From positions 62,001 to 126,000 of the forward strand of contig JAIXYN010000021.1 in NCBI GenBank assembly GCA_027490195.1: a stretch of DNA of 64,000 bases, written 5' to 3'. Under the pieces are notes generated by a model. That model ran no database searches. It was not told the origin of the DNA and saw nothing but the letters and a program-made list of their open reading frames with translations. Shown one piece after another: positions 1 through 64,000 of this stretch. The position numbers and the translations under genes were made by a program. Each line of letters starts with the position of its first letter. Position 1 is the stretch's first letter. This stretch comes from Verrucomicrobiaceae bacterium (GTDB lineage Bacteria > Verrucomicrobiota > Verrucomicrobiia > Verrucomicrobiales > Verrucomicrobiaceae).

Positions 1-1295
1 GCTTCCGGCGTGTTGGGTGATTTGAGGGCTTTGGTGTCCCACTCGACGCGTTTGCCGAAGCGAACGGCGAGGAGGCCGACGAGGAGGGATTCGGTGAAGG
101 GGGCGGAGTACCAGAAGCCGGATTTGGCATCCTGACGGTTGCCAGTTTTGCAGGCTTCCAGGAATTCTTTGCGGTGGCCGCTCAAGCAGCGGGGGATCGT
201 CTTCGCGGGGATGACGAACTGCTGCATCTTCGTCTCTGGCACGATGCGCGGGGTGCCGGACCAGCCGCCGGCGAGGATGCAGCCTTTGTCTCCTACGAAG
301 TAGATGCCGTTGTCGCCGAGGTTGCGCGTTTCTTCGAGACCTTCGGGGCGCGGGGGCAGCTTGCCGCCGTCATACCAGACCATCTTCACGGCTGGGCGGT
401 CGCCTTTGGCGGGGAAGTGGTAGGTGATGATGCTCCAAATGGGATACGACTGATTGTTGTTCGGACCATTCTCCGCTTCGACCCAATCGGGGGCATCGAG
501 ATCGAGTGCGTAGAAGGCGGGGTCGGCGTTGTGCACAGCCATGTCGCCGAGGGCGCCGCAGCCAAAGTCCCACCAGCCGCGCCATTTACGTGGGCAGAAG
601 TCTGGATGGTAGGCGCGTGCCTTGGCAGGGCCGAGCCAGAGGTCCCAGTCGAGGTTTTTGGGCACGGGCGGGGTGTCGGTGGGGTAGGCCTTGCCTTGGG
701 AATCCCAGAATTTGCCGGGGCGATCTGACCACACGTGTACCTCGGAAACTTTGCCGATGGCACCGGCCTGAATCCATTCGCGGGTGAGGCGGATGCCTTC
801 GCTGGCGTGGCCCTGGTTGCCCATCTGCGTGACGCGTTTGGTCTCCGCAGCCACATCGCGCATGGCACGGGCCTCGGCGATGGTGTGGGCGAGGGGCTTC
901 TCCACATAGACGTGGCGTCCGGCGCGCATGGCCATGATGCTTGCGGGCGCATGCACGTGGTCCGGCGTGGCCACGAGCACGGCGTCGATGTCCTTCTGCT
1001 TGTCGATCAGCTCGCGATAGTCGCGGTAGAGCTTCGCATTCGGGTATTTTTTGATCGTGCCAGCGGAGTGATCCAGATCCACGTCGCAGAGCGCCACGAT
1101 ATTCGCGAGGCCGGAGTCATCCAGATCCCTGATGTCGCCACCGCCCTGCCCACCGATGCCGATGCAGCCGAGATTGACCTTTTCACTCGGCGGGGTGAAG
1201 CCCGGGCCACCGATAACGTGACGCGGGACGATCTGAAAGCCGAACACTGCGGCGGCGGTGGATTTAACGAACTCACGACGAGGAAGCTGGGGCAT
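1..1295 (-). CDS. Gfo/Idh/MocA-family oxidoreductase, 3' end outside window
   Basis: The gene runs off the left edge; about 431 codons are visible and the stop is not. It starts at an ATG at 1293-1295. The N-terminus MPQLPRREFVKSTAAAVFGF has a twin-arginine-like start (RREFVKS) and a hydrophobic stretch, so export by Tat is likely. A Rossmann segment follows (NLGCIGIGGQGGGDI), then the family hallmark VYVEKPLAHTIAEA, the EKP motif containing the catalytic lysine of this family. Members oxidise or rearrange sugars and related polyols using tightly bound NAD(P). The substrate cannot be read here. The sequence FDPRKWRGWWDFG-like region near the middle (RKWRGWWDFGCGALGD) is typical of the secreted subfamily abundant in Verrucomicrobiota and Planctomycetota. 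The gene is divergent from the cyclase gene at 1363. Family assignment is firm, specificity unknown. Confidence 0.9.
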   Translation of the reverse strand, partial: MPQLPRREFVKSTAAAVFGFQIVPRHVIGGPGFTPPSEKVNLGCIGIGGQGGGDIRDLDDSGLANIVALCDVDLDHSAGTIKKYPNAKLYRDYRELIDKQKDIDAVLVATPDHVHAPASIMAMRAGRHVYVEKPLAHTIAEARAMRDVAAETKRVTQMGNQGHASEGIRLTREWIQAGAIGKVSEVHVWSDRPGKFWDSQGKAYPTDTPPVPKNLDWDLWLGPAKARAYHPDFCPRKWRGWWDFGCGALGDMAVHNADPAFYALDLDAPDWVEAENGPNNNQSYPIWSIITYHFPAKGDRPAVKMVWYDGGKLPPRPEGLEETRNLGDNGIYFVGDKGCILAGGWSGTPRIVPETKMQQFVIPAKTIPRCLSGHRKEFLEACKTGNRQDAKSGFWYSAPFTESLLVGLLAVRFGKRVEWDTKALKSPNTPE

Positions 1296-1362
1296 CTCAA
1301 GAAAACGCAAAATAAAAACAAGCTCTTGCGTATAGCGTTTACTCAGGTTCGTATAATTTCAT

Positions 1363-1995
1363 ATGAAACGACCTTGGAAAGACGTGTCCGTTCCGCTGCG
1401 CGATGGGATGATACACTGGCCCGGTGATCCCGAGTGCCACATTAAACGCGTTAGCAGCATGGAAGACGGTGCAGTGTGCAATCTGACGCACATCACCATG
1501 AGCGCCCACACGGGAACGCACATGGATGCGCCGCGGCATTTCATCGCCGATGGGATGACCATGGAGCAGATGCCACTGGAGCCGGTGATCGGCCGCTGCC
1601 GCGTCTTTGAACTGCTCGACGTTGAGGATCAAATCACGGTGGATGATCTTAAGAAACTCAAAATAGCACCGCGCCAGCGGGTGCTGTTCAAGACGCGCAA
1701 CTCGACACGCAGCTGGGCGATGAACGAGTTCGACAAGGACTTCGTCTCCATCCGTGCGGACGCTGCGCAGTACCTTGTCGATCAAGGCGTGGTGACCGTG
1801 GGTGTCGATTACCTCAGCATCGGCGGCTTCAACAAGGATGGCGTCGAAACGCATCAAATCATGCTCGGCGGAGGCATCTGGGTGATCGAAGGTCTCAATC
1901 TGGCCGAAATCAAATCTGGCTACTACGAGCTGATCTGCCTGCCGCTCAAACTGGAAGGAGCCGACGGTGCTCCGTGCCGTGTGGTGCTGCGGTGA
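1363..1995 (+). CDS. Cyclase-family protein (kynurenine formamidase-like metal hydrolase)
   Basis: A 210-residue protein with the metal-binding signature of the cyclase/kynurenine formamidase family, HTGTHMDAPRHF, around residues 50-61, preceded by the usual N-terminal VSVPLRDGMIHWPGDP. Known members hydrolyse N-formylkynurenine or isatin, or act on other amides, using a metal held by the His/Asp residues. Length fits the family. No tryptophan-degradation gene is nearby, so the substrate is open. A TATAAT sequence lies at 1352-1357, only five bases before the ATG; if it is the -10 box the mRNA would be nearly leaderless. The gene diverges from the oxidoreductase at 1295, with a 67-bp shared promoter region. 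Confidence 0.88.
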   Translation: MKRPWKDVSVPLRDGMIHWPGDPECHIKRVSSMEDGAVCNLTHITMSAHTGTHMDAPRHFIADGMTMEQMPLEPVIGRCRVFELLDVEDQITVDDLKKLKIAPRQRVLFKTRNSTRSWAMNEFDKDFVSIRADAAQYLVDQGVVTVGVDYLSIGGFNKDGVETHQIMLGGGIWVIEGLNLAEIKSGYYELICLPLKLEGADGAPCRVVLR

Positions 1996-2006
1996 TGGAA
2001 ATGACG

Positions 2007-2149
2007 AATGAGTAAATCCGAATGACGAAATAATCCCGAAAGTCGAAGCTCGAAGAAGAGCGTGCGTTCGCTCCAAATCATGTGCGGCTATAGGTGCTGA
2101 TTCGTCATTGGGGCTTGCTCATTCATTCGTCATTAGGATTTACTCATTT
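2007..2149. repeat. Inverted repeat, about 23-bp arms (dispersed palindromic element)
   Basis: This lies in the 228-bp gap between the cyclase and rhomboid-like genes. The left arm at 2007-2029 (AATGAGTAAATCC then G then AATGACGAA) matches the reverse complement of 2126-2148 with one mismatch. The right arm is itself preceded by a diverged tandem copy at 2099-2123. A related half-unit (GCTTGCTCATTCGTCATTTG) occurs near 32848. The rest of the gap shows no gene. It looks like a small non-coding dispersed element; whether it moves is unknown. Confidence 0.6.
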
Positions 2150-2223
2150 GTCCTTTTCTGCAGGCACTCTTTCTGCGCTGAGCGTGCCAGCTTGCACGGA
2201 GCGGTGTTACCCCATCGGCTAAA

Positions 2224-3057
2224 TTATCGCCGCTTCATCTGATCACTCGCTTGGTCGAGGATGCGGCGTTCCTCGGCGGTGAGGCTTTGCATGCCTTGAT
2301 GGCTGATCTTGTCGAGAATGTCATCGACGGTGGGAGTGCTGCTGCCCTTTTTGTTTGGCTGCTTGGTGGCTGGTCGTGCGGCGGCCTGGGTGGATTTGGC
2401 GGCACGTTTGGGAAAGGAGAAAGAGGGCAGCCTGAGCTCGCCTTTTTGATAGCGGATGAAAAGATAGGCAGCACCGACATTCACTGCGAGGAGCAGCAGC
2501 ATGGTCCATTGCCGGTAGGCAATCCATTGCAGGGCATCAATGGCGACTAGGATAGACGCTAGCACCCACGCGTCGATCGTCACAATGATCATGTTGATCT
2601 GGGCCCGCGGATACAGTGTGGCGAAGGCCACGAACACGGCGAAGTCGAGTTGCCTGATGCCTGCCGCCCCCATCCCGCGTACACCGGCCAGATGTAGCAA
2701 GGTGATCATCACGGGGGAGGAGAGGAGCAGCAACACCAGCAGCTGCGCAAAAATCCGTCTTCCCAGATGGCGCTCGACGGCCTCGCCAAATCTCCACAGC
2801 AGATAGCAGCTGACCAAGGTCCAGAAATCAGGCGCGTTCACAAGGGCATAAGTGAACGGCGTCCAAAGCTTCCAGTCCTGCAGGGCACCGACGCTGAAGG
2901 AAAACCAGGACACCATCGGCATTACACCGAGGATGGCAAAGACCATCATGCTTGCCGCGCTTGCCAGCGCGACGAAAGCGGCCAGGTAAATGGGGTGCTG
3001 TTTCCACCAGGTGAGAGGCAGATGGTCTTTGGATTCAGGCAGCCAGGAATCGAACAT
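2224..3057 (-). CDS. Rhomboid-like membrane protein, probably proteolytically inactive
   Basis: A 277-residue protein with five or six hydrophobic segments between residues about 22 and 205 and a hydrophilic tail. The layout matches the rhomboid fold: WTPFTYALVN after the first loop, WRFGEAVERHLG in the position of the WxxGxxxE-type loop, and GMGAAGIRQLDFAVFVAFATLYP where active rhomboids have GxSG. Here the catalytic serine position reads alanine (about A131) and no helix-6 histidine is evident, so it should be a pseudoprotease. The C-terminal 35 residues (VDDILDKISHQGMQSLTAEE..) form a short conserved-looking helical module often found on bacterial rhomboid-like proteins. It is downstream of and codirectional with the permease gene, with a 45-bp gap. 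Role unknown; it might bind membrane clients. Confidence 0.75.
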   Translation of the reverse strand: MFDSWLPESKDHLPLTWWKQHPIYLAAFVALASAASMMVFAILGVMPMVSWFSFSVGALQDWKLWTPFTYALVNAPDFWTLVSCYLLWRFGEAVERHLGRRIFAQLLVLLLLSSPVMITLLHLAGVRGMGAAGIRQLDFAVFVAFATLYPRAQINMIIVTIDAWVLASILVAIDALQWIAYRQWTMLLLLAVNVGAAYLFIRYQKGELRLPSFSFPKRAAKSTQAAARPATKQPNKKGSSTPTVDDILDKISHQGMQSLTAEERRILDQASDQMKRR

Positions 3058-3102
3058 GAAAGGGAGAGGTGAGAAGGAATAAAAGGAGAAGACGGGGCCA
3101 GA

Positions 3103-4401
3103 TTACTTACGCATACGATCAATGAGAACAGCACCAAGAATGACGAGGCCGAGGACGATTTTCTGCGTGTTGCTTTCGACGTTGGTGAGGTTCATGCCGT
3201 TCTGGATGACGGCGATGATGAAGGCTCCGATGAGAGTGCCGGGCATGGTGCCCCGGCCACCGCTGAGGCTGGTGCCGCCCACCACGACCGCGGCGATGAC
3301 ATACAGCTCATACATTTGCCCGTAGGTGGGGGAGCCGCTCTTGAGCAATGAGGCGGTGACGACACCTCCTAGTCCAGCGAGCAGTCCGCAAAGGACATAG
3401 GCGATCAGGACGACGCGCTGGACCGGAACGCCGGAAAGGTGCGCGGCTTCCACATTGCCACCGACGGCGTAGAGATTTCTACCGAGGCGTGTCTGCGTCA
3501 TCACGATGTGAGCCGCGGCGTAGAGCAGCAGCATGAGGACCACGGCGTTGGGCAGGCCCAGGAAATCCGAGCCACGTCCAAGCCGGGCAAAGGAATCCGG
3601 CACCTGATAGACCGATTGATTTTCAGCGAGGCGGTAGGCAAGGCCGCTGCCTACGAGCATCATCGCCAACGTGACAATGAAGGGTGGCATGCGCAGGCGT
3701 GTGATGAGAGCCCCGGAGACCAACCCGCACGCGCCGCAGACAGCGATACCACCGAGTCCTGCCGCGAACATGCCGGCGGCTCCAGCGTTCACGCCGCCGC
3801 AGAAATCACGCACGATCATGGTGGTGATAACGGCGGAAAGGGCGATCAAGCTGCCGACACTCAGATCAATGCCGGCGGTGATGATGACGAGTGTCATGCC
3901 GATGGCGAGGATGGCGATGACGGCGATCTGATTGGCGATGTTGAGCAGGTTGTCGGTCTTGAGGAAGACCGGCCACGTGTGGGCTCTGGGCCGCACCACG
4001 CGGGTGTCTTTGAGCGTGGGGAAGTCATGAGGCAGATCACTGAATACGAGCCAGGATGCGGTGGCCTGATTGCAGGCGATCACATCGGGGCCTCCTGCGG
4101 CTGAGACGCGCAGCAGGGCGGCGCGGGCGTCTCTGGGCTCGCCCTGAACGATTTCAGCGCGAGTGCCGAGCTCTGCCTGGAGTGTTTTGGCGAATGCGGT
4201 GTCTGCGGCGGTGGGGCGCACGACGATGAGCACTTTCGCTTGCGGGTCGATTTGGGTGGCGACGTCTTTGGCAGCGGCGGCATTCTGCGGGTATTGCGTG
4301 GTCCAGGTGGCGAGGCTGAAGAAGACGCAGAGTAGCAGCAGTGCTATGAGCATGCCGGAGCCGGCAAGGTGGTGGCGGATGAAGGCAGGAAGACGGCTCA
4401 T
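3103..4401 (-). CDS. RbsC-type sugar ABC transporter permease with a periplasmic insert
   Basis: The C-terminal 330 residues are a clear ribose/xylose/galactose-type ABC permease: GMTLVIITAGIDLSVGSLIAL, the typical family motif, then several membrane helices and SGGRGTMPGTLIGAFIIAVIQNGMNL. Between the first helix and this core is an insert of roughly 110 residues (about 40-145) with no membrane segment, including KVLIVVRPTAADTAFAKTLQ and GGPDVIACNQATASWLVF. It reads like part of an alpha/beta periplasmic domain. The start is uncertain: MSRLPAFIRHH at 4401 is chosen because a basic stretch precedes the first helix; an upstream in-frame ATG at 4458 would intrude on the divergent gene. No ATPase or binding-protein gene is next to it, so partners are elsewhere or the insert stands in for one. 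Confidence 0.85.
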   Translation of the reverse strand: MSRLPAFIRHHLAGSGMLIALLLLCVFFSLATWTTQYPQNAAAAKDVATQIDPQAKVLIVVRPTAADTAFAKTLQAELGTRAEIVQGEPRDARAALLRVSAAGGPDVIACNQATASWLVFSDLPHDFPTLKDTRVVRPRAHTWPVFLKTDNLLNIANQIAVIAILAIGMTLVIITAGIDLSVGSLIALSAVITTMIVRDFCGGVNAGAAGMFAAGLGGIAVCGACGLVSGALITRLRMPPFIVTLAMMLVGSGLAYRLAENQSVYQVPDSFARLGRGSDFLGLPNAVVLMLLLYAAAHIVMTQTRLGRNLYAVGGNVEAAHLSGVPVQRVVLIAYVLCGLLAGLGGVVTASLLKSGSPTYGQMYELYVIAAVVVGGTSLSGGRGTMPGTLIGAFIIAVIQNGMNLTNVESNTQKIVLGLVILGAVLIDRMRK

Positions 4402-4499
4402 GCGAAAGGAACGATCATGAGGGGTGGAACAATTCAGTTCAAGGCCGGAGACGTTCATGATTGACCATCGTCTATGCTTTGAGGTATCCTGTGGAACCT

Positions 4500-5144
4500 A
4501 TGAAAACGCGCTTCCTTTCTTTGATTGTTCTGCTGCTGGCCGCCACCCATGCCCGTGCCGACTGGGTGCTGGTGCAGAAGACTGACGCGGAGGGCAAGGA
4601 GACCGTGGTGACCACGAAGATCAAGGGAGAGCAGGCAAGGGTGGACATGGGAGACAAAATGTCCGCCATACTGGGAGCTGAGGGCATGGTCATGATGATG
4701 CATGCGCAGAAAATGATGATGAAGATGGACCTGGCGACGCTGAAGGCGTCCTTGGAAAAGACGGGAAAGGGCCCGGGCGGCCAGGCGGCGGCCAAGCCCG
4801 TGGCGACGGGGCAGAAGGAGAAAGTCGGCGAGTGGAACGCGGAGATTTACACCTGGGAAGGGACTCTGGGCAAAGGCCGCTTCTGGGTGGCCAAGGATTT
4901 CCCGAAACATGCTGAGATCAGCGCCATCAGCGACAAGCTGGGCAAAGTGATGGGCGGCGCGGTGTCCGGCATTTCACCGCAGGCTTCCGATTTCGACGGC
5001 ATGGTGGTGAAATCCGAGATGACGATGATGGGCAAGAGCGTGACCACGCTGCTGGTCTCTGCGAAAGAGGAGACGCTGAATGCGAACGAGTTCGTGCCGC
5101 CTGCCGGCTACGAGGAAATGAAAATGCCCGGAGCGCCGAAATGA
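4500..5144 (+). CDS. DUF4412-like secreted protein
   Basis: A protein of 214 residues starting MKTRFLSLIVLLLAATHARA, a good Sec signal peptide with cleavage after ARA. The mature part is basic and methionine-rich (GMVMMMHAQKMMMKMD around 65-80) and ends with FVPPAGYEEMKMPG, a pattern seen in DUF4412 proteins, whose fold resembles outer-membrane lipoprotein carriers. The function of that family is not established. An in-frame ATG exists at 4461, but the start at 4500 gives the signal peptide directly. The gene is divergent from the permease and ends one base before the convergent ketosynthase-like gene. Confidence 0.72.
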   Translation: MKTRFLSLIVLLLAATHARADWVLVQKTDAEGKETVVTTKIKGEQARVDMGDKMSAILGAEGMVMMMHAQKMMMKMDLATLKASLEKTGKGPGGQAAAKPVATGQKEKVGEWNAEIYTWEGTLGKGRFWVAKDFPKHAEISAISDKLGKVMGGAVSGISPQASDFDGMVVKSEMTMMGKSVTTLLVSAKEETLNANEFVPPAGYEEMKMPGAPK

Positions 5145-5145
5145 G

Positions 5146-6171
5146 CTACGGCGTCAGCACACACGCATAAGCGGCAGTGTTGGAGCCGGGCATGGAGATG
5201 ACCACGGGCTGCTGAGTCTGCCGCACGGCCAGAGTTCCCAGCACGAGCTGCAGGGCGCCGCTGGCCCCCATGCTTTCGCCAAGGACGTACTTCGGACTGA
5301 GCACTGAGTCCCAAGGCCGCCCTGACCAGGCAGCAATCTCCGCGCGGTCGATTTTGTGGATGCCCGTGCTGTCATTGATGAGCGTGGCAGGACCCTGGAA
5401 CTTCGCCAGTGTTTGTGCCGCGAGATCTGGCAGTAGCTCGCAGCGTTCCTGCCAGGAGAGATAGGCCAGCGGACCGATCATTTCGCTGACCCGGGGACCG
5501 TCGCCGCAGGCGGAAAGTAGAAGTGCTCCGGCACCTTCTGAGGCGATGTGATTCGGGTGGTAATAGGTGAGCCCCTCGGCACTGAGCCAGTCGCATTCCT
5601 CGGCGGCGATGAGCAGGCAATCTTCCACGATGCCGCTGCCGATCCAGAACGCGGCGGTGTCGAGCGCCTCCATGATGGAGTTGGGGCTGCCCAGGATGGT
5701 GCTGACTGCGCCATCCACTCCGAGGAAGGAGGCAAGGTGCGAGGCAGGCGCGTTGAACACGGTTTCTGGAAAGATCATCGGACTGGCCTGCGCGGGATTT
5801 TCCAGCACCTCATGGAAGAAGCGGCCGGTGTAGTTCACGCACCCGTTCATCATGACGAACAGAATGCCCAGCCCAGGCGGAGGCGCTGCGGGGTCGTGCC
5901 CGGCATCTGCCAGTGCCTCCAATGCCGCAGCCACGGAGTAGCGGGTGATCGCACTGGAGCGGCGCAGGCGTGGATGACGTGCGATCTTTTCCGGCGGAGA
6001 GGCGGGCGCAAAGCGGGATTCACAGGGCCAGTTGCGTACATCGCCGGGGCGGGCGCAGGTTTTGGAGGGCAGGGGTATTCCAGCCAGCACGGCGTTATGG
6101 ATGGCGGCGGCGCTCCAGCCAGCGGAACTCACTGCGCCGACTCCACGGATGCAGATATTGCTCACGTTCAC
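5146..6171 (-). CDS. Ketosynthase-like protein lacking the catalytic triad (chain-length-factor-like)
   Basis: A 341-residue beta-ketoacyl synthase homologue: N-terminal NICIRGVGAVSSAGW and the C-terminal PKYVLGESMGASGALQLVLG core are recognisable. All three catalytic positions are lost. The nucleophile loop reads VDGAVSTILGSPNSIMEAL (about 152-169) with no cysteine, the HGTGT motif is replaced by NDSTGIHK, and the second GH becomes GE. It is also shorter than a normal KAS (about 410). This is the expected form of a KS-beta/chain-length-factor partner, as in type II PKS and aryl-polyene clusters. The start is GTG at 6171, overlapping the stop of the upstream ketosynthase (GTGA), with a perfect AGGAGG five bases upstream, so the two should be made in a coupled ratio. 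Confidence 0.82.
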   Translation of the reverse strand: MNVSNICIRGVGAVSSAGWSAAAIHNAVLAGIPLPSKTCARPGDVRNWPCESRFAPASPPEKIARHPRLRRSSAITRYSVAAALEALADAGHDPAAPPPGLGILFVMMNGCVNYTGRFFHEVLENPAQASPMIFPETVFNAPASHLASFLGVDGAVSTILGSPNSIMEALDTAAFWIGSGIVEDCLLIAAEECDWLSAEGLTYYHPNHIASEGAGALLLSACGDGPRVSEMIGPLAYLSWQERCELLPDLAAQTLAKFQGPATLINDSTGIHKIDRAEIAAWSGRPWDSVLSPKYVLGESMGASGALQLVLGTLAVRQTQQPVVISMPGSNTAAYACVLTP

Positions 6172-7451
6172 GCGAACCTCCTTTGCAGAACAAGGGTTGC
6201 GTTGGTGCCGCCGAAACCAAAGGAATTGGTCAGCGCATAATCAAGCGAGGCGCGCCGGAACTGGCGCACTAGATCAAAGTGAACGGCGGGATCGATCTCG
6301 CGCACGTTCAGGCTTGCGGGCAGCCACTGACCCTGTAGGGCCATGAGGCAGATCACCGCTTCGACGGCACCAGCACCGCCGAGCAGATGACCCATGGCGG
6401 ACTTGGTGGAGCTGACGGGAATCTTGGACACGGCATCACCCGCCCAAGCGGCGATGGCGGCGGCTTCGGCCACGTCATTGAATGGCGTGCCGGTGCCGTG
6501 AGAGTTGATGTAGCCGATCTGAGCGGGTGAAACACCGGCCTGGGTGCAGGCGGCGGTCATGGTGCGAATGGCGGCTTTGCCAGCGGGATCAGGCTGCGTG
6601 AGGTGATGCAGGTCGGTGGCGGTGGAATACCCGGCGATGTTTCCTAGGGCAGCGCTTTGGCGTACGTCCTCGGCTTCCAGCAGCATGACGGCGGCACCTT
6701 CACCGAGGGCAAGTCCGTCCCGCTGCGCATCAAAGGGCCGTGGAATGCCGCTGGGCGCAAGGGCGCGGAGGGTGTCAAACCCGGCAAACACGAGCCGCGC
6801 GATGGCATCGTAGCCACCTGCGAGCACGCGCTTGGCGCGGCCGGAGCGGATCATGTCCGCCGCCCAGCCAATGGCATTGGCCCCGGAGGCGCAGGCATTG
6901 GAAACGATGATGACTGGGCCGCGCCAGCCAAACTCGGCCGCGATGCTGCTCATCTGACGCTGTGGCTGATAATGTTCTGCGCGCGAAAGCTGTGTCGGAT
7001 CGCGGCCTGAATCATGACGTGCATGTTCGAAATAGGACTCGCCTAGGGGCATCGCCCCGGCGGAGGTGCCGATGACCATGGCGTCGATGCCATCCATGCT
7101 CTGCCGGCCCGATTGCGCGAGTGCTTCGCGGATGGCCATGAGCAGCATGCGGGTGCCACGGTCACAATAGGTCTGTTTGTGGGCAGGGATTCGGCGGAAG
7201 AGGCTCTCTGCGGGCAGATCCACCACACCGGCGGTTTTGGCAATGAATTCGCGGGTGTCGAAGAGTTCGACCGGCTTGAAAGCAGTACGGTCCGCCGCCA
7301 GCGCCACTTCATTCGCCTGCCAGCCCATGCCCAGAGGCGAGACAATCCCCGCTCCTGTGATGGCGATGCTCTGGCGTAAAGGTAATGGCACTAGGGAAGA
7401 CTGGATGAGATTCGTTGTGTGGAAGGTTGAACTGCTAACGCAAGTGTTCAT
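6168..7451 (-). CDS. 3-oxoacyl-ACP synthase (ketosynthase), FabF-like, in biosynthetic island
   Basis: A ketosynthase with an intact Cys-His-His triad: SNACASGANAIG (C187), NSHGTGTPFND (H318) and KSAMGHLLGGAGAVEAV (H355). It condenses malonyl-ACP with a growing acyl chain. The conserved start SIAITGAGIVSPLG begins only at residue 28. Two starts are possible: ATG at 7451, giving an unusual 27-residue leader, or GTG at 7391, giving a normal N-terminus and a 110-bp shared promoter with the ligase gene. Neither has a strong Shine-Dalgarno sequence. A separate housekeeping-like FabF is at 43678-44922, so this copy is probably pathway-specific. It is coupled to the inactive homologue downstream. 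Confidence 0.9.
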   Translation of the reverse strand: MNTCVSSSTFHTTNLIQSSLVPLPLRQSIAITGAGIVSPLGMGWQANEVALAADRTAFKPVELFDTREFIAKTAGVVDLPAESLFRRIPAHKQTYCDRGTRMLLMAIREALAQSGRQSMDGIDAMVIGTSAGAMPLGESYFEHARHDSGRDPTQLSRAEHYQPQRQMSSIAAEFGWRGPVIIVSNACASGANAIGWAADMIRSGRAKRVLAGGYDAIARLVFAGFDTLRALAPSGIPRPFDAQRDGLALGEGAAVMLLEAEDVRQSAALGNIAGYSTATDLHHLTQPDPAGKAAIRTMTAACTQAGVSPAQIGYINSHGTGTPFNDVAEAAAIAAWAGDAVSKIPVSSTKSAMGHLLGGAGAVEAVICLMALQGQWLPASLNVREIDPAVHFDLVRQFRRASLDYALTNSFGFGGTNATLVLQRRFA

Positions 7452-7501
7452 TCTACCGCACGGCGCGGCCTATGGTTTACGCTTCGCCGCAAGGACTGCA
7501 A

Positions 7502-8689
7502 ATGTTTGGTGAACGCTGGGATCGTATTGTGGCTGAGCGCGGTGCGCAGGCAGCTGTGTATCTTGCTGATGGACGTGCTACCACGTTCCGCCAGCTGGAT
7601 GCCGAGGCGCGTGCCATGAAGCCTGCCGGTGATCACGTGCTGGCTCAGGGGGATGTGCCACAGATACTGCTGCAGTTGCTGAGCGGATTTTTGCACGGCG
7701 TACCGGTACAGATGGTGGAAAAGGACCGTGCCCGTCGCGTGCCCACCCGCCCGCCGCCTGCGGGTACGGCTTTGATCAAGCAGGCTGTCGGTGGTTCGGG
7801 AGTGCGCCGTTGCCAGTTTTTCACGTTCGATCAAATCGCTGCCGATGTGGACCGGCTGCATGAGGCGCTGGATCTTGGGGCGCGCGGCATAGGGGTGGCG
7901 GCAATTTCCTGCGCGCATTCTTTCGGTCTCACGATGACGGTGTTGCAAACCTTGCTCCACGGCGTGCCCACCTGCTTTGCACCGCAGCCGTTTGCGCAGC
8001 CGCTGATGGAAGCGATGAAACACCACGAGCGGGTGTATCTGCCGGGTGTCCCGGCTTTGTGGAAGGCCTGGCTGATGGGGGATGTCCGTTTCGACAACGT
8101 CAGTCTGGCGATCTCTGCCGGGTCCCCCCTCACGCTCGATCTGGAACGCATGGCACTGGAGCACCACGGACTCAAAATTCACAATCTCTACGGGACGAGC
8201 GAATGCGGCGCGGTCTCCTGGGATGAAACGCTCGATTTGCGTGAGGATGCGAGCGACATCGGCACCCTCCTGCCCGGCGTGCTGGCTCAAACCGATGCCG
8301 AGGGCAGGTTGGTCGTGTCCAGCAGCTCGGTGGGCCTGGGGTATGACGAAGAGCTGCCGCAGGAGAACTATGTTTCCGGGGTCTTCACCACCAGCGATCT
8401 GGTCGCGCAGCAGGGAAGCCGCCTGCTGTTTCAGCACTGTGCTGGCGCTGGAATCAACGTGGCGGGCCGCAAGCTCAGCCCCGCAGAGATTGCTGAAAAA
8501 ATCATGCGGGCATCCAAGCTGGAAAAGGTGAAAATTTATGGCACCCGGAGTCGCGATCCCGAGCGCTGTCAGGACATCGTGGCGGAGATAGGCCTGCCGC
8601 AGGCGGAGATCGATCCCGCGTTCAAAATAACGGCATGTTCACTGCTCGCGCCTTGGGAAGTCCCGCGTAAATGGATTGGCAGACTATGA
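7502..8689 (+). CDS. AMP-dependent acyl/aryl ligase-like protein, atypical
   Basis: The protein has about 395 residues, short for the ANL superfamily (450-550). The start at 7502 is preferred because AAGGA sits at 7491-7495; an upstream ATG at 7472 lacks this. Recognisable ANL cores, numbered from 7502: NLYGTSECGAVS near 228-239 (A5), VFTTSDL near 294-300 (A7), and GAGINVAGRKLSPAEIAEKI (A8 hinge). The serine/glycine-rich P-loop (A3) is degenerate (GTALIKQAVGGSG), and the C-terminal catalytic-lysine motif reads PRKWIGRL, with arginine where lysine is usual. In aryl-polyene clusters an ANL ligase loads the aromatic starter; that role is inferred from context. The stop overlaps the methyltransferase start (ATGA). 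Confidence 0.8.
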   Translation: MFGERWDRIVAERGAQAAVYLADGRATTFRQLDAEARAMKPAGDHVLAQGDVPQILLQLLSGFLHGVPVQMVEKDRARRVPTRPPPAGTALIKQAVGGSGVRRCQFFTFDQIAADVDRLHEALDLGARGIGVAAISCAHSFGLTMTVLQTLLHGVPTCFAPQPFAQPLMEAMKHHERVYLPGVPALWKAWLMGDVRFDNVSLAISAGSPLTLDLERMALEHHGLKIHNLYGTSECGAVSWDETLDLREDASDIGTLLPGVLAQTDAEGRLVVSSSSVGLGYDEELPQENYVSGVFTTSDLVAQQGSRLLFQHCAGAGINVAGRKLSPAEIAEKIMRASKLEKVKIYGTRSRDPERCQDIVAEIGLPQAEIDPAFKITACSLLAPWEVPRKWIGRL

Positions 8690-9351
8690 ACACTCGCTTG
8701 CCTTCCAGCTCTCTGAGGCGCATCACCCGGCTGTGCACTAGGCGCCATGAGCACTTCTACTCGGTGGTGAAGCTGCGTTCCGATCCAGTTTATGCCGCTG
8801 TGACCAAGGAATTGCAGGACTCCCCGCTGCCCGTGCTCGACATCGGCTGTGGCATCGGCCTGCTGGCATTTTATCTGCGTGAGTCAGGCTTTGCACCAGA
8901 CATCGCCGGGTTTGACTACGATGCGGAAAAAATCACCTGTGCACAAAGCATGGCCTCGCCCAGCGGCTTCGAAGGGCTCAGCTTCACGACTGGGGACGCA
9001 CGTACAGGACTCCCGGAATGCAGCGGTCATGTGGTGATCCTGGACATCCTGCAGTTTTTCACACGGGAGCAGCAGGAGGCGCTGCTGAGAGCGGCGGCAT
9101 CTCGTGTGTCGCCGGGGGGAAAGCTGATCATTCGGACCTGCCTGCAGAACAACTCTCTGCGCTTTCGCATTACCGTGGCGGGAGACTGGCTGGCCAAGAT
9201 GACGTTTTGGATGAAGGACGCGCCGGTGTGCTACCCGGACCGCGCTCTGTTCGAGTCCGTGCTGAGCTCAGCTGGGCTGCGGGTACGGGTGCAGCCGCTA
9301 TGGGGAGGCACGCCGTTCAACAACCATCTCGTCGTCGCTGAACGCGAGTGA
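8686..9351 (+). CDS. SAM-dependent class I methyltransferase
   Basis: A protein of 221 residues with a clear motif I, PVLDIGCGIGLLAFYLRE, acidic residue at the end of strand 2 (GFDYDAEKI), HVVILDILQFF as motif IV and SPGGKLIIRTC as post-IV. The start at ATG 8686 overlaps the ligase stop in an ATGA arrangement, so it is probably translated by coupling; a GTG/ATG reading from 8671 is less likely. In aryl-polyene gene sets a methyltransferase of this size modifies the aromatic head group, which fits the neighbours but is inference. The 3' end overlaps the convergent deacetylase by 54 bp. Confidence 0.87.
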   Translation: MNTRLPSSSLRRITRLCTRRHEHFYSVVKLRSDPVYAAVTKELQDSPLPVLDIGCGIGLLAFYLRESGFAPDIAGFDYDAEKITCAQSMASPSGFEGLSFTTGDARTGLPECSGHVVILDILQFFTREQQEALLRAAASRVSPGGKLIIRTCLQNNSLRFRITVAGDWLAKMTFWMKDAPVCYPDRALFESVLSSAGLRVRVQPLWGGTPFNNHLVVAERE

Positions 9352-10122
9352 GGCCGGTGGTTCGCATTCAAAGCGGTTTGCCGTCAGAAGGGCGGCCACG
9401 GTCTGAGCTACTTCAACGGCCACAGGGGTGCCTTCGTGGATCAGCACGATCGCGCCCGGCTTCAGCCGCTGGGCGATGCGCCGCGTGATGGTGGGCACGT
9501 CTGTCAGCACGCCGTCAAATCCCCGCGCACTCCACAGCATCATCCGCAGACCCAGGGCCTGGGCGATCAGAGCGGTGAAGAGGTTGTGATGGCCCGCAGG
9601 AGGGCGGAAAAAACGCGGTGGATGATTGGGGCAGAGGGCGGCCAGCGTCTCCTGGCAGTCGGCGATCTCGCGCCATAACCGCGTTGGGTGCAGTATCCAA
9701 AAAGTGCCAGCAGGATGCGTCTGCGTGTGGTTGCCGATTTCGTGGCCGCGCGCGATGATTTCGCGCACCAGATGCGGATGCTGTGAGGCACGCTCACCGA
9801 CCAGAAAGAAGAGAGCTTTGATGTGATGACGGTCAAGAATATCGAGAATCGCCGGGGTGTGCTCGGGGTGCGGACCGTCATCGATGGTGAACAGCACCTG
9901 GTTGCAAGCCTGCGGCAGTTGTTTGATCATGCGACCGAACAGGGCACAGCGCGGCATCAGCGTACCGATCATCATGGTGGTCAGGACGGTGCAAAACAGC
10001 AGTGCAGCGGTCAGCTGCTGCCCGCTCCCTAGCAGCCAAAGCACCACTGGCACGGGTGCGAGGGCCAGGGCGAAGCGAAAGTACGCGCGGCGCAGGGCGC
10101 ATGCACGAATGCCCGCATTCAT
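9298..10122 (-). CDS. Polysaccharide deacetylase (NodB homology domain), membrane-anchored
   Basis: A 274-residue protein. Two hydrophobic segments (about 15-33 and 37-55) precede a NodB domain with the metal motifs TIDDGP (79-84), NHTQTHP (H132 and H136), RFFRPPAGHHN and a late IVLIHEG. The family removes acetyl groups from N- or O-acetyl sugars with a divalent metal. The first motif has the second aspartate of TFDDGP-type sites. It is the second gene of a two-gene unit: its ATG overlaps the stop of the acyltransferase (10119-10122). Deacetylases of this type occur in some pigment and lipid clusters; substrate here unknown. The 54-bp tail overlap with the methyltransferase is real by reading frame. 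Confidence 0.88.
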   Translation of the reverse strand: MNAGIRACALRRAYFRFALALAPVPVVLWLLGSGQQLTAALLFCTVLTTMMIGTLMPRCALFGRMIKQLPQACNQVLFTIDDGPHPEHTPAILDILDRHHIKALFFLVGERASQHPHLVREIIARGHEIGNHTQTHPAGTFWILHPTRLWREIADCQETLAALCPNHPPRFFRPPAGHHNLFTALIAQALGLRMMLWSARGFDGVLTDVPTITRRIAQRLKPGAIVLIHEGTPVAVEVAQTVAALLTANRFECEPPASLAFSDDEMVVERRASP

Positions 10123-11054
10123 GCGGGATCGCGGGTAACGAGCGGTTCAAAGACAAACCATTGGTCCCAGTGCTGCAAAAGAAAACCATGCAAGACGTGG
10201 AGCCAAGCTGCGCTGATCTCGGCGGCCTTGTGCTTACGCCCGCCCTCGAAGAAGGGTCTGCCGATCTCGATGCGGTAGGCGAGCCGGCCCCTCCGGCTGA
10301 GAAACACTGGGTAGCACGGCACGCCGGTCACCTCCGCGAGCACCAGCGGCCCGCGCGGGATTTTATAAGTCACGCCATCAATACTGGCCTGAGTAGGGGT
10401 CACCTCACCCAGAACACGGTCGCCCTGTACGCAGACGACTTCGCCTGCGAGAAGCAGGCGGCACAGCTCCATGCCGAGATGGCCGCCGGGTTCGTTGTAA
10501 TGAACGTGCAGATTTGGCTCGCGGCTCTCTTCGTCAGACAGCTCCTTCGTGCGCAGCTTTTTCAGCGAATCCGAGGCCTCTGGCATGCGGACGGTATGGA
10601 CGGGCCGGGTGAATTTGCGCGCGAAGAGACTGGCTCCGATGTCATAGTTGCCGGAATGCACGGTGAAGATCAGCGCGCCCCCTGGGTGTTTTTCCAGATG
10701 CTCGAGGGCACCATCGTCAATGATCTCCCAGTCGATCTTGCGTTGAAAATGCAGATACCAGAGCCGGTCGAGATAGGTCAGCGAAAACTGGAGGAAGACC
10801 TGAAATCCTGCCAGGCAGCTGGAGCCTTTGCCGGGAATGAGGGCACTGAGATTGGCACGGATGGCCTCACGCGGCTCTACCGCCAGGATATAAGCGACGG
10901 CGGTGATGGGATAGGCGAACAGCGTGAAGACCGGCGCGGGCACCCAGCGCATGAGAGACAAAAGCGCCTCCGTCCAGAATGCATCATGCAGACCCATGCG
11001 CGGCGGAGTGGGCGGCGCGTTCGGCTCGTGGGTTGCAGAATCAGCAGACGGCAT
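10119..11054 (-). CDS. LpxL/HtrB-like lysophospholipid-type acyltransferase
   Basis: A 311-residue protein of the LpxL/HtrB (lauroyl/myristoyl transferase) family. The catalytic HX4D motif is HSGNYD (H133-D138), followed by VCVQGDRV and GVPCYPVFL. An N-terminal hydrophobic region around 40-57 probably docks it to the inner membrane. In lipid A synthesis such enzymes transfer acyl chains from ACP; in aryl-polyene and flexirubin clusters relatives attach the polyene to a lipid or glycerol. The position in this island suggests the second role, but lipid A acylation is not excluded. It starts at ATG 11054, has no obvious Shine-Dalgarno, and is coupled to the deacetylase. Confidence 0.85.
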   Translation of the reverse strand: MPSADSATHEPNAPPTPPRMGLHDAFWTEALLSLMRWVPAPVFTLFAYPITAVAYILAVEPREAIRANLSALIPGKGSSCLAGFQVFLQFSLTYLDRLWYLHFQRKIDWEIIDDGALEHLEKHPGGALIFTVHSGNYDIGASLFARKFTRPVHTVRMPEASDSLKKLRTKELSDEESREPNLHVHYNEPGGHLGMELCRLLLAGEVVCVQGDRVLGEVTPTQASIDGVTYKIPRGPLVLAEVTGVPCYPVFLSRRGRLAYRIEIGRPFFEGGRKHKAAEISAAWLHVLHGFLLQHWDQWFVFEPLVTRDPA

Positions 11055-11143
11055 TATTTAAAGGCGTAGCATGGATGGAATGAGACGTTCTGTTTCGACT
11101 GTCACACTGCTTCCGACAACCGACTTTTTCACCACTTGCATGC

Positions 11144-12703
11144 ATGACCTCAACTAACACAGAGTACGATGTGGTCATCATGGGCGGAGCATTTTCCGGC
11201 GCATCGGCGGGGATGATGCTCAAACGCGAGCATCCGGAGATGCGCATTTTGATCGTGGAGCGCACGGGGCAGTTTGACCGCAAAGTGGGGGAAAGTACTT
11301 CCGAAGTGGCGGGTTGCTTCCTCACCCGCGTCCTGCATCAGGGGCATCATCTGAGTGCGCATCACTATCAAAAGCACGGTCTGCGCATGTGGTCTTGTAA
11401 GACTCCGAACGATGATGTGGGGGATCTCACCGAAATCGGGCCCCGCTACCAGTCACGGCTGCCCACATTCCAGCTTGATCGCGCCATCCTTGACGAACAC
11501 CTGCTCAAGGAGGCCTGTGATTTCGGCTGCGAGCTGCTGCGTCCGGCCACGATCAAAAACATCACGCTCTCGGAAGACGAGGCGGCGCACACGCTGGAAA
11601 TCATGCCGCAGGAAGGGCAGACGCGCACGGTGACCACGCGCTGGCTGATCGACGCCTCCGGCAAGGCTGCCGTGCTGTCGAAGAAACTCGGGCTGCACTC
11701 CTCCATGGAGAGCGAGCACCCCACCTCGTCCATCTGGTGCCGCTTCCGCAATGTGAACGGGCTCGACAGCTACAAGAGCCGCAAGATGCACCCGAAGCTC
11801 ATGGAAAAGGGGAGCGGACTCCGCACCACGGCCACGAATCATCTCATGGGGCACGGCTGGTGGTGCTGGATCATCCCGCTTTCCGATGGCAGCTACAGTG
11901 CCGGCGTCACCTGGGATCGGCGGTTTTTCACCCTGCCTGAGGGGCCGTCTCTCATCGCCCGGCTGCAGGCTCATTTGATGACGCATCCGATTGGCCGACT
12001 CATGTTTGAAAACGCCGTGCCGGATGCCGACGACACCTACTATTACAAAAACCTCGCGTATCGTTCTGAGCGCATCGCTGGCAACCGCTGGGTCATGGTC
12101 GGTGACGCGGCCGGGTTCATGGACCCCTTGTACAGCCATGGTCTCGACTACTGTGGCCACACGGTGTCTGCGGCGGTCGATATGGTGGAAAGGAACCTGG
12201 CAGGTGAAAACACCCAGAAGATCACCGACTACCTTAACATGGCCTACCCGCGCAGTTACCGCCTGTGGTTCAACGCGCTGTACAAGGACAAATACTCTTA
12301 CTTGGGCGACGCGGAGCTGATCAACGCGACGTTTCTGCTGGACCTCTCCGCGTATTTCCTTGGCCCGGTGCGGGGGGTGTATGATTCGCCGGAGACCGAA
12401 TGGAAACAGATGCCGTACGAAGGGAAAGCGGGTGCTTTTTTTGGCGGATTCATGGCTTTCTACAACCGCCGCTTCGTCCATCTCGGGCAGGAGCGCCGGC
12501 GCAAAGGCATCTACGGACGCGCTAACAACGGGCATGTCTGGATGCCGTTCATGAGCCTGTCGCCTGACCCCACCGCCGCACGCTTGCTGTGGGCGGGGAT
12601 CAAGGTCTGGATCAAGGCGGAGATCACCACCTGGCTGGCCCCGACTCCTGCGACCGAACCGGTGATGATGGCGGATAAAAAGCCGGAGCCTGCGGAGGCG
12701 TGA
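11144..12703 (+). CDS. Flavin-dependent halogenase (tryptophan-halogenase superfamily)
   Basis: A 519-residue FAD enzyme. Dinucleotide motif DVVIMGGAFSGASAG at 9-23; GES after the first helix (RKVGESTSE, 46-54); YQKHG with K77 near the position of the catalytic lysine of PrnA/RebH; WCWIIP at 240-245, which fits the halogenase WxWxIP signature; and VGDAAGFMDPLYSHGLD as the second FAD motif. Family members use FADH2, oxygen and halide to halogenate electron-rich aromatic or polyene acceptors, and need a separate flavin reductase, which is not present here. A related halogenase acts in xanthomonadin pigment clusters. This is divergent from the acyltransferase, with 89 bp between. An oxygenase with no halide use is the main alternative. 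Confidence 0.86.
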   Translation: MTSTNTEYDVVIMGGAFSGASAGMMLKREHPEMRILIVERTGQFDRKVGESTSEVAGCFLTRVLHQGHHLSAHHYQKHGLRMWSCKTPNDDVGDLTEIGPRYQSRLPTFQLDRAILDEHLLKEACDFGCELLRPATIKNITLSEDEAAHTLEIMPQEGQTRTVTTRWLIDASGKAAVLSKKLGLHSSMESEHPTSSIWCRFRNVNGLDSYKSRKMHPKLMEKGSGLRTTATNHLMGHGWWCWIIPLSDGSYSAGVTWDRRFFTLPEGPSLIARLQAHLMTHPIGRLMFENAVPDADDTYYYKNLAYRSERIAGNRWVMVGDAAGFMDPLYSHGLDYCGHTVSAAVDMVERNLAGENTQKITDYLNMAYPRSYRLWFNALYKDKYSYLGDAELINATFLLDLSAYFLGPVRGVYDSPETEWKQMPYEGKAGAFFGGFMAFYNRRFVHLGQERRRKGIYGRANNGHVWMPFMSLSPDPTAARLLWAGIKVWIKAEITTWLAPTPATEPVMMADKKPEPAEA

Positions 12704-12749
12704 GGTGCTGCTGAAAGGAGCGTGGATCGAAGCAGAATCGGTGGCAGAA

Positions 12750-14117
12750 TCAGTCCTCTGGCTCAACCGGGACGGTCTGGGCTCCAGGCGGCGTGGGCGT
12801 ATTACTGATCGACACTCCATTGGAGGTTTTGTCAGCACCGGGATCGAGGGCTATCTCGACGGCAGCCTCGTTCACCACATCGGTAAAAAGCTGCGCGAGC
12901 GCTTTGGCGTCATTGGAAAGCACTGCGCCTAGGTAGCGCTCCGCCTGGCTCTCGGTATTCAGGAAGCCGTCGCCCATGTTGAGGTTGATGTTGGAGTTGG
13001 GCGAGGGCTTGATGCCTTTCGCCTGCATGGCGAGCTGCATGGCTTCGACAAACTGTTTACCCGCTTCCGGTTGGGTCATCAAATCCTGCATCAAAGGCTT
13101 CAATCTGGCAGTCAGCGCTGGGTCCTGGGCCAGCTCGCGCAGACTTTTGCCAGGATGAGCCACGCGGTAGTCATCCACCAAGGAGCGAGCATTCCGCTGG
13201 CGGTCCGAATCACCCCCGAAAAGCAGTTTGAACATTTCCTCATCGCCGACCCCGGAGGCATTGGATTTGGGAGCTGTCTTTGACTCACTTCGTTTCACCA
13301 CCTGTGGCGGGCTTGCAGGCGGAGGCTTGCTCTCTGGCCGATGGAGAGCAAACGGCAGCGATACTGCTGCGAGGGTGCTGGTGATCAGAATGGCTTTGCT
13401 GGCAGTGGTCATGGTTAGCAGGGTTGTGGTAGCAGAGAGGGAGACAGCCGGTGTGATCGATGCCGAGGTGCCGATGCCGGCGAGGGACAGCTTTCCCAAC
13501 GAGGCCTGCACGGCGACGGGCATGGCATGCGCCGATTGGGAGGCGAAAAAGGCCGGGAGACTGACGCCTGCGATCAGGCCACGGGCCCCCAAGGCCTCGC
13601 GCAGGGCCTGAACGCCGCGCTCGATGGCCCGTGAGACCGTGCCTTGATTTCTGCCGAGGTGGCGCGCGACTTCCGCCTGAGTGCGGCCTTCGAGAAAGTA
13701 GAGCACGAGCACCTCTCGCAGGTCATTGGGAAGTTCATTGAACGCGTCATCGACATGCGGCTCGATGTCTGACCACGTGGCTTCGCGATCGGTGTGCCAC
13801 GTTTCGGCCATGGACTCCTCGAAGCGCCGCCGGGTGCTCTCCCGGCGCACGACATCACACGCCCGGTTCCAGGCCACGCGGTGCAGCCACGCCGCGACAG
13901 ATTGGGTGATGCCTCCTGCTTTCCGCGCTAGCTCCAGAAAGGTCTCCTGGGCCACATCCTGTGCAGCTGCCGCATCGCGAGTCACGCGCAGCGCCGTGGC
14001 ATGCACCATCGCCCCATGAGCCTGCACCAGCTCACGGAAAGCGTGGGCATCGCCGCTGGCGGCGTAGCGCTCTAGGTGCTGGAGATCGGACGGCATTGCT
14101 TTGAAGGAAAGTCGCAC
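12750..14117 (-). CDS. ECF sigma factor with membrane-spanning C-terminal extension
   Basis: A 455-residue protein. Residues about 10-185 are an ECF sigma-70 factor: region 2 (LRVTRDAAAAQDVAQETFLELARKAG, WLHRVAWNRACDVVRRE) and region 4 (LPNDLREVLVLYFLEGRTQAEVARHLG, QGTVSRAIERGV). A small-residue-rich segment and one likely membrane helix (KAILITSTLAAVSLPFAL, about 243-260) are followed by a 190-residue soluble tail of unknown fold. The tail would be outside the cytoplasm and could act as a built-in sensor or anti-sigma. The start may be ATG 14117 or MPSDLQ at 14096. Convergent with the halogenase gene (46-bp gap). Confidence 0.88.
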   Translation of the reverse strand: MRLSFKAMPSDLQHLERYAASGDAHAFRELVQAHGAMVHATALRVTRDAAAAQDVAQETFLELARKAGGITQSVAAWLHRVAWNRACDVVRRESTRRRFEESMAETWHTDREATWSDIEPHVDDAFNELPNDLREVLVLYFLEGRTQAEVARHLGRNQGTVSRAIERGVQALREALGARGLIAGVSLPAFFASQSAHAMPVAVQASLGKLSLAGIGTSASITPAVSLSATTTLLTMTTASKAILITSTLAAVSLPFALHRPESKPPPASPPQVVKRSESKTAPKSNASGVGDEEMFKLLFGGDSDRQRNARSLVDDYRVAHPGKSLRELAQDPALTARLKPLMQDLMTQPEAGKQFVEAMQLAMQAKGIKPSPNSNINLNMGDGFLNTESQAERYLGAVLSNDAKALAQLFTDVVNEAAVEIALDPGADKTSNGVSISNTPTPPGAQTVPVEPED

Positions 14118-14241
14118 GAGATGCGGACATTATGCACGCGATGATCAAAAAACTACCTGCACGGCACAGTTCGCCATGATCGCTGCACCTATGGAGGCGT
14201 GAGACCAGTGTTTCCAAAACGAGCGCAAGTTCTACCAATGC

Positions 14242-14997
14242 TCACTCCGCGACAAAAAACATCCCAGCGAAGGTGTTCGGGGTGAATTTGGCGTCTGGCT
14301 TCGGATCGATGAGCATGTTGGAGATGTCGCCGTCGAGATACAGGGCGTCCTCACAGCCGAGGTGCTGGAAGAAGCGGGTGAACTGGTGAAACGTCACACG
14401 GCCTTTCACGGCATCGTCGCGGTCGCTCATGGCAAAGATGATCTGCCCGTCCTTTTTGCGCACGCCCACGGCATTGCGCAGGCGTTTGTTGGGCGAGTTC
14501 TCCCGGAAGGCGGGATGGATCACGCCCTGGCGCAGCATCAGCGGGCCGGACTGCGTGGCGAGGCGCGGCTTGAGGCCGCTTTTGGCAAATTCCGCCGCTT
14601 CCATCACGCCGGGGCCGGTTTGGTCGTCGAGGTAGAAGATACCGTTGGGTTTGAGGAAGAAGTTGCCTTCACCCGGCTGCAGATTCAGCGGCACGAGTTC
14701 TTTGCCGGCGCAGATCGTCAGCCCACAAGGTTTCGGGCCGCGTTCGTAGATGCCTGCGTTGGTGGCGAAGATGATCCGCTTGTTGCGCGCGGCCAGTTGG
14801 CGGCGCAGGCCGTTGAAATCTCCCAGTGGCTGGCCGTTGTCGCCCAGCCAGGCGAGTTGAAGGCGCGACCAGTCAGCTTTGTCCACACGGTACAGGTGGT
14901 AGCGCCCGCCTTCGTAATCCATCGTTTCCGCGCCATGCAGGTGCGAGGTGAGGGTGGCACAGCCGAAAAGGGTGAGGAGCCAGCGGGGGAGGTGCAT
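14242..14997 (-). CDS. Phosphodiester glycosidase-like (NAGPA/DUF2233) secreted protein
   Basis: A protein of 251 residues when started at ATG 14997, which gives the signal peptide MHLPRWLLTLFGCATLTSHLHG. Domain markers: NAGIYERGPKPCGL, NFFLKPNGIFYLDD, SGPLMLRQGVIHPAF, and DALYLDGDISNML, the LDG motif of the family. Members remove GlcNAc from phosphodiester-linked sugars (the mammalian uncovering enzyme) and are related to bacterial exopolysaccharide proteins. A longer in-frame start at 15063 sits inside the palindrome at 15052-15138 and is less likely. A second member is at 37513-38292. Substrate unknown. Confidence 0.8.
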   Translation of the reverse strand: MHLPRWLLTLFGCATLTSHLHGAETMDYEGGRYHLYRVDKADWSRLQLAWLGDNGQPLGDFNGLRRQLAARNKRIIFATNAGIYERGPKPCGLTICAGKELVPLNLQPGEGNFFLKPNGIFYLDDQTGPGVMEAAEFAKSGLKPRLATQSGPLMLRQGVIHPAFRENSPNKRLRNAVGVRKKDGQIIFAMSDRDDAVKGRVTFHQFTRFFQHLGCEDALYLDGDISNMLIDPKPDAKFTPNTFAGMFFVAE

Positions 14998-15051
14998 GCG
15001 ACAGGATGCTGAATTCAGGCCATCCAACAACCGGGGATGGAGGGGATTTAA

Positions 15052-15138
15052 AAAAGTACTCATGAGCTTCAGTTCATTCTGGAATGCGCGTTTGCTCCTC
15101 CCGGAATCCAGAATGAGCTAAAGCTCATGAGTACTTTT
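15052..15138. repeat. Long interrupted palindrome (18 + 10 bp stems)
   Basis: AAAAGTACTCATGAGCTT at 15052-15069 is perfectly complementary to 15121-15138. Inside it, TCATTCTGGA (15074-15083) pairs with 15107-15116, separated from the outer stem by a 4 x 4 internal loop; the terminal loop is about 23 nt. Transcribed in either direction it would fold into a strong hairpin with an A/T-rich base, so it could end transcription of both flanking operons. It lies immediately upstream of aroC and of the divergent glycosidase, so a regulatory role or a small mobile element is equally possible. Confidence 0.8.
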
Positions 15139-15176
15139 CTTGAACCCTGAACGGAATGCCCCATGATGACCTTCAC

Positions 15177-16262
15177 ATGTCCAGCAGTCTCGGCACACTT
15201 TTCCACATCAGCACCTGGGGCGAATCCCATGGCATCGGCGTAGGCGTCGTCATCGACGGCTGCCCGCCACGCATCCCCCTCACCGTGGAGGACATTCAGG
15301 CCGAACTCGACCGCCGCCGACCCGGCCAGAGTAAGATCGTCACGCCTCGCAAAGAGGACGACAAGGCGGAGATTCTCTCCGGCGTGCTTGATGGCCTCAC
15401 GCTCGGCACGCCCATTGGCATTCTGGTGCGCAACACGGATCAGCGCCCCTCGGCCTACACCGAGATGCAGCAGGCCTACCGCCCTAGCCACGCTGATTAC
15501 ACCTATGACGCCAAATACGGCATCCGTGCTGTCTCAGGCGGTGGCCGGTCCAGCGCACGCGAAACGATTGGCCGCGTGGCTGCCGGTGCCATTGCGCGCA
15601 AGGTTTTGCAGCATTCACTCAGCGGCTACGAATGCCTCGCTTACGTCAAGACGGTGCAGAACATCGAGGCGAAAGTGCCGAAGGGTGCGGAGCTCAATTC
15701 GGCGGTGATCGAATCCAACATCGTCCGCACCTGCGATCCTGTCGCGGCGGAGCAAATGATCGAGCTCATCGAAAAAATTCGCAGCGAAGGCAACAGCGTG
15801 GGCGGCGTGATCGAGTGCGTCGTGCGCGGCGTGCCGTCCGGTTTGGGTGAACCAGTGTTCGACAAGCTGGAGGCGGATCTCGCGAAGGCGATGATGAGCC
15901 TACCTGCGACCAAGGGATTTGAAATCGGCAGCGGTTTCGGCGGCACCACCCTGACCGGACTGGAGCACAACGATGAGTTTTACATGGACGGTGACAAGGT
16001 GCGGACACGCACCAATCGCAGCGGCGGCATCCAGGGCGGCATCAGCAACGGCGAAGAGATCGTCTTCCGTGTCGCCTTCAAACCCACCGCCACCGTGCTG
16101 CGCGAGCAGAAGACCGTGACCAACACCGGCGAGGACACGACCCTCTCCGCACGCGGTCGTCACGATCCATGCGTACTGCCGCGTGCTGTGCCGATGGTGG
16201 AAGCGATGGTGCATCTGGTGCTGGCCGATCATTTCCTGCGCCAGCGCGCGATGAGGGGATGA
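15177..16262 (+). CDS. aroC: Chorismate synthase
   Basis: The last shikimate-pathway enzyme, converting EPSP to chorismate with reduced FMN. The protein has 361 residues from the preferred start [19 protein letters not shown], which matches the family's usual N-terminus; an upstream in-frame ATG at 15156 adds seven residues. Signatures seen: [68 protein letters not shown] and the C-terminal [19 protein letters not shown]. Length is normal. No other aromatic-pathway gene is adjacent. Chorismate also supplies aryl starter units for aryl-polyene pigments, a loose link with the island at 5-13 kb. The next gene starts within five bases of the stop. Confidence 0.97.
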
Positions 16263-16266
16263 TGTG

Positions 16267-16959
16267 ATGCGGTGGCTTGCCTGGCTCTTCACCGGCACCA
16301 CGTGCCTAGCTGGCTATGGCGGGCCGTTGCCAGAGATCAAGGTAGGAGCCAGCCACCAAGAAATGGTGATCCATGGGCCGCCAAGGCTGCCGGAAGGTGG
16401 GATGTGCCAGACTTTTCTGGTCGGCACCGTCACGGAGGTCTCTGCTGAAGAAGACCGCCAGCCGCAGAGGATCAAGCTCTCTGAGTCCTGCACACTGCAT
16501 GTCGAATCTGCCTATGGCTATTTGTCGCAGGTCGGCGGTATTCAAACAGCGGTGCTCAAGGCCAGTTACGAGCAGTCGCCCTATGTGCCTATTGAGGAAG
16601 ATTGGGGCAAGCTGTGGCACTTCAAAAAGGGGCAGAAGCTGATCGTGATGCTGCATCTTTGCGAAGGGGAGCCTTGTTTTAATGTCGAGGAGCTGATGGT
16701 TCTCAACCAACACACGGCCAGTCTGCCGGACATCCTGCGCCGAACTGCGCTGCTTCCGGAGGAGTTCACGGATGAGGATCTGGAAGTGCTCAAACAGGCT
16801 TCACCATTCCTGCATCAGCAGTTTCTCTCCCATATCATCGGAGACCGTACAAAGTCTGGAGAAGTGGCGAGGCTGCGGCGCGAGTCACCGATAGCCATCG
16901 CCGGCTTCGCCGCCTTGGTTGTTCTGGGCATCTTCATCATCCGCAAAGTATTGAAGTGA
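16267..16959 (+). CDS. Hypothetical exported protein with C-terminal membrane anchor
   Basis: Not recognised. The 230-residue protein starts MRWLAWLFTGTTCLAGYG, a short signal sequence; GTG 16264 directly before the ATG could also be used. The middle contains beta-rich sequence with FLVGTVTEVSAEE and four or five cysteines that could form disulfides, somewhat like TIMP/OB-fold-type secreted domains (inference only). The C-terminus has one hydrophobic helix, AIAGFAALVVLGIFIIRKVLK, so the protein would be tethered with most of it outside. It follows aroC closely and may share its transcript. Confidence 0.72.
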   Translation: MRWLAWLFTGTTCLAGYGGPLPEIKVGASHQEMVIHGPPRLPEGGMCQTFLVGTVTEVSAEEDRQPQRIKLSESCTLHVESAYGYLSQVGGIQTAVLKASYEQSPYVPIEEDWGKLWHFKKGQKLIVMLHLCEGEPCFNVEELMVLNQHTASLPDILRRTALLPEEFTDEDLEVLKQASPFLHQQFLSHIIGDRTKSGEVARLRRESPIAIAGFAALVVLGIFIIRKVLK

Positions 16960-17062
16960 TATGCGTCGGTGATGGTGGAGCCATCCATGGAAAGCGTGGG
17001 CGTTTGAATGTTCCGTCACAATTTCCACGTGAGAAGCGGCGGCTTTGACGCGTTCGAAACTC

Positions 17063-18325
17063 ATGCGTCCAACCCTTCTCAGTCTTCTTGCCCTCGGCCT
17101 GATCCACACCGCCAGCGCCCAGCAGCCGCAATGGTTTAAGGGCAACACGCACACGCATTCGCTCTGGAGCGATGGGAATGACTTTCCGGAGATGATCACC
17201 GACTGGTACAAGCAGCAGGGCTACGATTTCCTGGCGATCTCCGACCACAACGTGCTCCAGGCGAAAGAGGTGTGGATGAGTGAACCGTCGATCGAAAAGC
17301 GCCGCCGAATCCTGGGCAAGACCACCATGGAAAAGTACCTCGCACGCTTCGGTGCTGACTGGGTGACGACGCGTGAAAAAGACGGCGTGACCGAAGTGCG
17401 GCTGAAGAAGCTGGAGGAGTACCGGCCCAAGTTTGAAGAGCCGGGGAAGTTCCTCATCATCCAGGCGGAGGAGATCAGCGCTGGCATGGGCAAGGTGCCC
17501 ATTCATCTGAACGCGGTGAATCTGCGTGAGGAGATCAAGCCGGTCAAAGACCTCACCAGCATTCAGGAGGTGCTGCGGGCGAATCTTCGAATGGTGAACG
17601 AGCAATCCCAGCGACTGGGCGTGCCCATGCTCTCGCACATCAATCATCCGAACTTCCAATGGGCGCTCTCCGCCGAGGACATCGCGGCGGTGGTGGAGGA
17701 AAACTTCTGGGAAATTTACAACGGGCACCCCGGCATCAACTGGCAGGGCGATGAGTCACGCATGGGCCATGAGAAAATCTGGGATGTAGCCAACACGCTG
17801 CGAATTGCCGAGTTCAAGGCACCGCCTCTTTATGGCATCGGCACGGATGACTCGCACCGCTACCACGGTGAGGAAAACGGCCCTGGTCGTGGCTGGGTGA
17901 TGGTACGCGCCGCCAAGCTCGATCCTGCTGAGATCGTGAAAGCCATGAAGGCGGGTGATTTTTATGCCTCCTCCGGTGTCACGCTGGATGATGTGAGCTT
18001 CAAGGATGGCGAACTGCGCATCCGCATTCATGCGGAGCCCGGAGTCACCTACAGCACGCAGATTCGAGGCACCTTGCAGGGCTATGACGCCACGACCCGC
18101 GCTCTTCCACCGGTAGCAGGCGATCTGCATTCACCACGCCTGCTGTATTCCGATGACGTGGGCAAGACGCTGGCGACCGTGGAAGGCGCGGAAGTGGTCT
18201 GGAAACCCAGCGGCAAGGAGCTGTATTTCCGCGCAGTCATCACCTCTTCCAAGCCGTATGCGAAACCCTCATTTGAGGGCCAGAAGGAAATGGCGTGGAC
18301 GCAGCCGATGGGGTGGAAAAAGTAG
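17063..18325 (+). CDS. Secreted PHP-domain phosphoesterase-like protein
   Basis: A protein of 420 residues with signal peptide MRPTLLSLLALGLIHTASA; start ATG 17063 is preferred over a TTG at 17045. PHP motif I is GNTHTHSLWSDG, with motif II-like FLAISDHNVL, LSHINHPNFQW in the middle and YGIGTDDSHRY as the late DxH motif. These residues would bind two or three metals. PHP proteins include DNA polymerase exonucleases and histidinol phosphatases; this secreted branch is typical of Verrucomicrobiota and Planctomycetota and has no known substrate. The C-terminal part (after about 320) looks like a beta domain. Convergent with the next gene. Confidence 0.85.
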   Translation: MRPTLLSLLALGLIHTASAQQPQWFKGNTHTHSLWSDGNDFPEMITDWYKQQGYDFLAISDHNVLQAKEVWMSEPSIEKRRRILGKTTMEKYLARFGADWVTTREKDGVTEVRLKKLEEYRPKFEEPGKFLIIQAEEISAGMGKVPIHLNAVNLREEIKPVKDLTSIQEVLRANLRMVNEQSQRLGVPMLSHINHPNFQWALSAEDIAAVVEENFWEIYNGHPGINWQGDESRMGHEKIWDVANTLRIAEFKAPPLYGIGTDDSHRYHGEENGPGRGWVMVRAAKLDPAEIVKAMKAGDFYASSGVTLDDVSFKDGELRIRIHAEPGVTYSTQIRGTLQGYDATTRALPPVAGDLHSPRLLYSDDVGKTLATVEGAEVVWKPSGKELYFRAVITSSKPYAKPSFEGQKEMAWTQPMGWKK

Positions 18326-18331
18326 GGGCTA

Positions 18332-18931
18332 TTACCGAATTCTCATGCCCTGCATGCGGCCCTGCATGGCTTCGAGCATTGGGGCCATTTCCAGCTTCAT
18401 GGAAAGGGGAGCCTCTTTAAAGAAGAGGCCCATGTCCTTGGTGAAGGATTTTTCAAAGCTGGCCGCGTCCTGGTCTAGCATGATCTGCATCTCAGGATTC
18501 TTGGCGGACTTCTTTTTCATCTCGCGCTGAATGCCGCCGATGATGCGGCGGCGGTCTTCGGCGGGCAGTTTTTCCAGACCCTTCATCACGGCTTTGAAGT
18601 TCTCTTCCACGGTGCGGTTCACATACTCGCCCTTTTCCTCATCGGTCAGCGATTTGAAAAAGCGGTCCATGGTCTCCAGTCCGTCTTCACGCATCGAGCT
18701 GCGCTGGTTGAAGTCCAGCTTGATGACGGTGTTGATGACCTTGTCGAGGTAGGCTTTGCGCGGGGACTCAGCGAGGTCTTCATCCGCCAGCCAGGGCGCA
18801 TCCGCCATGAGTGCGAGCGTCTTCTCTGACGAAAAAACCGAATCTTCGGTCACCCACATGACCACGCCCACACCGGCCCACACGAGGGCGAGGAAGGCGG
18901 CAATCTGGAACCAGAAGCGTTGGAGCGGCAT
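18332..18931 (-). CDS. Hypothetical membrane-anchored protein
   Basis: Not recognised. A 199-residue protein with one N-terminal membrane helix (FWFQIAAFLALVWAGVGVVMWV, about 6-27) and a charged helical body with repeated Glu/Lys/Met stretches (KGLEKLPAEDRRRIIGGIQREMKKK). The C-terminus, APMLEAMQGRMQGMRIR, is basic. The body would be periplasmic if the N-terminus is inside. It lies six bases downstream of murJ on the same strand and is probably cotranscribed with it, which hints at an envelope role but no more. Confidence 0.72.
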   Translation of the reverse strand: MPLQRFWFQIAAFLALVWAGVGVVMWVTEDSVFSSEKTLALMADAPWLADEDLAESPRKAYLDKVINTVIKLDFNQRSSMREDGLETMDRFFKSLTDEEKGEYVNRTVEENFKAVMKGLEKLPAEDRRRIIGGIQREMKKKSAKNPEMQIMLDQDAASFEKSFTKDMGLFFKEAPLSMKLEMAPMLEAMQGRMQGMRIR

Positions 18932-18937
18932 GGCCGG

Positions 18938-20638
18938 TTACTTCTTGCCAAAGCGGCGGCCTAGCAACGAGAGAAATTCGCCGGACTCCTCCACCTTGAG
19001 CTTCTTGGTGACGGCGAAATAAGCGGCGGCGGCGATGCCGATGCTGACGCCGAGCCCGGCGCAGCGCAGCATGAAGTTCAGGTGCGACCAGTCTGCCATG
19101 ATCGTGTACTTCGCCGTCAAACAGACGGCGGACATGGCGGCAATGCCGATGATGAGCTTGATCAGCGATTGCACCAGAGAGCCTGTTTCGAGCCCGTCGG
19201 CAAACTTGCGCATGCAGAGGTAGAGCGTGAGGAAATTGAGCGAGAGACCCACCGCCGTGGCCCAGGCGAGTGCGGTGTGGTCCCAATGGAAGACGAAGAC
19301 GGTGATGGAGTTTACGGCTGCGGTAAAGATGATGACGCCGATGCTGACCATCATTGGGATGAAGCGGCGGTTGATGGTGTAGAATGCTGGCTGCAGCACT
19401 TTGATGGCAGCGTAAAAGATCAGGCCAAAAGCATAGGCCTGGAGCGGTGCAGCGGTGTTTTGCACGTCCACGGCCGTGAATTTGCCATGCTCGAAAATGA
19501 CCGAGATGATCTCCTGCGAAAGGAGGGTGAGGCCGACGGCGCAGGGCAGTGTGAGGAAGAGCACAAGGCGGAGACCTTTGGCCAGAGCCGAACGAAACGC
19601 CGGGCTCATGCCTTCGGTGGCAAGCCGGGAAAGCATCGGCAGCGTGACGGTGGCGACGGCGACACCGAATAGGCCAAGCGGGAGCTGCTGCAGGCGTTGG
19701 GCATTTGCCAGCCAGGCAAGCGCGGACTCCTTGCCCGGAGTGTAGGAGGCGAAAATGGAATTGAGCAGCACCGCGACCTGCGTGCCGCTGGCGGCGAGCA
19801 TGGAGGGCCACATCAAGTGCAGCACCTCCTTCACTGCCGGATCTTTGCAGCCGAAGTCGAAGCGGAAGCGAAAACCGACGCGATGGAGTGCGGGAAGCTG
19901 CACTGCCAGTTGCAGCACACCACCGATCAAGGTGCCGATGGCGAAACCGGTCAGACCTTTTTCAGTGACATGCCCGTCGCGGAAGCCGGGATCAATGAAC
20001 CATGCCAAGACGACACCACCGACGATGCAGCCAAGATTGAAAAACGCCGAAGCAACGGCGGGAATGAAGAACACCTTCTTCGAATTCAGCATGCCCATGA
20101 CCAACGCGGTGACGGACACCAGCGCGATGAACGGGTACATGATCTGCGCAAGCCAGATGCCGAGCACTTTGGCTTCTTCACTGAGACCAGGCGTCAGGAT
20201 GCGAAAGATGACCGGCGAGAGCAGCACGCCGGCGATGGCCACGATGCTCATGAACCACATCGAGAGAGAGATCATCTTGCGCCCGAGTACCCAGGCGGCT
20301 TCATCGCCCTCGGTCTTCATCTTCTTCGAGAATGTGGTAACGAAGGCCGTGGAGAGCGCGCCTTCAGCAAAGAGGTCACGCAGCATGTTCGGCGTGCGGA
20401 AAGCGGCGGTGAAGATACCGGTGAAGGCTGAGCCGAAGAAGCCGTTCAGCATCTGATCCCGCACCAGACCGAGCACGCGGCTGCAAAGAATGGCAATGGA
20501 GACGACCCCGGTGGATCGTGCCGTAGAGCCAGCCTCTGGCTGGCGGTCAGTAGGGCGAGCCTCCGGCTTGCTCTCTGGATCCACTGCAGGCAAGCCAGAG
20601 GCTTGCCCTACGGGGCCTGATGAATTTGCGTCTTTCAT
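18938..20638 (-). CDS. murJ: Lipid II flippase MurJ
   Basis: A 566-residue MOP-superfamily flippase with about 14 membrane helices that moves lipid II across the inner membrane for peptidoglycan synthesis. Signatures: SIAILCSRVLGLVRDQMLNGFFG at the start of helix 1 region, FRTPNMLRDLFAEGALSTAFV, and LPQ-type loop sequence QRLQQLPLGLFGVAVATVTLPMLS. Length is slightly above the usual 510-530. The excess is a 44-residue N-terminal leader that is encoded by two REP palindromes and is rich in Pro, Ser, Arg and Glu. The ATG overlaps the stop of the RAYT gene (ACATGA). Translation may instead begin at a downstream codon; no strong internal site is evident. Confidence 0.94.
   Translation of the reverse strand: MKDANSSGPVGQASGLPAVDPESKPEARPTDRQPEAGSTARSTGVVSIAILCSRVLGLVRDQMLNGFFGSAFTGIFTAAFRTPNMLRDLFAEGALSTAFVTTFSKKMKTEGDEAAWVLGRKMISLSMWFMSIVAIAGVLLSPVIFRILTPGLSEEAKVLGIWLAQIMYPFIALVSVTALVMGMLNSKKVFFIPAVASAFFNLGCIVGGVVLAWFIDPGFRDGHVTEKGLTGFAIGTLIGGVLQLAVQLPALHRVGFRFRFDFGCKDPAVKEVLHLMWPSMLAASGTQVAVLLNSIFASYTPGKESALAWLANAQRLQQLPLGLFGVAVATVTLPMLSRLATEGMSPAFRSALAKGLRLVLFLTLPCAVGLTLLSQEIISVIFEHGKFTAVDVQNTAAPLQAYAFGLIFYAAIKVLQPAFYTINRRFIPMMVSIGVIIFTAAVNSITVFVFHWDHTALAWATAVGLSLNFLTLYLCMRKFADGLETGSLVQSLIKLIIGIAAMSAVCLTAKYTIMADWSHLNFMLRCAGLGVSIGIAAAAYFAVTKKLKVEESGEFLSLLGRRFGKK
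20522..20612. repeat. Pair of GTAG-headed REP palindromes inside the murJ 5' end
   Basis: Two short palindromes in opposite orientations. The first is CGTAGAGCCAGCC, loop TCT, GGCTGGC at 20523-20544. The second, on the minus strand, is CGTAGGGCAAGCC, loop TCT, GGCTTGC, occupying 20590-20611 on the plus strand coordinates. Each has the tetranucleotide GTAG at the foot of a 7-bp stem, the hallmark of REP sequences recognised by RAYT transposases. They are translated as part of MurJ residues about 10-40. Confidence 0.8.
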
Positions 20639-21360
20639 GTGAGTTTAATGCGTGATTCAACCTGATCCACCTGCGCACCGGCCTGACTTGGATTGTCCAC
20701 AATGTACTTAGCGAAGCGCCAGAGGGAATCTGGATCACGCACGATGTGGTCATAAGTTTCGTGCTGCCAGACATCGCCGCTGCGTCCCATGTGCTTGTTG
20801 ATTTCATGGGCGCTGAATGATTTCCATGAATGCAGAATTTTGCCGAGGTCAAAGCCGGGGCGTGGTGTCAGCAGTGCATGGACATGGTTTGGCATCACCA
20901 CCCAGGCAACAAGATCGTAGCGATGGCTGTCGAAATGTTTCAAGGCGCTTGCAACGATTTTAGCGAGCACAGGATCGCGGAGAATGCATGAGCCATGACC
21001 GGCATCGAGCCACTGCTGGATTTTTTCCGAGAAAAGCTCCCGGTATTCTTGTCTCTGCTCAGGCGGCCAGGGTTCTGGATGGCTGTCCAACCATTCGCCA
21101 CGGGCTTTTCTCAGTGCGGCGAGCTTTTCCTGAGGCAGGGAGTCGTGGAGACGAAAGGTGACGAAGTAGGTGCGGCCCTCTTGACGCCAATGGGGAAGGT
21201 TGCGACGTGTGACATCGATATTCGCACGTGGATCGAAGTACGTGAAATCATCGAAGAGGTTGAGGGGCGATGTTTGCAATCGGGGCGATGATGGGGCGGA
21301 TGGGACGAACTGCAACCGAGACGGTTGCACTACGTGCGATTGCGCTGCGATGGACTGCAA
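20635..21360 (-). CDS. REP-associated tyrosine transposase (RAYT, Y1_Tnp family)
   Basis: A 241-residue HUH single-strand transposase relative. The HUH motif is MPNHVHALL (H159 and H161) and the likely catalytic tyrosine is Y203 in WQHETYDHIVRD. The family-typical opening FDPRANIDVTRRNLPHW and TYFVTFRLHDSLP are present. RAYTs bind and cut REP palindromes that carry GTAG at their foot; matching palindromes lie on both sides of this gene (20522-20612 and 21311-21379). The first 35 residues are encoded partly by the upstream REPs, and a GTG start further in is possible. The stop overlaps the murJ start. Catalytic residues look intact, so it may be functional. Confidence 0.9.
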   Translation of the reverse strand: MQSIAAQSHVVQPSRLQFVPSAPSSPRLQTSPLNLFDDFTYFDPRANIDVTRRNLPHWRQEGRTYFVTFRLHDSLPQEKLAALRKARGEWLDSHPEPWPPEQRQEYRELFSEKIQQWLDAGHGSCILRDPVLAKIVASALKHFDSHRYDLVAWVVMPNHVHALLTPRPGFDLGKILHSWKSFSAHEINKHMGRSGDVWQHETYDHIVRDPDSLWRFAKYIVDNPSQAGAQVDQVESRIKLT

Positions 21361-21379
21361 CCGGGACGGTTGCGCTACG
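21311..21379. repeat. Tandem pair of GTAG-headed REP palindromes upstream of RAYT
   Basis: TGCAACCGAGACGGTTGCAC followed by TACG at 21311-21334, and TGCAACCGGGACGGTTGCGC followed by TACG at 21356-21379, in direct orientation 45 bp apart. Read on the minus strand each is CGTAG plus one base, then a GCAACC/GGTTGC stem around a short loop. They share the GTAG foot and stem layout with the pair at 20522-20612 and the single copy at 29781-29805. The second copy spans the gap between the tsaC stop and the RAYT start. Confidence 0.82.
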
Positions 21380-22418
21380 TGTAGCGGCCGCTGGCGCGTC
21401 GCAGTTTGTCCATCATGGCGATTCCCATGCCATGTTCATGCAACGGTTCTGCAATGATTTCATCGACGCCGAGCTTGTCGAGCGCACGGAGGACGTAAAA
21501 AAAGCGCACGGCGGCTTCGGGGAGCTTGCCGTTGCCGGGGCTAAGCATCATCACTTCCTCCCATTCGCAGAGATTGAGGTAGCCATCCTTTTCTTCGCCA
21601 CGGTAGCTCAGGAGGGCGTAGCGTTTGCCTTCTTCAGGAATGAAATCCTGGGGGCGCTCCAGCAGGCGCAGCGGTGTCTTGGGCGCGTAATGCGAGGCAA
21701 GCTGACCAGGAGCTGCGGTGGCTTCATCGACGACGCTGCGTGAGGCATAGCGCACCTTGCCGTAGAGTTTCAAATCTTCCGCCGTGATGGGTCCGGGACG
21801 CACGATGGTGATGAACATCTTTGGGCTGCCGGGCTCGATCTTGATGATGGTGGACTCCAGTCCAAACATGCAGGCACCGGCATCGACGATGAGATGGATG
21901 CGGCCATCAAGCTCAGCGTGCACCGCACTGGCGGACGTCGGGCTGATGGAGCCGAAACGATTTGCGCTGGGGGCGGCGATGGGTTTGCCGAGGTCGGTGA
22001 TAACGCGGCGGAAAATGGGATTGGAACTGACGCGTACGGCGACGGTCGGCAGCCCGGCGGTCACGAGATCGGGAACGATGGGCTTCTTGGGCAGCAGGAT
22101 CGTGAGAGGGCCTGGCCAAAAGCGCTCGACCATTTTCTTCAGCGTCGCAGCGATTTCCGGCGGCACATCGGCCACGAGGTCGATCTGCTCCTTGCTGGCG
22201 AGATGGACGATGAGCGGGTCAAAAGTCGGGCGCTCCTTGGCTTCGAAGATTTTCGCAACGGCTTCCGCATCGAGCGCATTGGCCGCGAGGCCATAGACGG
22301 TTTCGGTGGGAAGGGCGACGATTTCGCCCTCACGCAGCAGACGGACGGCCTCATCGACCGCCTGGTGCATCAGCGGGGGCTGGTCGGTGGGCAGAACGGC
22401 GGTGACGTAGGTGGGCAT
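21375..22418 (-). CDS. tsaC: L-threonylcarbamoyladenylate synthase (Sua5 type)
   Basis: A 347-residue protein that makes threonylcarbamoyl-AMP from threonine, bicarbonate and ATP for the t6A37 tRNA modification. The YrdC domain shows EIVALPTETVYGLAANAL, KERPTFDPLIVHL, FWPGPLTILL and IAAPSANRFGSISPT. The extra C-terminal Sua5 domain (about 230-347; GQLASHYAPKTPLRLL) makes it the long Sua5/YwlC form rather than the short TsaC. The start MPTYVTAV at 22418 is followed by a normal N-terminus. The stop lies within the REP at 21356-21379. Confidence 0.95.
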   Translation of the reverse strand: MPTYVTAVLPTDQPPLMHQAVDEAVRLLREGEIVALPTETVYGLAANALDAEAVAKIFEAKERPTFDPLIVHLASKEQIDLVADVPPEIAATLKKMVERFWPGPLTILLPKKPIVPDLVTAGLPTVAVRVSSNPIFRRVITDLGKPIAAPSANRFGSISPTSASAVHAELDGRIHLIVDAGACMFGLESTIIKIEPGSPKMFITIVRPGPITAEDLKLYGKVRYASRSVVDEATAAPGQLASHYAPKTPLRLLERPQDFIPEEGKRYALLSYRGEEKDGYLNLCEWEEVMMLSPGNGKLPEAAVRFFYVLRALDKLGVDEIIAEPLHEHGMGIAMMDKLRRASGRYT

Positions 22419-22622
22419 GTGGTGGGATGGAAGCGAAGAGGGACTGAAAACGGAGAATTGAAAACTGAAAATTTTAAATTGATCCAGAAGCGGAATGGGA
22501 CGCGAAAAGGCGGGACGAGATTCGAGTGGTTTGGCTCAGGCCATTTGGCAATTCTCAGTTTTCAGTTCCCAGTTTACAATCTCTGAGCGCGTGAAACGCC
22601 GAAAGAATGACCAAACTACCCA
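22419..22622. other. Intergenic region with diverged inverted A-rich repeat
   Basis: No gene seen. The stretch holds GAGAATTGAAAACTGAAAAT near 22460 and an inverted relative, CAATTCTCAGTTTTCAGTTC, near 22549-22568. These are about 70 bp apart. Similar AAAACTGA-type strings are common filler repeats in genomes of this group. It must also contain no promoter for tsaC, which reads away from it leftward and starts at 22418, other than the sequence directly upstream. Confidence 0.45.
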
Positions 22623-23417
22623 TCACAGCGCCGAAGGAACCGTCCCTCCTTCAATCACCGCCCAAGCGTTGTGATTGTGGATGGATTCGTAATTTTCCGC
22701 CTCAACACGGAACCAGGTGATGCGCGGATGCGTCTTGGCTTTCACCGCGATGTTGCGCACGAGGTCTTCGACGAAGACGGGATTATCGTAGGCGGCTTCG
22801 GTGACGAACTTTTCGTCGGGGCGCTTCAGGACGCTGTACAATTCACTGCTGGCGCTTTGTTCAACGAGTTCGAGGAGGTCTTCGATCCAGACGGGTTCGC
22901 TGAAACGAACGGCGAGGGTGACGGTGCCGCGCTGATTGTGTGCGCCACGGGCGCTGATGGCCTTGGAGCAGGGGCAGAGCGTGGTCACGGGCACTTCCAC
23001 GGTGAGGACGAAGTCAGTCTTCTCCTTGTCCGTGTTCACTTCAAAGATCACACCGTAGTCGAGCAGGCCCTCTGCGCCGGTGACGGGGGCTTTTTTGGCG
23101 CGAAAATACGGGAAGCGCATCTCCACATGCGCCTTGTCGGCATGGAGTTTTTTCATCAGCTCATGCGGCATGGCGACGATGTTGGAGACGGTCAGCTCCT
23201 TGCCGTGGGCATGCAGCACCTCGACAAAGCGGCTCATGTGCGTGCCTTTGAACTGGTGGGGCAGATCAACGGCCAGAGAAACGGTGGCGACGGTATGCTG
23301 CACGGCGGCATCACGGTCGCGGATGCTCAGGGGAAAGCGCAAACTACGTACACCCACGCGGTCGATGGGCAGACGTCGGTCGTCGCGTTCGTTTTGCGTA
23401 TCGGTAAGGGCGGACAT
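22623..23417 (-). CDS. folE2: GTP cyclohydrolase FolE2
   Basis: A protein of 264 residues from start MSALTDTQNERDDRRLPIDRVGV; an in-frame ATG at 23450 adds 11 residues and is less like the family. FolE2 (type IB cyclohydrolase) opens GTP to dihydroneopterin triphosphate for folate or queuosine synthesis and can use metals other than zinc. Signatures: GTHMSRFVEVLH, the metal-binding cysteine motif VEVPVTTLCPCSKAIS, GAHNQRGTVTLAV, and the C-terminal FRVEAENYESIHNHNAWAVIEG with its conserved Glu/His residues. No standard folE is seen in the window. Confidence 0.95.
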   Translation of the reverse strand: MSALTDTQNERDDRRLPIDRVGVRSLRFPLSIRDRDAAVQHTVATVSLAVDLPHQFKGTHMSRFVEVLHAHGKELTVSNIVAMPHELMKKLHADKAHVEMRFPYFRAKKAPVTGAEGLLDYGVIFEVNTDKEKTDFVLTVEVPVTTLCPCSKAISARGAHNQRGTVTLAVRFSEPVWIEDLLELVEQSASSELYSVLKRPDEKFVTEAAYDNPVFVEDLVRNIAVKAKTHPRITWFRVEAENYESIHNHNAWAVIEGGTVPSAL

Positions 23418-23505
23418 GGGCTGGAAATGAAACTTCCCACTGCCGCGCATTGCAACAGTGGGAAGCAGATCAAAAAGGGACCCTAAACGGGCAGACCCTG
23501 CAAAA

Positions 23506-23745
23506 TCAGGCCATGAGGTTCACAGCGCGTGAGCGCTTGATCTCACGGACGACCACGCGGTGCAGCCAAGCTGGAAGACCAGTGATACGGCGGGGGATGA
23601 GCTTGCCGGACTCCGTGGTGAAACGGGCGAGCAGTTCAGGATTGGTGTAGGAAATCTTCTCCACCGGGATGTCCACTCGGCGGCGCGGCATCTTGCGATT
23701 CGCGCGACGGAAGTTGGACATGCGTTCTTTGGTCTTCGGTTGCAT
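23506..23745 (-). CDS. rpsR: 30S ribosomal protein bS18
   Basis: A 79-residue basic protein matching bS18: KISYTNPELLARFTTESGKLIPRRITGLPAWLHRVVVREIKRSRAVNLM contains the family core (IDYKDxxxLxxFxxExGKIxPRRxTGxxxxxQRxLxxAIKRARxLALLP type). It binds S6 in the 30S platform. Here it is separated from rpsF/rplI and sits 18 bp downstream of rpmG on the same strand, an arrangement also known in actinobacteria. The FNM-type zinc cysteines of some S18 copies are absent, so this is a zinc-free version. Confidence 0.93.
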   Translation of the reverse strand: MQPKTKERMSNFRRANRKMPRRRVDIPVEKISYTNPELLARFTTESGKLIPRRITGLPAWLHRVVVREIKRSRAVNLMA

Positions 23746-23763
23746 GGCAGTCTAGGGTAAAAA

Positions 23764-23937
23764 TTAGCGGGTTTCGCGGTGAAGGGTGCGCTTCTTCATG
23801 AAGTGATTAAACTTCACCTTCTCAAGACGACCGGGGGTGCGGACGCTCTTCTTGTTGCGCGTGGTCACGTAGCGGGAGGGTGGCATACCTGCGGCTTTCG
23901 CTTCGGTGCATTCAAGGGTGATGATTTCTCGCGGCAT
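23764..23937 (-). CDS. rpmG: 50S ribosomal protein bL33
   Basis: A 57-residue protein, [20 protein letters not shown] at its start, then [20 protein letters not shown] and [17 protein letters not shown]. The sequence RYVTTRNKK..PxRLExxKFxxxxxKxTLHxE is the bL33 core. Only one cysteine is present where zinc-binding copies have two CxxC pairs, so this is a C-minus type, consistent with the zinc-free S18 next to it. ATG at 23937; the gene is 18 bp upstream of rpsR and probably cotranscribed. Confidence 0.92.
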
Positions 23938-23960
23938 AAATTTGGGGGGCAGAGGCTAGG

Positions 23961-25019
23961 TCACTCTTTGGAGAAGTCAAGCGATTCGCCTGAGTTGTTG
24001 CTGGAAGAGCTCGGTGCAGCGTCATCGTCGTCCTTGTCGTCGTCGGAAGCGTCGTCCGCATTGTCGAGGCCGAAGAGGGAGTGCACAGGGCGGCTCCAGC
24101 GGCCGCTCATCTGGCTGCGCTCCAGCTTTTCCTGATAGGTGACGGAGAAACGGGCGAAGGGCATGGCCTCCAGGCGCTCCTCAGGAATCATGACGCCAGT
24201 GCCTTCGCACATGCCGTAGGTGCCGGTTTCGATACGCTTGAGCGCCTCGTTGATTTCGTAGAGGGCGTCCTGTTCCTTGCCGAGGAGGCTGAGGGCGAAG
24301 TCGCGGTCATAGGCATCGCTGCCAGCGTCGGCCTGATGCATGCCGAAAGCAGAAGCGTCGCCGTTTTCATTGCGGATGGTCTCGCTGGCCACGCCTTCAA
24401 TGGAGTTCAGGTAGGCGTCGCGCAGTTCGATCAGGCGCTGCTTCTGTTTTTTGAGGAAGGGGGTCATCTTCACCGGCCCTTTGGCGATTTCGATGGTGAT
24501 GCCTTCTTCTTCACGATTCAGGCGTGAGCGCGGGGTGCCGGATGTAGAAACCGAGGTGCGGCCTTTGGGAACCAGAGGAGCAGGCGACGACTTGGAGGGC
24601 TTGGCCACTTTGACCGGAGCCGGGGCAGCCGCTTTCACAGGGGCTGGAGCTGGAGCAGGAGCAGGCTTGGCTGCAGGAGCAGCTTTAGCGGCAGGCTTCA
24701 CTTCACTGACTGGGGCCTTGGCGGCAGGCTTCTTGGCGGGAGCAGCGGCTTTGGTGGCAGCTTTTTTTGCAGGAGCAGGTGTCTTGGCAGCAGCTTTTTT
24801 CGGGGCGGGTTTCTTCACAGATTTGGGGGAGGTTTTCGTCGGAGCGGGCTTTTTCGGTGCCGCTTTCTTCAAAATGGGTTTGCTCTTCGAGTTCACCGCC
24901 GGCTTGGCGGTCTTGGCAGGAACGGGCTTGCTCTTCGACTTCACCGACTTGACCGGCGCTTGTTTCGCGGGCTTGGCAGCGGGCTTCTTAACTGCGGGTT
25001 TTTTGGATTTCGCAGGCAT
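23961..25019 (-). CDS. DksA/TraR-like protein with Ala/Lys/Pro-rich histone-H1-like tail
   Basis: A protein of 352 residues from MPAKSKKPAVKKPAAK (start 25019; an ATG at 25073 adds 18). The first 150 or so residues are a low-complexity basic tail of KKPAA/KAPA units, like histone H1 and bacterial H1-like proteins. Next comes a DksA-like helical domain (MTPFLKKQKQRLIELRDAYLNS, then ALYEINEALKRIETGTYGMCEGTGVMIPEERLEAMPFARFSVTYQ). The zinc finger is degenerate: only the first of four cysteines remains. The C-terminal 30 residues are acidic and serine-rich. DksA binds RNA polymerase in the stringent response; the tail suggests nucleic-acid binding. It sits 23 bp upstream of rpmG-rpsR. Confidence 0.88.
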   Translation of the reverse strand: MPAKSKKPAVKKPAAKPAKQAPVKSVKSKSKPVPAKTAKPAVNSKSKPILKKAAPKKPAPTKTSPKSVKKPAPKKAAAKTPAPAKKAATKAAAPAKKPAAKAPVSEVKPAAKAAPAAKPAPAPAPAPVKAAAPAPVKVAKPSKSSPAPLVPKGRTSVSTSGTPRSRLNREEEGITIEIAKGPVKMTPFLKKQKQRLIELRDAYLNSIEGVASETIRNENGDASAFGMHQADAGSDAYDRDFALSLLGKEQDALYEINEALKRIETGTYGMCEGTGVMIPEERLEAMPFARFSVTYQEKLERSQMSGRWSRPVHSLFGLDNADDASDDDKDDDDAAPSSSSNNSGESLDFSKE

Positions 25020-25209
25020 GACTTTGGCAGTGTTGGGTTGTCGATGAACTTCTCTGTTAATGCACCTGGCCACAGGGCGGAAAAAGAGGCGCGGATTCTG
25101 CCTGCGGTTGGTAAAACGCGCAACCAGTATTCCTGCGCGTCCTCAAGGTTCCCACTCTCAGGTTGATCTGGCGGGTTGCGCCCGCAGGGGTAGGGCCTAC
25201 TCTGACGAC

Positions 25210-25569
25210 ATGAATGCCGAGCCCCCCTCCAGTTCCGCGCTTTCCAGCCTGTGGCAGCAGATCCGTGCCGTGCTTGATCTGGTGCTGGATCTCTCCTTCA
25301 AGCGTTTCGTCACTCCCCACCTCGTGCGCATGCTGTATGTGCTGAGCCTGCTGGCGGCCCTCATGTATGCCGTCAAATGGATGTTCAGCGGCTTCTGGGG
25401 TTTCATCATGGCTCCGGTGGCCCTGCTGTTTTACCTGATCATCGCTCGGGTGACGGTGGAGCTGATCCTGGCGATCTTCCGCATCGCGGAGCACATTGCG
25501 CCGATGGCCGATGCGCCAGTGGCCAAGTCTGCAGTCAAGCCGGGCTCATTTACGGATCCGGTTAAGTGA
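25210..25569 (+). CDS. DUF4282-family small membrane protein
   Basis: A 119-residue protein, start ATG 25210 (MNAEPPSSSALSSLW); an earlier in-frame start at 25060 adds only non-hydrophobic sequence overlapping the divergent promoter. Two membrane helices, about 44-60 and 64-90, and the DUF4282 pattern FKRFVTPHLVRMLYVLSLLAAL..RVTVELILAIFRIAEHI. Family function is unknown. It diverges from the DksA-like gene, and nuoH begins 133 bp downstream on the same strand. Confidence 0.82.
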   Translation: MNAEPPSSSALSSLWQQIRAVLDLVLDLSFKRFVTPHLVRMLYVLSLLAALMYAVKWMFSGFWGFIMAPVALLFYLIIARVTVELILAIFRIAEHIAPMADAPVAKSAVKPGSFTDPVK

Positions 25570-25702
25570 GCCTAGCAGGGCTTTAGAATGGGCGAAGTCG
25601 GGACGCCAAACACTCTCAATCTTCGTTCCGGACCGGACTTTGTGAAATTTTTCACAAAATCGGGTTGCCGCCCATCGTTGCGTCCTGATAATCGGGCTGC
25701 CG

Positions 25703-26905
25703 ATGTCCACTCCCTTGCTCGCCACGTTCGATCTTCTTGCGCTCGCCATTTCGGTGGGGAAGATAGTTTTTCTCACCTTTCTGGTCATCCTCCCGCTGGT
25801 GTCGATCGCCGTTTACTTTGAGCGACGCATCTCCGCCGTGATCCAGGACCGCGTAGGTCCGAACCGCGTGGGCGTGCCGCTGACACTGCTCGGGTTCAAG
25901 AAAGACTGGCAGCCTTTTGGCATTGGTGGTCTGGCCCAAGCGGCGGCAGACGGCCTGAAGTTCATTTTGAAGGAAGACTTTGTGCCCGCCCATGTGCGCA
26001 CCTTCTACTACTGGCTGGCCCCGTGTATGACGGTGGTGCCTGCGCTGCTCACCTGTGTGGTGCTGCCTTTCGGCAGTGAACTGAACCTCTCCTTCCTTGG
26101 CATCGCCGAGCCGGTCAAGATGGTGATTGCTGACCTGAGCATCGGGCCGCTGTTCACCTTCGCCATCGCTTCCCTCGGCGTCTATGGCATCGTCCTCGCT
26201 GGCTGGGCCTCCAATTCGAAGTACCCCTTCCTTGGTGGTGTGCGTGCGAGTGCGCAGATGATCTCGTATGAAATCTCGCTTGGCCTGTCGATCGTCCCGG
26301 TGCTGATGATTTTCGGCGAGTTGAACATGACCAAGATGTCAGCCTTCCAGGACGCCAATGGCTGGTTGCTTCTGCCGCTCTGGGGCGAAGGCCTCAGCGT
26401 CGCACGCTGGGTACTACTGATCCCCATCGCCATCTCCTTTGTCATCTTCACTGTCTCGATGTTTGCGGAGACGAACCGCCTGCCCTTCGACCTTGCCGAG
26501 TGCGAAACGGAACTGGTGGCCGGTTACCACACCGAATACAGCTCCATGAAGTTCGCACTGTTCTTCATGGGTGAATACGCAGCGATGATCATCGGCTCAG
26601 GCATGGCGGTGACGCTCTTCCTCGGCGGCTGGAGCATCCCTTGCTGGCCGCTGCTGGAGAAAATCATCCCGCTGCAACTGCACTACACGCCTGACACCAC
26701 TCCGCTCTACACCGGCCTGCTGCACATCGGCACCTTTTTCGCCAAGGTGTTCGCCTTCATCGTCTTCTTCATCATCATCCGCTGGACCTTGCCCCGCTTC
26801 CGCTTCGATCAGCTCATGGCCCTCGGCTGGAAAGTGTTCTTCGAGCTCGCGCTCGCGAACGTCTTCCTGACCGCGCTGCTGATGTGGAAGTTTCCGCTGC
26901 ACTAA
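25703..26905 (+). CDS. nuoH: NADH-quinone oxidoreductase subunit H
   Basis: A 400-residue polytopic protein, the complex I subunit that forms much of the quinone cavity. Signatures: VYFERRISAVIQDRVGPNRVGVPLTLLGFKKDWQPFGIGGLAQAAADGLKFILKEDFVP, GWASNSKYPFLGGVRASAQMISYEISLGLS, FAETNRLPFDLAECETELVAGYHTEYSSMKFALFFMGEY, all diagnostic. Length is a little above the usual 330-360 because of extra loop sequence near 310-335. No other nuo gene is present within the window on either side, so it is physically separated from the rest of complex I. Confidence 0.96.
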   Translation: MSTPLLATFDLLALAISVGKIVFLTFLVILPLVSIAVYFERRISAVIQDRVGPNRVGVPLTLLGFKKDWQPFGIGGLAQAAADGLKFILKEDFVPAHVRTFYYWLAPCMTVVPALLTCVVLPFGSELNLSFLGIAEPVKMVIADLSIGPLFTFAIASLGVYGIVLAGWASNSKYPFLGGVRASAQMISYEISLGLSIVPVLMIFGELNMTKMSAFQDANGWLLLPLWGEGLSVARWVLLIPIAISFVIFTVSMFAETNRLPFDLAECETELVAGYHTEYSSMKFALFFMGEYAAMIIGSGMAVTLFLGGWSIPCWPLLEKIIPLQLHYTPDTTPLYTGLLHIGTFFAKVFAFIVFFIIIRWTLPRFRFDQLMALGWKVFFELALANVFLTALLMWKFPLH

Positions 26906-26932
26906 GGCAAGCCGCCGAGAGCACCTTGGGCA

Positions 26933-27109
26933 TTTGGACTGCGGTTGCGCAGCGATGAACGAGCGCAGCTACCGCTTTAGATGTGCTGAGTGACGCACGC
27001 GCTGCAGGAAATGTCCGAGCACGGGAGCCGGTAGTTTTTCGCAGGCCGTTCAGCACACGCCCACCGCGATGCTCAAGAAAGCAGGAGCTACCGCAGCCGC
27101 ACTCCAAAA
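26933..27109. repeat. MITE-like element with imperfect terminal inverted repeats
   Basis: The gap between nuoH and the VanZ-like gene holds no ORF. Its ends match as inverted repeats: TTTGGACTGCGGTTGCGC (26933-26950) and, on the opposite strand, TTTGGAGTGCGGCTGCGG (reverse complement of 27091-27108), three mismatches in 18. Inside are further partial palindromes around AGCTACCGC and CCGGTAG. A size of about 177 bp, terminal repeats and no coding potential fit a non-autonomous element. Confidence 0.62.
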
Positions 27110-27113
27110 ACTG

Positions 27114-27521
27114 TCACGCCGTCATTGGATCTCTTCTCAGCCACTTCTGCACCCCTAGGGCAAGGAAAGCCCCAATGAACCCGCCGCACAAATCAGCCGT
27201 CCAGTCCCACACATCGCCACCGCTGCGGCCGGGGGTGTAGGTTTGATGCCATTCGTCAAAGCCGCCGACGGCGCCGCAGAACAGGACTGAGACGAGAATG
27301 GCGGTGGAAGTGGCTCTGGCACGCCCCGCCAGGCGCAGGCCCAGCAGGAAGCACATGCCGCCGGCCGAGAAAAAGACCGCGTGCTCCAGCTTGTCCACGC
27401 CCTCAAAGCTCGCGGGGGATGGCAGATGGGTTTGGGAAGACAGCCAGAACAGCACTCCGAACCACAGCAGGACCAAGAAACGCCAGAGCAAAGGAGAGGA
27501 GAGGACGCGCGGGAGTTTCAT
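27114..27521 (-). CDS. VanZ-like family membrane protein
   Basis: A 135-residue protein (start MKLPRVLSSPLLWRF at 27521; an upstream ATG at 27593 adds 24 residues). Four hydrophobic segments and the VanZ signatures VDKLEHAVFFSAGGMCF and GGFDEWHQTYTPGRSGGDVWDWTADLCGG, where conserved His, Asp/Glu and Arg residues line up with the family. VanZ of the Tn1546 cluster gives teicoplanin tolerance; most chromosomal homologues have no known role. The 5' end faces the DUF1080 gene. Confidence 0.88.
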   Translation of the reverse strand: MKLPRVLSSPLLWRFLVLLWFGVLFWLSSQTHLPSPASFEGVDKLEHAVFFSAGGMCFLLGLRLAGRARATSTAILVSVLFCGAVGGFDEWHQTYTPGRSGGDVWDWTADLCGGFIGAFLALGVQKWLRRDPMTA

Positions 27522-27639
27522 CGTTCGCGGAGGTATCACCACGGGGCCAAACAGCAAGCAGCATTCCCGCCCTAACCGCAAAGCGATAGACAAGCGCGGG
27601 CCTGCGCGTTAAACCTCGCCCGACCAACCATACTCATTC

Positions 27640-28359
27640 ATGAAACTGCACCTCGCTCTCGCCGCCTTTTTCGCCACCATCACCTTTGCCACCGCAGGAG
27701 AAAAAGAAATCTTTAACGGCAAGGACCTCACTGGCTGGGAAGGCAACAAGGACCTCTGGAGCGTGCAGGATGGCACCATCACCGGCAAAACCCCGGCTGA
27801 CCCCGCCAATCCGGCCAAGAGCATCCTCAAGCACAACACCTTCCTTGTCTGGAAGGGCGGCACCGTGGGTGACTTCGAAATGACGTTTCAATACCGCATC
27901 GAAAAAGGCAACTCAGGCGTGCAGTACCGCAGCAAGGAACTGCCTGCTGGCGAGTTTGGCCCCATCATCAGCGGCTACCAGGCCGATTTCGAAGCAGGAA
28001 AGACCTACAGCGGCATTCTGTACGAAGAGCGCGGTCGTGGCATCCTGGCCAAGCGCGGTGAGAAGACCGTGATCAAGCCCGCCGCAGACGGTGGCAAGAA
28101 GGCCGTGGTGGAAGTGGCCGGCAGCGTGGGCGACAGCGCCGCCATCCAGGCCAGCATCAAGTCCGAAGAGTGGAACGAGTACCGCATCGTGGCCAAGGGC
28201 AACCACGTGCAGCATTTCATCAACGGCCAGCAGACCATCGACGTGACCGACGAAGACACCGCCAACGCGCCGAAGGAAGGCCTCCTGGCCCTGCAGATCC
28301 ACGCCGGCCCGCCGATGGTCGTTCAGTTCAAGAACTTCAAGCTCGTCGAAACGAAGTAG
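27640..28359 (+). CDS. DUF1080 (3-keto-disaccharide hydrolase fold) secreted protein
   Basis: A 239-residue protein with signal peptide MKLHLALAAFFATITFATAG. The concanavalin-like DUF1080 domain is clear: EIFNGKDLTGWEGNKDLWSVQDGTITGKT, then FEMTFQYRIEKGNSGVQYRSKEL, GILYEERGRGILAKRGEK, and WNEYRIVAKGNHVQHFINGQQTIDVTDED. Some members hydrolyse 3-keto-glycosides; such proteins are highly multiplied in Verrucomicrobiota and Planctomycetota, often with Gfo/Idh/MocA oxidoreductases. No oxidoreductase is adjacent here. The following gene starts 21 bp downstream. Confidence 0.92.
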   Translation: MKLHLALAAFFATITFATAGEKEIFNGKDLTGWEGNKDLWSVQDGTITGKTPADPANPAKSILKHNTFLVWKGGTVGDFEMTFQYRIEKGNSGVQYRSKELPAGEFGPIISGYQADFEAGKTYSGILYEERGRGILAKRGEKTVIKPAADGGKKAVVEVAGSVGDSAAIQASIKSEEWNEYRIVAKGNHVQHFINGQQTIDVTDEDTANAPKEGLLALQIHAGPPMVVQFKNFKLVETK

Positions 28360-28380
28360 TCGTGCTTTGTTAGCCCCATC

Positions 28381-29100
28381 ATGACCCGCCTGCTTTTCTC
28401 CGCGCTTCTTCTGTTCACCTGCGGCCTTGTCACCAAGGCCGCCGCAGACACCGAATACCTCATCGTCAGCGGTGGGCCTGCGGCACGGGGTTTCGAAGAT
28501 TTGCGCCGTCCTGGAGAGCAGCATGATCGCTGGTGGGGCAACTTCATCCGCACCGCCCGCGTGCGCATGCAGGAGATCCACCATGACATGCCTGCGGGCA
28601 CCCGCATCACCTGGCTGGTGTATCGGGATGCCTACGTGCGCCGCGCTGCCGCCGAGCACCAGCCACTGATGCAGAATGTGGAGTCCGTGACCAAGGCCTA
28701 CCCTTACATCAATCTCGTTTGGTTCCGCAGTACGGACGAACTGATTCGCTACATCAACAACGGCACCTCCGGGCGCGGCAATTTGAAGATCTCCGGCTTC
28801 GAGTACTTCGGCCACTCGAACAAGTACAGCTTCATGTTTGACTACAGCTCCGACGTGTACGCCACCTCCACCGCGTGGCTGCATGAGAACGACCTGCGCA
28901 AGCTCAGCCGCTGGGCCTTCAGCGGCAAAGCCTACTGCCAGAGCTGGGGCTGCCACACGGCAGAGAGCTTCAGCAAAGCCTGGAAACGCGCCACCGGCAC
29001 CTTCATGGTCGGTGCCCAAGGCAAGACCGACTACTCCGACATGCACCTCCGCGACTGGCACGTGGGGCTCTCAAGCGGCGCGCGCTGGGTGAAGCGGTAG
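28381..29100 (+). CDS. Secreted protein, possible clan-CD (caspase-fold) peptidase
   Basis: No family was recognised with certainty. The 239-residue protein has a signal peptide (MTRLLFSALLLFTCGLVTKAAA). Two blocks resemble the His/Cys dyad region of clan-CD peptidases: ISGFEYFGHSNKYSFMFDY, with H145 in a GHS context after a hydrophobic strand, and AYCQSWGCHTAESFSKAWKRATG, with C186 or C191 after another strand. This is followed by TFMVGAQGKTDY, like the strand after the Cys in CHAT and related domains. The fold call is inference from pattern only. It follows the DUF1080 gene by 21 bp and is probably in the same transcript. Confidence 0.7.
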   Translation: MTRLLFSALLLFTCGLVTKAAADTEYLIVSGGPAARGFEDLRRPGEQHDRWWGNFIRTARVRMQEIHHDMPAGTRITWLVYRDAYVRRAAAEHQPLMQNVESVTKAYPYINLVWFRSTDELIRYINNGTSGRGNLKISGFEYFGHSNKYSFMFDYSSDVYATSTAWLHENDLRKLSRWAFSGKAYCQSWGCHTAESFSKAWKRATGTFMVGAQGKTDYSDMHLRDWHVGLSSGARWVKR

Positions 29101-29109
29101 GAAAAGTTG

Positions 29110-29207
29110 CCTTGTTGCGGGGCAACAAGGATTCCCGCTTTCCAAAGGAACGGCGCTGGTTTGCCCAGGCTCGAAGCGCCTTTGTTTCCACACCTATGAG
29201 TGGAAAC
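29110..29207. other. Two strong hairpins downstream of the 28.4-kb gene
   Basis: CCTTGTTGC, loop GGG, GCAACAAGG at 29110-29130 is a perfect 9-bp stem directly after the stop at 29100. A second stem, GTTTCCAC / GTGGAAAC with an 8-nt loop, is at 29184-29207. Neither is followed by a T-run. The first is well placed to stabilise the 3' end of the upstream message or act as a factor-dependent terminator. The surrounding 29101-29270 has no gene. Confidence 0.5.
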
Positions 29208-29270
29208 GGGAAACGAAGGAGCAAAGCGCGATGCTTGCCGAACCAGGGCCAGGGTGATAAACTGACCGTC

Positions 29271-29522
29271 ATGAGCACTGGTGTCAGCATCCCATCCCAG
29301 TAAATCCGTGCGAATTTGCATCAGCGAATCGACAAGCTTTCGGACTCAGACTTCGAGCTGGCTGGGAAGCAATTCGAAGTCTTCGATCTGAAGCAGCGGC
29401 TCAATGAACTCTGAGAAGACTATGGAGCGGACTGGCATGCAGGACGCGCCACCGAGGAAAAGGTGGCGGGGGCCATTCGTTATTATCGTGCCACGCATCC
29501 CAGTCAAACGCCTCTAGAATGA
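29271..29522 (+). pseudogene. Decayed antitoxin-like gene with two in-frame stops
   Basis: Reading from ATG 29271 gives MSTGVSIPSQ, a TAA at 29301-29303, then IRANLHQRIDKLSDSDFELA and onward to NEL, a TGA at 29412-29414, then EDYGADWHAGRATEEKVAGA, IRYYRATHPSQTPLE and a final TGA at 29520-29522. The frame is coherent in composition across both stops and its end overlaps the next start as ATGA, the classic layout of antitoxin before toxin. The antitoxin identity is inferred from this layout and size; no family was recognised. Confidence 0.5.
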
Positions 29523-29755
29523 TGACCGTGGTCATCGACACCCATGTTATGAACGGAATGTTTGTGGCGCGGCACCCTCATGCGGCGTTTTCATTGGCCA
29601 CGGCACGCTTGCAAAGCTACTCCATTTTGCGGAAATGGTTTTCTGCAAGCTTGGGGGAGGCGCAGGCAGGCAGCAATAGCACGGTCAGCATCCATCTCAT
29701 GCCGCCCAGCATGCCCAGGCAAGGTTCCACCATCCCGCAGGGTGCCTCATCCTAA
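29519..29755 (+). pseudogene. PIN-domain toxin remnant
   Basis: The first 20 residues, MMTVVIDTHVMNGMFVARHP, match the opening of VapC-type PIN toxins (usually MxVVIDTNVxxxxF), with the first catalytic Asp kept and the conserved Asn changed to His. After about residue 24 the sequence loses all PIN character, and the frame closes at 78 residues instead of about 130. The other acidic residues are missing, so it cannot be an active nuclease. It overlaps the decayed antitoxin by four bases. The remaining sequence to 29780 shows nothing else. Confidence 0.55.
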
Positions 29756-29780
29756 GCTCGGGCTTGGGCCAGAATGAGAC

Positions 29781-29805
29781 TGCAAGCGGGACGCTTGCAC
29801 TACGG
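29781..29805. repeat. Single GTAG-headed REP palindrome
   Basis: TGCAAGCGGGACGCTTGCAC followed by TACGG. On the minus strand it reads CCGTAG, T, then a GCAAGCG/CGCTTGC stem around a short loop. It has the same layout as the palindromes flanking the RAYT at 20635-21360 and lies three bases from the osmC-like stop, so it may sit in that message's 3' end. Confidence 0.75.
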
Positions 29806-29807
29806 TC

Positions 29808-30224
29808 CTACTTCCCGCTCCACACAAAGGTCACCGGCTTGTCGATGTCCGGGTGCACGCTGTGGTGCACGGGGCAGCCGAGGGCGGTGGCTTCGAGGAG
29901 CTTGCGGTCGGGGTGGTCTTCCGGCAGCGGGATCTGGATGGTGATGGGAAGGCGCACGATGCGGCGCGGGCTGTCCTCACTCATGTGCTTTTCCACGCTG
30001 ACCTTCATGCCGGCGATGTCGTAGCCCTTTTGCTGGGCCTTGATGCCGATGACGGTGGCCATGCAGGAGGCTAGTGCCGTGGCCACGAGATCGGTGGGGC
30101 TGAAGGACTCTCCTTTGCCGTGGTTGTCCACCGGTGCATCGGTGATGAACTGGTTTTGCGAAGGGCCATGCGTGGCCCGGCAGCGCAGGCCGCCTTCGTA
30201 ATCGATGCTGATGGAGACGGCCAT
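29808..30224 (-). CDS. OsmC/Ohr-family peroxiredoxin
   Basis: A 138-residue protein with the two reactive cysteines of the family: C54 in TALASCMATVIG and C117 in LGCPVHHSVHPD. The GKGESFSPTDLVATALASC block is the classic signature. OsmC-type enzymes reduce organic hydroperoxides at a Cys pair and are cytosolic. The sequence is closer to the YhfA/OsmC branch than to Ohr, judged by the short N-terminus. Monocistronic by spacing; a REP lies at its 3' end. Confidence 0.9.
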   Translation of the reverse strand: MAVSISIDYEGGLRCRATHGPSQNQFITDAPVDNHGKGESFSPTDLVATALASCMATVIGIKAQQKGYDIAGMKVSVEKHMSEDSPRRIVRLPITIQIPLPEDHPDRKLLEATALGCPVHHSVHPDIDKPVTFVWSGK

Positions 30225-30331
30225 GGCAGGTGGGGAGGAAGTGGAGTGTGGGAGTACTGGAGAGATGTGGAATGCAGGGTCTGTTGCAATACTTCATTCG
30301 CCCACCTCTCCATGGGGCTCGGCGGCTCGGC

Positions 30332-30991
30332 TTACTGCGCGGTGAGGACGCCGTTCATGATGGCGACGTGTCCTGGAAAGGTGCAGAAGTAGGGGTACTC
30401 ACCGGCGGCAGGCACGGTGAACTCGATGGTCTCGCTGCTGCCGGGTTGAAGCAGCTTGGTGTGGGCGAGGATGTCCGGGGAGTCTGGGATGTAGCCTTTG
30501 TCCACCAGCGTCATGGCACCCATGGCGATGCCCATCATTTTGTCTTTGGTGCCGAGCTTGCCGATCACGATGTTGTGTGGCTGGGGCAGGGTGGGGTGGG
30601 TGTTGGTGAAGGTCAGCTTGATCTTCTGGCCGACCTTGGCGCTGATGGTCTTGGTGTCATAGGCCAGCGGGTTGGCGGCGTCTGGCTTGATGGTGATTTC
30701 GAGCACAGGCAGGGCGGGGGCGGCAGCGGTGGCAGCCGGAGCGGCGGCGGCCGGAGCGGCGGCGGCAGCAGGAGCAGCGCCGGGGGCGGCTGGAGCAGGG
30801 GCAGCCGGAGCAGCAGCGGCAGCCGGAGCAGCAGCCTCGGCTTTGGCCTTCGGACGCAGGGAGCCCAGACCGTCAAAAATAAAGGCTAGCACCCACAGCA
30901 GGACGGCACCGCCGAGAACAGATCCGATGATCAGATTGATAACAGACCAGATGGAGGACGATTTTTCCGAAGAAGAGGAGGGCGCGGACAT
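30332..30991 (-). CDS. Membrane-anchored azurin/plastocyanin-like cupredoxin
   Basis: A 219-residue protein: one N-terminal membrane helix (IWSVINLIIGSVLGGAVLLWVLAFIF, about 14-39), a 55-residue Ala/Pro-rich linker, then a type-1 copper domain. Copper ligands can be placed: His in LPQPHNIVIG, Cys in YFCTFPGHVAIMNG, then His and Met in the same block. The spacing FCTFPGHVAIM is that of azurin-like proteins. It would be a periplasmic electron carrier held near the inner membrane, for instance between a bc1-like complex and an oxidase; partners are not in the window. Confidence 0.88.
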   Translation of the reverse strand: MSAPSSSSEKSSSIWSVINLIIGSVLGGAVLLWVLAFIFDGLGSLRPKAKAEAAAPAAAAAPAAPAPAAPGAAPAAAAAPAAAAPAATAAAPALPVLEITIKPDAANPLAYDTKTISAKVGQKIKLTFTNTHPTLPQPHNIVIGKLGTKDKMMGIAMGAMTLVDKGYIPDSPDILAHTKLLQPGSSETIEFTVPAAGEYPYFCTFPGHVAIMNGVLTAQ

Positions 30992-31058
30992 GGGCTAGTG
31001 GGTGGGGATTGAGCGTCCATCAGAGCACAGCAGCGCCTGAAAGCAACCACCGTGTGCC

Positions 31059-31910
31059 TTACGGCTTCGCCCCTGCCCCCACCTCCGCCATCGCCCGCGC
31101 GATCTGGAGTGAAATCAGATCCAAGAGGTCGTTGTGATGCCCGCCCGGCACGTCATAATAAGTCACCGCCTCCGGGTGGGCCGCTGCCAGTTCCCGACCC
31201 ATGCGCACGGGGATCACTTCATCCTCCGCTCCGTGGAAAATCACGAAGCGTGCTCCTGCGCGTGAGGCGACGTGGCCCAGCGATTTGCGGTTGTCGAACC
31301 GGTGCAGGTTCAGGTAGCACAGCGGCCAGCCAAGGACGATGCGGCCCATGTCCGTCATCGTGGTGAAGGGGGACAGCAGCACCCCGCGCCGGATGTCCAG
31401 ATCATCCGCCGCCATCAGGGCCGCCGCAGCTCCCAGGGAATGGCCCAGCACCGCCAGACGGGGCTTCAGCTCGGTCTGGGATGTATGAAGATGCTTTGCC
31501 AGCGCCTCTGCAGCGGCCTTGCCACTCTCACGGATTCGTGCGGGGTTCGGGGTGCCCTCGCATTCGCCATAGCTGGGATAATCGACGAGCAGGTAGCCAA
31601 AGCTGGCATCCCAAGCGTTCGTGTCATAGAGCCAGTCGAGCGCCAGCGAGCCATTTCCGGCGAAGCAGAGCCAGACTGTCTGCGGTAGCCCAGTGGCAGG
31701 CGTTCGAGGGGGGATGTAGAAGGCCGTCTGGCGCCCTTGGGAGGTCTCAAAAAGTAGGCGCTCACCCTTGGCGGTTTGCAGCATGGTTTCATACTTCGCC
31801 CGGTAGGGATTCGGGTGGTAGATGAGGCTGGACTGGCAGCCGAGAAGAAAGATCAAAGGCGTGAGAACGAGGATGGCAGTGAGGCGCAGCAGGCGTTTCC
31901 GGAGCGACAT
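31059..31910 (-). CDS. Alpha/beta hydrolase, likely lipoprotein
   Basis: A 283-residue protein. N-terminal RKRLLRLTAILVLTPLIFLLGCQSS has a lipobox (LLGC), so lipid anchoring is likely. The nucleophile elbow is VLGHSLGAAAALMAA (GxSxG), with VIFHGAEDEVIPVRMGREL carrying the acid and GGHHNDLLD the catalytic His. LIYHPNPY after the anchor is common in this family of BAAT/FrsA-like serine hydrolases. Substrate unknown. The gene upstream on the same strand is five bases away. Confidence 0.87.
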   Translation of the reverse strand: MSLRKRLLRLTAILVLTPLIFLLGCQSSLIYHPNPYRAKYETMLQTAKGERLLFETSQGRQTAFYIPPRTPATGLPQTVWLCFAGNGSLALDWLYDTNAWDASFGYLLVDYPSYGECEGTPNPARIRESGKAAAEALAKHLHTSQTELKPRLAVLGHSLGAAAALMAADDLDIRRGVLLSPFTTMTDMGRIVLGWPLCYLNLHRFDNRKSLGHVASRAGARFVIFHGAEDEVIPVRMGRELAAAHPEAVTYYDVPGGHHNDLLDLISLQIARAMAEVGAGAKP

Positions 31911-31915
31911 GGGGT

Positions 31916-32356
31916 TCAGTCGGGTGAATAGGTTTTGGCGACCACCTTGCCCTCTTTGAGAGTCAGGAGGATGGCCTCGCAGTCCAGGGAGCTTTTGGGG
32001 TCCTCGGGGTCCATGAAAAAAGTCAGTGCATCGGCTTCCTCCATGAAGATGCGCGGTGCCCGCCGGGGGCCTTCTGGGGGGTAAAGCTGCGCCTGCAGGG
32101 ACATCACCTCGTCACGCGTCATGCCGATCTGGATGCCTTCATAAAAGGCTTTGTACCTCATAATGCGCGCATCCACCCACTCAGGATTCAACGTCACGAG
32201 TACCAGCCCCGATGGTGCCAGCGCCAGCAGGGCGATCAGCACCAGCAGCACCTTCAAGACCCAACTGCGCACCTTAAACACCGTGATCAGCATGATCACC
32301 GAGACCACGATGCCAAGCGCCGCCAGGACAAAGATGGGATGGGTGGATGAGCTCAT
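31916..32356 (-). CDS. Hypothetical two-helix membrane protein
   Basis: Not recognised. A 146-residue protein with two N-terminal membrane helices (about 8-26 and 33-54) and a soluble C-terminal part that includes IQIGMTRDEVMSLQAQLYPP, a phrase resembling the SmpA/OmlA-type helix (GMTxxEV). The C-terminal half would be outside. It is the first gene of a two-gene unit with the hydrolase. Confidence 0.72.
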   Translation of the reverse strand: MSSSTHPIFVLAALGIVVSVIMLITVFKVRSWVLKVLLVLIALLALAPSGLVLVTLNPEWVDARIMRYKAFYEGIQIGMTRDEVMSLQAQLYPPEGPRRAPRIFMEEADALTFFMDPEDPKSSLDCEAILLTLKEGKVVAKTYSPD

Positions 32357-32944
32357 TTTTTGCGATGCTGAAGGATGCCATCTGGAAAGGCGATCAAAAA
32401 AAGCCGCTCCTCATATCTGGCCTATGAAGTGGCCGGCAAAAAGCCCCACCTGGAAGCGATCAAAAAACGTCCTATGCTGCCACGCATCACAAACTTTCAA
32501 TTGTCGGGGGACTGCTTTGCAGATGGGCGATGCACCGACGGACCGCGCGAATGCTGATGCGGAGCGGCTGGAAAGGTGCGGAATGGGTGAATCAGCAGAG
32601 CGTGTTGGGACGAAGGATTCGAGGGACGCGCACAGCGCATCCCTACCCGCACTGCGTGGCGCGGCACCTCAGGGCTGGTAGGGATCCGCTGTGCGGGTCC
32701 GTGATTTCGGGTCTGCGACGACGCAGGCGCTCAAAAAGGTCCGCCGTCCTTGTCGTGACCGATAGACGGGAGCACAGCGCCCTCTCAGTTCGAGACGGGT
32801 TTCTTTTGAAAGTTAGTGATACGCGGCAGCATATTTCGGCATTCGGGCTTGCTCATTCGTCATTTGCCAGCGCCTCGCACAAAAACAAAGCCGGGAGTCA
32901 TCTCTGACTACCGGCCTCAAAATCAACTTGCGACTCGTTATCCC
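32357..32944. other. 588-bp region with no convincing gene
   Basis: Small open frames exist (for example 32375-32557 on the plus strand) but none has a plausible domain, start or codon pattern. The region contains the inverted REP pair at 32624-32700 and a half-copy of the repeat seen at 2007-2149 (GCTTGCTCATTCGTCATTTG near 32848). Direct repeats of AGCGATCAAAAAA and GGCGATCAAAAAA at about 32391 and 32456 are also seen. It looks like a scar of repeat accumulation. Confidence 0.6.
32624..32700. repeat. Inverted pair of GTAG-headed REPs (second subfamily)
   Basis: The right unit (32678-32700) is GTAG then GGATCCGC, loop TGT, GCGGGTCC. The left unit, on the minus strand (32624-32646), is GTAG then GGATGCGC, loop TGT, GCGCGTCC. 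The two face each other about 30 bp apart and are near-perfect inverted copies (two mismatches in 24), the layout of a BIME. Stem sequences differ from the REPs near the RAYT, but the GTAG foot and stem length are the same. Confidence 0.75.
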
Positions 32945-33475
32945 TTACTTCGTTGCGGCCAGCACGCGCTTGATGTCGGCGGCCTGCTCTGCGGTGGCAG
33001 CGGAATAGTCCTGCCAGACGACTTTGCCATCCTTGACGAGGAAGCAGCTGCGTGAGGCGAGTGAGAGCAGGCCTTTGAGCATTTTCTTGACCTTGAAGGC
33101 CTCGACGATCTTGCCTTCTGGATCAGCGATGAGGTCGTAGGGAAGGGTGAACTTGTCCTTGAACGCCTTTTGCGCCTCCGCCTTGTCAAAACTCACGCCA
33201 AGGACCTGCACGCCCTCTTTAGAGAGATCGGCAAAGGCATCCCGCAGAGAGCAGGCCTGCTTTGTACAGCCGGGAGTGTCGGCCTTCGGGTAGAAAAAGA
33301 CCACGGTCGGTCCCTTTTTATACACATCGGCGAAGTTTACCGTGGCACCATCCTGATTGACGCCAGAGACCACCGGAGCAGGGTAGCTGACCGTTTCGCC
33401 TTCGCCGGCGACGGCAGTTCCAAAGAGAGAGCTGAGCATGGACATGGCGGTAAGAAGGAAGAGGCGTTTTTTCAT
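32945..33475 (-). CDS. Secreted PrxQ/Bcp-type peroxiredoxin
   Basis: A 176-residue protein with signal peptide MKKRLFLLTAMSMLSSLFGTAVA, so a periplasmic location is expected. The AhpC/TSA domain has VVFFYPKADTPGCTKQACSLRD, with peroxidatic C70 and resolving C75, the five-residue spacing of atypical 2-Cys Bcp/PrxQ enzymes. These reduce hydrogen and organic peroxides using thioredoxin. Most Bcp enzymes are cytosolic, so export is the unusual point. It is downstream of the cytochrome/LRR gene with a 21-bp gap. Confidence 0.9.
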   Translation of the reverse strand: MKKRLFLLTAMSMLSSLFGTAVAGEGETVSYPAPVVSGVNQDGATVNFADVYKKGPTVVFFYPKADTPGCTKQACSLRDAFADLSKEGVQVLGVSFDKAEAQKAFKDKFTLPYDLIADPEGKIVEAFKVKKMLKGLLSLASRSCFLVKDGKVVWQDYSAATAEQAADIKRVLAATK

Positions 33476-33496
33476 AAGGGCTACGGTTGGGAGGTG

Positions 33497-34462
33497 TTAT
33501 TCGATGCTGACTTTGATGCCGGGGATGGCGGCGCTGAGTTGTTTTACGCCGGGCTTGGTGGCCTTGGACTGCCAGAGATGGACCTTCTTGAGGCTTTTGA
33601 TCTTGGCCAGGTGCTTCAATCCGGCATCCGTGATCTCGGTGCCGTGGAGATTGAGCGACTCGAGTTTCTTCAGCCCGACAAGGGATTCGAGGCCGGCGTC
33701 GGTGATTTTGGTCTGGCGCAGGTCCAGCAAAACTAGGCGCGGCATCTGGGCGATGGTCTTCAAAGCGCCGTCTGTGATGATGGTGCGCCCCAGATCGAGC
33801 TGCACGATGTTTTCCTTGAGTGGCAAAATCGCGGCGACCTTTTCGTCATCGCACTTCGAGACCCCCGTGAGGAAATCGACACGCACCAGCGGACTCTCGA
33901 CTTTCACTGGAGAGACCTGGGCACCGGCGGCTTTCGCCTTGGCCAGAGCGTCGTCCGAGAGGGGCTTGACCTCTTTCTCAAGGGCAGCGTAGAACAGATC
34001 GTGCGGACGTGGCTTGTAAGGCTTCACAGACTCCGTCATCGCGCCGGCGGGCATGCCCTCCACGCTGCCGATCCAGCCACCGAAGTTCGCGCCTTCCTGA
34101 ATCCAGGTCTTGAGCAGGGCGATTTCTTCCTTGGTCAGATCTTCGCCCTTGGATGGCATGTGGCCGTCCTCGTCCTTCGGCAGCGTGACGGACTCATAGA
34201 TGCTGCTCTTATCAGGGGCACCGGGTGTGAGCACTGGGCCGTTCTCACCGCCTTTTAGGATGGCCCAGGAGGCATCCAGCCGCAGGCCTGCCTTGGGCTC
34301 CTTCTTCTGGCCATTTTCCACATGTGGAGCCTTGTGGCAGTCCATGCATTTCTTAGTCATGGCAGGCAGGAGGTCCTTTTCGAAGTTGACCGCTGAGTAG
34401 GCTGTGGACGCCATCAGACAGGAACTGAGAATGAACGAGAAACGAAACGCAGAGGTGGACAT
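33497..34462 (-). CDS. Planctomycete-type cytochrome c domain fused to leucine-rich repeats
   Basis: A protein of 321 residues from MSTSAFRFSFILSSCLMAST (start 34462; ATG 34507 adds 15), with a signal peptide. A single haem site is CMDCHKAPH near 39-47, in the PSCyt1-like context FEKDLLPAMTKKCMDCH..LRLDASWAILKGG..GHMPSKGEDLTKEEIALLKTWIQEGA. From about residue 200 there are four or five short leucine-rich repeats (LVLLDLRQTKITDAGLESL, LESLNLHGTEITDAGLKHL). Function unknown. The haem-plus-LRR layout is characteristic of Planctomycetota and Verrucomicrobiota. Confidence 0.87.
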   Translation of the reverse strand: MSTSAFRFSFILSSCLMASTAYSAVNFEKDLLPAMTKKCMDCHKAPHVENGQKKEPKAGLRLDASWAILKGGENGPVLTPGAPDKSSIYESVTLPKDEDGHMPSKGEDLTKEEIALLKTWIQEGANFGGWIGSVEGMPAGAMTESVKPYKPRPHDLFYAALEKEVKPLSDDALAKAKAAGAQVSPVKVESPLVRVDFLTGVSKCDDEKVAAILPLKENIVQLDLGRTIITDGALKTIAQMPRLVLLDLRQTKITDAGLESLVGLKKLESLNLHGTEITDAGLKHLAKIKSLKKVHLWQSKATKPGVKQLSAAIPGIKVSIE

Positions 34463-34586
34463 GAGGTTGGATGAATGGGATGGAAATGACTGGCTTGCGA
34501 GGCGCATCAGCCCGCAATATTTGGACAGGGATAACGCTTGCTTGTTCCTCTTGTTTCAGGGAATTAATGCCAACCAACGTAGGACA

Positions 34587-35921
34587 ATGAGCACATCACC
34601 CACAGTACCGGCATCATCATCTTCCAAAGTTCAGATTGACGCAGACACACTGCTCCGTCGCAATACTCTGGCCATCGTCATGGGTGGTGGCGCAGGCACA
34701 CGACTTTTTCCCCTGACTGAAAACCGTGCCAAGCCCGCCGTGCCACTCGCCGGCAAGTATCGCATCGTCGATATTCCGATCAGCAACTGCATCAACTCTG
34801 GACTGCGTCAGGTCTATGTGCTCACCCAGTACAACAGTGCCTCGCTGAACCGCCATCTCGCCCGCACCTACCGCTTTGATAATTTCACTCGCGGCTTTGT
34901 TGAGGTGCTCGCGGCCCAGCAAACTCCTGAAGGTGAGCGCTGGTATCAGGGCACCGCCGATGCAGTGCGGCAAAACCTGCGCTACTTTCTCGAAGGCGAT
35001 TACGAATACTATCTCATCCTCAGCGGTGACCAGCTCTACCGCATGGACTACCGCACGATCATGCGTCAGCATATCGCGACCAATGCGGACATCACCATTG
35101 CCACGATCCCTGTCGATGCTCAGGCCGCCACGTCGTTTGGCATCATGCATTCCGATGAAAACGGTCGGATCTATGAATTCGTCGAAAAGCCCAAGGACCC
35201 CCAGGTGCTCGACAAGCTGCGCATCCCTCCGAACACGTTGAAGACGCTGGGCATTGATCCCGCCGAAGCGCGCTTCCAGGCCTCCATGGGCATCTACCTC
35301 TTCCATCGTGATGTCCTCATTGAATGCCTCGACAACACGCTCAATGACTTCGGTAAGCACATCATCCCGACTGCGATCAAGAACAAACGCGTCCACAACT
35401 TCAACTTCCAGGGCTACTGGGAGGACATCGGGACCATTCGCAATTTCTTCGACGCCAATCTCGACCTCTGCCGTCTGGTGCCGCAGTTCGACTTCTTTGA
35501 AAGCTCTGCGCCCATCTTCACGCACGCTCGCTTCCTGCCTGCCACTAAGATCAACGGTGCCACCATCCGTGGCGCCTTGATCGCCGATGGCAGCGTGCTC
35601 ACGGACGCCCACATCGAAACCGCCGTCATCGGTCTGCGTGCCAAGATTGAGCCCGGCACCACCATCCGAGACTGCATCATCATGGGTGCAGATTACTACG
35701 CCGGTGCCGTCGGCACCGACCCGGACCGTCCGCCTCCCGGCATCGGCCGGAACTGCCGTATTGAACGCGCCATCATCGACAAGAACGTTCACATCGGCGA
35801 CAACGTGGTCATCACTCCCGAAGGCAAACCGGACAACATGGACGGTGAAAACTTCTACATCCGCGACGGCATCATCTGCATTCCGAAAGACGCCATTATC
35901 CCGTCTGGAACGTGGATCTAA
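34587..35921 (+). CDS. glgC: Glucose-1-phosphate adenylyltransferase
   Basis: A 444-residue enzyme that makes ADP-glucose for glycogen or maltose-1-phosphate pathways. The start ATG 34587 has AGGA five bases upstream; the open frame extends to 34404 but lacks any homology there. Signatures: IVMGGGAGTRLFPLTENRAKPAVPLAGKYRIVDIPISNCINSG (nucleotide binding), GTADAVRQN, ILSGDQLYRMDY, FVEKPKDP, GYWEDIGTIRNFFDANL and a C-terminal left-handed beta-helix. Length and motif pattern match the plant/cyanobacterial-like GlgC branch. It is 2.4 kb from glgE on the opposite strand. Confidence 0.96.
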   Translation: MSTSPTVPASSSSKVQIDADTLLRRNTLAIVMGGGAGTRLFPLTENRAKPAVPLAGKYRIVDIPISNCINSGLRQVYVLTQYNSASLNRHLARTYRFDNFTRGFVEVLAAQQTPEGERWYQGTADAVRQNLRYFLEGDYEYYLILSGDQLYRMDYRTIMRQHIATNADITIATIPVDAQAATSFGIMHSDENGRIYEFVEKPKDPQVLDKLRIPPNTLKTLGIDPAEARFQASMGIYLFHRDVLIECLDNTLNDFGKHIIPTAIKNKRVHNFNFQGYWEDIGTIRNFFDANLDLCRLVPQFDFFESSAPIFTHARFLPATKINGATIRGALIADGSVLTDAHIETAVIGLRAKIEPGTTIRDCIIMGADYYAGAVGTDPDRPPPGIGRNCRIERAIIDKNVHIGDNVVITPEGKPDNMDGENFYIRDGIICIPKDAIIPSGTWI

Positions 35922-35975
35922 GACGCGCAAAAAAGTACTAGCACTGGCAAGGGCGGATGCGTTAAAAGCACCACC

Positions 35976-37460
35976 ATGAAGCATGCAGCCAATGTTTTCC
36001 TTCTTCTGGGCCTGACCCTTGCCACAGCGCTCTCCCAGACGTCAGAACTCCGCACCTACACCAATACCCAGGGCAAGGCGGTGCAGGCAAAGCTCATTGG
36101 TGTGGATGGCCCGAACGTGACTCTCGAGCTGGCCACAGGGCAGAAGTACACCTTCGCCATCACCTCGCTTTCGGCCGCCGACCAGCAGTACATCAAATCA
36201 GCCGCCCTGCCGGCCGCTGCCGTTCCGGCGAAGTACACCTTCAAGCCTGGCCCCAACGACAAACTCGAGCCTGCGTCGGTCAACGAAGTCGTCGGCCAGC
36301 CGCTGTTTGGCGAAGCTCCGCTCTGGACCTCCTCCGCCGAGGAAGTCGCCGCACGGCTCAAAATCCCCCAGGAGTCGAAGACCAAGACGGCCAGCAGCTA
36401 CCGCTCCTACACCAAGGACGATTACCAGCTCTTCGGCGCGCATCCCTTCTCCGTGGCTATGTACGCGGAGAATGACAAGGTGACCAGTTTCTCCCTCGTC
36501 TTTGCCAACAAGGGCGACCTCTTCAGTGCCAAAGGCGGTGGCGAAATGCACTTCGACAAAAACACCCCGCCTGCCGAAGCGGAGAAAATCGTGAAAACCG
36601 CGATGGACAAGGATCTGACCGCGATCGCCGCCACGCTCACCAAAAAACTTGGGGAACCGAAGGAGGCGCGTTTTGGCGAAGGCCCGAGCGGCGTTGGTCG
36701 TCTGACTGTGCAGCGCTGGGACTGGCGTGGGCATGCCATCCTCCTGGCCGAGGCCAAGGGTGTGTATGTCGGCGTGCAAATTGTCACCACCGCCTTTGCC
36801 GATGCCGGTGGCAAGGTGGAGGACACTACGGACAAGATCATTCGCGCCCAGGCTCTGGCCAACCTCGAAAAGCGCGAGAACGGTGACGTTGTCGTCGGCG
36901 ACATCCCCATGGTGGACCAAGGCCCCAAAGGCTACTGCGCACCCGCCACTGCTGAACGCGCGATGCGCCACCTCGGAGTGCCTGCAGACATGTACATCCT
37001 CGCCAATGCCGGCAACTCCGGCTTTGGCGGCGGCACCAGCGTCTCCGCGCTTCTCGAAGGCATCGCCCCGCAGATCCGCAACAAGCGCCGCTCCTTTGAC
37101 GCCTGGAAGGGCGAGCTCAAGATCAAGGAAATTGCCAAATACATCGACAAAGGAGTGCCGCTGATGTGGTGCCTTTTCAGTACCAAGGAGTTCAACGACG
37201 TCGCCAACAAGCGCACCAAGGAGCGCAAAACCATCACCAACTGGGCGTCCTGGAAAACCAAAGTCACCGAGGAAGCCGCCGCCAGCCGATTGACCGAAGA
37301 CAAAGAATCCAGCCATGTCGTCCTCATCATCGGCTACAACAAGGACACGAACGAAATCGCCTTCAGCGACAGCTGGGGCGAAGACTACAAAGAACGCTGG
37401 ATCACCCTCCCAGAAGCCGAGCGCGTCTCCCAGCAGTACTTTTACGTCGTGGGTTTCTGA
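35976..37460 (+). CDS. Secreted papain-fold (C39-like) protein with SHD1-like domain
   Basis: A 494-residue protein. A signal peptide (MKHAANVFLLLGLTLATALS) is followed by an SLA1-homology-1-like unit (LRTYTNTQGKAVQAKLIGVDGPNVTLEL..YTFAITSLSAADQQYI, 26-73), common in secreted Planctomycetota and Verrucomicrobiota proteins. The C-terminal domain has a papain-like triad: C321 in GPKGYCAPATAERAMRHLG, H447 in SSHVVLIIGYN and D465 in AFSDSWGEDYKERWI. This fits C39-like or bacterial transglutaminase-like peptidases. Q315 in MVDQGPKGYC could be the oxyanion residue. No transporter is linked, so it is not a bacteriocin exporter. Confidence 0.85.
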   Translation: MKHAANVFLLLGLTLATALSQTSELRTYTNTQGKAVQAKLIGVDGPNVTLELATGQKYTFAITSLSAADQQYIKSAALPAAAVPAKYTFKPGPNDKLEPASVNEVVGQPLFGEAPLWTSSAEEVAARLKIPQESKTKTASSYRSYTKDDYQLFGAHPFSVAMYAENDKVTSFSLVFANKGDLFSAKGGGEMHFDKNTPPAEAEKIVKTAMDKDLTAIAATLTKKLGEPKEARFGEGPSGVGRLTVQRWDWRGHAILLAEAKGVYVGVQIVTTAFADAGGKVEDTTDKIIRAQALANLEKRENGDVVVGDIPMVDQGPKGYCAPATAERAMRHLGVPADMYILANAGNSGFGGGTSVSALLEGIAPQIRNKRRSFDAWKGELKIKEIAKYIDKGVPLMWCLFSTKEFNDVANKRTKERKTITNWASWKTKVTEEAAASRLTEDKESSHVVLIIGYNKDTNEIAFSDSWGEDYKERWITLPEAERVSQQYFYVVGF

Positions 37461-37512
37461 GGCGCACCCTGAGCATTTGTTGAGCGGGTGAGGCGATCGC
37501 CACCGCCACATC

Positions 37513-38292
37513 TTACTTGGAATCTCGCGGCACGACCACGATGGCATTGCGCACCGCCCAGCCGGGCTTTTCGAACTGAACGGCCCCGGCTTCGCTCCGG
37601 CACCACAGGCCGGTGGAAGGACCGCCATCAAGATTGAGGGCGCGATTGACCTTCATCTCAGTGATGATGCCGGGGGTGATGAGGATATGGGCGAGCTCCA
37701 ATAGGCCGGTGCGTTTGCAGGTGCCGATGGCCCAGCGGCCTGCGCCATCGGTCATGATGAAGGTGCGGTGGTTGCGCGGCTCCGGCTTTTTGCCTGGTGG
37801 CACCGGCCAGACGCGGCCCTCACTGACAAGCCAGGGGCTGCACTGCACGAATTCGCTGATGTCAGGCGCATCCTGAAACTCATTGCTCCAGACGAGCGAT
37901 GCCCGGCCCTGCTTGACCATGAGACCGCCAAACCATGCATCCGCAACGGGCTTGCCGCTGCGAATCCCTGCGGCGATTTCCAGCCCTACCGGGCCAAAGT
38001 CACCGCCAGCGTTGAAGTAACCGCCGTTGCAGACGGCCAGCGCTTTCTCTGCGAGACCTATTTCATCCAGCGCCCGCGCTGTTTGACGCCCACCATTGGC
38101 CACCACGCGCAAGGCACACTGCTTCTCATCGAAAAAGATGAGCTTCATCTCCACCTTGGCCGGTCCGGTGATTTGTTTGACGAAAGACTCTACGCCATGG
38201 CCCATGGGCGCTGCTCTGGAGGATGATGTCAGCCGCCACTGCTGTGCCCGAGCACTGCAAGTCAGCAGGAACAGGCAAAGCATCAGCTTCAT
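37513..38292 (-). CDS. Phosphodiester glycosidase-like (NAGPA) secreted protein
   Basis: A 259-residue protein with signal peptide MKLMLCLFLLTCSARA. Family markers: ALAVCNGGYFNAGGDFGPVGLEIAAG (NGGYF), QCSPWLVSEGRVWP, HRTFIMTDGAGRWAIGTC, and ALNLDGGPSTGLW, the LDGGxS catalytic-site motif of NAGPA proteins. The motifs are more complete than in the paralogue at 14242-14997. It follows glgE by nine bases and may be cotranscribed, which could point to an extracellular glycan link, though this is speculative. Confidence 0.9.
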   Translation of the reverse strand: MKLMLCLFLLTCSARAQQWRLTSSSRAAPMGHGVESFVKQITGPAKVEMKLIFFDEKQCALRVVANGGRQTARALDEIGLAEKALAVCNGGYFNAGGDFGPVGLEIAAGIRSGKPVADAWFGGLMVKQGRASLVWSNEFQDAPDISEFVQCSPWLVSEGRVWPVPPGKKPEPRNHRTFIMTDGAGRWAIGTCKRTGLLELAHILITPGIITEMKVNRALNLDGGPSTGLWCRSEAGAVQFEKPGWAVRNAIVVVPRDSK

Positions 38293-38301
38293 AGCACTTC
38301 A

Positions 38302-40248
<1,947 letters not shown>

Positions 40249-40264
40249 GGCGGGGAAAAGAAAA

Positions 40265-40310
40265 GTTTACGATTGTTGACGGTTGTTTACAGTCGTTGAC
40301 GGTGGTTTTC
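40265..40310. repeat. Left repeat cluster beside the four-helix-bundle gene
   Basis: GTTTACGATTGTTGACGG, TTGTTTACAGTCG and TTGACGGTGGTTTTC run together as degenerate units of GTTGACGGTNGTTTAC. The same units recur at 40689-40725 (direct) and 40758-40803 (inverted), bracketing the gene at 40309-40686. The last unit provides the stop codon of that gene. Confidence 0.78.
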
Positions 40311-40686
40311 AAAGAGGTTCCGCGCGGCGGAGCTGGGAGTCTCGGAGGTTGTGGATGCGCACGGCGAGGTCGTAGGCTTGGTTGAGAAGAGGATCAGTGG
40401 CTTCAGCAGAAGCGAAGCCAAGATCGGTCGATACGATCAGGTCAGAAGCGGTTTCCATGAGGGAACCGTGAGCTTGATTGGAAAAATGGGCCTGGTCTTT
40501 GAAACTGGATCGTCCACAGCCCTCCGCAAGATTGTTGGCCACGGAAACCGCCGCACGAGTCATCTGACTGGTCAGCCCAAAGCGCTCTTCCTTCGGAAAG
40601 CTCCTTGAGCATTGATACACTCCAACCACCAGTTTCCGAGCGTCTTGCCAAACTTCGAGCTTCTCGAACGGAAACTGCTTTCTCAT
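40309..40686 (-). CDS. Four-helix-bundle (S23/IVP-like) protein
   Basis: A 125-residue protein of the family first seen in 23S rRNA intervening sequences. Signatures: FEKLEVWQDARKLVVGVYQCSRSFPKEERFGLTSQMTRAAVSVANNLAEGCGR, then SLMETASDLIVSTDLGF. These form a left-handed four-helix bundle related to the avd accessory protein of diversity-generating retroelements. No reverse transcriptase, template repeat or rRNA gene is present here, so it is a stand-alone copy. It is bracketed on both sides by GTTGACGG-type repeats, and its stop codon falls in the left repeat. Confidence 0.92.
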   Translation of the reverse strand: MRKQFPFEKLEVWQDARKLVVGVYQCSRSFPKEERFGLTSQMTRAAVSVANNLAEGCGRSSFKDQAHFSNQAHGSLMETASDLIVSTDLGFASAEATDPLLNQAYDLAVRIHNLRDSQLRRAEPL

Positions 40687-40688
40687 AG

Positions 40689-40804
40689 GGTTTACGATGG
40701 TTGACGATTGTTGACGGTGGTTTTCGAGATCGGCGGCAAAGCCGCTTCCTCGGATTGGAAACCACCGTCAACCACCCTCAACCACTGTAAACAACCGTCA
40801 ACTC
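40689..40804. repeat. Right repeat cluster beside the four-helix-bundle gene
   Basis: Direct units GTTTACGATGGTTGACG and ATTGTTGACGGTGGTTTTC (40689-40725) are followed, after a GGCGGCAAAGCCGC hairpin-like stretch, by inverted units GAAACCACCGTCAACC, ACCCTCAACCACTG and TAAACAACCGTCAAC (40758-40803). The inverted block is the near-exact reverse complement of the left cluster at 40265-40310. It supplies the stop codon of the barrel protein at 40798-41718. Confidence 0.78.
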
Positions 40805-41718
40805 AACAAAGGGCGCAGCATGTCGCAAATCTCCGGCACTCGCACAAACGGATCTTCCTTGGTCTCAAACTCCAGTGTGAACCAGCCCTGGTAGTTGGCG
40901 TCGCGCATGATCTGGATCACGCGTTTCACATCACTGGGTTCGCTGACGCCTTTGGCGGCTCCTTTGCGGCTGATCTCCATCTTGAGCTGTACGTTGACTG
41001 CGTAGGGGGCGATCTTGGCGAGATCGGCGTAGGGGTCTTCGGTGTGGAAGTTACCGCTGTCCAAGTTGATGCCGGCCCAGGGACTCTTGGCGGCCTTTAC
41101 CATCTTGATGAGGTTTTCCGGCTCGGCGACAATTCCGCCGTGGTTTTCCAGGCCGAGGAAGACACCCTTCTTGGCGGCGTAATCGAGACACTCCTGGTAG
41201 GATTCAAGGCAGTTGGCCACGGCCTGCTCCTCGCTGAGGTCCTTTGGCTGCGGCCCGGCAAACACACGGATGTGCGGAGCGCCCATGATCGCCGAGTAAT
41301 CGATCCACTTCTTCGTGTAAGCGATCTGCTCGCTGAGCTTCTCGCCTTTTGGCAAAGCAAAATTGTTGCCCACGGCGGTGCCGGCAAGCTGCACCCCGCG
41401 CAGGTAAGCACGGCGTTTCACTTCAAGCAGGAAAGCCTCGTCCACATCCTTCGGAAAAAAGTAGCTGGTGACTTCCGCGCCGGGGACGTTGTTGTCACCG
41501 CACCAGTCGATGAAATCGAGGATGCTCCACAGCGGCTTGTCGCCCTTCGGCTTCTGCTCCTTGTCACGCATCCACTGGAAGTGCTCACGGAAGCTGTAGG
41601 CCGCGACGCCGAGCTGCATGCGGCTCTTGCCGGGACGCTTGATGGGCTCAATGGCAGGCAGAGTGGAGACGCTGAGCGCGCCAAGGCTGGTGGAGAGAAA
41701 ATGACGGCGTGAGATCAT
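40798..41718 (-). CDS. Sugar phosphate isomerase/epimerase-like TIM barrel, Tat-exported
   Basis: A 306-residue protein. The N-terminus MISRRHFLSTSLGALSVSTL has a twin-arginine motif (SRRHFLS). The xylose-isomerase-like AP-endonuclease-2 barrel includes LGVAAYSFREHF, LGLENHGGIVAEPENLIKMV with a metal-ligand Glu, GINLDSGNFHTEDPYADL with Asp and His ligands, and GWFTLEFETKEDPF with the last Glu. Such proteins are often hydroxypyruvate isomerase-like or 3-keto sugar epimerases acting with Gfo/Idh/MocA enzymes. Its last codon and stop lie in the neighbouring repeat cluster. Confidence 0.88.
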   Translation of the reverse strand: MISRRHFLSTSLGALSVSTLPAIEPIKRPGKSRMQLGVAAYSFREHFQWMRDKEQKPKGDKPLWSILDFIDWCGDNNVPGAEVTSYFFPKDVDEAFLLEVKRRAYLRGVQLAGTAVGNNFALPKGEKLSEQIAYTKKWIDYSAIMGAPHIRVFAGPQPKDLSEEQAVANCLESYQECLDYAAKKGVFLGLENHGGIVAEPENLIKMVKAAKSPWAGINLDSGNFHTEDPYADLAKIAPYAVNVQLKMEISRKGAAKGVSEPSDVKRVIQIMRDANYQGWFTLEFETKEDPFVRVPEICDMLRPLLS

Positions 41719-41808
41719 GGTGGGTAAAAGAACGGGTGGAAACGGCGGCTTTGTGCAGGCATTTCAGCACTTGCGCCCAACCCGCGCCACTGGCAAATTT
41801 GGGCCGTC

Positions 41809-42363
41809 ATGCTCGCGTCAAATACACACCGCTTCACCGTGGAGGATTATTATCGGATGGCCGAGACGGGCATCCTGAAGCCGGACGCACGGGTGGAACT
41901 CATCGAAGGGGAGATTGTTGATATGATGCCGATTGGTCCTTTTCATGCCGGTGCGGGCTCCGAATTGAGCGGCTTGTCTAGCTGCCTGGCTCAGGGACGT
42001 TGGGTGGTTTGGAACCAGAACCCCCTGCGCATTGATGAGCACAGCGAACCTCAGCCGGACCTGATGCTTCTCCGTCCTTCCGCCAAAAAGTACAAGCAGT
42101 CCCATCCGACCCCTGAGGACGTGATCCTACTGGTGGAAATTGCCGACTCCACGCTTCGGCGCGACCGCGAAATCAAGCTCCCGCTCTATGCCAAGGCGGG
42201 CATCGAGGAAGTGTGGATCTTGAACGTGCCGGAGAGGCAGATCGAAGTGTATCGGGAGCCAAACTACCTTGGCTACGAGACCAAATTCGTGACCCGTGAG
42301 GGCGGGCTGGCACCTCAAGCCTTTCCAGACGCCGAGATCGATGTTCAGGATTTGTTGCAGTGA
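41809..42363 (+). CDS. Uma2-family (DUF820) putative nuclease
   Basis: A 184-residue protein with the Uma2 PD-(D/E)XK-like layout: FTVEDYYRMAETGILKPDARVELIEGEIVDMMPIGPFH, then EPQPDLMLL (first acidic residue), VILLVEIADST (the ExK-like strand, here VEI) and LRRDREIKLPLYAKAGIEEVWILNV. The family is found in large numbers in cyanobacteria, Planctomycetota and Verrucomicrobiota; its nuclease activity is predicted, not proven, and it is often linked to mobile DNA. It begins 90 bp from the divergent barrel gene. Confidence 0.92.
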   Translation: MLASNTHRFTVEDYYRMAETGILKPDARVELIEGEIVDMMPIGPFHAGAGSELSGLSSCLAQGRWVVWNQNPLRIDEHSEPQPDLMLLRPSAKKYKQSHPTPEDVILLVEIADSTLRRDREIKLPLYAKAGIEEVWILNVPERQIEVYREPNYLGYETKFVTREGGLAPQAFPDAEIDVQDLLQ

Positions 42364-42390
42364 CGCAGGCGCTTGGCTTCTTGCGGCACC

Positions 42391-43590
42391 ATGAAGCCGC
42401 TGATCACACTCGCCCTACTGTCTTTCCTTTTTTGCTCCCTCACCCACGCCGAGCCCACCAAGGTCAAGCTCTGGCCCGATGGCGCACCGGGGGCGAAGGG
42501 GACTGAGGACAAAGACCAGCCCTTCATTAACGTCTGGCCAGCGGCCAAGGACAAAGCCAATGGGGCGGCTTTTGTCGTCTGCCCTGGGGGTGGTTACGGT
42601 GGTCTGGCGGCTGACCATGAAGGCGTGCAGGTGGCCAAGTGGTTCAACGGCCTCGGCGTCTCCGCCTTCGTGTTGCATTACCGCCTCGGCAGTCAGGGCT
42701 ATCACTTTCCAACGCAGCTCATCGATGTGCAGCGCGCCATCCGCCATGTGCGGGCTAATGCGCAGCAGTATGGCATCGACCCCAACCGCATCGGCATCAT
42801 CGGTTTCTCCGCAGGCGGCCATCTCACCTCCATGGCGGCCACCATGTTCGATGAGAAACCCGAAGGCGCGACCAATGACGCCATCGATCAAGTCAGCGCC
42901 CGTCCCGATGTTGCGGCACCGACCTACCCCGTGATCACGATGATCGAGAGCTACGGCCACAGAGGCTCCCGCAAAAACCTGCTCGGTCCGAACGACAACG
43001 ACGAACTCGCCAAGCACGTGAGCACCGAAAGGCGTGTCACGGCAAGCACTCCGCCCATCTTCATTTTCCAGACCGATGAAGATGCTGGAGTCCCCGCAGA
43101 GAACGCGGTGGCTTTTTACCTCGCCTGCCGGAAGAACAAAGTCCCCGCCGAGCTCCACATCTACCGCCCCGGCCCGCATGGCGTCGGTCTGTTCTTGGGC
43201 GATCCCGTGATCGGCACTTGGAGCGGTCATCTGCGCGACTGGTTGCGCAATCAGGGCTTCCTCAAGCCGATGAAGCGCACCGCCATCAATGGAAAGGTCA
43301 CTGTGAATGGCAAACCCGTCAGTTGGGGTAGTGTCATTTTCGCTTCAGACGATCCTTCCGCACCCGTGGCCTGCGCACGGGTCATGGGCGGCAAATTTAA
43401 GCTCGATGAAAAAAACGGCCCCATCGTCGGCAAAGTGAAGCTGACCGTCAGCTACAGCGCAGCGGATGTCCCCGGTCTGGAGACAGCGGATGGCACCGTC
43501 ACGACGAAGGAGCAAAAGCCCGGTGCAGGTGACTGGGGCCTCGACATTGCCGATGGCGCAAAGGATGTGGAGCTGGCGGTAACAAAGTGA
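42391..43590 (+). CDS. Secreted alpha/beta hydrolase (esterase) with C-terminal beta domain
   Basis: A 399-residue protein, start ATG 42391, signal peptide MKPLITLALLSFLFCSLTHA. The esterase domain of the BD-FAE/acetyl-xylan-esterase type has AAFVVCPGGGYGGLAADHEG as the oxyanion loop, IGIIGFSAGGHLTSMAATMF as nucleophile elbow (GxSxG), FQTDEDAGVPAENAVAFYLAC with the acid, and RPGPHGVGLF with the His. The last 100 residues (ING KVTVNGKPVSWGSVIF..) resemble the carboxypeptidase-regulatory-like transthyretin domain. It probably deacylates plant or algal polysaccharides. A terminator for fabF follows. Confidence 0.88.
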   Translation: MKPLITLALLSFLFCSLTHAEPTKVKLWPDGAPGAKGTEDKDQPFINVWPAAKDKANGAAFVVCPGGGYGGLAADHEGVQVAKWFNGLGVSAFVLHYRLGSQGYHFPTQLIDVQRAIRHVRANAQQYGIDPNRIGIIGFSAGGHLTSMAATMFDEKPEGATNDAIDQVSARPDVAAPTYPVITMIESYGHRGSRKNLLGPNDNDELAKHVSTERRVTASTPPIFIFQTDEDAGVPAENAVAFYLACRKNKVPAELHIYRPGPHGVGLFLGDPVIGTWSGHLRDWLRNQGFLKPMKRTAINGKVTVNGKPVSWGSVIFASDDPSAPVACARVMGGKFKLDEKNGPIVGKVKLTVSYSAADVPGLETADGTVTTKEQKPGAGDWGLDIADGAKDVELAVTK

Positions 43591-43624
43591 ATGGTGCCTC
43601 CGAGGTCCTGATAGGAGCATTGCA

Positions 43625-43660
43625 CAAAAAAGACGGGTGGGCTTTCGCCGCACCCGTCTT
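43625..43660 (-). terminator. Rho-independent terminator of fabF
   Basis: On the minus strand, AAGACGGGTG, an 11-nt loop, CACCCGTCTT (43630-43660), directly followed by a run of T (43625-43629). A ten-bp perfect stem and a T-tract make this the clearest intrinsic terminator in the window. It is 18 bp past the fabF stop and also lies 35 bp past the esterase stop. Confidence 0.88.
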
Positions 43661-43677
43661 GAGATTCGGGGTCTGGT

Positions 43678-44922
43678 TTAGAACTTCTTGATCAGCAGCG
43701 CGGCATTGTGGCCGCCGAAGCCGAAAGAGTTGCTCAGGACGGCGTCGATTTTGGCCGGACGTGCGGTGTTTGGCACAACGTCCACGTCCACCTCGGGATC
43801 GAGGTTTTCGACGTTGATCGTGGGGGGAGCCACCTGGTCCCGGATCGCGCAGATGGAGGCGATGAGCTCCACGCCACCGGCAGCGCCGAGCAGGTGACCG
43901 GTCATCGACTTGGTGCCGGAGACGAGCAGGCCCTTGGTGGCGTAGTCACCAAAGACGCGCTTGATGGCGCGAAGTTCGCACAAATCACCCATGGGGGTCG
44001 AGGTGGCGTGAGCGTTGATGTATTGAATGTCGGTCACGTTCAGCTTGGCATGGCGCAGGGCCATCTCCATGCACTTGGCTGCACCCAGACCTTCGGGATG
44101 CGGGGAGGTGAGGTGGTAGGCATCGGCCGTGGCTCCATAACCGACCAGTTCGGCAAAAATCGGGGCACCGCGCTTTTTGGCGTGCTCAAGCTCTTCGATG
44201 ACGACGACGCCAGCGCCTTCGCCCATGACGAAGCCGTCGCGGGCCTTGTCCCAGGGGCGGGATGCCCGCTCAGGGTCGTCGTTGCGCATGCTCAGAGCCT
44301 TCATGTTAGCGAAACCAGCGAGGCCGCAGGGGCGGATGGAGGCTTCAGCGCCGCCGCAGATCATCACGTCAGCATCGCCAAACTTAATGTTGCGCCAGGC
44401 TTCGCCGATGTTGTTGTTGGAAGTCGCGCAGGCCGTGACGATGGCCATGTTTGGTCCCATGAAGCCGTATTCCGCCGCGATCATGCCGCTGGCGATGTTT
44501 GAGATCATCATGGGGATGATGAAGGGGGAGACGCGTGCAGGGGATTTCGTCAGCAGCACCTCATACTGGGTTTCCAGGGTGCCAAGACCGCCGATGCCGC
44601 TGCCGACCATGACGCCAACGCGGTGGGGGTCGAGGCTGTCTGGGTTCAAGCCAGCGTCTTTGGCCGCCATTTTCGAGGCCGCCATGGCAAACTGGAAGTA
44701 GCGGTCGGCGCGGCGTGCGTCCTTGTGATTGTTGAAATGGACGGACGGATCAAAGTCCACCACCTCCCCGGCGATCTTGCAGTCGTACTTCTCAGTGTCC
44801 ATGGACTGGATGCGACGGATGCCGCTTTTGCCTGCCTGGATGTTCTTCCAAAAGTCATCTTTATTGTTGCCAACGGGGGAGACGACTCCCATGCCGGTGA
44901 TGACTACGCGACGCTCGCTCAT
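43678..44922 (-). CDS. fabF: 3-oxoacyl-ACP synthase II
   Basis: A 414-residue enzyme, normal length, starting MSERRVVITGMGVVSPVGNN. The triad is intact: C165 in VTACATSNNNIGEAW, H305 in NAHATSTPMGD, H343 in KSMTGHLLGAAGG. It elongates acyl-ACP in fatty-acid synthesis. Note ACATSNN instead of the common ACATGAH after the nucleophile. An acpP gene, often directly upstream of fabF, is absent; upstream is a divergent LolA-like gene. A strong terminator follows. Housekeeping function is most likely; a pathway role is possible but less so. Confidence 0.94.
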   Translation of the reverse strand: MSERRVVITGMGVVSPVGNNKDDFWKNIQAGKSGIRRIQSMDTEKYDCKIAGEVVDFDPSVHFNNHKDARRADRYFQFAMAASKMAAKDAGLNPDSLDPHRVGVMVGSGIGGLGTLETQYEVLLTKSPARVSPFIIPMMISNIASGMIAAEYGFMGPNMAIVTACATSNNNIGEAWRNIKFGDADVMICGGAEASIRPCGLAGFANMKALSMRNDDPERASRPWDKARDGFVMGEGAGVVVIEELEHAKKRGAPIFAELVGYGATADAYHLTSPHPEGLGAAKCMEMALRHAKLNVTDIQYINAHATSTPMGDLCELRAIKRVFGDYATKGLLVSGTKSMTGHLLGAAGGVELIASICAIRDQVAPPTINVENLDPEVDVDVVPNTARPAKIDAVLSNSFGFGGHNAALLIKKF

Positions 44923-45040
44923 GTGTATAATTTAGGGGTTGATTCGAAGGCTGAGAGAACACGGTTTGCACGGTGGGGCAAGGGAAAACATGGCAGCGAA
45001 AGGCTTGAGCCTCGTGCGATTTGGGTGTCTGGCTTGAGTT

Positions 45041-45673
45041 ATGAAACGTTTACCCTCAGTTTTTGTCGCCTCCCTGTGGCTGACGTTGCCCGCTTTCGCG
45101 GCACCGGATCCTGCGCTCATTCCCCCCGTGATGCGGGAATGGATGGCGGCGGAGAAGGGCATTGGCAGCATCAAAGTTGCCTTCCACCAGACGCGTACGA
45201 CGCCCGCGCTCAAGGAGCCCGTCACCGCCAGCGGGCGTTTCTGGCGCATGGCCGACGGCCGTTTTCGCCTGGAACTGGGGTCACCTGCCACGACGATTCT
45301 TATTTTCGACAAAGCATCCGTCCGCCTCAAAGAAAGCGTAGAGGCTCCCTGGCAGACCCTGAAACCCGACGACAGCCGCGTGCGCGTCTGGATGAAATTC
45401 CTCAGCGGGCGCGAGATGGACCCTGAATCTCTGACGAACAACTTCACTCTCAAGGTCACCCAGCAGGAGAAGAGCTACATCACCGTGGCCATGATTCCAC
45501 GGCCTCTTCTCATCAAAAAGTATCTCAGGCAGCTCGACATGCAGATCGAGCCCGGCGGCAGGCGGCTCCTCAGTTTTCGCGTGGTGCAGGGGGATGGGTC
45601 CACGCTTTTGCTCAATTTTGGCCCGCCAGAGAAACTCGTGGGCGATTTAGCTCAACTGTTTCGGCCTCAATAA
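45041..45673 (+). CDS. LolA-like outer-membrane lipoprotein carrier
   Basis: A 210-residue protein with signal peptide MKRLPSVFVASLWLTLPAFA. The LolA-like pattern is IGSIKVAFHQTRTTPALKEPVTASGRFWRMADGRFRLELGSPATTILIFDKASVRL, then a beta-rich body and MDPESLTNNFTLKVTQQEKSYI. LolA shuttles lipoproteins across the periplasm; relatives without lolB/CDE partners occur in aryl-polyene clusters. It overlaps the convergent polyprenyl synthase stop by seven bases. The divergent gene is fabF. Confidence 0.82.
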   Translation: MKRLPSVFVASLWLTLPAFAAPDPALIPPVMREWMAAEKGIGSIKVAFHQTRTTPALKEPVTASGRFWRMADGRFRLELGSPATTILIFDKASVRLKESVEAPWQTLKPDDSRVRVWMKFLSGREMDPESLTNNFTLKVTQQEKSYITVAMIPRPLLIKKYLRQLDMQIEPGGRRLLSFRVVQGDGSTLLLNFGPPEKLVGDLAQLFRPQ

Positions 45674-46551
45674 TCCCGGTTCAGCAGGTGGTCTGAGAGC
45701 TGGCGCAGCCGCAAGGCGGCGTCGCCAAACACATCAAGCGCCCGATGTGACACCTCGGTGAGGCGGTGCGCCTCCGCACGGGAGGCCTCTAGGCCCATCA
45801 GTGCCGGGTAGGTGCTCTTTTCTGCCGCGATGTCCTTGCCAGCGCTTTTCCCGAGTTTCTCGCTCGTCTGCGTCACGTCGAGGATGTCGTCGATGATCTG
45901 GAAGGCCAGACCGGTGGCCATGCCGAAGTCATGCAGCGCCTGCATCTGCTCTGGGCTCGCGTTGGCGCTCATGCCGCCGAGTTTTACGCTGGTCGTGAGC
46001 AGCGCGGCGGTTTTGCCTTCATGGATGAAGCGCAGATCCTCGATGGGAAGCTTTTTGCCCTCGCCTTGCAGATCCGCCACCTGACCTCCCACAAGATGCA
46101 GGCTGCCTGCCGTGCGTGCGAGTTCCAGCACCATCACCGCTGTGGGATGCTGGGCGGCCATCGGCGTCTTCGTCACCAGTTCAAAAGCCAGGGCCTGAAG
46201 GGCGTCACCCGCCAGCAGGGCAATCGCCTCGCCATAGACCTTGTGGCAGGTTGGCACGCCGCGGCGCATGTCATCGTCGTCCATGCAGGGCAGGTCGTCG
46301 TGAATGAGCGAGTAGGTGTGCAGGCATTCGACGGCACAGGCATTGTAAACTGCATCTTCCGCGGTGCCTCCACAGGCTTCTGCCGCCGCGAGGCAGAGAA
46401 TCGGCCGCAGCCGTTTGCCGCCGGCGAACATGCTGTGCCGCATTGCCTGATGCAGTGTGATTGGCCGCGTGTCAGAGCCCGGGATAAGACGGTTCAGCGC
46501 TGAATCAACAAACTGGCAGCGCTGGGCGAGGTATTCTTTGAGGTCGGACAT
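45667..46551 (-). CDS. Polyprenyl diphosphate synthase (farnesyl/geranylgeranyl type)
   Basis: A 294-residue trans-prenyltransferase. First aspartate-rich motif SLIHDDLPCMDDDDMRRG (from D85), the two-residue-insert form of bacterial IspA/CrtE; second motif FQIIDDILDVTQ; GGKRLRPILCLAAAEACGG at the start and KSTYPALMGLEASRAEA near the end. It condenses isopentenyl diphosphate with allylic primers to make C15 or C20 products for undecaprenyl, quinone or carotenoid synthesis. Chain length cannot be judged from the sequence alone. Start ATG 46551. Confidence 0.93.
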   Translation of the reverse strand: MSDLKEYLAQRCQFVDSALNRLIPGSDTRPITLHQAMRHSMFAGGKRLRPILCLAAAEACGGTAEDAVYNACAVECLHTYSLIHDDLPCMDDDDMRRGVPTCHKVYGEAIALLAGDALQALAFELVTKTPMAAQHPTAVMVLELARTAGSLHLVGGQVADLQGEGKKLPIEDLRFIHEGKTAALLTTSVKLGGMSANASPEQMQALHDFGMATGLAFQIIDDILDVTQTSEKLGKSAGKDIAAEKSTYPALMGLEASRAEAHRLTEVSHRALDVFGDAALRLRQLSDHLLNRDY

Positions 46552-46818
46552 GGCATCACTGTGAAGCCGTGACTCCGCCTGAATTCAAGCAGGATTAACA
46601 ACTCCGGATGCGTGTGGTTCGGTTTTAATCACGTTAAGTTCATCTGTTTTATTCTCTAATAATTGCATGTATGTGATGCGGGAAGATATTAAAAGTGAAC
46701 AAAATAATTTTTTAACTGTCTTAGGTGTTCAGTATTCATGAGAAATGGCATGCCACAAGGGCATGACTGAAGTCATGTGATGCTGGGATTGGTCGATAAT
46801 AGCACAAGTCTGTGAAAG
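46552..46818. other. AT-rich intergenic region upstream of a histidine kinase gene
   Basis: No gene seen in this 267-bp stretch, whose AT content is visibly higher than anywhere else in the window (for example AACAAAATAATTTTTTAACTG around 46698). It holds GGCATGCC (46748-46755) and CATGAC/GTCATG with a 4-nt loop (46764-46779). These symmetric sites upstream of a sensor kinase are candidate regulator-binding sites. The region may also mark a junction of transferred DNA, since the next two genes are a kinase and a broken regulator. Confidence 0.5.
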
Positions 46819-48129
46819 ATGAGGTTCTGCATGGTTTCAAAAGTGGCGTCTAAATCATTCGATGAAGGAGTTTTAATAGAGGGTAAAGCACGTCTGGCGG
46901 GCAAATATCTCTCCTCCCATTGGATGGTGCTGGCCGCGAGTGCGATTCTGGCCTGGATCAGCCTACTGCCAATCGTGTGGATTGGTTACCTGATGGTCCA
47001 CTACAACATGGTGGCCAAGGCTACGATACTGATCGCCTCAGGACTGCTGGTATTTTGCTTGAACCTTTTTCTTCTCCAACGGTTGTTATTCGACATCTAC
47101 CAAGAGGAGCGTTTCAGGAAGCAAATGACTCTCAGTTGGGTTCAGATTGCTGGGATTTTTGCTGTTCAGCTGCTCTTGTCTCTCACCTGCAACCATTTGG
47201 CTGAGTCGTTCAATCCCATCGGCATGCAGCAATGGTTGTGGATGCCCGTCGCTGCTTTTGCAGGGGTGCTATTGAGACGGCGCCGACACATGTTTTTGGT
47301 GCTGTTCATCACCCTTGCCATTTCAACCGTCCATGAATACGTCGCCCGCGGTCCGAATCCGGCTGTGTTTTGGATGTGTGGCCAGATCACCACCAGTGTG
47401 TTCATCATGGGCTGCTGTTTTGTGATGGCGCAGGCATCGAGGCAGCGCATGAACACGTCACGTCTGGCGGCGGAGCTGCGTTCCGCCAATGCCCAGCTTG
47501 AACTGCAGGCAGATCAGGCGGCGGTTCTAGCCGTGGCGCAGGAGCGCAACCGCCTGGCACGGGAAATTCATGACGCCGTGGGACACAGCCTGACGGTTGT
47601 CGGTGCGCAGCTCGATGCCGCTGAGGCCTTGATGCATCAGGAGCCCTCCCGTGCGCTGGACTCGATCCAGAAAGCGCAGCGCGCCAACCGGGAAGGGCTG
47701 GCGGAAATCCGACGTTCGGTTTCGTCCATGCGTGCCACCCCGCAGGAGCATCGCACTCTTGCCGAGTCTCTAGCTTCTCTGATTACCAGCGTCGAACGGC
47801 CCGGCTTGAAGCTGGTGCTGCAGCAGTCTGGGAAGTCACGTTCCTTGCCATCGCTGGCGGAGATTTCGCTGTATCGCTGCGCGCAGGAGGGCATTACCAA
47901 CGCCTGTAGGCATGCGGGCGCGTCGGAGATCACGGTGCATCTCGATTTTACCAGTGATGCAAGCGTCGCCCTCAGTGTGGTGGACAATGGCCGTGGCTTC
48001 AACACCATTCCTGAAGACAGGCATGGATTGAAAGGCTTGCGCGAGCGTGCGGCTCTGCTCAATGGTGACTTTTTTGCAGGAACAGAGAAGCATGGCGGTG
48101 GCTGCTGCCGCATGACGATTCCTGTGTAA
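46819..48129 (+). CDS. NarL-type sensor histidine kinase (HisKA_3)
   Basis: A 436-residue kinase. Six membrane helices (about 34-60, 68-88, 107-124, 140-152, 158-171, 184-205) form the sensor. HisKA_3 follows, with phospho-acceptor H251 in LAREIHDAVGHSLTVVGAQLDAAEAL, and an HATPase_c domain with N361 in EGITNACRHAGASEITVHL and D389 in DNGRGFN, then GLKGLRERAALLNGD. All catalytic features appear intact. It should phosphorylate a LuxR-type response regulator; the adjacent one is broken. The signal is unknown. The start is ATG 46819; ATG 46831 would also fit. Confidence 0.92.
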   Translation: MRFCMVSKVASKSFDEGVLIEGKARLAGKYLSSHWMVLAASAILAWISLLPIVWIGYLMVHYNMVAKATILIASGLLVFCLNLFLLQRLLFDIYQEERFRKQMTLSWVQIAGIFAVQLLLSLTCNHLAESFNPIGMQQWLWMPVAAFAGVLLRRRRHMFLVLFITLAISTVHEYVARGPNPAVFWMCGQITTSVFIMGCCFVMAQASRQRMNTSRLAAELRSANAQLELQADQAAVLAVAQERNRLAREIHDAVGHSLTVVGAQLDAAEALMHQEPSRALDSIQKAQRANREGLAEIRRSVSSMRATPQEHRTLAESLASLITSVERPGLKLVLQQSGKSRSLPSLAEISLYRCAQEGITNACRHAGASEITVHLDFTSDASVALSVVDNGRGFNTIPEDRHGLKGLRERAALLNGDFFAGTEKHGGGCCRMTIPV

Positions 48130-48133
48130 ACGT

Positions 48134-48574
48134 ATGTGTGCACCCATCAAGACTCTTCTTGTCGATGATCAGGCCTTGTTTCGCGAGGCCATGCATACCC
48201 TCCTGGCGCTCGACAACGGTGTGGAGATTGTCGCCTAAGCTGCGAATGGCGAGGAGGCCTTGCGCTTGGTCGCCGAACACCGGCCGCAGGTCGTGCTGAT
48301 GGATCTGCGCATGCCGCTGATGTGTGGTGCAGAGGCCACCCGGAGGATTCGAGCCATCTAGCCTGAGATAAGGGTCTTGGTGCTCACCACATTCGATCAA
48401 GAGGAGGATGTGTTTGATGCACTGCGCGCGGGTGCCTCTGGCTACGTCCTCAAAAACACCCCCTCGGCACAACTGGTGCAGGCCATCAAGATCGTTGCCG
48501 CTGGGCAGGCCTACCTGCAGGCGCCGGACCGCACTGGAGCTGCGCTCAAGGCGCGTGATCTCGGGTTGGGTTGA
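48134..48574 (+). pseudogene. Broken NarL-family response regulator (receiver domain only)
   Basis: Reading from ATG 48134, MCAPIKTLLVDDQALFREAM starts a good receiver domain; the frame meets TAA at 48236-48238 and TAG at 48359-48361 and continues with receiver signatures on both sides: [20 protein letters not shown] (phospho-acceptor Asp) and VLVLTTFDQEEDVFDALRAGASGYVLKN. After the receiver the sequence ends at TGA 48572-48574 with no LuxR-type helix-turn-helix. The gene therefore has two nonsense mutations and lacks its output domain. It is four bases after the kinase stop, the place of a cognate partner. Confidence 0.88.
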
Positions 48575-48576
48575 AA

Positions 48577-49857
48577 TTACCTTGCCAGCAATTCCTCACC
48601 GCGATACACCACGCGCTCGACCATCCCTTGCAGGGTCTTGTCGAGGAAGGGGGTGTTGATGCTTTTCGACTTCATGAAGTCGCGGCTGAAGGTGGTGGTG
48701 CGGGCAGGATTGAAGACGATGAACTCGGCTGTGCCGCCTTCTTTGATCGGAACGGGAGGCAGCTTCATGAGGCGGCGGGGCTCGGCGCTGTAGCGCTGCA
48801 CGATGAGCTGCCAGCTGAGGATGTCTTTGGCGATGTAGCAGTCGTATAGCGAGACCAGGGCGGTTTCGAGGCCGGTGATGCCGAAGGGGGCGCTGGCAAA
48901 GTCCTGGTTCTTCTCAAACGGCGTGTGCGGGGCGTGGTCGGTGGCGATGACGTCGAACCAGCCGTCTTTGAGGCCCTGGAGCAGCGCGGCGTTGTCCTCC
49001 GGCGTGCGCAGCGGTGGGTTCATCTTGTAGTGCGTGTCGTAGTCGCCGATGTGCTCGTGATTGAACATCAGATGGTGCGGCGTGACCTCGCAGGTGACGC
49101 GGATGCCGCGATCCTTGGCACGCTTGATTGTGCGCATGCCTTCGATGGTGCTGACGTGCTGGATGTTGAGATGCACGCCGGTGTATTCCGCGAGGCGGAT
49201 GTCGCGTGAGATGCAGATCTCCTCGCTGATGTTCGGAATGCCTGGAAGACCGAGAGCGTAGCTGATTTTTCCTTCGTGCATGCAGCCCTTGCCGCTGAGT
49301 GCCTTGAGCTCGCAATGGCTGGAGAGCGGCAGATCGTAATCACGCGCGTATTCCATCGCGCGGCGCAGCACCTGGGGATTGTCCACGGCGTAACCGTCGT
49401 CGGTGAGCATGACGCAGCCGGCGGACTTCATGCCAGCGATGCCGGCGAGTTCCTCGCCCTTGCGGCCCTTGGTGATGGCTCCGCTGGTGTAGATTCCGGG
49501 GCCGATGCGGGTGCGGCGGGCGCTTTCCAGCACGCTGCGCACGACACCCGCATTGTCGATGGCGGGCGCGGTGTTGGGCATCAGGACAAAGCCGGTGACG
49601 CCGCCATTGATCGCGGCCTCGGCGCAAGAGGCGATGTTTTCCTTGTCCTCCTGGCCGGGTTCGCGGGCGTGAACGTGGATGTCAAAGAGCCCGGGTAGCA
49701 GGATGCGTCCGGTGCAGTCGATGATTTCCGCATTTTCGACGCCGGTGATGCCTTGTGCCACGCCGATAATCTGGCCTCCCTCGACGAGTACGTCGGCTGT
49801 CTGGATCTGCGGACTGTCTTCGCTGGCGATCTGGGCGTTGCGGTAAAGGCGTTTCAT
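48577..49857 (-). CDS. pyrC: Dihydroorotase
   Basis: A 426-residue enzyme of the class I (multidomain-type) dihydroorotase/amidohydrolase family that cyclises carbamoyl-aspartate in pyrimidine synthesis. Metal-site motifs: GLFDIHVHAREPGQEDKENI (HxH), a central GCMHEGKISYALGLPG with carboxylated-lysine context replaced by nearby loop sequence, LNIQHVSTIEGMRTI, CEVTPHHLMF, and DVIATDHAPHTPFEK. The conserved metal-bridging Lys is not obvious in the usual place, as in some non-catalytic or allosteric PyrC paralogues; the call is therefore dihydroorotase or close relative. It ends two bases from the regulator remnant. Confidence 0.88.
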   Translation of the reverse strand: MKRLYRNAQIASEDSPQIQTADVLVEGGQIIGVAQGITGVENAEIIDCTGRILLPGLFDIHVHAREPGQEDKENIASCAEAAINGGVTGFVLMPNTAPAIDNAGVVRSVLESARRTRIGPGIYTSGAITKGRKGEELAGIAGMKSAGCVMLTDDGYAVDNPQVLRRAMEYARDYDLPLSSHCELKALSGKGCMHEGKISYALGLPGIPNISEEICISRDIRLAEYTGVHLNIQHVSTIEGMRTIKRAKDRGIRVTCEVTPHHLMFNHEHIGDYDTHYKMNPPLRTPEDNAALLQGLKDGWFDVIATDHAPHTPFEKNQDFASAPFGITGLETALVSLYDCYIAKDILSWQLIVQRYSAEPRRLMKLPPVPIKEGGTAEFIVFNPARTTTFSRDFMKSKSINTPFLDKTLQGMVERVVYRGEELLAR

Positions 49858-49962
49858 GCAGTCATGATGTCAGGCATGATTTCGGCCTGTGCAAGCCTGT
49901 GAAATGAGATCGTCTGAAGCGGGGGGCTCCAAGTGATGCTGGCAGGAGTGCCCGCATCACTT

Positions 49963-52218
49963 CTACTTCTTCCGCACGTAAAGCAGCGCGCGATCGTGCG
50001 TGAGCAGGCAGAGGTCAAGGCGTCCGTCGCCATTGAGATCAAGGGCAGCGTAATCGTGGGGTTCGTTTTCGAGGCCGGTTTTGCCACGGAAATGCGGATC
50101 CGTCTCGAAGACGCGGAAGTACATGGCGCTTTCCCATTTCTGCGCGGCGGCGGGCTGGAAGATTTCGATCACGCGGCTTTTGGCCGTGTCGATCAGGGCG
50201 ATGTCATCCACATCTTCGCCGGAGAACGAGGCGGCGATGAGGTCTGTGGGCGTGGTGTCCTTCAATTCGCTGTCAAAGGTGGCCACGGTTTCGAGTTTGA
50301 GCGTGGAGCCGTCCAAAGGAGCGAGTTGGAAGCTGGTTTTACCAAGAAGCAGCAGTTTGATACTTTGCTCCGCTGTCATCAGGACGCACTGCTCGGGCAT
50401 CATGGCGGGCAGCGCATGGGTGTGGTCCGCGCGATAGACGCGGTCGGTGCCTGCAGTGAGTTCGTGCAGCTTGCTGTGCGTGGCGTCAATCAGCAGCACG
50501 GAGACCTTACCATTCTTGCGGGAGACCAGCGCGCTGTGCAGTTCGGCGGCTGCATCAGGGGCGTTGAACTGCTCCACGATGTTTGCCTTGCCATCGGCAT
50601 CGACCTTGAACGCACGCGCCAGCTGCTGATGGGCAATGATGATCTCCGCCTTGCCGTCGCCATCCAGATCGCCCGTGGTGAGGGCGGCAGGAGTGAGTTT
50701 GCTGACAAAGGAATCCGGGATGCCTTCGGCGCGCTTGTAGGGCGCTTTGGCATCGGTGGTGCTCAGCAGCAGCTGCATGGGGCCAAGATTGGAAAACAAG
50801 GCAAGATCACCACGGCCATCCTGATTGGCATCGACGACACGGATGCCGTTGATGCGGCCGGTTTTGATCGTCAGCTCCTGCGTGGCGGCAGTGAAGCTTT
50901 TGGTGCCGGCCGTTTTGCGCAGCGTGACAAGCTGCGGTTTGGATTTGATCTCGGTGACGCAAAGCACGGCCGAATCGGTGGTCAGGGTGAGCAGCGTTTC
51001 ACCTTCTTTGGCCTGATACACGATTTCAGGATAGAGCAGTCGATTGTCCTGCCAGTGCGCGACGCCGATGGACTGCTCGCCGGGGCTGAGTAGCACGAGC
51101 TCGGCTTTCTTGTCGCCATCCACATCGGCGATGGCCAAGGATTCGACACCACTGAGGATGGGGAACTCGCGCCCCTCACTGAATGCACCACTGGCGCTGG
51201 CCTGAAACAACCAGGCACGCGCTGCCTTGGGCTCCGACATGATAACGTCGGCATGCCCGTCACCTGTGAGATCACCATAGGCCACGGCACCGTTTTTTGC
51301 TTCCGTCGGCGGCATGGCATAGCGGATGGTGGCGGCGCGGTCGGCATCGGGTTCAGCGGTGCCTTGAGTGAGTCGGGCGACTTCCACCATGTTCGTTTCA
51401 TCCTGGATCCAGGCGACGCCGGATTTCTTGCCACCCAGGCGGATGGCGTGCAGCCAGTGGCGCGCGGCAGGGATTTCGAGGCGCCACTCTTCGCCAAAGG
51501 TAGTGCCTTCATGCTGCAGGCGGACGAGCAGCGCGTCACCGTCCGGCGCGGTGTAGAAAATGTCGGCACGGCCATCGTCGTTCAGATCGGCGCTGGTCAA
51601 TCCAGCGCAGCCGCCTTCACCCAGGGTGTAGTTCTGCGGCTCTGCCCACTCGCCAGGCTTGGCTTGCAGCAGCACCATCAAACGCGTGCTGGTGAGCAGT
51701 GCGATGTCATCGCGCCCGTCACCGTTCAAATCGCGTGCGACAAGCACTTCAGTGTCATCTGCGGTGGAGTCGAGGGTGAACTCGCGCTTGGCTGCCCAGG
51801 CACCTATGTCGTCCTGCATGCGCAGCACCAGTTTGTCCTCATCGGTAAGAAATGCGATGTCCGCCTTCTTGTCTCCATTCCAGTCACCCACGACGAGGGC
51901 AAGCGCGGCACGGCCGATGACGAGGGGCTGCTTGTCGAAGCGGGAGACCTCAAGGATCGGGTTCCAGCGGTCCGCGCGGGCGGACTTTTCCGGCGCACCG
52001 GTTTGCACGCCGTCCTTGCGCTGAAGCAGAAACTCGATGCGCGCCCGTGAAGCGTTGACGATGGCGAGGTCCGTCAGGCCATCGCCATTGAAGTCAGCGG
52101 CACGCGGGCTGGCCGTGTTCCAGTCAAGCTTCACGATCTCCGGGCCGTCAAAATAAAGTGCGGGTTTGTCAGCAAGAACGCTGGTCGCAAAGAGCAACGG
52201 CAGGAAAGCGAGGCGCAT
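49963..52218 (-). CDS. Large secreted FG-GAP/VCBS-repeat protein
   Basis: A 751-residue protein with signal peptide MRLAFLPLLFATSVLA. It carries about ten FG-GAP/VCBS-like units, each with a calcium-type DxNxDGxxD loop: DFNGDGLTDLAI, DWNGDKKADIAF, DLNGDGRDDIAL, DLNDDGRADIFY, DLTGDGHADVIM, DVDGDKKAELVL, DANQDGRGDLAL, DLDGDGKAEIII and DLNGDGRLDLCL. These build beta-propeller folds like integrin alpha chains. No enzyme domain is seen. It lies 22 bp downstream of the 611-residue secreted protein, probably in one operon. Confidence 0.9.
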   Translation of the reverse strand: MRLAFLPLLFATSVLADKPALYFDGPEIVKLDWNTASPRAADFNGDGLTDLAIVNASRARIEFLLQRKDGVQTGAPEKSARADRWNPILEVSRFDKQPLVIGRAALALVVGDWNGDKKADIAFLTDEDKLVLRMQDDIGAWAAKREFTLDSTADDTEVLVARDLNGDGRDDIALLTSTRLMVLLQAKPGEWAEPQNYTLGEGGCAGLTSADLNDDGRADIFYTAPDGDALLVRLQHEGTTFGEEWRLEIPAARHWLHAIRLGGKKSGVAWIQDETNMVEVARLTQGTAEPDADRAATIRYAMPPTEAKNGAVAYGDLTGDGHADVIMSEPKAARAWLFQASASGAFSEGREFPILSGVESLAIADVDGDKKAELVLLSPGEQSIGVAHWQDNRLLYPEIVYQAKEGETLLTLTTDSAVLCVTEIKSKPQLVTLRKTAGTKSFTAATQELTIKTGRINGIRVVDANQDGRGDLALFSNLGPMQLLLSTTDAKAPYKRAEGIPDSFVSKLTPAALTTGDLDGDGKAEIIIAHQQLARAFKVDADGKANIVEQFNAPDAAAELHSALVSRKNGKVSVLLIDATHSKLHELTAGTDRVYRADHTHALPAMMPEQCVLMTAEQSIKLLLLGKTSFQLAPLDGSTLKLETVATFDSELKDTTPTDLIAASFSGEDVDDIALIDTAKSRVIEIFQPAAAQKWESAMYFRVFETDPHFRGKTGLENEPHDYAALDLNGDGRLDLCLLTHDRALLYVRKK

Positions 52219-52240
52219 GGCGTGCGATGTGGGTGGGGAC

Positions 52241-54076
52241 TTACTTGGCCTCGACGGGCGTGGTCAGGTAGTGAATCTGAATGGCGTCCGGATGTGAGTA
52301 GCTAGTGCTGAGCAGGCTGCCAAAGTAGCGCTCGAAGGTTTCGTTGGAAGGACGTGCGCTAGCGTCAAACCAACTGCCGGCAGCGGCGGCGACTGCTTCA
52401 TCGGCGGCCGGGGTTTTCTTGCCAGGGCCTTTCTTTTTCGCGGCGGCCTTGCCTTTGGCTCCGGTTTTGCTTTCGATGGTGGCGGCGGCGGTCGCGATCA
52501 TGTTCATCAGGCGGCCTGCATCCGTGACACCGACGCCACTGTAGTTTTTGGGGGCCAGTGAGAGGAGATTTTGCACATGTGGATCGTCCCAGACGCTGGG
52601 GCCGGAGGAGTCCTTGATGCGACCCAGGACTTTGTTTAGCGTGTCCTGACCGCCAACGGAGATGAGCAGGTACTTGCCGGTGTTGCAGAAGGCGATTTCG
52701 GTGGCGGCATTGGCCGTCTGCGTGAGCTTGAGCGTGTTGATGGTGAAGCCGAGGTAATCACTTTCCTCAAACGCGCCGAACCCCGCACCGACGAAACGTT
52801 TGAGACCTTCGAGTACGCCGCCGAGCTTGTCGGCATCCTTGATCTTGAAGCCCATGACCTGGCTTTCCTTGGTGCCACTGCCATCCTGCACCTGAATGAC
52901 TTCATCAGCCAGACTGCCGAAGAGATCCTCCCGGATCTTGAAGCCCATCTGGCCTTCGTACTGGGGAATCTGCATCGTGACCATCATTGCCATGGGGCCA
53001 AGTTTTCCAATCATGCCGAGCACTGAGTCGTACACCGTGCCAAAGTCCATGCGTGAAACGCTGGCGGTCAGGATGCCAGCGGGGATGAAGGCGGGCAGCG
53101 TCACTTCGTTGCTGGTGCCGCGCATCAAAGAGAGCAGACCGGTGGGCTTCAGGGGGTGAAGGATCGTCATGTCCATGCGTGACTGGGTGTCCGTCAATTC
53201 TGCGGTGATGGCAAAGGCCTGCAATTCCTGTGCGCCGAGCATGTCCATGATCATCTTCGGCTTGAAGATGTCGAGTCCGCCCGCGGCAGCCCTGTCCCCG
53301 TCCGCTTTCTTTTTGGCTTCCGCAGCGGCGAGCGCCTGCTCACTGAGTTCGAGAATCTTCACGCCGTTGAAGTAAAGCAGCATGTCTCCGCCGCCGTTGG
53401 TTACTTGGCCGATGCGGGAGAGGTGCTCGCGTGCGGCTCCGGGTGGATCACCGGCGTTGTTCTTCAGGGCGCCGATCATGTATTCCATAAGCGCGTGCGT
53501 ATTGGCCTCGATCATCACATCTCCGACGACCGCCCAGGCCAGGACCCAGGGCGCATCCGCAGCGTCTGACAATGCGGCGATCTGTACGCTCACGCCGCTG
53601 ATGTCCTCGGTGCGGAGCTTGACGTCTGCGTTCTCCTTTTTCTTGGCTTCCACTTCGGCAAGCTTGTGGGCCTCGATCTCTTTCTGCTTGCCGGCGATTT
53701 CACACAGCGAGACATTCGGCGGATTTTTGTCGAACTGGGTGATGTCTCCGATCACTAGGTAGCTCACCAGCGCGCCAGGGTAATCCTTGAGCGTGTCGTA
53801 CATGCCGCTGCCGTAGGTGTCCTTGAAGAATTTGTCCCACGGGGCGTCGCCTTCTTTGCGCATGGGGGCCATCCAGCGTTTCGCCTCGTCGTCCTGCATG
53901 AACTTCGCGTAGTTGCTCTTGTCCCAGTCGGTGAGCAGTTCCGGAGTGTTCTTGATGGCGATGACACCGACCGTGTCCTTGGGCATGAGATTGTACCATT
54001 GCTCCAGACGGTCGGCGGCGGAGGCGGGGAGGATGCTGGCAAGCAGCAGTGAAAAGAGGATTGAGGCGCGTTTCAT
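52241..54076 (-). CDS. Large secreted protein of unknown function
   Basis: Not recognised with certainty. The 611-residue protein has a signal peptide (MKRASILFSLLLASILPASA) and a DUF3352-like look: LEQWYNLMPKDTVGVIAIKNTPELLTDWDKS, long alternating regions, and a Lys/Ala-rich coil (QALAAAEAKKKADGDRAAA). Near the end is a short basic stretch (KTGAKGKAAAKKKGPGKKTPAA). No catalytic motif was found. It and the FG-GAP protein are adjacent and codirectional and may act together on the cell surface. Confidence 0.75.
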   Translation of the reverse strand: MKRASILFSLLLASILPASAADRLEQWYNLMPKDTVGVIAIKNTPELLTDWDKSNYAKFMQDDEAKRWMAPMRKEGDAPWDKFFKDTYGSGMYDTLKDYPGALVSYLVIGDITQFDKNPPNVSLCEIAGKQKEIEAHKLAEVEAKKKENADVKLRTEDISGVSVQIAALSDAADAPWVLAWAVVGDVMIEANTHALMEYMIGALKNNAGDPPGAAREHLSRIGQVTNGGGDMLLYFNGVKILELSEQALAAAEAKKKADGDRAAAGGLDIFKPKMIMDMLGAQELQAFAITAELTDTQSRMDMTILHPLKPTGLLSLMRGTSNEVTLPAFIPAGILTASVSRMDFGTVYDSVLGMIGKLGPMAMMVTMQIPQYEGQMGFKIREDLFGSLADEVIQVQDGSGTKESQVMGFKIKDADKLGGVLEGLKRFVGAGFGAFEESDYLGFTINTLKLTQTANAATEIAFCNTGKYLLISVGGQDTLNKVLGRIKDSSGPSVWDDPHVQNLLSLAPKNYSGVGVTDAGRLMNMIATAAATIESKTGAKGKAAAKKKGPGKKTPAADEAVAAAAGSWFDASARPSNETFERYFGSLLSTSYSHPDAIQIHYLTTPVEAK

Positions 54077-54116
54077 AGAAGGTGGAAGGAAGCGGGTTAT
54101 ACCCAGTACAGAAAAA

Positions 54117-55088
54117 TCAGCCGCCTGTGGTTACAGATTCCGGCTTTATTTTTTCATGGGGTGGTGCAGGCGGAGGAAGATAGCGGAAGCCGCTGTTGGG
54201 ATTGCGCGGGTCAAAGGCGAAAGCCTCGCGATTTTTCAGGAAGAGCTTCAGCACGTTCGAAGGAATCGAAAAGCCCAAGCCTTCAACGCCGACACCGGCG
54301 GTCTTCATGTTGTTTACGCCCACCACCTCTCCGCGTGCGTTGAAGAGCGGTCCGCCGGAGTTGCCTGGGTTGATCTGCGTCGTGCTCTGAATGTACCAGC
54401 GGCCTCCGCTCTCGCGTGCACGGATGCTAACAATGCCCTTGGAAACGGAGCGCTCCAGGCCAAGCGGACTACCAATGGCAAACACGTCTTGTCCCTGCGT
54501 GAGTGAATCGGAGTCGCCCATGGGGACGAAAGGCAGGCTTTCCACGGCGGCGTCGTCGATCTGCAGGATGGCGAGATCAAGGAAGCCGTTCATGGCGATG
54601 ATTTTGACCTTCGTAAACTGCTGCTTCTCCAGGCCGCCGGGCTTTTTGCGATACACCACCACGGTGATTTCACGCTCTCCGGCGATGACATGCTGGTTGG
54701 TGATGACATAGCCGAGCTTGTTGATGATGAATCCGGAGCCAAGACCGGAGGCTGTCTGGATCTGGACTACTGACTCAGCCACGCGCTGTACGTTCTTTTC
54801 CACCGTCATGGCTTCACGCGAAGGCTCCACAAAGTAGATGTCCTCCGCCTGCACAGCGGCGGTTTTGGTGCCCGAGGTGAGTGCTTTTTCCAAAATGGAG
54901 ATCTCCGAGCGCGGCACGTTCAGGACGGTGTGACCGAGGTCCAGCACTACGGTGTCTTCGCGGTCCTTGAGCACTTCGCCGCGCAGTTCAGCGCCGCTTT
55001 TGAGCACGATCTTCACGTTTTCCGCCGACAACGATGAGGCTGCAAGGCAGGCCGCCACCAGGATTCCGAAGCTCAGGTTGTTTCGCAT
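54117..55088 (-). CDS. Trypsin-like (HtrA/S1C) secreted serine protease without PDZ
   Basis: A 323-residue protein with signal peptide MRNNLSFGILVAACLAASSLSA. An N-terminal segment, KIVLKSGAELRGEVLKDREDTVVLDLG, resembles the small beta unit found at the front of many secreted proteins in this group. The protease domain has H133 (ITNQHVIAG), D171 (GFLDLAILQID) and S244 (INPGNSGGPLFN), all intact. No PDZ domain follows, so it is a short DegP-like or plain S1C enzyme. The open frame extends much further upstream (to 55937), but only because it reads antisense through the SMUG1-like gene; ATG 55088 is the biological start. Confidence 0.9.
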   Translation of the reverse strand: MRNNLSFGILVAACLAASSLSAENVKIVLKSGAELRGEVLKDREDTVVLDLGHTVLNVPRSEISILEKALTSGTKTAAVQAEDIYFVEPSREAMTVEKNVQRVAESVVQIQTASGLGSGFIINKLGYVITNQHVIAGEREITVVVYRKKPGGLEKQQFTKVKIIAMNGFLDLAILQIDDAAVESLPFVPMGDSDSLTQGQDVFAIGSPLGLERSVSKGIVSIRARESGGRWYIQSTTQINPGNSGGPLFNARGEVVGVNNMKTAGVGVEGLGFSIPSNVLKLFLKNREAFAFDPRNPNSGFRYLPPPAPPHEKIKPESVTTGG

Positions 55089-55151
55089 TACGGGTTCAAA
55101 CTCTAGCGGACGTGTTTGAGGATACGAGTTCTTTTTGCACATCTTGACTCG

Positions 55152-55907
55152 ATGAACGTCCGCGCATCTCATGCGCCTATGCCCGCCAACGCCCTCATCT
55201 CCGCCGCCCAGACCCTGCGTGAATCCCTGCGCCCGCTGCGTTTCGCCGCCCCAGTCGAATATGTCTATCAGCCGCTCGATTATGCCTGGGCACCGCATGA
55301 GACCTACCTGCGCCGCTTTGGCGGCAGTAAAAAACGCGTCGTCATGGTGGGGATGAATCCTGGCCCCTTTGGCATGACGCAGACCGGCGTTCCCTTCGGC
55401 GAAATCGCCGCCGTGCGCGACTGGATGGGCATCCATGAGCCTGTGGGCAAACCGGAGCGCGAGCATCCGAAGCGCCCCGTTGTCGGCTTTGAATGCGCAA
55501 ATTCCGAAGTCAGCGGCCGACGCCTGTGGGGTTTGTTTGCACAAAAGTTTGGCAAAGCGGAAGCCTTCTTCAAAGACCACTTCGTCGCCAACTACTGCCC
55601 GCTGGTTTTCATCGAGGCCAGCGGCCGCAATCATACTCCCGACAAACTTCCCGCTGCCGAAACCATGGCGATGGAAGTGGCCTGTGATGCGCACCTGCGT
55701 GCTGTTATTGGTGCCCTGCAGCCGGAATGGGTGATCGGCGTCGGCGCCTTCGCTGAAGAGCGTGCCTTGCGTGCCAAGGAAGCCATGAACGGCAGCTTTA
55801 AAACTGGCCGCGTGCTGCACCCTAGCCCCGCCAGCCCTGCCGCGAATCGTGACTGGGCAGGAGCCGCCACGAAGCAATTGGTGAAGTTGGGCGTGTGGAA
55901 GGAATAG
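55152..55907 (+). CDS. SMUG1-type uracil-DNA glycosylase
   Basis: A protein of 251 residues from ATG 55152 (MNVRASHAPMPANAL); ATG 55179 is also possible. The SMUG1 signatures are GMNPGPFGMTQTGVPFG (motif I, with Asn in the water-activating position) and HPSPASPAANRDWAGAA (motif II), plus KRPVVGFECANSEVSGRRLW and NYCPLVFIEASGRNHTPDKL between them. SMUG1 removes uracil and oxidised pyrimidines from single- and double-stranded DNA. Bacterial SMUG1 genes are patchy in distribution, which fits the view that they spread by transfer. Divergent from the protease gene. Confidence 0.92.
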   Translation: MNVRASHAPMPANALISAAQTLRESLRPLRFAAPVEYVYQPLDYAWAPHETYLRRFGGSKKRVVMVGMNPGPFGMTQTGVPFGEIAAVRDWMGIHEPVGKPEREHPKRPVVGFECANSEVSGRRLWGLFAQKFGKAEAFFKDHFVANYCPLVFIEASGRNHTPDKLPAAETMAMEVACDAHLRAVIGALQPEWVIGVGAFAEERALRAKEAMNGSFKTGRVLHPSPASPAANRDWAGAATKQLVKLGVWKE

Positions 55908-56015
55908 ACGTTTTTTGGGTGTCTCGCGCATTTTCAAGCAGGAGTAGCAGGCTCTGGCGTCCGATGCAGATCGGTGCTTGCCGCGTGCAAAAAGATCGCC
56001 TATTTCTCGGGCCTT

Positions 56016-56345
56016 ATGTCAGCCATCCCCGCCGAATTTTCCGGAGTCACCGCCGTCACCAAAGCGAACATCTATTTTGACGGTAAAGTCGTCAGCCACA
56101 GTGTGTTGTTTCCTGATGGCAGCAAGAAAACCCTGGGCCTCATCTATCCCGGTGATTTCCACTTTGGCACTGCCAAAGCCGAGCGCATGGAGATCGTCGC
56201 TGGTGACTGCGTCGTGAAGCTTGATGGCGGCGATGGCAAGACCTCTTATGCGGGCGGACAGTATTTCGATGTTCCTGCCAACAGCGGCTTCGACATCAGC
56301 GTCAGCTCCGGCATCTGCGAATACATCTGCTCCTTCCTGGATTGA
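56016..56345 (+). CDS. ppnP: Pyrimidine/purine nucleoside phosphorylase
   Basis: A 109-residue cupin-fold protein, start MSAIPAEFSGVTAVTKANIYFDGKVVSHSVLFPDGSKKTLGLIYPGD at 56016. The pattern GKVVSHSVLFPDGSKKTLGLI..GTAKAERMEIVAGDCVVKLDG..YAGGQYFDVPANSGFDIS is that of PpnP (formerly DUF1255/YaiE), which phosphorolyses a range of nucleosides. Length matches the 94-110 usual for the family. Monocistronic by spacing, with kup 101 bp downstream on the same strand. Confidence 0.92.
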   Translation: MSAIPAEFSGVTAVTKANIYFDGKVVSHSVLFPDGSKKTLGLIYPGDFHFGTAKAERMEIVAGDCVVKLDGGDGKTSYAGGQYFDVPANSGFDISVSSGICEYICSFLD

Positions 56346-56446
56346 GCCAGCTTTGATGGTGGCGTAAGTATCTTCACACATTCTTAACTCACCCATCAAG
56401 GGCTTTCACTGGAGGTCGGAACGTTTCTGATGATCCTAGCGCCGTT

Positions 56447-58393
56447 ATGAACGATACGACAGACAAGCCCGGCCTCCACAAGCTCTCTACCACCACCCTC
56501 GTCATCGCAGCTCTGGGGGTGGTCTTTGGTGACATCGGCACCAGCCCGATCTACACGCTCAAGGAATGTTTCAGCCCTCACAGCCCGCACCATGTGGCCG
56601 CGACGCACGCGAACTTGCTGGGGGTCGTTTCGCTGGTGCTGTGGGCGCTGATCGTGCTCGTTTGTGTGAAGTACCTCGTCTTCGTGCTGCGTGCGGACAA
56701 CAAGGGAGAGGGGGGCGTACTCTCGCTCATGGCGCTTGCCTCGCATGGCATGTCCGAGGCATTGAAGCGACGTGCGGTGATCGTGCTGCTCGGTCTGTTT
56801 GGTGCTGCGTTGCTGTTTGGTGATGGCATCATCACTCCCGCTATTTCCGTTCTCAGCGCCATCGAAGGTCTCAAGGATGGTGGATTGCTCGGCAGTCCGC
56901 CCGCAGATGCGGCTGCGGCATTGCTATGGCAGAATCAGAGGGAGTGGCTCATCATGGGCATCACCATGGTGATTCTCATCGCGCTGTTTTCGGTGCAGTT
57001 CCTTGGCACGGCACGCATGGGCCGCTTTTTTGGTCCGATCACTGGCTTGTGGTTTGTGTCGCTCGCGGTGCTCGGCGTCTCGCACTTGATTCACGGTCCA
57101 GAAATCCTGGCCGCATTCAACCCCTGGCATGGTTGGCACTTTTTGACCACTGGCGGCCATAAATCGTTCGTGATTCTCGGCAGTGTGTTTCTGGCCGTCA
57201 CAGGTGGTGAGGCGCTCTATGCGGATATGGGGCACTTCGGCGCTGGGCCGATTCGTCGTGGCTGGTTCATCCTCGTGCTGCCGGCGCTGGCATTGAACTA
57301 CCTCGGCCAGGGTGCGATGCTCATGCATCAGCCGGATCTGGCACACGCTCCTTTCTTCCAAATGGCCCCGGCGTGGGCCACTCTGCCGCTTGTGCTGCTC
57401 GCCACCGCCGCGACGGTGATCGCTTCGCAGGCGCTCATCACCGGCACATACTCACTGACGCTCAGCGCCGTTCAGCTCGGCTACCTGCCACGCCTCAGCA
57501 TCCGCCACACGTCGGAACATGCCCGTGGCCAGATTTACATCCCGCTGGTGAACTGGCTGCTCATGCTTGCCTGTCTCGCCTTGGTACTGGCTTTCCGCAC
57601 CTCGACGAATCTCGCTGCGGCTTATGGTGTGGCCGTGACGATGACCATGCTCATCACCACCGTGCTGTTTTACTTTGCCGCACGTCATCTGTGGCAGTGG
57701 TCGATTCTCAAAACGTTGCCATTGTGCCTGTTGTTTGCCGTGATCGAAATCGCCTTTCTCAGCGCCAACCTCGTGAAGTTCTTCGACGGCGGCTGGTTCC
57801 CGCTAGTGGTCGGTGTGATCATCTTCACGCTTATGACGACCTGGGCTACGGGGCGCCGCCTGGTGCGTGCCTCGATGGAGAAAAGCTCTCTCAGTCAGGA
57901 AATGCTTTGCGACAGCCTGAAGCGCAACCCTCCAGTCAGCGTACCCGGCACCGCCATATTCATGTCGAGCACCAGCGGCCGCGCCCCCATCGCCCTGCTG
58001 CACAGCTTGAAGCACTACCGTGCCATCCATGAGCGCGTCATTTTCATGACGTTGATCACCGAGGACGAGCCTTGGGTGCCACCGAGCCGCCGCGTGGAAG
58101 TTGAACGTCTCGCAGAAGGTTTCTGGCGCGTGACCGGCCGCTTCGGCTTCATGCAAAAGCCCGATGTGCCACGCCTGCTGCGCCAATGCGCCAATCAAGG
58201 TCTGGAAGTCACGGCGGAGAAGGCGACCTTCTTCCTGGGTCGCGAAATCATCGTTCCAAGCCAGCAACCGGGCATGGTGAGATGGCGCGAGCACATCTTT
58301 GCTTTCGCCAGCAAGCTGGCGCAGCAGCCCGCGACCTACTTCCAGATTCCCGTGGGCCGTGTGATCGAGCTAGGGCAGCAAGTGGAGATTTAA
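56447..58393 (+). CDS. kup: KUP-type potassium/proton symporter
   Basis: A 648-residue protein with 12 membrane helices and a C-terminal soluble tail. Signatures: VFGDIGTSPIYTLKECFSPHSPHHVAATHANLLGVVSLVLWALIVLVCVKYLVFVLRADNKGEGGVLSLMAL, GDGIITPAISVLSAIEG, GGEALYADMGHFG, all standard for Kup. The protein takes up K+ with protons and dominates at low pH. It lies immediately ahead of the kdp operon, so low- and high-affinity systems are clustered. A hairpin follows the stop. Confidence 0.95.
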   Translation: MNDTTDKPGLHKLSTTTLVIAALGVVFGDIGTSPIYTLKECFSPHSPHHVAATHANLLGVVSLVLWALIVLVCVKYLVFVLRADNKGEGGVLSLMALASHGMSEALKRRAVIVLLGLFGAALLFGDGIITPAISVLSAIEGLKDGGLLGSPPADAAAALLWQNQREWLIMGITMVILIALFSVQFLGTARMGRFFGPITGLWFVSLAVLGVSHLIHGPEILAAFNPWHGWHFLTTGGHKSFVILGSVFLAVTGGEALYADMGHFGAGPIRRGWFILVLPALALNYLGQGAMLMHQPDLAHAPFFQMAPAWATLPLVLLATAATVIASQALITGTYSLTLSAVQLGYLPRLSIRHTSEHARGQIYIPLVNWLLMLACLALVLAFRTSTNLAAAYGVAVTMTMLITTVLFYFAARHLWQWSILKTLPLCLLFAVIEIAFLSANLVKFFDGGWFPLVVGVIIFTLMTTWATGRRLVRASMEKSSLSQEMLCDSLKRNPPVSVPGTAIFMSSTSGRAPIALLHSLKHYRAIHERVIFMTLITEDEPWVPPSRRVEVERLAEGFWRVTGRFGFMQKPDVPRLLRQCANQGLEVTAEKATFFLGREIIVPSQQPGMVRWREHIFAFASKLAQQPATYFQIPVGRVIELGQQVEI

Positions 58394-58425
58394 GTCTCGC
58401 TTTAACGCATTTTTGACGCCGCACG

Positions 58426-58447
58426 TCCTGCCTTTAACTCGGCAGGA
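58426..58447 (+). terminator. Hairpin between kup and the kdp leader
   Basis: TCCTGCC, 8-nt loop TTTAACTC, GGCAGGA: a 7-bp stem 32 bases after the kup stop. No T-run follows, so it is at most a weak terminator or a processing/attenuation site between kup and the kdp operon. The remaining 45 bases to the first small gene carry no clear -10/-35 pair. Confidence 0.4.
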
Positions 58448-58493
58448 TACAGTGAGCAGGCATCTTGGCGGTGGAACAACATCCACACACGCC

Positions 58494-58577
58494 ATGAACG
58501 ATCTCATCTACCTGGGCATCACCGTCGCCTTCTTCATCGTCAGCGCGCTTTACGTGCGCTTCTGCGAACAACTCTAA
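58494..58577 (+). CDS. 27-residue membrane microprotein upstream of kdpF
   Basis: ATG 58494 to TAA 58577 encodes MNDLIYLGITVAFFIVSALY then VRFCEQL. One hydrophobic helix spans residues 5-20, with a polar, Cys-containing end. It is in series with kdpF (13 bp between) and kdpA, all on one strand. It differs from KdpF, which follows as a separate gene. Its size, membrane helix and position suggest a second small subunit or regulator of the Kdp complex. Too short for standard gene finders. Confidence 0.72.
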   Translation: MNDLIYLGITVAFFIVSALYVRFCEQL

Positions 58578-58590
58578 ACCAACCACCGCC

Positions 58591-58674
58591 ATGGAAACCA
58601 TCCTCGTGGGCGTCATCGCCCTGCTTCTGTTTCTCTATCTCTTCGTGGCCATGATCCGGCCTGAGAAATTCTAA
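58591..58674 (+). CDS. kdpF: K+-transporting ATPase small subunit KdpF
   Basis: A 27-residue single-helix peptide, METILVGVIALLLFLYLFVA then MIRPEKF. The C-terminal RPEKF is the hallmark of KdpF, which stabilises the KdpABC complex in the membrane. It sits 11 bp upstream of kdpA, the standard location. ATG 58591, TAA 58672-58674. Confidence 0.92.
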   Translation: METILVGVIALLLFLYLFVAMIRPEKF

Positions 58675-58685
58675 TCCTCACTCCC

Positions 58686-60497
58686 ATGCAATCGACTGAC
58701 TGGCTTCAATTCGCGCTCTTCATTGGGCTGCTCGCGCTCATCACCAAACCGCTTGGGATCTACCTGACCCAGGTGCTGGATGTGAAAGGCAGAACTTGGC
58801 TCGACCCCGTGGTCGGTCCGCTCGAAAGGCTCACCTATTCGCTGATGGGTCTGGACCGCAACAAGGAGCAGGGTTGGAAGCAATACACGCTGGCCATGCT
58901 GCTCTTCAGCTTGGTGGGCATCGTGTTCACCTACCTGATCCTGCGCTACCAGCATCTGCTGCCGTTGAACCCGCAGCACCTGCCGGGCCTCAGCGACCAC
59001 CTGGCGTTCAACACGGTAGTGAGTTTCACCACCAACACCAACTGGCAGAGCTACGGCGGCGAAAGCACCATGAGCTACTTCTCGCAGATGGTCGCGCTGA
59101 CGATTCATAACTTCACCTCGGCGGCGGTCGGCATCTCGATTGCGGCGGCGCTGGTGCGCGGCATCGCACGTGCCTCGGCGACGACGCTCGGCAATTTCTG
59201 GGTCGACCTAGTGCGCACCACCTACTACCTGCTGCTGCCCCTCTGCTTTGTGTTCGCTCTCTTCCTCGTGTCTCAGGGCATTGTGCAGAACTTCAAGTCT
59301 TATGACACCGCAAAGCTCGTCGAGCCGCAGACAGTTCAAGTTGCGAAGATGGATGCGAGCAATCAGCCCGTGGTGGATGCCGCCGGCAAGCCAGTGATGG
59401 AAGACAAAATCGTCTCCGAGCAAACCATCGTTCAAGGTCCCATGGCATCGCAGATCGCCATCAAGATGCTCGGCACCAATGGCGGCGGTTATGTGAATGC
59501 CAATGCGGCACACCCCTTTGAAAATCCGACGCCGCTTTCGAACTTTGTTCAAATGCTCTCGATCTTCTCGATCGGCAGCGCCCTGACCTACTACCTCGGG
59601 CGCATGGTGAAGAACCAGGGACACGGATGGGCTGTATGGGCCGCAATGATGCTGCTCTTTATCTGCGGGGTGCTCGTGTGCGCGCACTTTGAAGCTGCTG
59701 GCAATCCGATCCATCAGGCGCTCGGTGTCTCTGCCACTGACGGCAATATGGAAGGAAAGGAAGTGCGGTTTGGCATCTTCAACTCCTCCCTTTTCGCCAC
59801 CATCACCACGGCTGCATCCTGCGGCGCGGTGAACTCTATGCATGACTCCTTCACGGCCATCGGTGGACTCGTGCCATTGTTCATGATTGAGCTTGGCGAA
59901 GTCGTCATTGGTGGCGTCGGCGCGGGACTCTATGGCATGCTCGTTTTTGTCGTGCTCGCCGTTTTCATCGCCGGACTCATGGTGGGCCGCACGCCGGAAT
60001 ATCTGGGCAAAAAGATCCAGGCTTACGATGTCAAGATGGCCATGCTCTCACTGCTCGTTCTGTGCATGTCCATTCTTGGCTTCACCGCCTGGGCATGCGT
60101 CAGTGACTGGGGGCTCGCGGGACTCAACAATGCCGGACCGCATGGCTTCAGCGAAATACTCTACGCTTACAGTTCCGCCACCGGTAACAATGGCAGCGCC
60201 TTCGCCGGTCTCACGGCGAACCCCGCCAATGGCGACCCGCACTACAACGTCACGCTTGGCTTCGCGATGCTCATTGGCCGCTTCCTCATGATTATACCGA
60301 TCATGGCGCTCGCGGGATCGCTGGTGCAGAAAAAAGTCTCCCCGCCCAGTGCGGGCACCTTCCCGGTGTCGGGTGCCACCTTCACCATCCTGCTCATTGG
60401 CACGGTGGTCCTCATTGGCGCGCTCAACTTCCTGCCCGCCCTCGCCCTCGGCCCTGTCGTTGAGCACTTCCTCACGGCCGGTGGCAAACTGTTCTAA
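58686..60497 (+). CDS. kdpA: K+-transporting ATPase subunit A
   Basis: A 603-residue K+-channel-like subunit with four repeated pore loops. Selectivity filter regions seen: [79 protein letters not shown] and [16 protein letters not shown]. All are typical of KdpA, and length is slightly above the E. coli protein (557) because of a 45-residue insert near 205-250. KdpA takes K+ from the periplasm and passes it to KdpB. Start ATG 58686, 11 bp after kdpF. Confidence 0.97.
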
Positions 60498-60531
60498 TCA
60501 CGGATTCACACCTTTCCCAACTCCAACGCCT

Positions 60532-62529
60532 ATGTCTCACAAAGCTCCAACTCTCTTTGACTGGTCCATCGCCGGTCCAGCTGTGGGCGACGCATTCAAA
60601 AAGCTCGACCCGCGCCTTATGGTGAAGAATCCGGTCATGTTCGTGACCCTGATCGGTGCGGTGCTGACCACCGTCGGCATCTTCACTGCCAAGACCGATC
60701 ATGGCTTTATCATCCAGCTCGCCATCTGGCTCTGGTTCACCGTCCTCTTTGCCAACTTCGCTGAAGCCGTCGCTGAAGGCCGTGGCAAGGCTCAGGCTGC
60801 GAGCCTCCGTGCCGCACGCAAAGACACCATGGCCCGTCGCTTGAAAAATGGCGTAGAGACCAGCGTCCCAGCCCCCGCACTTGAAAAAGGTGATCTCGTC
60901 GTCTGTGAAACGGGTGATGTGATCCCTGCCGATGGCGAAGTTATCGAAGGCATTGCCAGCGTCGATGAAGCCGCCATCACCGGCGAATCCGCACCGGTCA
61001 TCCGCGAAAGCGGTGGTGACCGCAGCGCCGTCACTGGTGGCACACGTGTCATCAGCGACCGCATCGTCATCCGCATTACCTCGGAAAAAGGCAACACCTT
61101 CATCGATCGCATGATTGCGATGGTGGAAGGCGCGAAACGTCAGAAGACACCGAATGAAATCGCGCTCACCATCCTGCTCTCCGCTTTGACGTTGATATTC
61201 CTGCTAGTGGTCGTCACGCTGAAACCCTTTGGTATTTATTCCGCCACCAATTTCTCCACGCCGGTGCTCATCGCGCTGCTTGTGTGCCGGATTCCCACCA
61301 CCATCGGCGGCCTGCTCAGTGCCATTGGCATCAGCGGCATTGACCGTCTCATTCGCCGCAACGTCATGGCCACCAGTGGTCGCGCTGTTGAGGCTGCGGG
61401 AGACATCGATGTGCTCCTGCTCGACAAAACCGGCACCATCACCATTGGCAATCGCATGGCCTCTGATTTTCGTCCCGCGCCTGGCATTTCAGAGCAGGAA
61501 CTTGCTGATGCCGCACAGCTTGCCTCCCTGGCCGATGAAACGCCCGAAGGCCGCAGCATCGTCGTGCTCGCCAAAGAGAAGTTCAATATTCGTGGGCGCG
61601 AACTTGCCGAACCTCACGCCGCTTTCATTCCCTTCACGGCGCAGACACGCATGAGTGGCGTTGATCTCGATGGCCGCAGCATTCGCAAAGGCGCTGCAGA
61701 TTCGATCAAATCCCACATCGAAAAGCTTGGTGGTGTTTATCCGCCGGAAGTCCTCAAGGTTGTGGAAGCCGCTTCTCGCGCCGGACGCACTCCACTCGTC
61801 GTTTGCGAGGGGAGCAAGGTGCTCGGTGTTGTCGAACTCAAGGACGTCGTCAAAGGCGGCATCAAGGAGCGCTTTGCCCAGCTGCGCAAAATGGGCATTC
61901 GAACCGTCATGATCACGGGCGATAACCCCATGACCGCAGCAGCCATCGCCGCCGAGGCCGGTGTCGATGACTTCATGGCGCAGGCCACGCCGGAGGATAA
62001 GCTCAAGCGCATTCGCGCGGAGCAGGCCGCCGGACATCTCGTCGCCATGACTGGTGACGGCACCAATGATGCGCCAGCTCTTGCCCAGGCTGATGTCGGT
62101 GTCGCCATGAACACCGGTACGCAGGCCGCTCGTGAGGCCGGAAACATGGTCGATCTCGACAGCAATCCGACCAAGCTCATTGAGATCGTGGAGATCGGCA
62201 AGCAGCTCCTCATGACACGTGGCTCGCTGACAACCTTCAGCATCGCCAAATACTTCGCCATCATCCCCGCGATGCTCATGGTCACCTTCCCGGCGATCAG
62301 CCCGCTCAACATCATGGGCCTGGTTTCACCGCAGAGCGCCATCATCTTCAATGCGCTCATCATCGTCGCCTTGATCCCGCTTGCGCTGAAAGGCGTCCAG
62401 TATCGTGCGGTTGGCGCGGTCGCGGTGCTCCAGCGCAATCTTCTCATCTACGGTCTCGGCGGCATCATTGTGCCTTTCATCGGCATCAAGGCCATCGACC
62501 TCATCATCACCACCCTTCACCTCGCCTAA
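60532..62529 (+). CDS. kdpB: K+-transporting P-type ATPase subunit B
   Basis: A 665-residue P-type ATPase, start [15 protein letters not shown] at 60532 (the frame is open upstream into kdpA but without homology). Phosphorylation site D298 in [17 protein letters not shown] loop in [87 protein letters not shown] in helix 4 (VCRIP here, VCLIP in E. coli). The serine of TGES, phosphorylated in E. coli as an inhibitory mark at high K+, is kept. Fully normal length. Confidence 0.97.
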
Positions 62530-62533
62530 TCCT

Positions 62534-63121
62534 ATGAAAGCTCTCTTCTCTGAAATTCGTGGAGCCATAGTATCCACTTTCGTTTTCGCCGTTGTTCTTT
62601 GTGGTTTGTATCCGGTGGTTGTCTGGGGGGTTTCCCAGGTCGCCTTCAAGCACAAGGCAGACGGCAGCCTCATCGTTGACAAAGACGGCACCGTGCGCGG
62701 ATCGAGCTTGCTCGGCCAGGTCTTCACGGGTGAAAAATACTTTCACAGCCGCCCCTCGGCTGCGGGTGCATTTGGCTACGATGGTGCCAATTCCAGTGGC
62801 AGCAATCTAGGGCCCACCTCGCAGAAGTTGAATGATGCGATCAAGGGCCGCATCGCCGCCTATCGCACCACCGAAGGGCTCAGCGACAAAGATGCGGTGC
62901 CTGCCGATGCCGCCACCGCCTCAGCCAGCGGCCTTGATCCGCACATCAGCGTGAAGAACGCCGAGCTGCAGGCCGCCCGTGTCGCTAAGGCCCGCAATCT
63001 CAGCGTCGAAAAGGTCAAAGAGCTCATCGGTGCCAGCACAACCAAGCCCGATCTCGGCTTCCTCGGCGACGCCGGCGTGAATGTATTGAAGTTGAATCTA
63101 AGTCTCGATGGCGTGAAGTAA
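62534..63121 (+). CDS. kdpC: K+-transporting ATPase subunit C
   Basis: A 195-residue single-pass protein, start MKALFSEIRGAIVSTFVFAV at 62534, five bases after kdpB. The KdpC pattern is GLYPVVVWGVSQVAFKHKADGSL, RGSSLLGQVFTGEKYFHSRPSAAGAFGYDGANSSGSNLGPTSQKL and VPADAATASASGLDPHISVKNAELQAARVAKAR. KdpC assists ATP binding by KdpB. Normal length. Confidence 0.96.
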   Translation: MKALFSEIRGAIVSTFVFAVVLCGLYPVVVWGVSQVAFKHKADGSLIVDKDGTVRGSSLLGQVFTGEKYFHSRPSAAGAFGYDGANSSGSNLGPTSQKLNDAIKGRIAAYRTTEGLSDKDAVPADAATASASGLDPHISVKNAELQAARVAKARNLSVEKVKELIGASTTKPDLGFLGDAGVNVLKLNLSLDGVK

Positions 63122-63133
63122 CCGACGCAGGCT

Positions 63134-64000
63134 ATGAACGACGAAAACAGACCCGATCCCGATGCGCTGCTCGCGGAGATGCAGCGTGACGAAGGTCGGG
63201 TGAAACATGGCAGGCTGTTCATCTTCCTCGGCATGTGTCCGGGCGTTGGGAAGACTTACGCCATGCTACAGGCGGGCCGGCAGCGTTCAAAGGAAGGTGT
63301 GGAGGTGCTCGTGGGCATTGTCGAAACGCATGGGCGGTATGAAACGGCTTCCCTGCTTGACGGTCTGCACGTTTTGCCGCGCAAGAAGCTCGAGCATCGC
63401 GGCTTCATGCTGGAGGAGTTTGACATTGATGCAGTCTTGCAGCAGAGGCCGGAACTGGTGCTCGTCGATGAGCTGGCACACACCAACGCTCCGAGTTCTC
63501 GCCACGCTAAGCGCTATCAGGACGTGCTGGAGCTGATCGATTCGGGCATTGACGTTTACACCACGCTCAATGTCCAGCACATCGAAAGCCAGGTGGACAT
63601 CGTGCGCCAGATCAGCGGCGTCGCTATTCAGGAAACCGTGCCCGACTCCATCCTCGAACGGGCGCATGAGATCCAGCTTATTGACCTCAGTGTCGAAAAA
63701 CTGCTGGAACGCATGGCTGATGGAAAGGTGTACCTAGGCGAGCGTGCAGAGCAGACTGTGAGCGGCTTCTTCAGAGAAGGCAATCTCACCGCGCTGCGCG
63801 AGCTGGCCCTGCGTTTCACCGCCGAGCAGGTGGACCGTGACCTTGAGGACATCCGCCGCGCCAAACGTGTTAGCAGTGCGTGGAAAACCAATGCGCGTCT
63901 CATGGTTGGCGTCGGGCCAAGCCCTTATGCCGAAAGTCTCATCCGCTGGACACGCCGTGCCGCCACAAGGCTGAACTGCCCCTGGCTTGTCGTATGGGTA
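63134..64000 (+). CDS. kdpD: KdpD sensor kinase, N-terminal part (runs off window)
   Basis: The frame is open from ATG 63134 to the right edge; 289 codons are visible. The N-terminal KdpD domain is clear: FIFLGMCPGVGKTYAMLQAGR (Walker A, with MC where most have AA), LVGIVETHGRYETASLLDGL, LVDELAHTNAPSSRHAKRYQDVLELIDSGIDVYTTLNVQHIES (Walker B and signature). The universal-stress-protein-like domain begins near 255 (RLMVGVGPSPYAESLIRWTRRAA). The membrane and kinase parts are outside. KdpD with KdpE turns on kdp at low K+; the order kdpFABCD is standard. Confidence 0.95.
   Translation, partial: MNDENRPDPDALLAEMQRDEGRVKHGRLFIFLGMCPGVGKTYAMLQAGRQRSKEGVEVLVGIVETHGRYETASLLDGLHVLPRKKLEHRGFMLEEFDIDAVLQQRPELVLVDELAHTNAPSSRHAKRYQDVLELIDSGIDVYTTLNVQHIESQVDIVRQISGVAIQETVPDSILERAHEIQLIDLSVEKLLERMADGKVYLGERAEQTVSGFFREGNLTALRELALRFTAEQVDRDLEDIRRAKRVSSAWKTNARLMVGVGPSPYAESLIRWTRRAATRLNCPWLVVWV

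Follow-up and report, generated by a model that had tools for sequence, protein, structure and literature searches.

A seven-gene block from Verrucomicrobiota, probably a module of a scattered type II polyketide pathway for lipids of the aryl-polyene kind

Aryl-polyene (APE) clusters have already been reported in Verrucomicrobiota, on an antiSMASH basis according to the excerpt available to us (PMC9865893). The available text on arcuflavin describes the clusters of Azoarcus sp. BH72 (arcA-X) as unlinked loci that include NodB-type and halogenase genes (PMC3949708). A halogenase is recorded for the Xanthomonas cluster in the excerpted part of PMC3691225, and the excerpt of PMC8358021 describes the partner of the ApeC type as half-size. 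Here we analysed a stretch of 64,000 nucleotides (the window) from a draft genome of a Verrucomicrobiaceae bacterium, which is 95% complete and comprises 101 contigs.

We found that seven neighbouring genes occupy positions 5146-12703 of the window, encoding a KS-beta, a ketosynthase (KS), an ANL ligase, a methyltransferase, a NodB-type protein, an LpxL-like acyltransferase and a halogenase-family flavoprotein (Table 1). The Pfam matches in the block were PF00109 and PF02801 (KS), AMP-binding, methyltransferase, Polysacc_deac_1, Lip_A_acyltrans and Trp_halogenase. This agrees with the gene roster of the earlier note, whose ORFs were all recovered at their coordinates, KS-beta being recognised by the fold of its predicted model and not by Pfam. 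The same note had claimed three units, but the genes form four: KS-KS-beta (-), ANL-MT (+), LPLAT-NodB (-) and FDH (+). The ORFs at 7448-8437(-), 11041-11325(-) and 4455-4910(-) have no Pfam match and were not counted as genes. Nine related MAG contigs also carry the full block; one of them (locus L139) retains it despite moved flanks. This recurrence on other contigs rules out an assembly chimera. All seven window ORFs are intact and share 58-95% identity with their counterparts in related loci.

Table 1. Genes of the block, with window coordinates and strand.
Gene product	Coordinates	Strand	Remarks
KS-beta (chain-length-factor-like partner)	5146..6171	-	341 aa, triad lost
Ketosynthase (KS)	6168..7451	-	Cys-His-His triad intact; 4-base overlap with KS-beta
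ANL (AMP-binding) ligase	7472..8689	+	405 aa, degenerate P-loop, without A10 lysine tail
SAM methyltransferase (MT)	8671..9351	+	Pfam methyltransferase
NodB-type polysaccharide deacetylase	9298..10122	-	Pfam Polysacc_deac_1
LpxL-like acyltransferase (LPLAT)	10119..11054	-	Pfam Lip_A_acyltrans; ApeJ C-terminal alignment
Flavin-dependent halogenase-family protein (FDH)	11144..12703	+	519 aa; Pfam Trp_halogenase

The alignments showed that the window KS retains its catalytic triad, and that the KS-beta proteins lack the Cys in 23/23 sequences, the first His in 23/23 and the second His in 21/23. A KS is thus accompanied by a triad-less chain-length-factor (CLF) partner, as in the APE pathway. KS-beta itself gave only weak FabF matches and a weak match to ApeC profiles (hhalign probability 49%), and its predicted model has the ketosynthase/CLF fold (mean pLDDT 87.9). 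More than 1.3 kb of upstream sequence is available for 71 of the 80 named KS-beta loci, and a KS lies immediately upstream in 70 of these, indicating that the pairing is not due to chance; in the 71st locus the KS match is split into two pieces. The two proteins are fused in 16/80 named loci, and fusions also occur in three genomes from the genus of the source bacterium; the cultured Brevifollis gellanilyticus NBRC 108608 (locus L154) is one carrier of a fused KS/KS-beta. In a KS tree of 24 rows, none of them a xanthomonadin KS, the block KS formed its own clade (support 95/90), apart from FabF/FabB/ApeR and also from ApeO, whose clade would mark an APE ketosynthase. KS-beta had no match among the plasmid sequences searched, and the KS of an Azoarcus KH32C plasmid was set aside, its gene surroundings being different.

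Within the FDH alignment, Lys77, Trp240, Trp242 and Ile244 are invariant (13/13), and Pro245 is conserved in at least 90%. The protein thus has the catalytic Lys position and the WxWxIP motif of flavin-dependent halogenases. The best solved relatives by profile and fold were CmlS, PltA, CtcP and PltM (pLDDT of the predicted FDH model, 74.8). A survey of 288 genomes of the phylum found an FDH (E<=1e-60) in 15/15 genomes with KS-beta (E<1e-30) versus 8/273 of the others, a co-occurrence confounded by relatedness. From its family, motifs and fold the protein is a putative halogenase, and the product would probably be halogenated. A Janthinobacterium flavoprotein lies in different gene surroundings and was rejected as a counterpart.

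Profile and ORF searches bore out the earlier observation that ACP, ketoreductase (KR), dehydratase (DH) and exporter are absent from the window: every genome-wide match for ACP (PF00550), FabA/Z (PF07977) and MMPL (PF03176) falls elsewhere, and among the window ORFs of at least 60 aa none matched ApeQ or a KR of pathway type at E 1e-3. The proposed genome search for ACP, FabG/FabZ-like and MMPL genes located pathway-type ACP, KR and DH elsewhere in the same genome, which supports the suggested split of the pathway; for MMPL it gave a weak candidate only (contig C40), with its top score to HpnN and under the HpnN cut-off. Using as references the ACP/KR pair that follows KS-beta in genome G217, we found the ACP (57% over 75 aa) and the KR (60% over 212 aa) on contig C3. 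The contig of the window also carries, 53 kb past the window, a head-to-head gene pair for a FabA/Z-type DH and an ApeD-like acyltransferase (AT). The genome thus holds the ACP, KR and DH partners of an APE pathway, the KR being shortened as assembled. It also encodes two candidate lipid-attaching acyltransferases, the ApeD-like AT and the LPLAT. The LPLAT aligns with E. coli ApeJ over the C-terminal half of the latter (22%, E 8e-11), but could be the lipid A enzyme, being the sole homologue in each of 15 genomes, which counts against the pathway reading. In genus relatives the MT homologue sits within a DH-AT-GT-MT module. Near-complete single-locus versions of the pathway occur in relatives (L051, L053, L189 and L197), and the L051 cluster contains MMPL/LolA export genes.

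These results make it rather likely that the block represents a single module of a type II polyketide pathway for aryl-polyene-type lipids whose genes are dispersed over the genome. In such a pathway, KS/KS-beta would condense malonyl units on the ACP encoded on C3, and the KR and FabA/Z-type DH would act so that a single double bond remains from each cycle. The resulting conjugated polyene could be decorated by the methyltransferase and flavin halogenase. The ApeD-like AT and LpxL-like acyltransferase would join the polyene to a glycerolipid or glycolipid anchor, NodB would de-N-acetylate this anchor, and a transporter would then carry the finished lipid outward. We infer these catalytic steps, as well as the polyene, aryl starter, halogen and anchor, from the gene set. 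The earlier note had named as fatal a genome devoid of ACP, KR and DH partners with a KS pair grouping with FabF; the partners are present and the KS is separate. The halogenated aryl-polyene-like product that it proposed is favoured by a roster matching arcuflavin/xanthomonadin in the available text (PMC3949708) and by the distance of the KS from FabF, and is weakened by a KS outside the ApeO clade, a degenerate ligase, a starter source not found by our searches, the shortened KR and a GT ortholog not found in the genome; its halogen is read from family and motifs. Overall, the pathway is best read as a verrucomicrobial form of the type II PKS for aryl-polyene lipids, with a probably halogenated product and a putative aryl starter.

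The starter was examined through the ligase and its possible sources. The window ligase has the AMP-binding fold, and all four block-clade ligases aligned have a degenerate P-loop and no A10 tail lysine. The ANL gene stays beside KS across the order. Starter-source searches covered UbiC, Lyase_aromatic and chorismatase PF21168: UbiC (chorismate lyase) was found in 0/16 genomes with a positive E. coli control, Lyase_aromatic (aromatic ammonia lyase) was absent from the source genome, the one genome searched, and the PF21168 search was uninformative, its control being silent. Tentatively, Verrucomicrobiota may own a separate polyene type II PKS lineage, in which the triad-less partner of the KS is full-length, in contrast to the half-size ApeC, and often fused to it, the starter would bypass 4-hydroxybenzoate and ordinary ligase chemistry, and the product would be a halogenated, NodB-processed polyene glycolipid; in some relatives the starter would perhaps be fed by a radical SAM enzyme of HydE-like type whose gene is conserved close to KS. 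A glycolipid that bears a polyene or unsaturated acyl chain but no aryl head, made from an acetyl or fatty starter with a ligase of other role or none, appears doubtful: the ligase changes, the UbiC and Lyase_aromatic results and the KS position point towards it, but the rest of the roster fits arcuflavin in the available text (PMC3949708), the ANL gene keeps its place beside KS, and the control of the chorismatase search was silent.

Decay or breakage of the pathway in the source strain, with genes persisting and the product absent, is quite unlikely. An insertion-element transposase gene abuts the KR at the end of contig C3, the GT ortholog present in 6/6 family relatives was not found in the source genome, and the ligase is altered; however, the window ORFs are intact and conserved, the ligase changes are common to the clade, and in a draft of this completeness and contig number the KR break may be an assembly effect. 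Chance adjacency of housekeeping genes, namely a FabF paralogue and a lipid A acyltransferase, is highly improbable: the solved structures closest to KS by sequence are FabF, and the LPLAT, as the sole homologue in each of 15/15 genomes, could be a lipid A enzyme, but the tree rules out a housekeeping FabF origin, with the genome's own FabF (43678-44922) grouping with E. coli FabF apart from the block KS, and the conserved pairing, the fusions and the retention of the block in L139 argue against it.

A scattered pathway would easily escape single-cluster search methods, and because such loci are easy to miss, Verrucomicrobiota may produce more polyene lipids than are listed. With both proteins on one chain, the KS/KS-beta fusions lend themselves to probing how an inactive partner sets chain length.

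Among known systems, the CLF of the highly reducing type II PKS for ishigamide (6kxd_B) resembles the KS-beta model (TM 0.80/0.76, 18% identity) in fold only, a fold common to other ketosynthases. The FADH2-dependent halogenases CmlS, PltA, CtcP and PltM share Lys77 and WxWxI with the window FDH, which differs in its long C-terminal part. Homologues of E. coli CFT073 apeA-R products occur in relatives or the source genome, namely ApeD, ApeJ (split into GT and LPLAT), ApeQ, ACP and the ANL type. In contrast to the scattered window pathway, E. coli CFT073 keeps all ape genes in a single cluster that lacks NodB and halogenase genes; its ApeC measures 240 aa and its ligase tail is complete, and the window KS clade differs from ApeO. 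Judged from the gene roster, the window set differs from arcuflavin/xanthomonadin in its degenerate ligase and in a KS-beta longer than the half-size APE-type partner described in the excerpt of PMC8358021. According to the available text (PMC3949708), the verrucomicrobial set, taken over the source genome and its relatives, has in common with them a KS with CLF-like partner, halogenase, methyltransferase and polysaccharide deacetylase, together with acyltransferases, GT, AMP ligase, ACP, DH and KR, and, like arcuflavin, the source pathway is spread over unlinked loci.

The seven open reading frames (ORFs) proposed earlier between positions 5146 and 12703 were all recovered, and six of them were backed by Pfam. 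The exception was KS-beta, a chain-length-factor-like ketosynthase partner without a Pfam match, whose predicted model (mean pLDDT 87.9) resembled those of ketosynthases and chain-length factors; the CLF of the ishigamide system ranked among the best fold matches. Its description as a triad-less partner was borne out, as all 23 aligned members of the family lacked the catalytic Cys and first His, and 21 of them lacked the second His too; the window ketosynthase (KS) retained the Cys and both His. The earlier note counted three units, but we found four: KS-KS-beta (-), ANL ligase-methyltransferase (MT) (+), LpxL-like acyltransferase (LPLAT)-NodB (-) and the halogenase-family flavoprotein (FDH) (+). 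The draft genome comprises 6.98 Mb in 101 contigs (95.4% complete), with the window on contig C43. A sigma-70 type gene (455 aa) adjoins FDH; in the related loci that were compared, no match to it accompanied the block. Elsewhere in the genome lies a 2936-aa ketosynthase ORF, probably a type I PKS.

Counts of named loci rest on the best 80 of 298 confirmed KS-beta loci. Of the 71 loci with more than 1.3 kb of sequence upstream of KS-beta, 70 had KS immediately before it, and the KS match of the remaining one was split into two pieces. The two genes were fused as one ORF in 16 of the 80 loci, and three genomes from the same genus as the window showed this fusion too. The closest KS-beta among these 80 (92% identity) came from a Prosthecobacter sp. 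MAG, which suggests Verrucomicrobiaceae as the family of the window's genome. The complete block occurred in nine loci (L125-L129, L131, L132, L135 and L139); L134 carried no more than fragments of FDH and LPLAT, and L133 was truncated by its contig end. NodB and MT were separated by other genes in L135, and L139 held the block whole but with NAGPA and aroC on the opposite side. Flanks were conserved as well in most full-block loci, so this conservation reflects relatedness.

Genome-wide searches for the ACP, ketoreductase (KR) and dehydratase (DH) missing from the block found a pathway-type ACP and KR on C3, beside LPG_synthase_TM and patatin genes, and a DH on C43 outside the window, in keeping with the split pathway suggested earlier. 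In genome G217, KR and ACP immediately follow KS-beta; most pathway parts are gathered at one locus in L051, L053, L189 and L197. Four other genomes, three from the genus and one from elsewhere in the family, carry DH-AT-GT-MT as one module and FDH with LPLAT as another. Among the best 80 loci, many of which end at contig ends, a KR more than 45% identical was found in 26 and an ACP in 26. A GT ortholog was present in 6/6 family relatives (one the source of the query) and was not found in the window's genome (best match 32%). An MMPL candidate on C40 scored highest with HpnN, yet well under the HpnN cut-off. The KR as assembled lacks about its first 30 residues, and at that point the sequence runs into an insertion-element transposase gene and the contig end; this may be either a true insertion or an assembly effect, and relatives have intact copies. 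The product may still be made by this strain, or the ability may have been lost.

Coordinates of pathway parts and neighbouring features (C, contigs of the window's genome G000; L, compared loci)
Feature	Position	Remark
ACP	C3:75908-76162	57% over 75 aa to G217 ACP
KR	C3, together with ACP	60% over 212 aa
KR abutted by transposase gene	L074:10199-12114 = C3:76198-78113	at contig end
ApeD-like acyltransferase (AT) and FabA/Z-type DH	C43:178603-179867	head to head, 53 kb right of window
Short flavoprotein	C24:141117-142370	62% identical to G066 flavoprotein sited between ACP genes
HydE-like radical SAM gene	L053:11829-12845; L051:17863-18882; L174:5233-6294; L199:6895-7974	
Sigma-70 type gene	window 12750-14117	
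Ketosynthase ORF	C87:13450-17205 (L001)	
Several adjacent halogenase-like flavoproteins	L084:8643-12933; L090:9354-14998	
CH34 ape-like cluster	L205:251-15347	

Judged by gene families, a starter on ACP would be lengthened with malonyl units by KS/KS-beta, KR and DH would leave a polyene, MT and FDH would decorate it, and AT, LPLAT and NodB would attach the chain to an anchor, either a lipid or a glycolipid. Because each of 15 genomes has a single LPLAT homologue, LPLAT could instead be a lipid A enzyme.

Among solved structures, the FDH profile best matched the FADH2 halogenases CmlS, PltA and CtcP, and the fold search with a moderate model (pLDDT 74.8) was led by PltM, FasV and CtcP; Lys77 was invariant (13/13). 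Of 288 genomes of the phylum, 15 encode KS-beta at E<1e-30, and every one of these has FDH at E<=1e-60, as do 8 of the 273 lacking such a KS-beta; both are missing from the 20 genomes listed for one other genus of the order; this co-occurrence is confounded by relatedness. Two relatives carry several halogenase-like flavoproteins side by side, distant from the KS pair. The product is probably halogenated.

An aryl starter is unproven. UbiC was found in 0/16 genomes (E. coli control positive), and Lyase_aromatic was not found in the window's genome (five controls positive). In a ten-sequence alignment, the block-clade ligase (window, L125, L132, L139) ends before the A10 lysine tail, and reads VGGSGVRR where E. 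coli ApeH has SGSTGQPK; the tail lysine is also missing in L037, L041 and L045 and retained in L048 and L189. Ten loci have a HydE-like radical SAM gene close to the KS pair (at least 50% identity, queries included), whereas the window and the other stretches of its genome examined have none; the encoded enzyme might provide an unusual starter.

The most likely reading of the gene content is an aryl-polyene-lipid pathway in a verrucomicrobial version. Of 24 KS placed in a tree, which covered neither Xanthomonas nor Azoarcus clusters, the 16 verrucomicrobial ones fell on one side of a branch (95/90), FabF, FabB and ApeR were set apart (99/98), and ApeO was also separate; grouping of the KS with housekeeping FabF thus did not occur. 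Profiles of ApeC and KS-beta matched weakly (probability 49%). E. coli ApeJ aligns through its N-terminal half with the GT of genus relatives (40%) and through its C-terminal half with the window LPLAT (22%, E 8e-11). The Cupriavidus metallidurans CH34 megaplasmid carries an ape-like cluster, at which PLSDB lists no genes; a flavoprotein encoded in it shares 32% identity with the short flavoprotein of Verrucomicrobiota. In Azoarcus sp. BH72, arcuflavin clusters occupy two unlinked loci, both required for pigment, and their roster is the same as the verrucomicrobial set, NodB-type deacetylase and halogenase included (PMC3949708).
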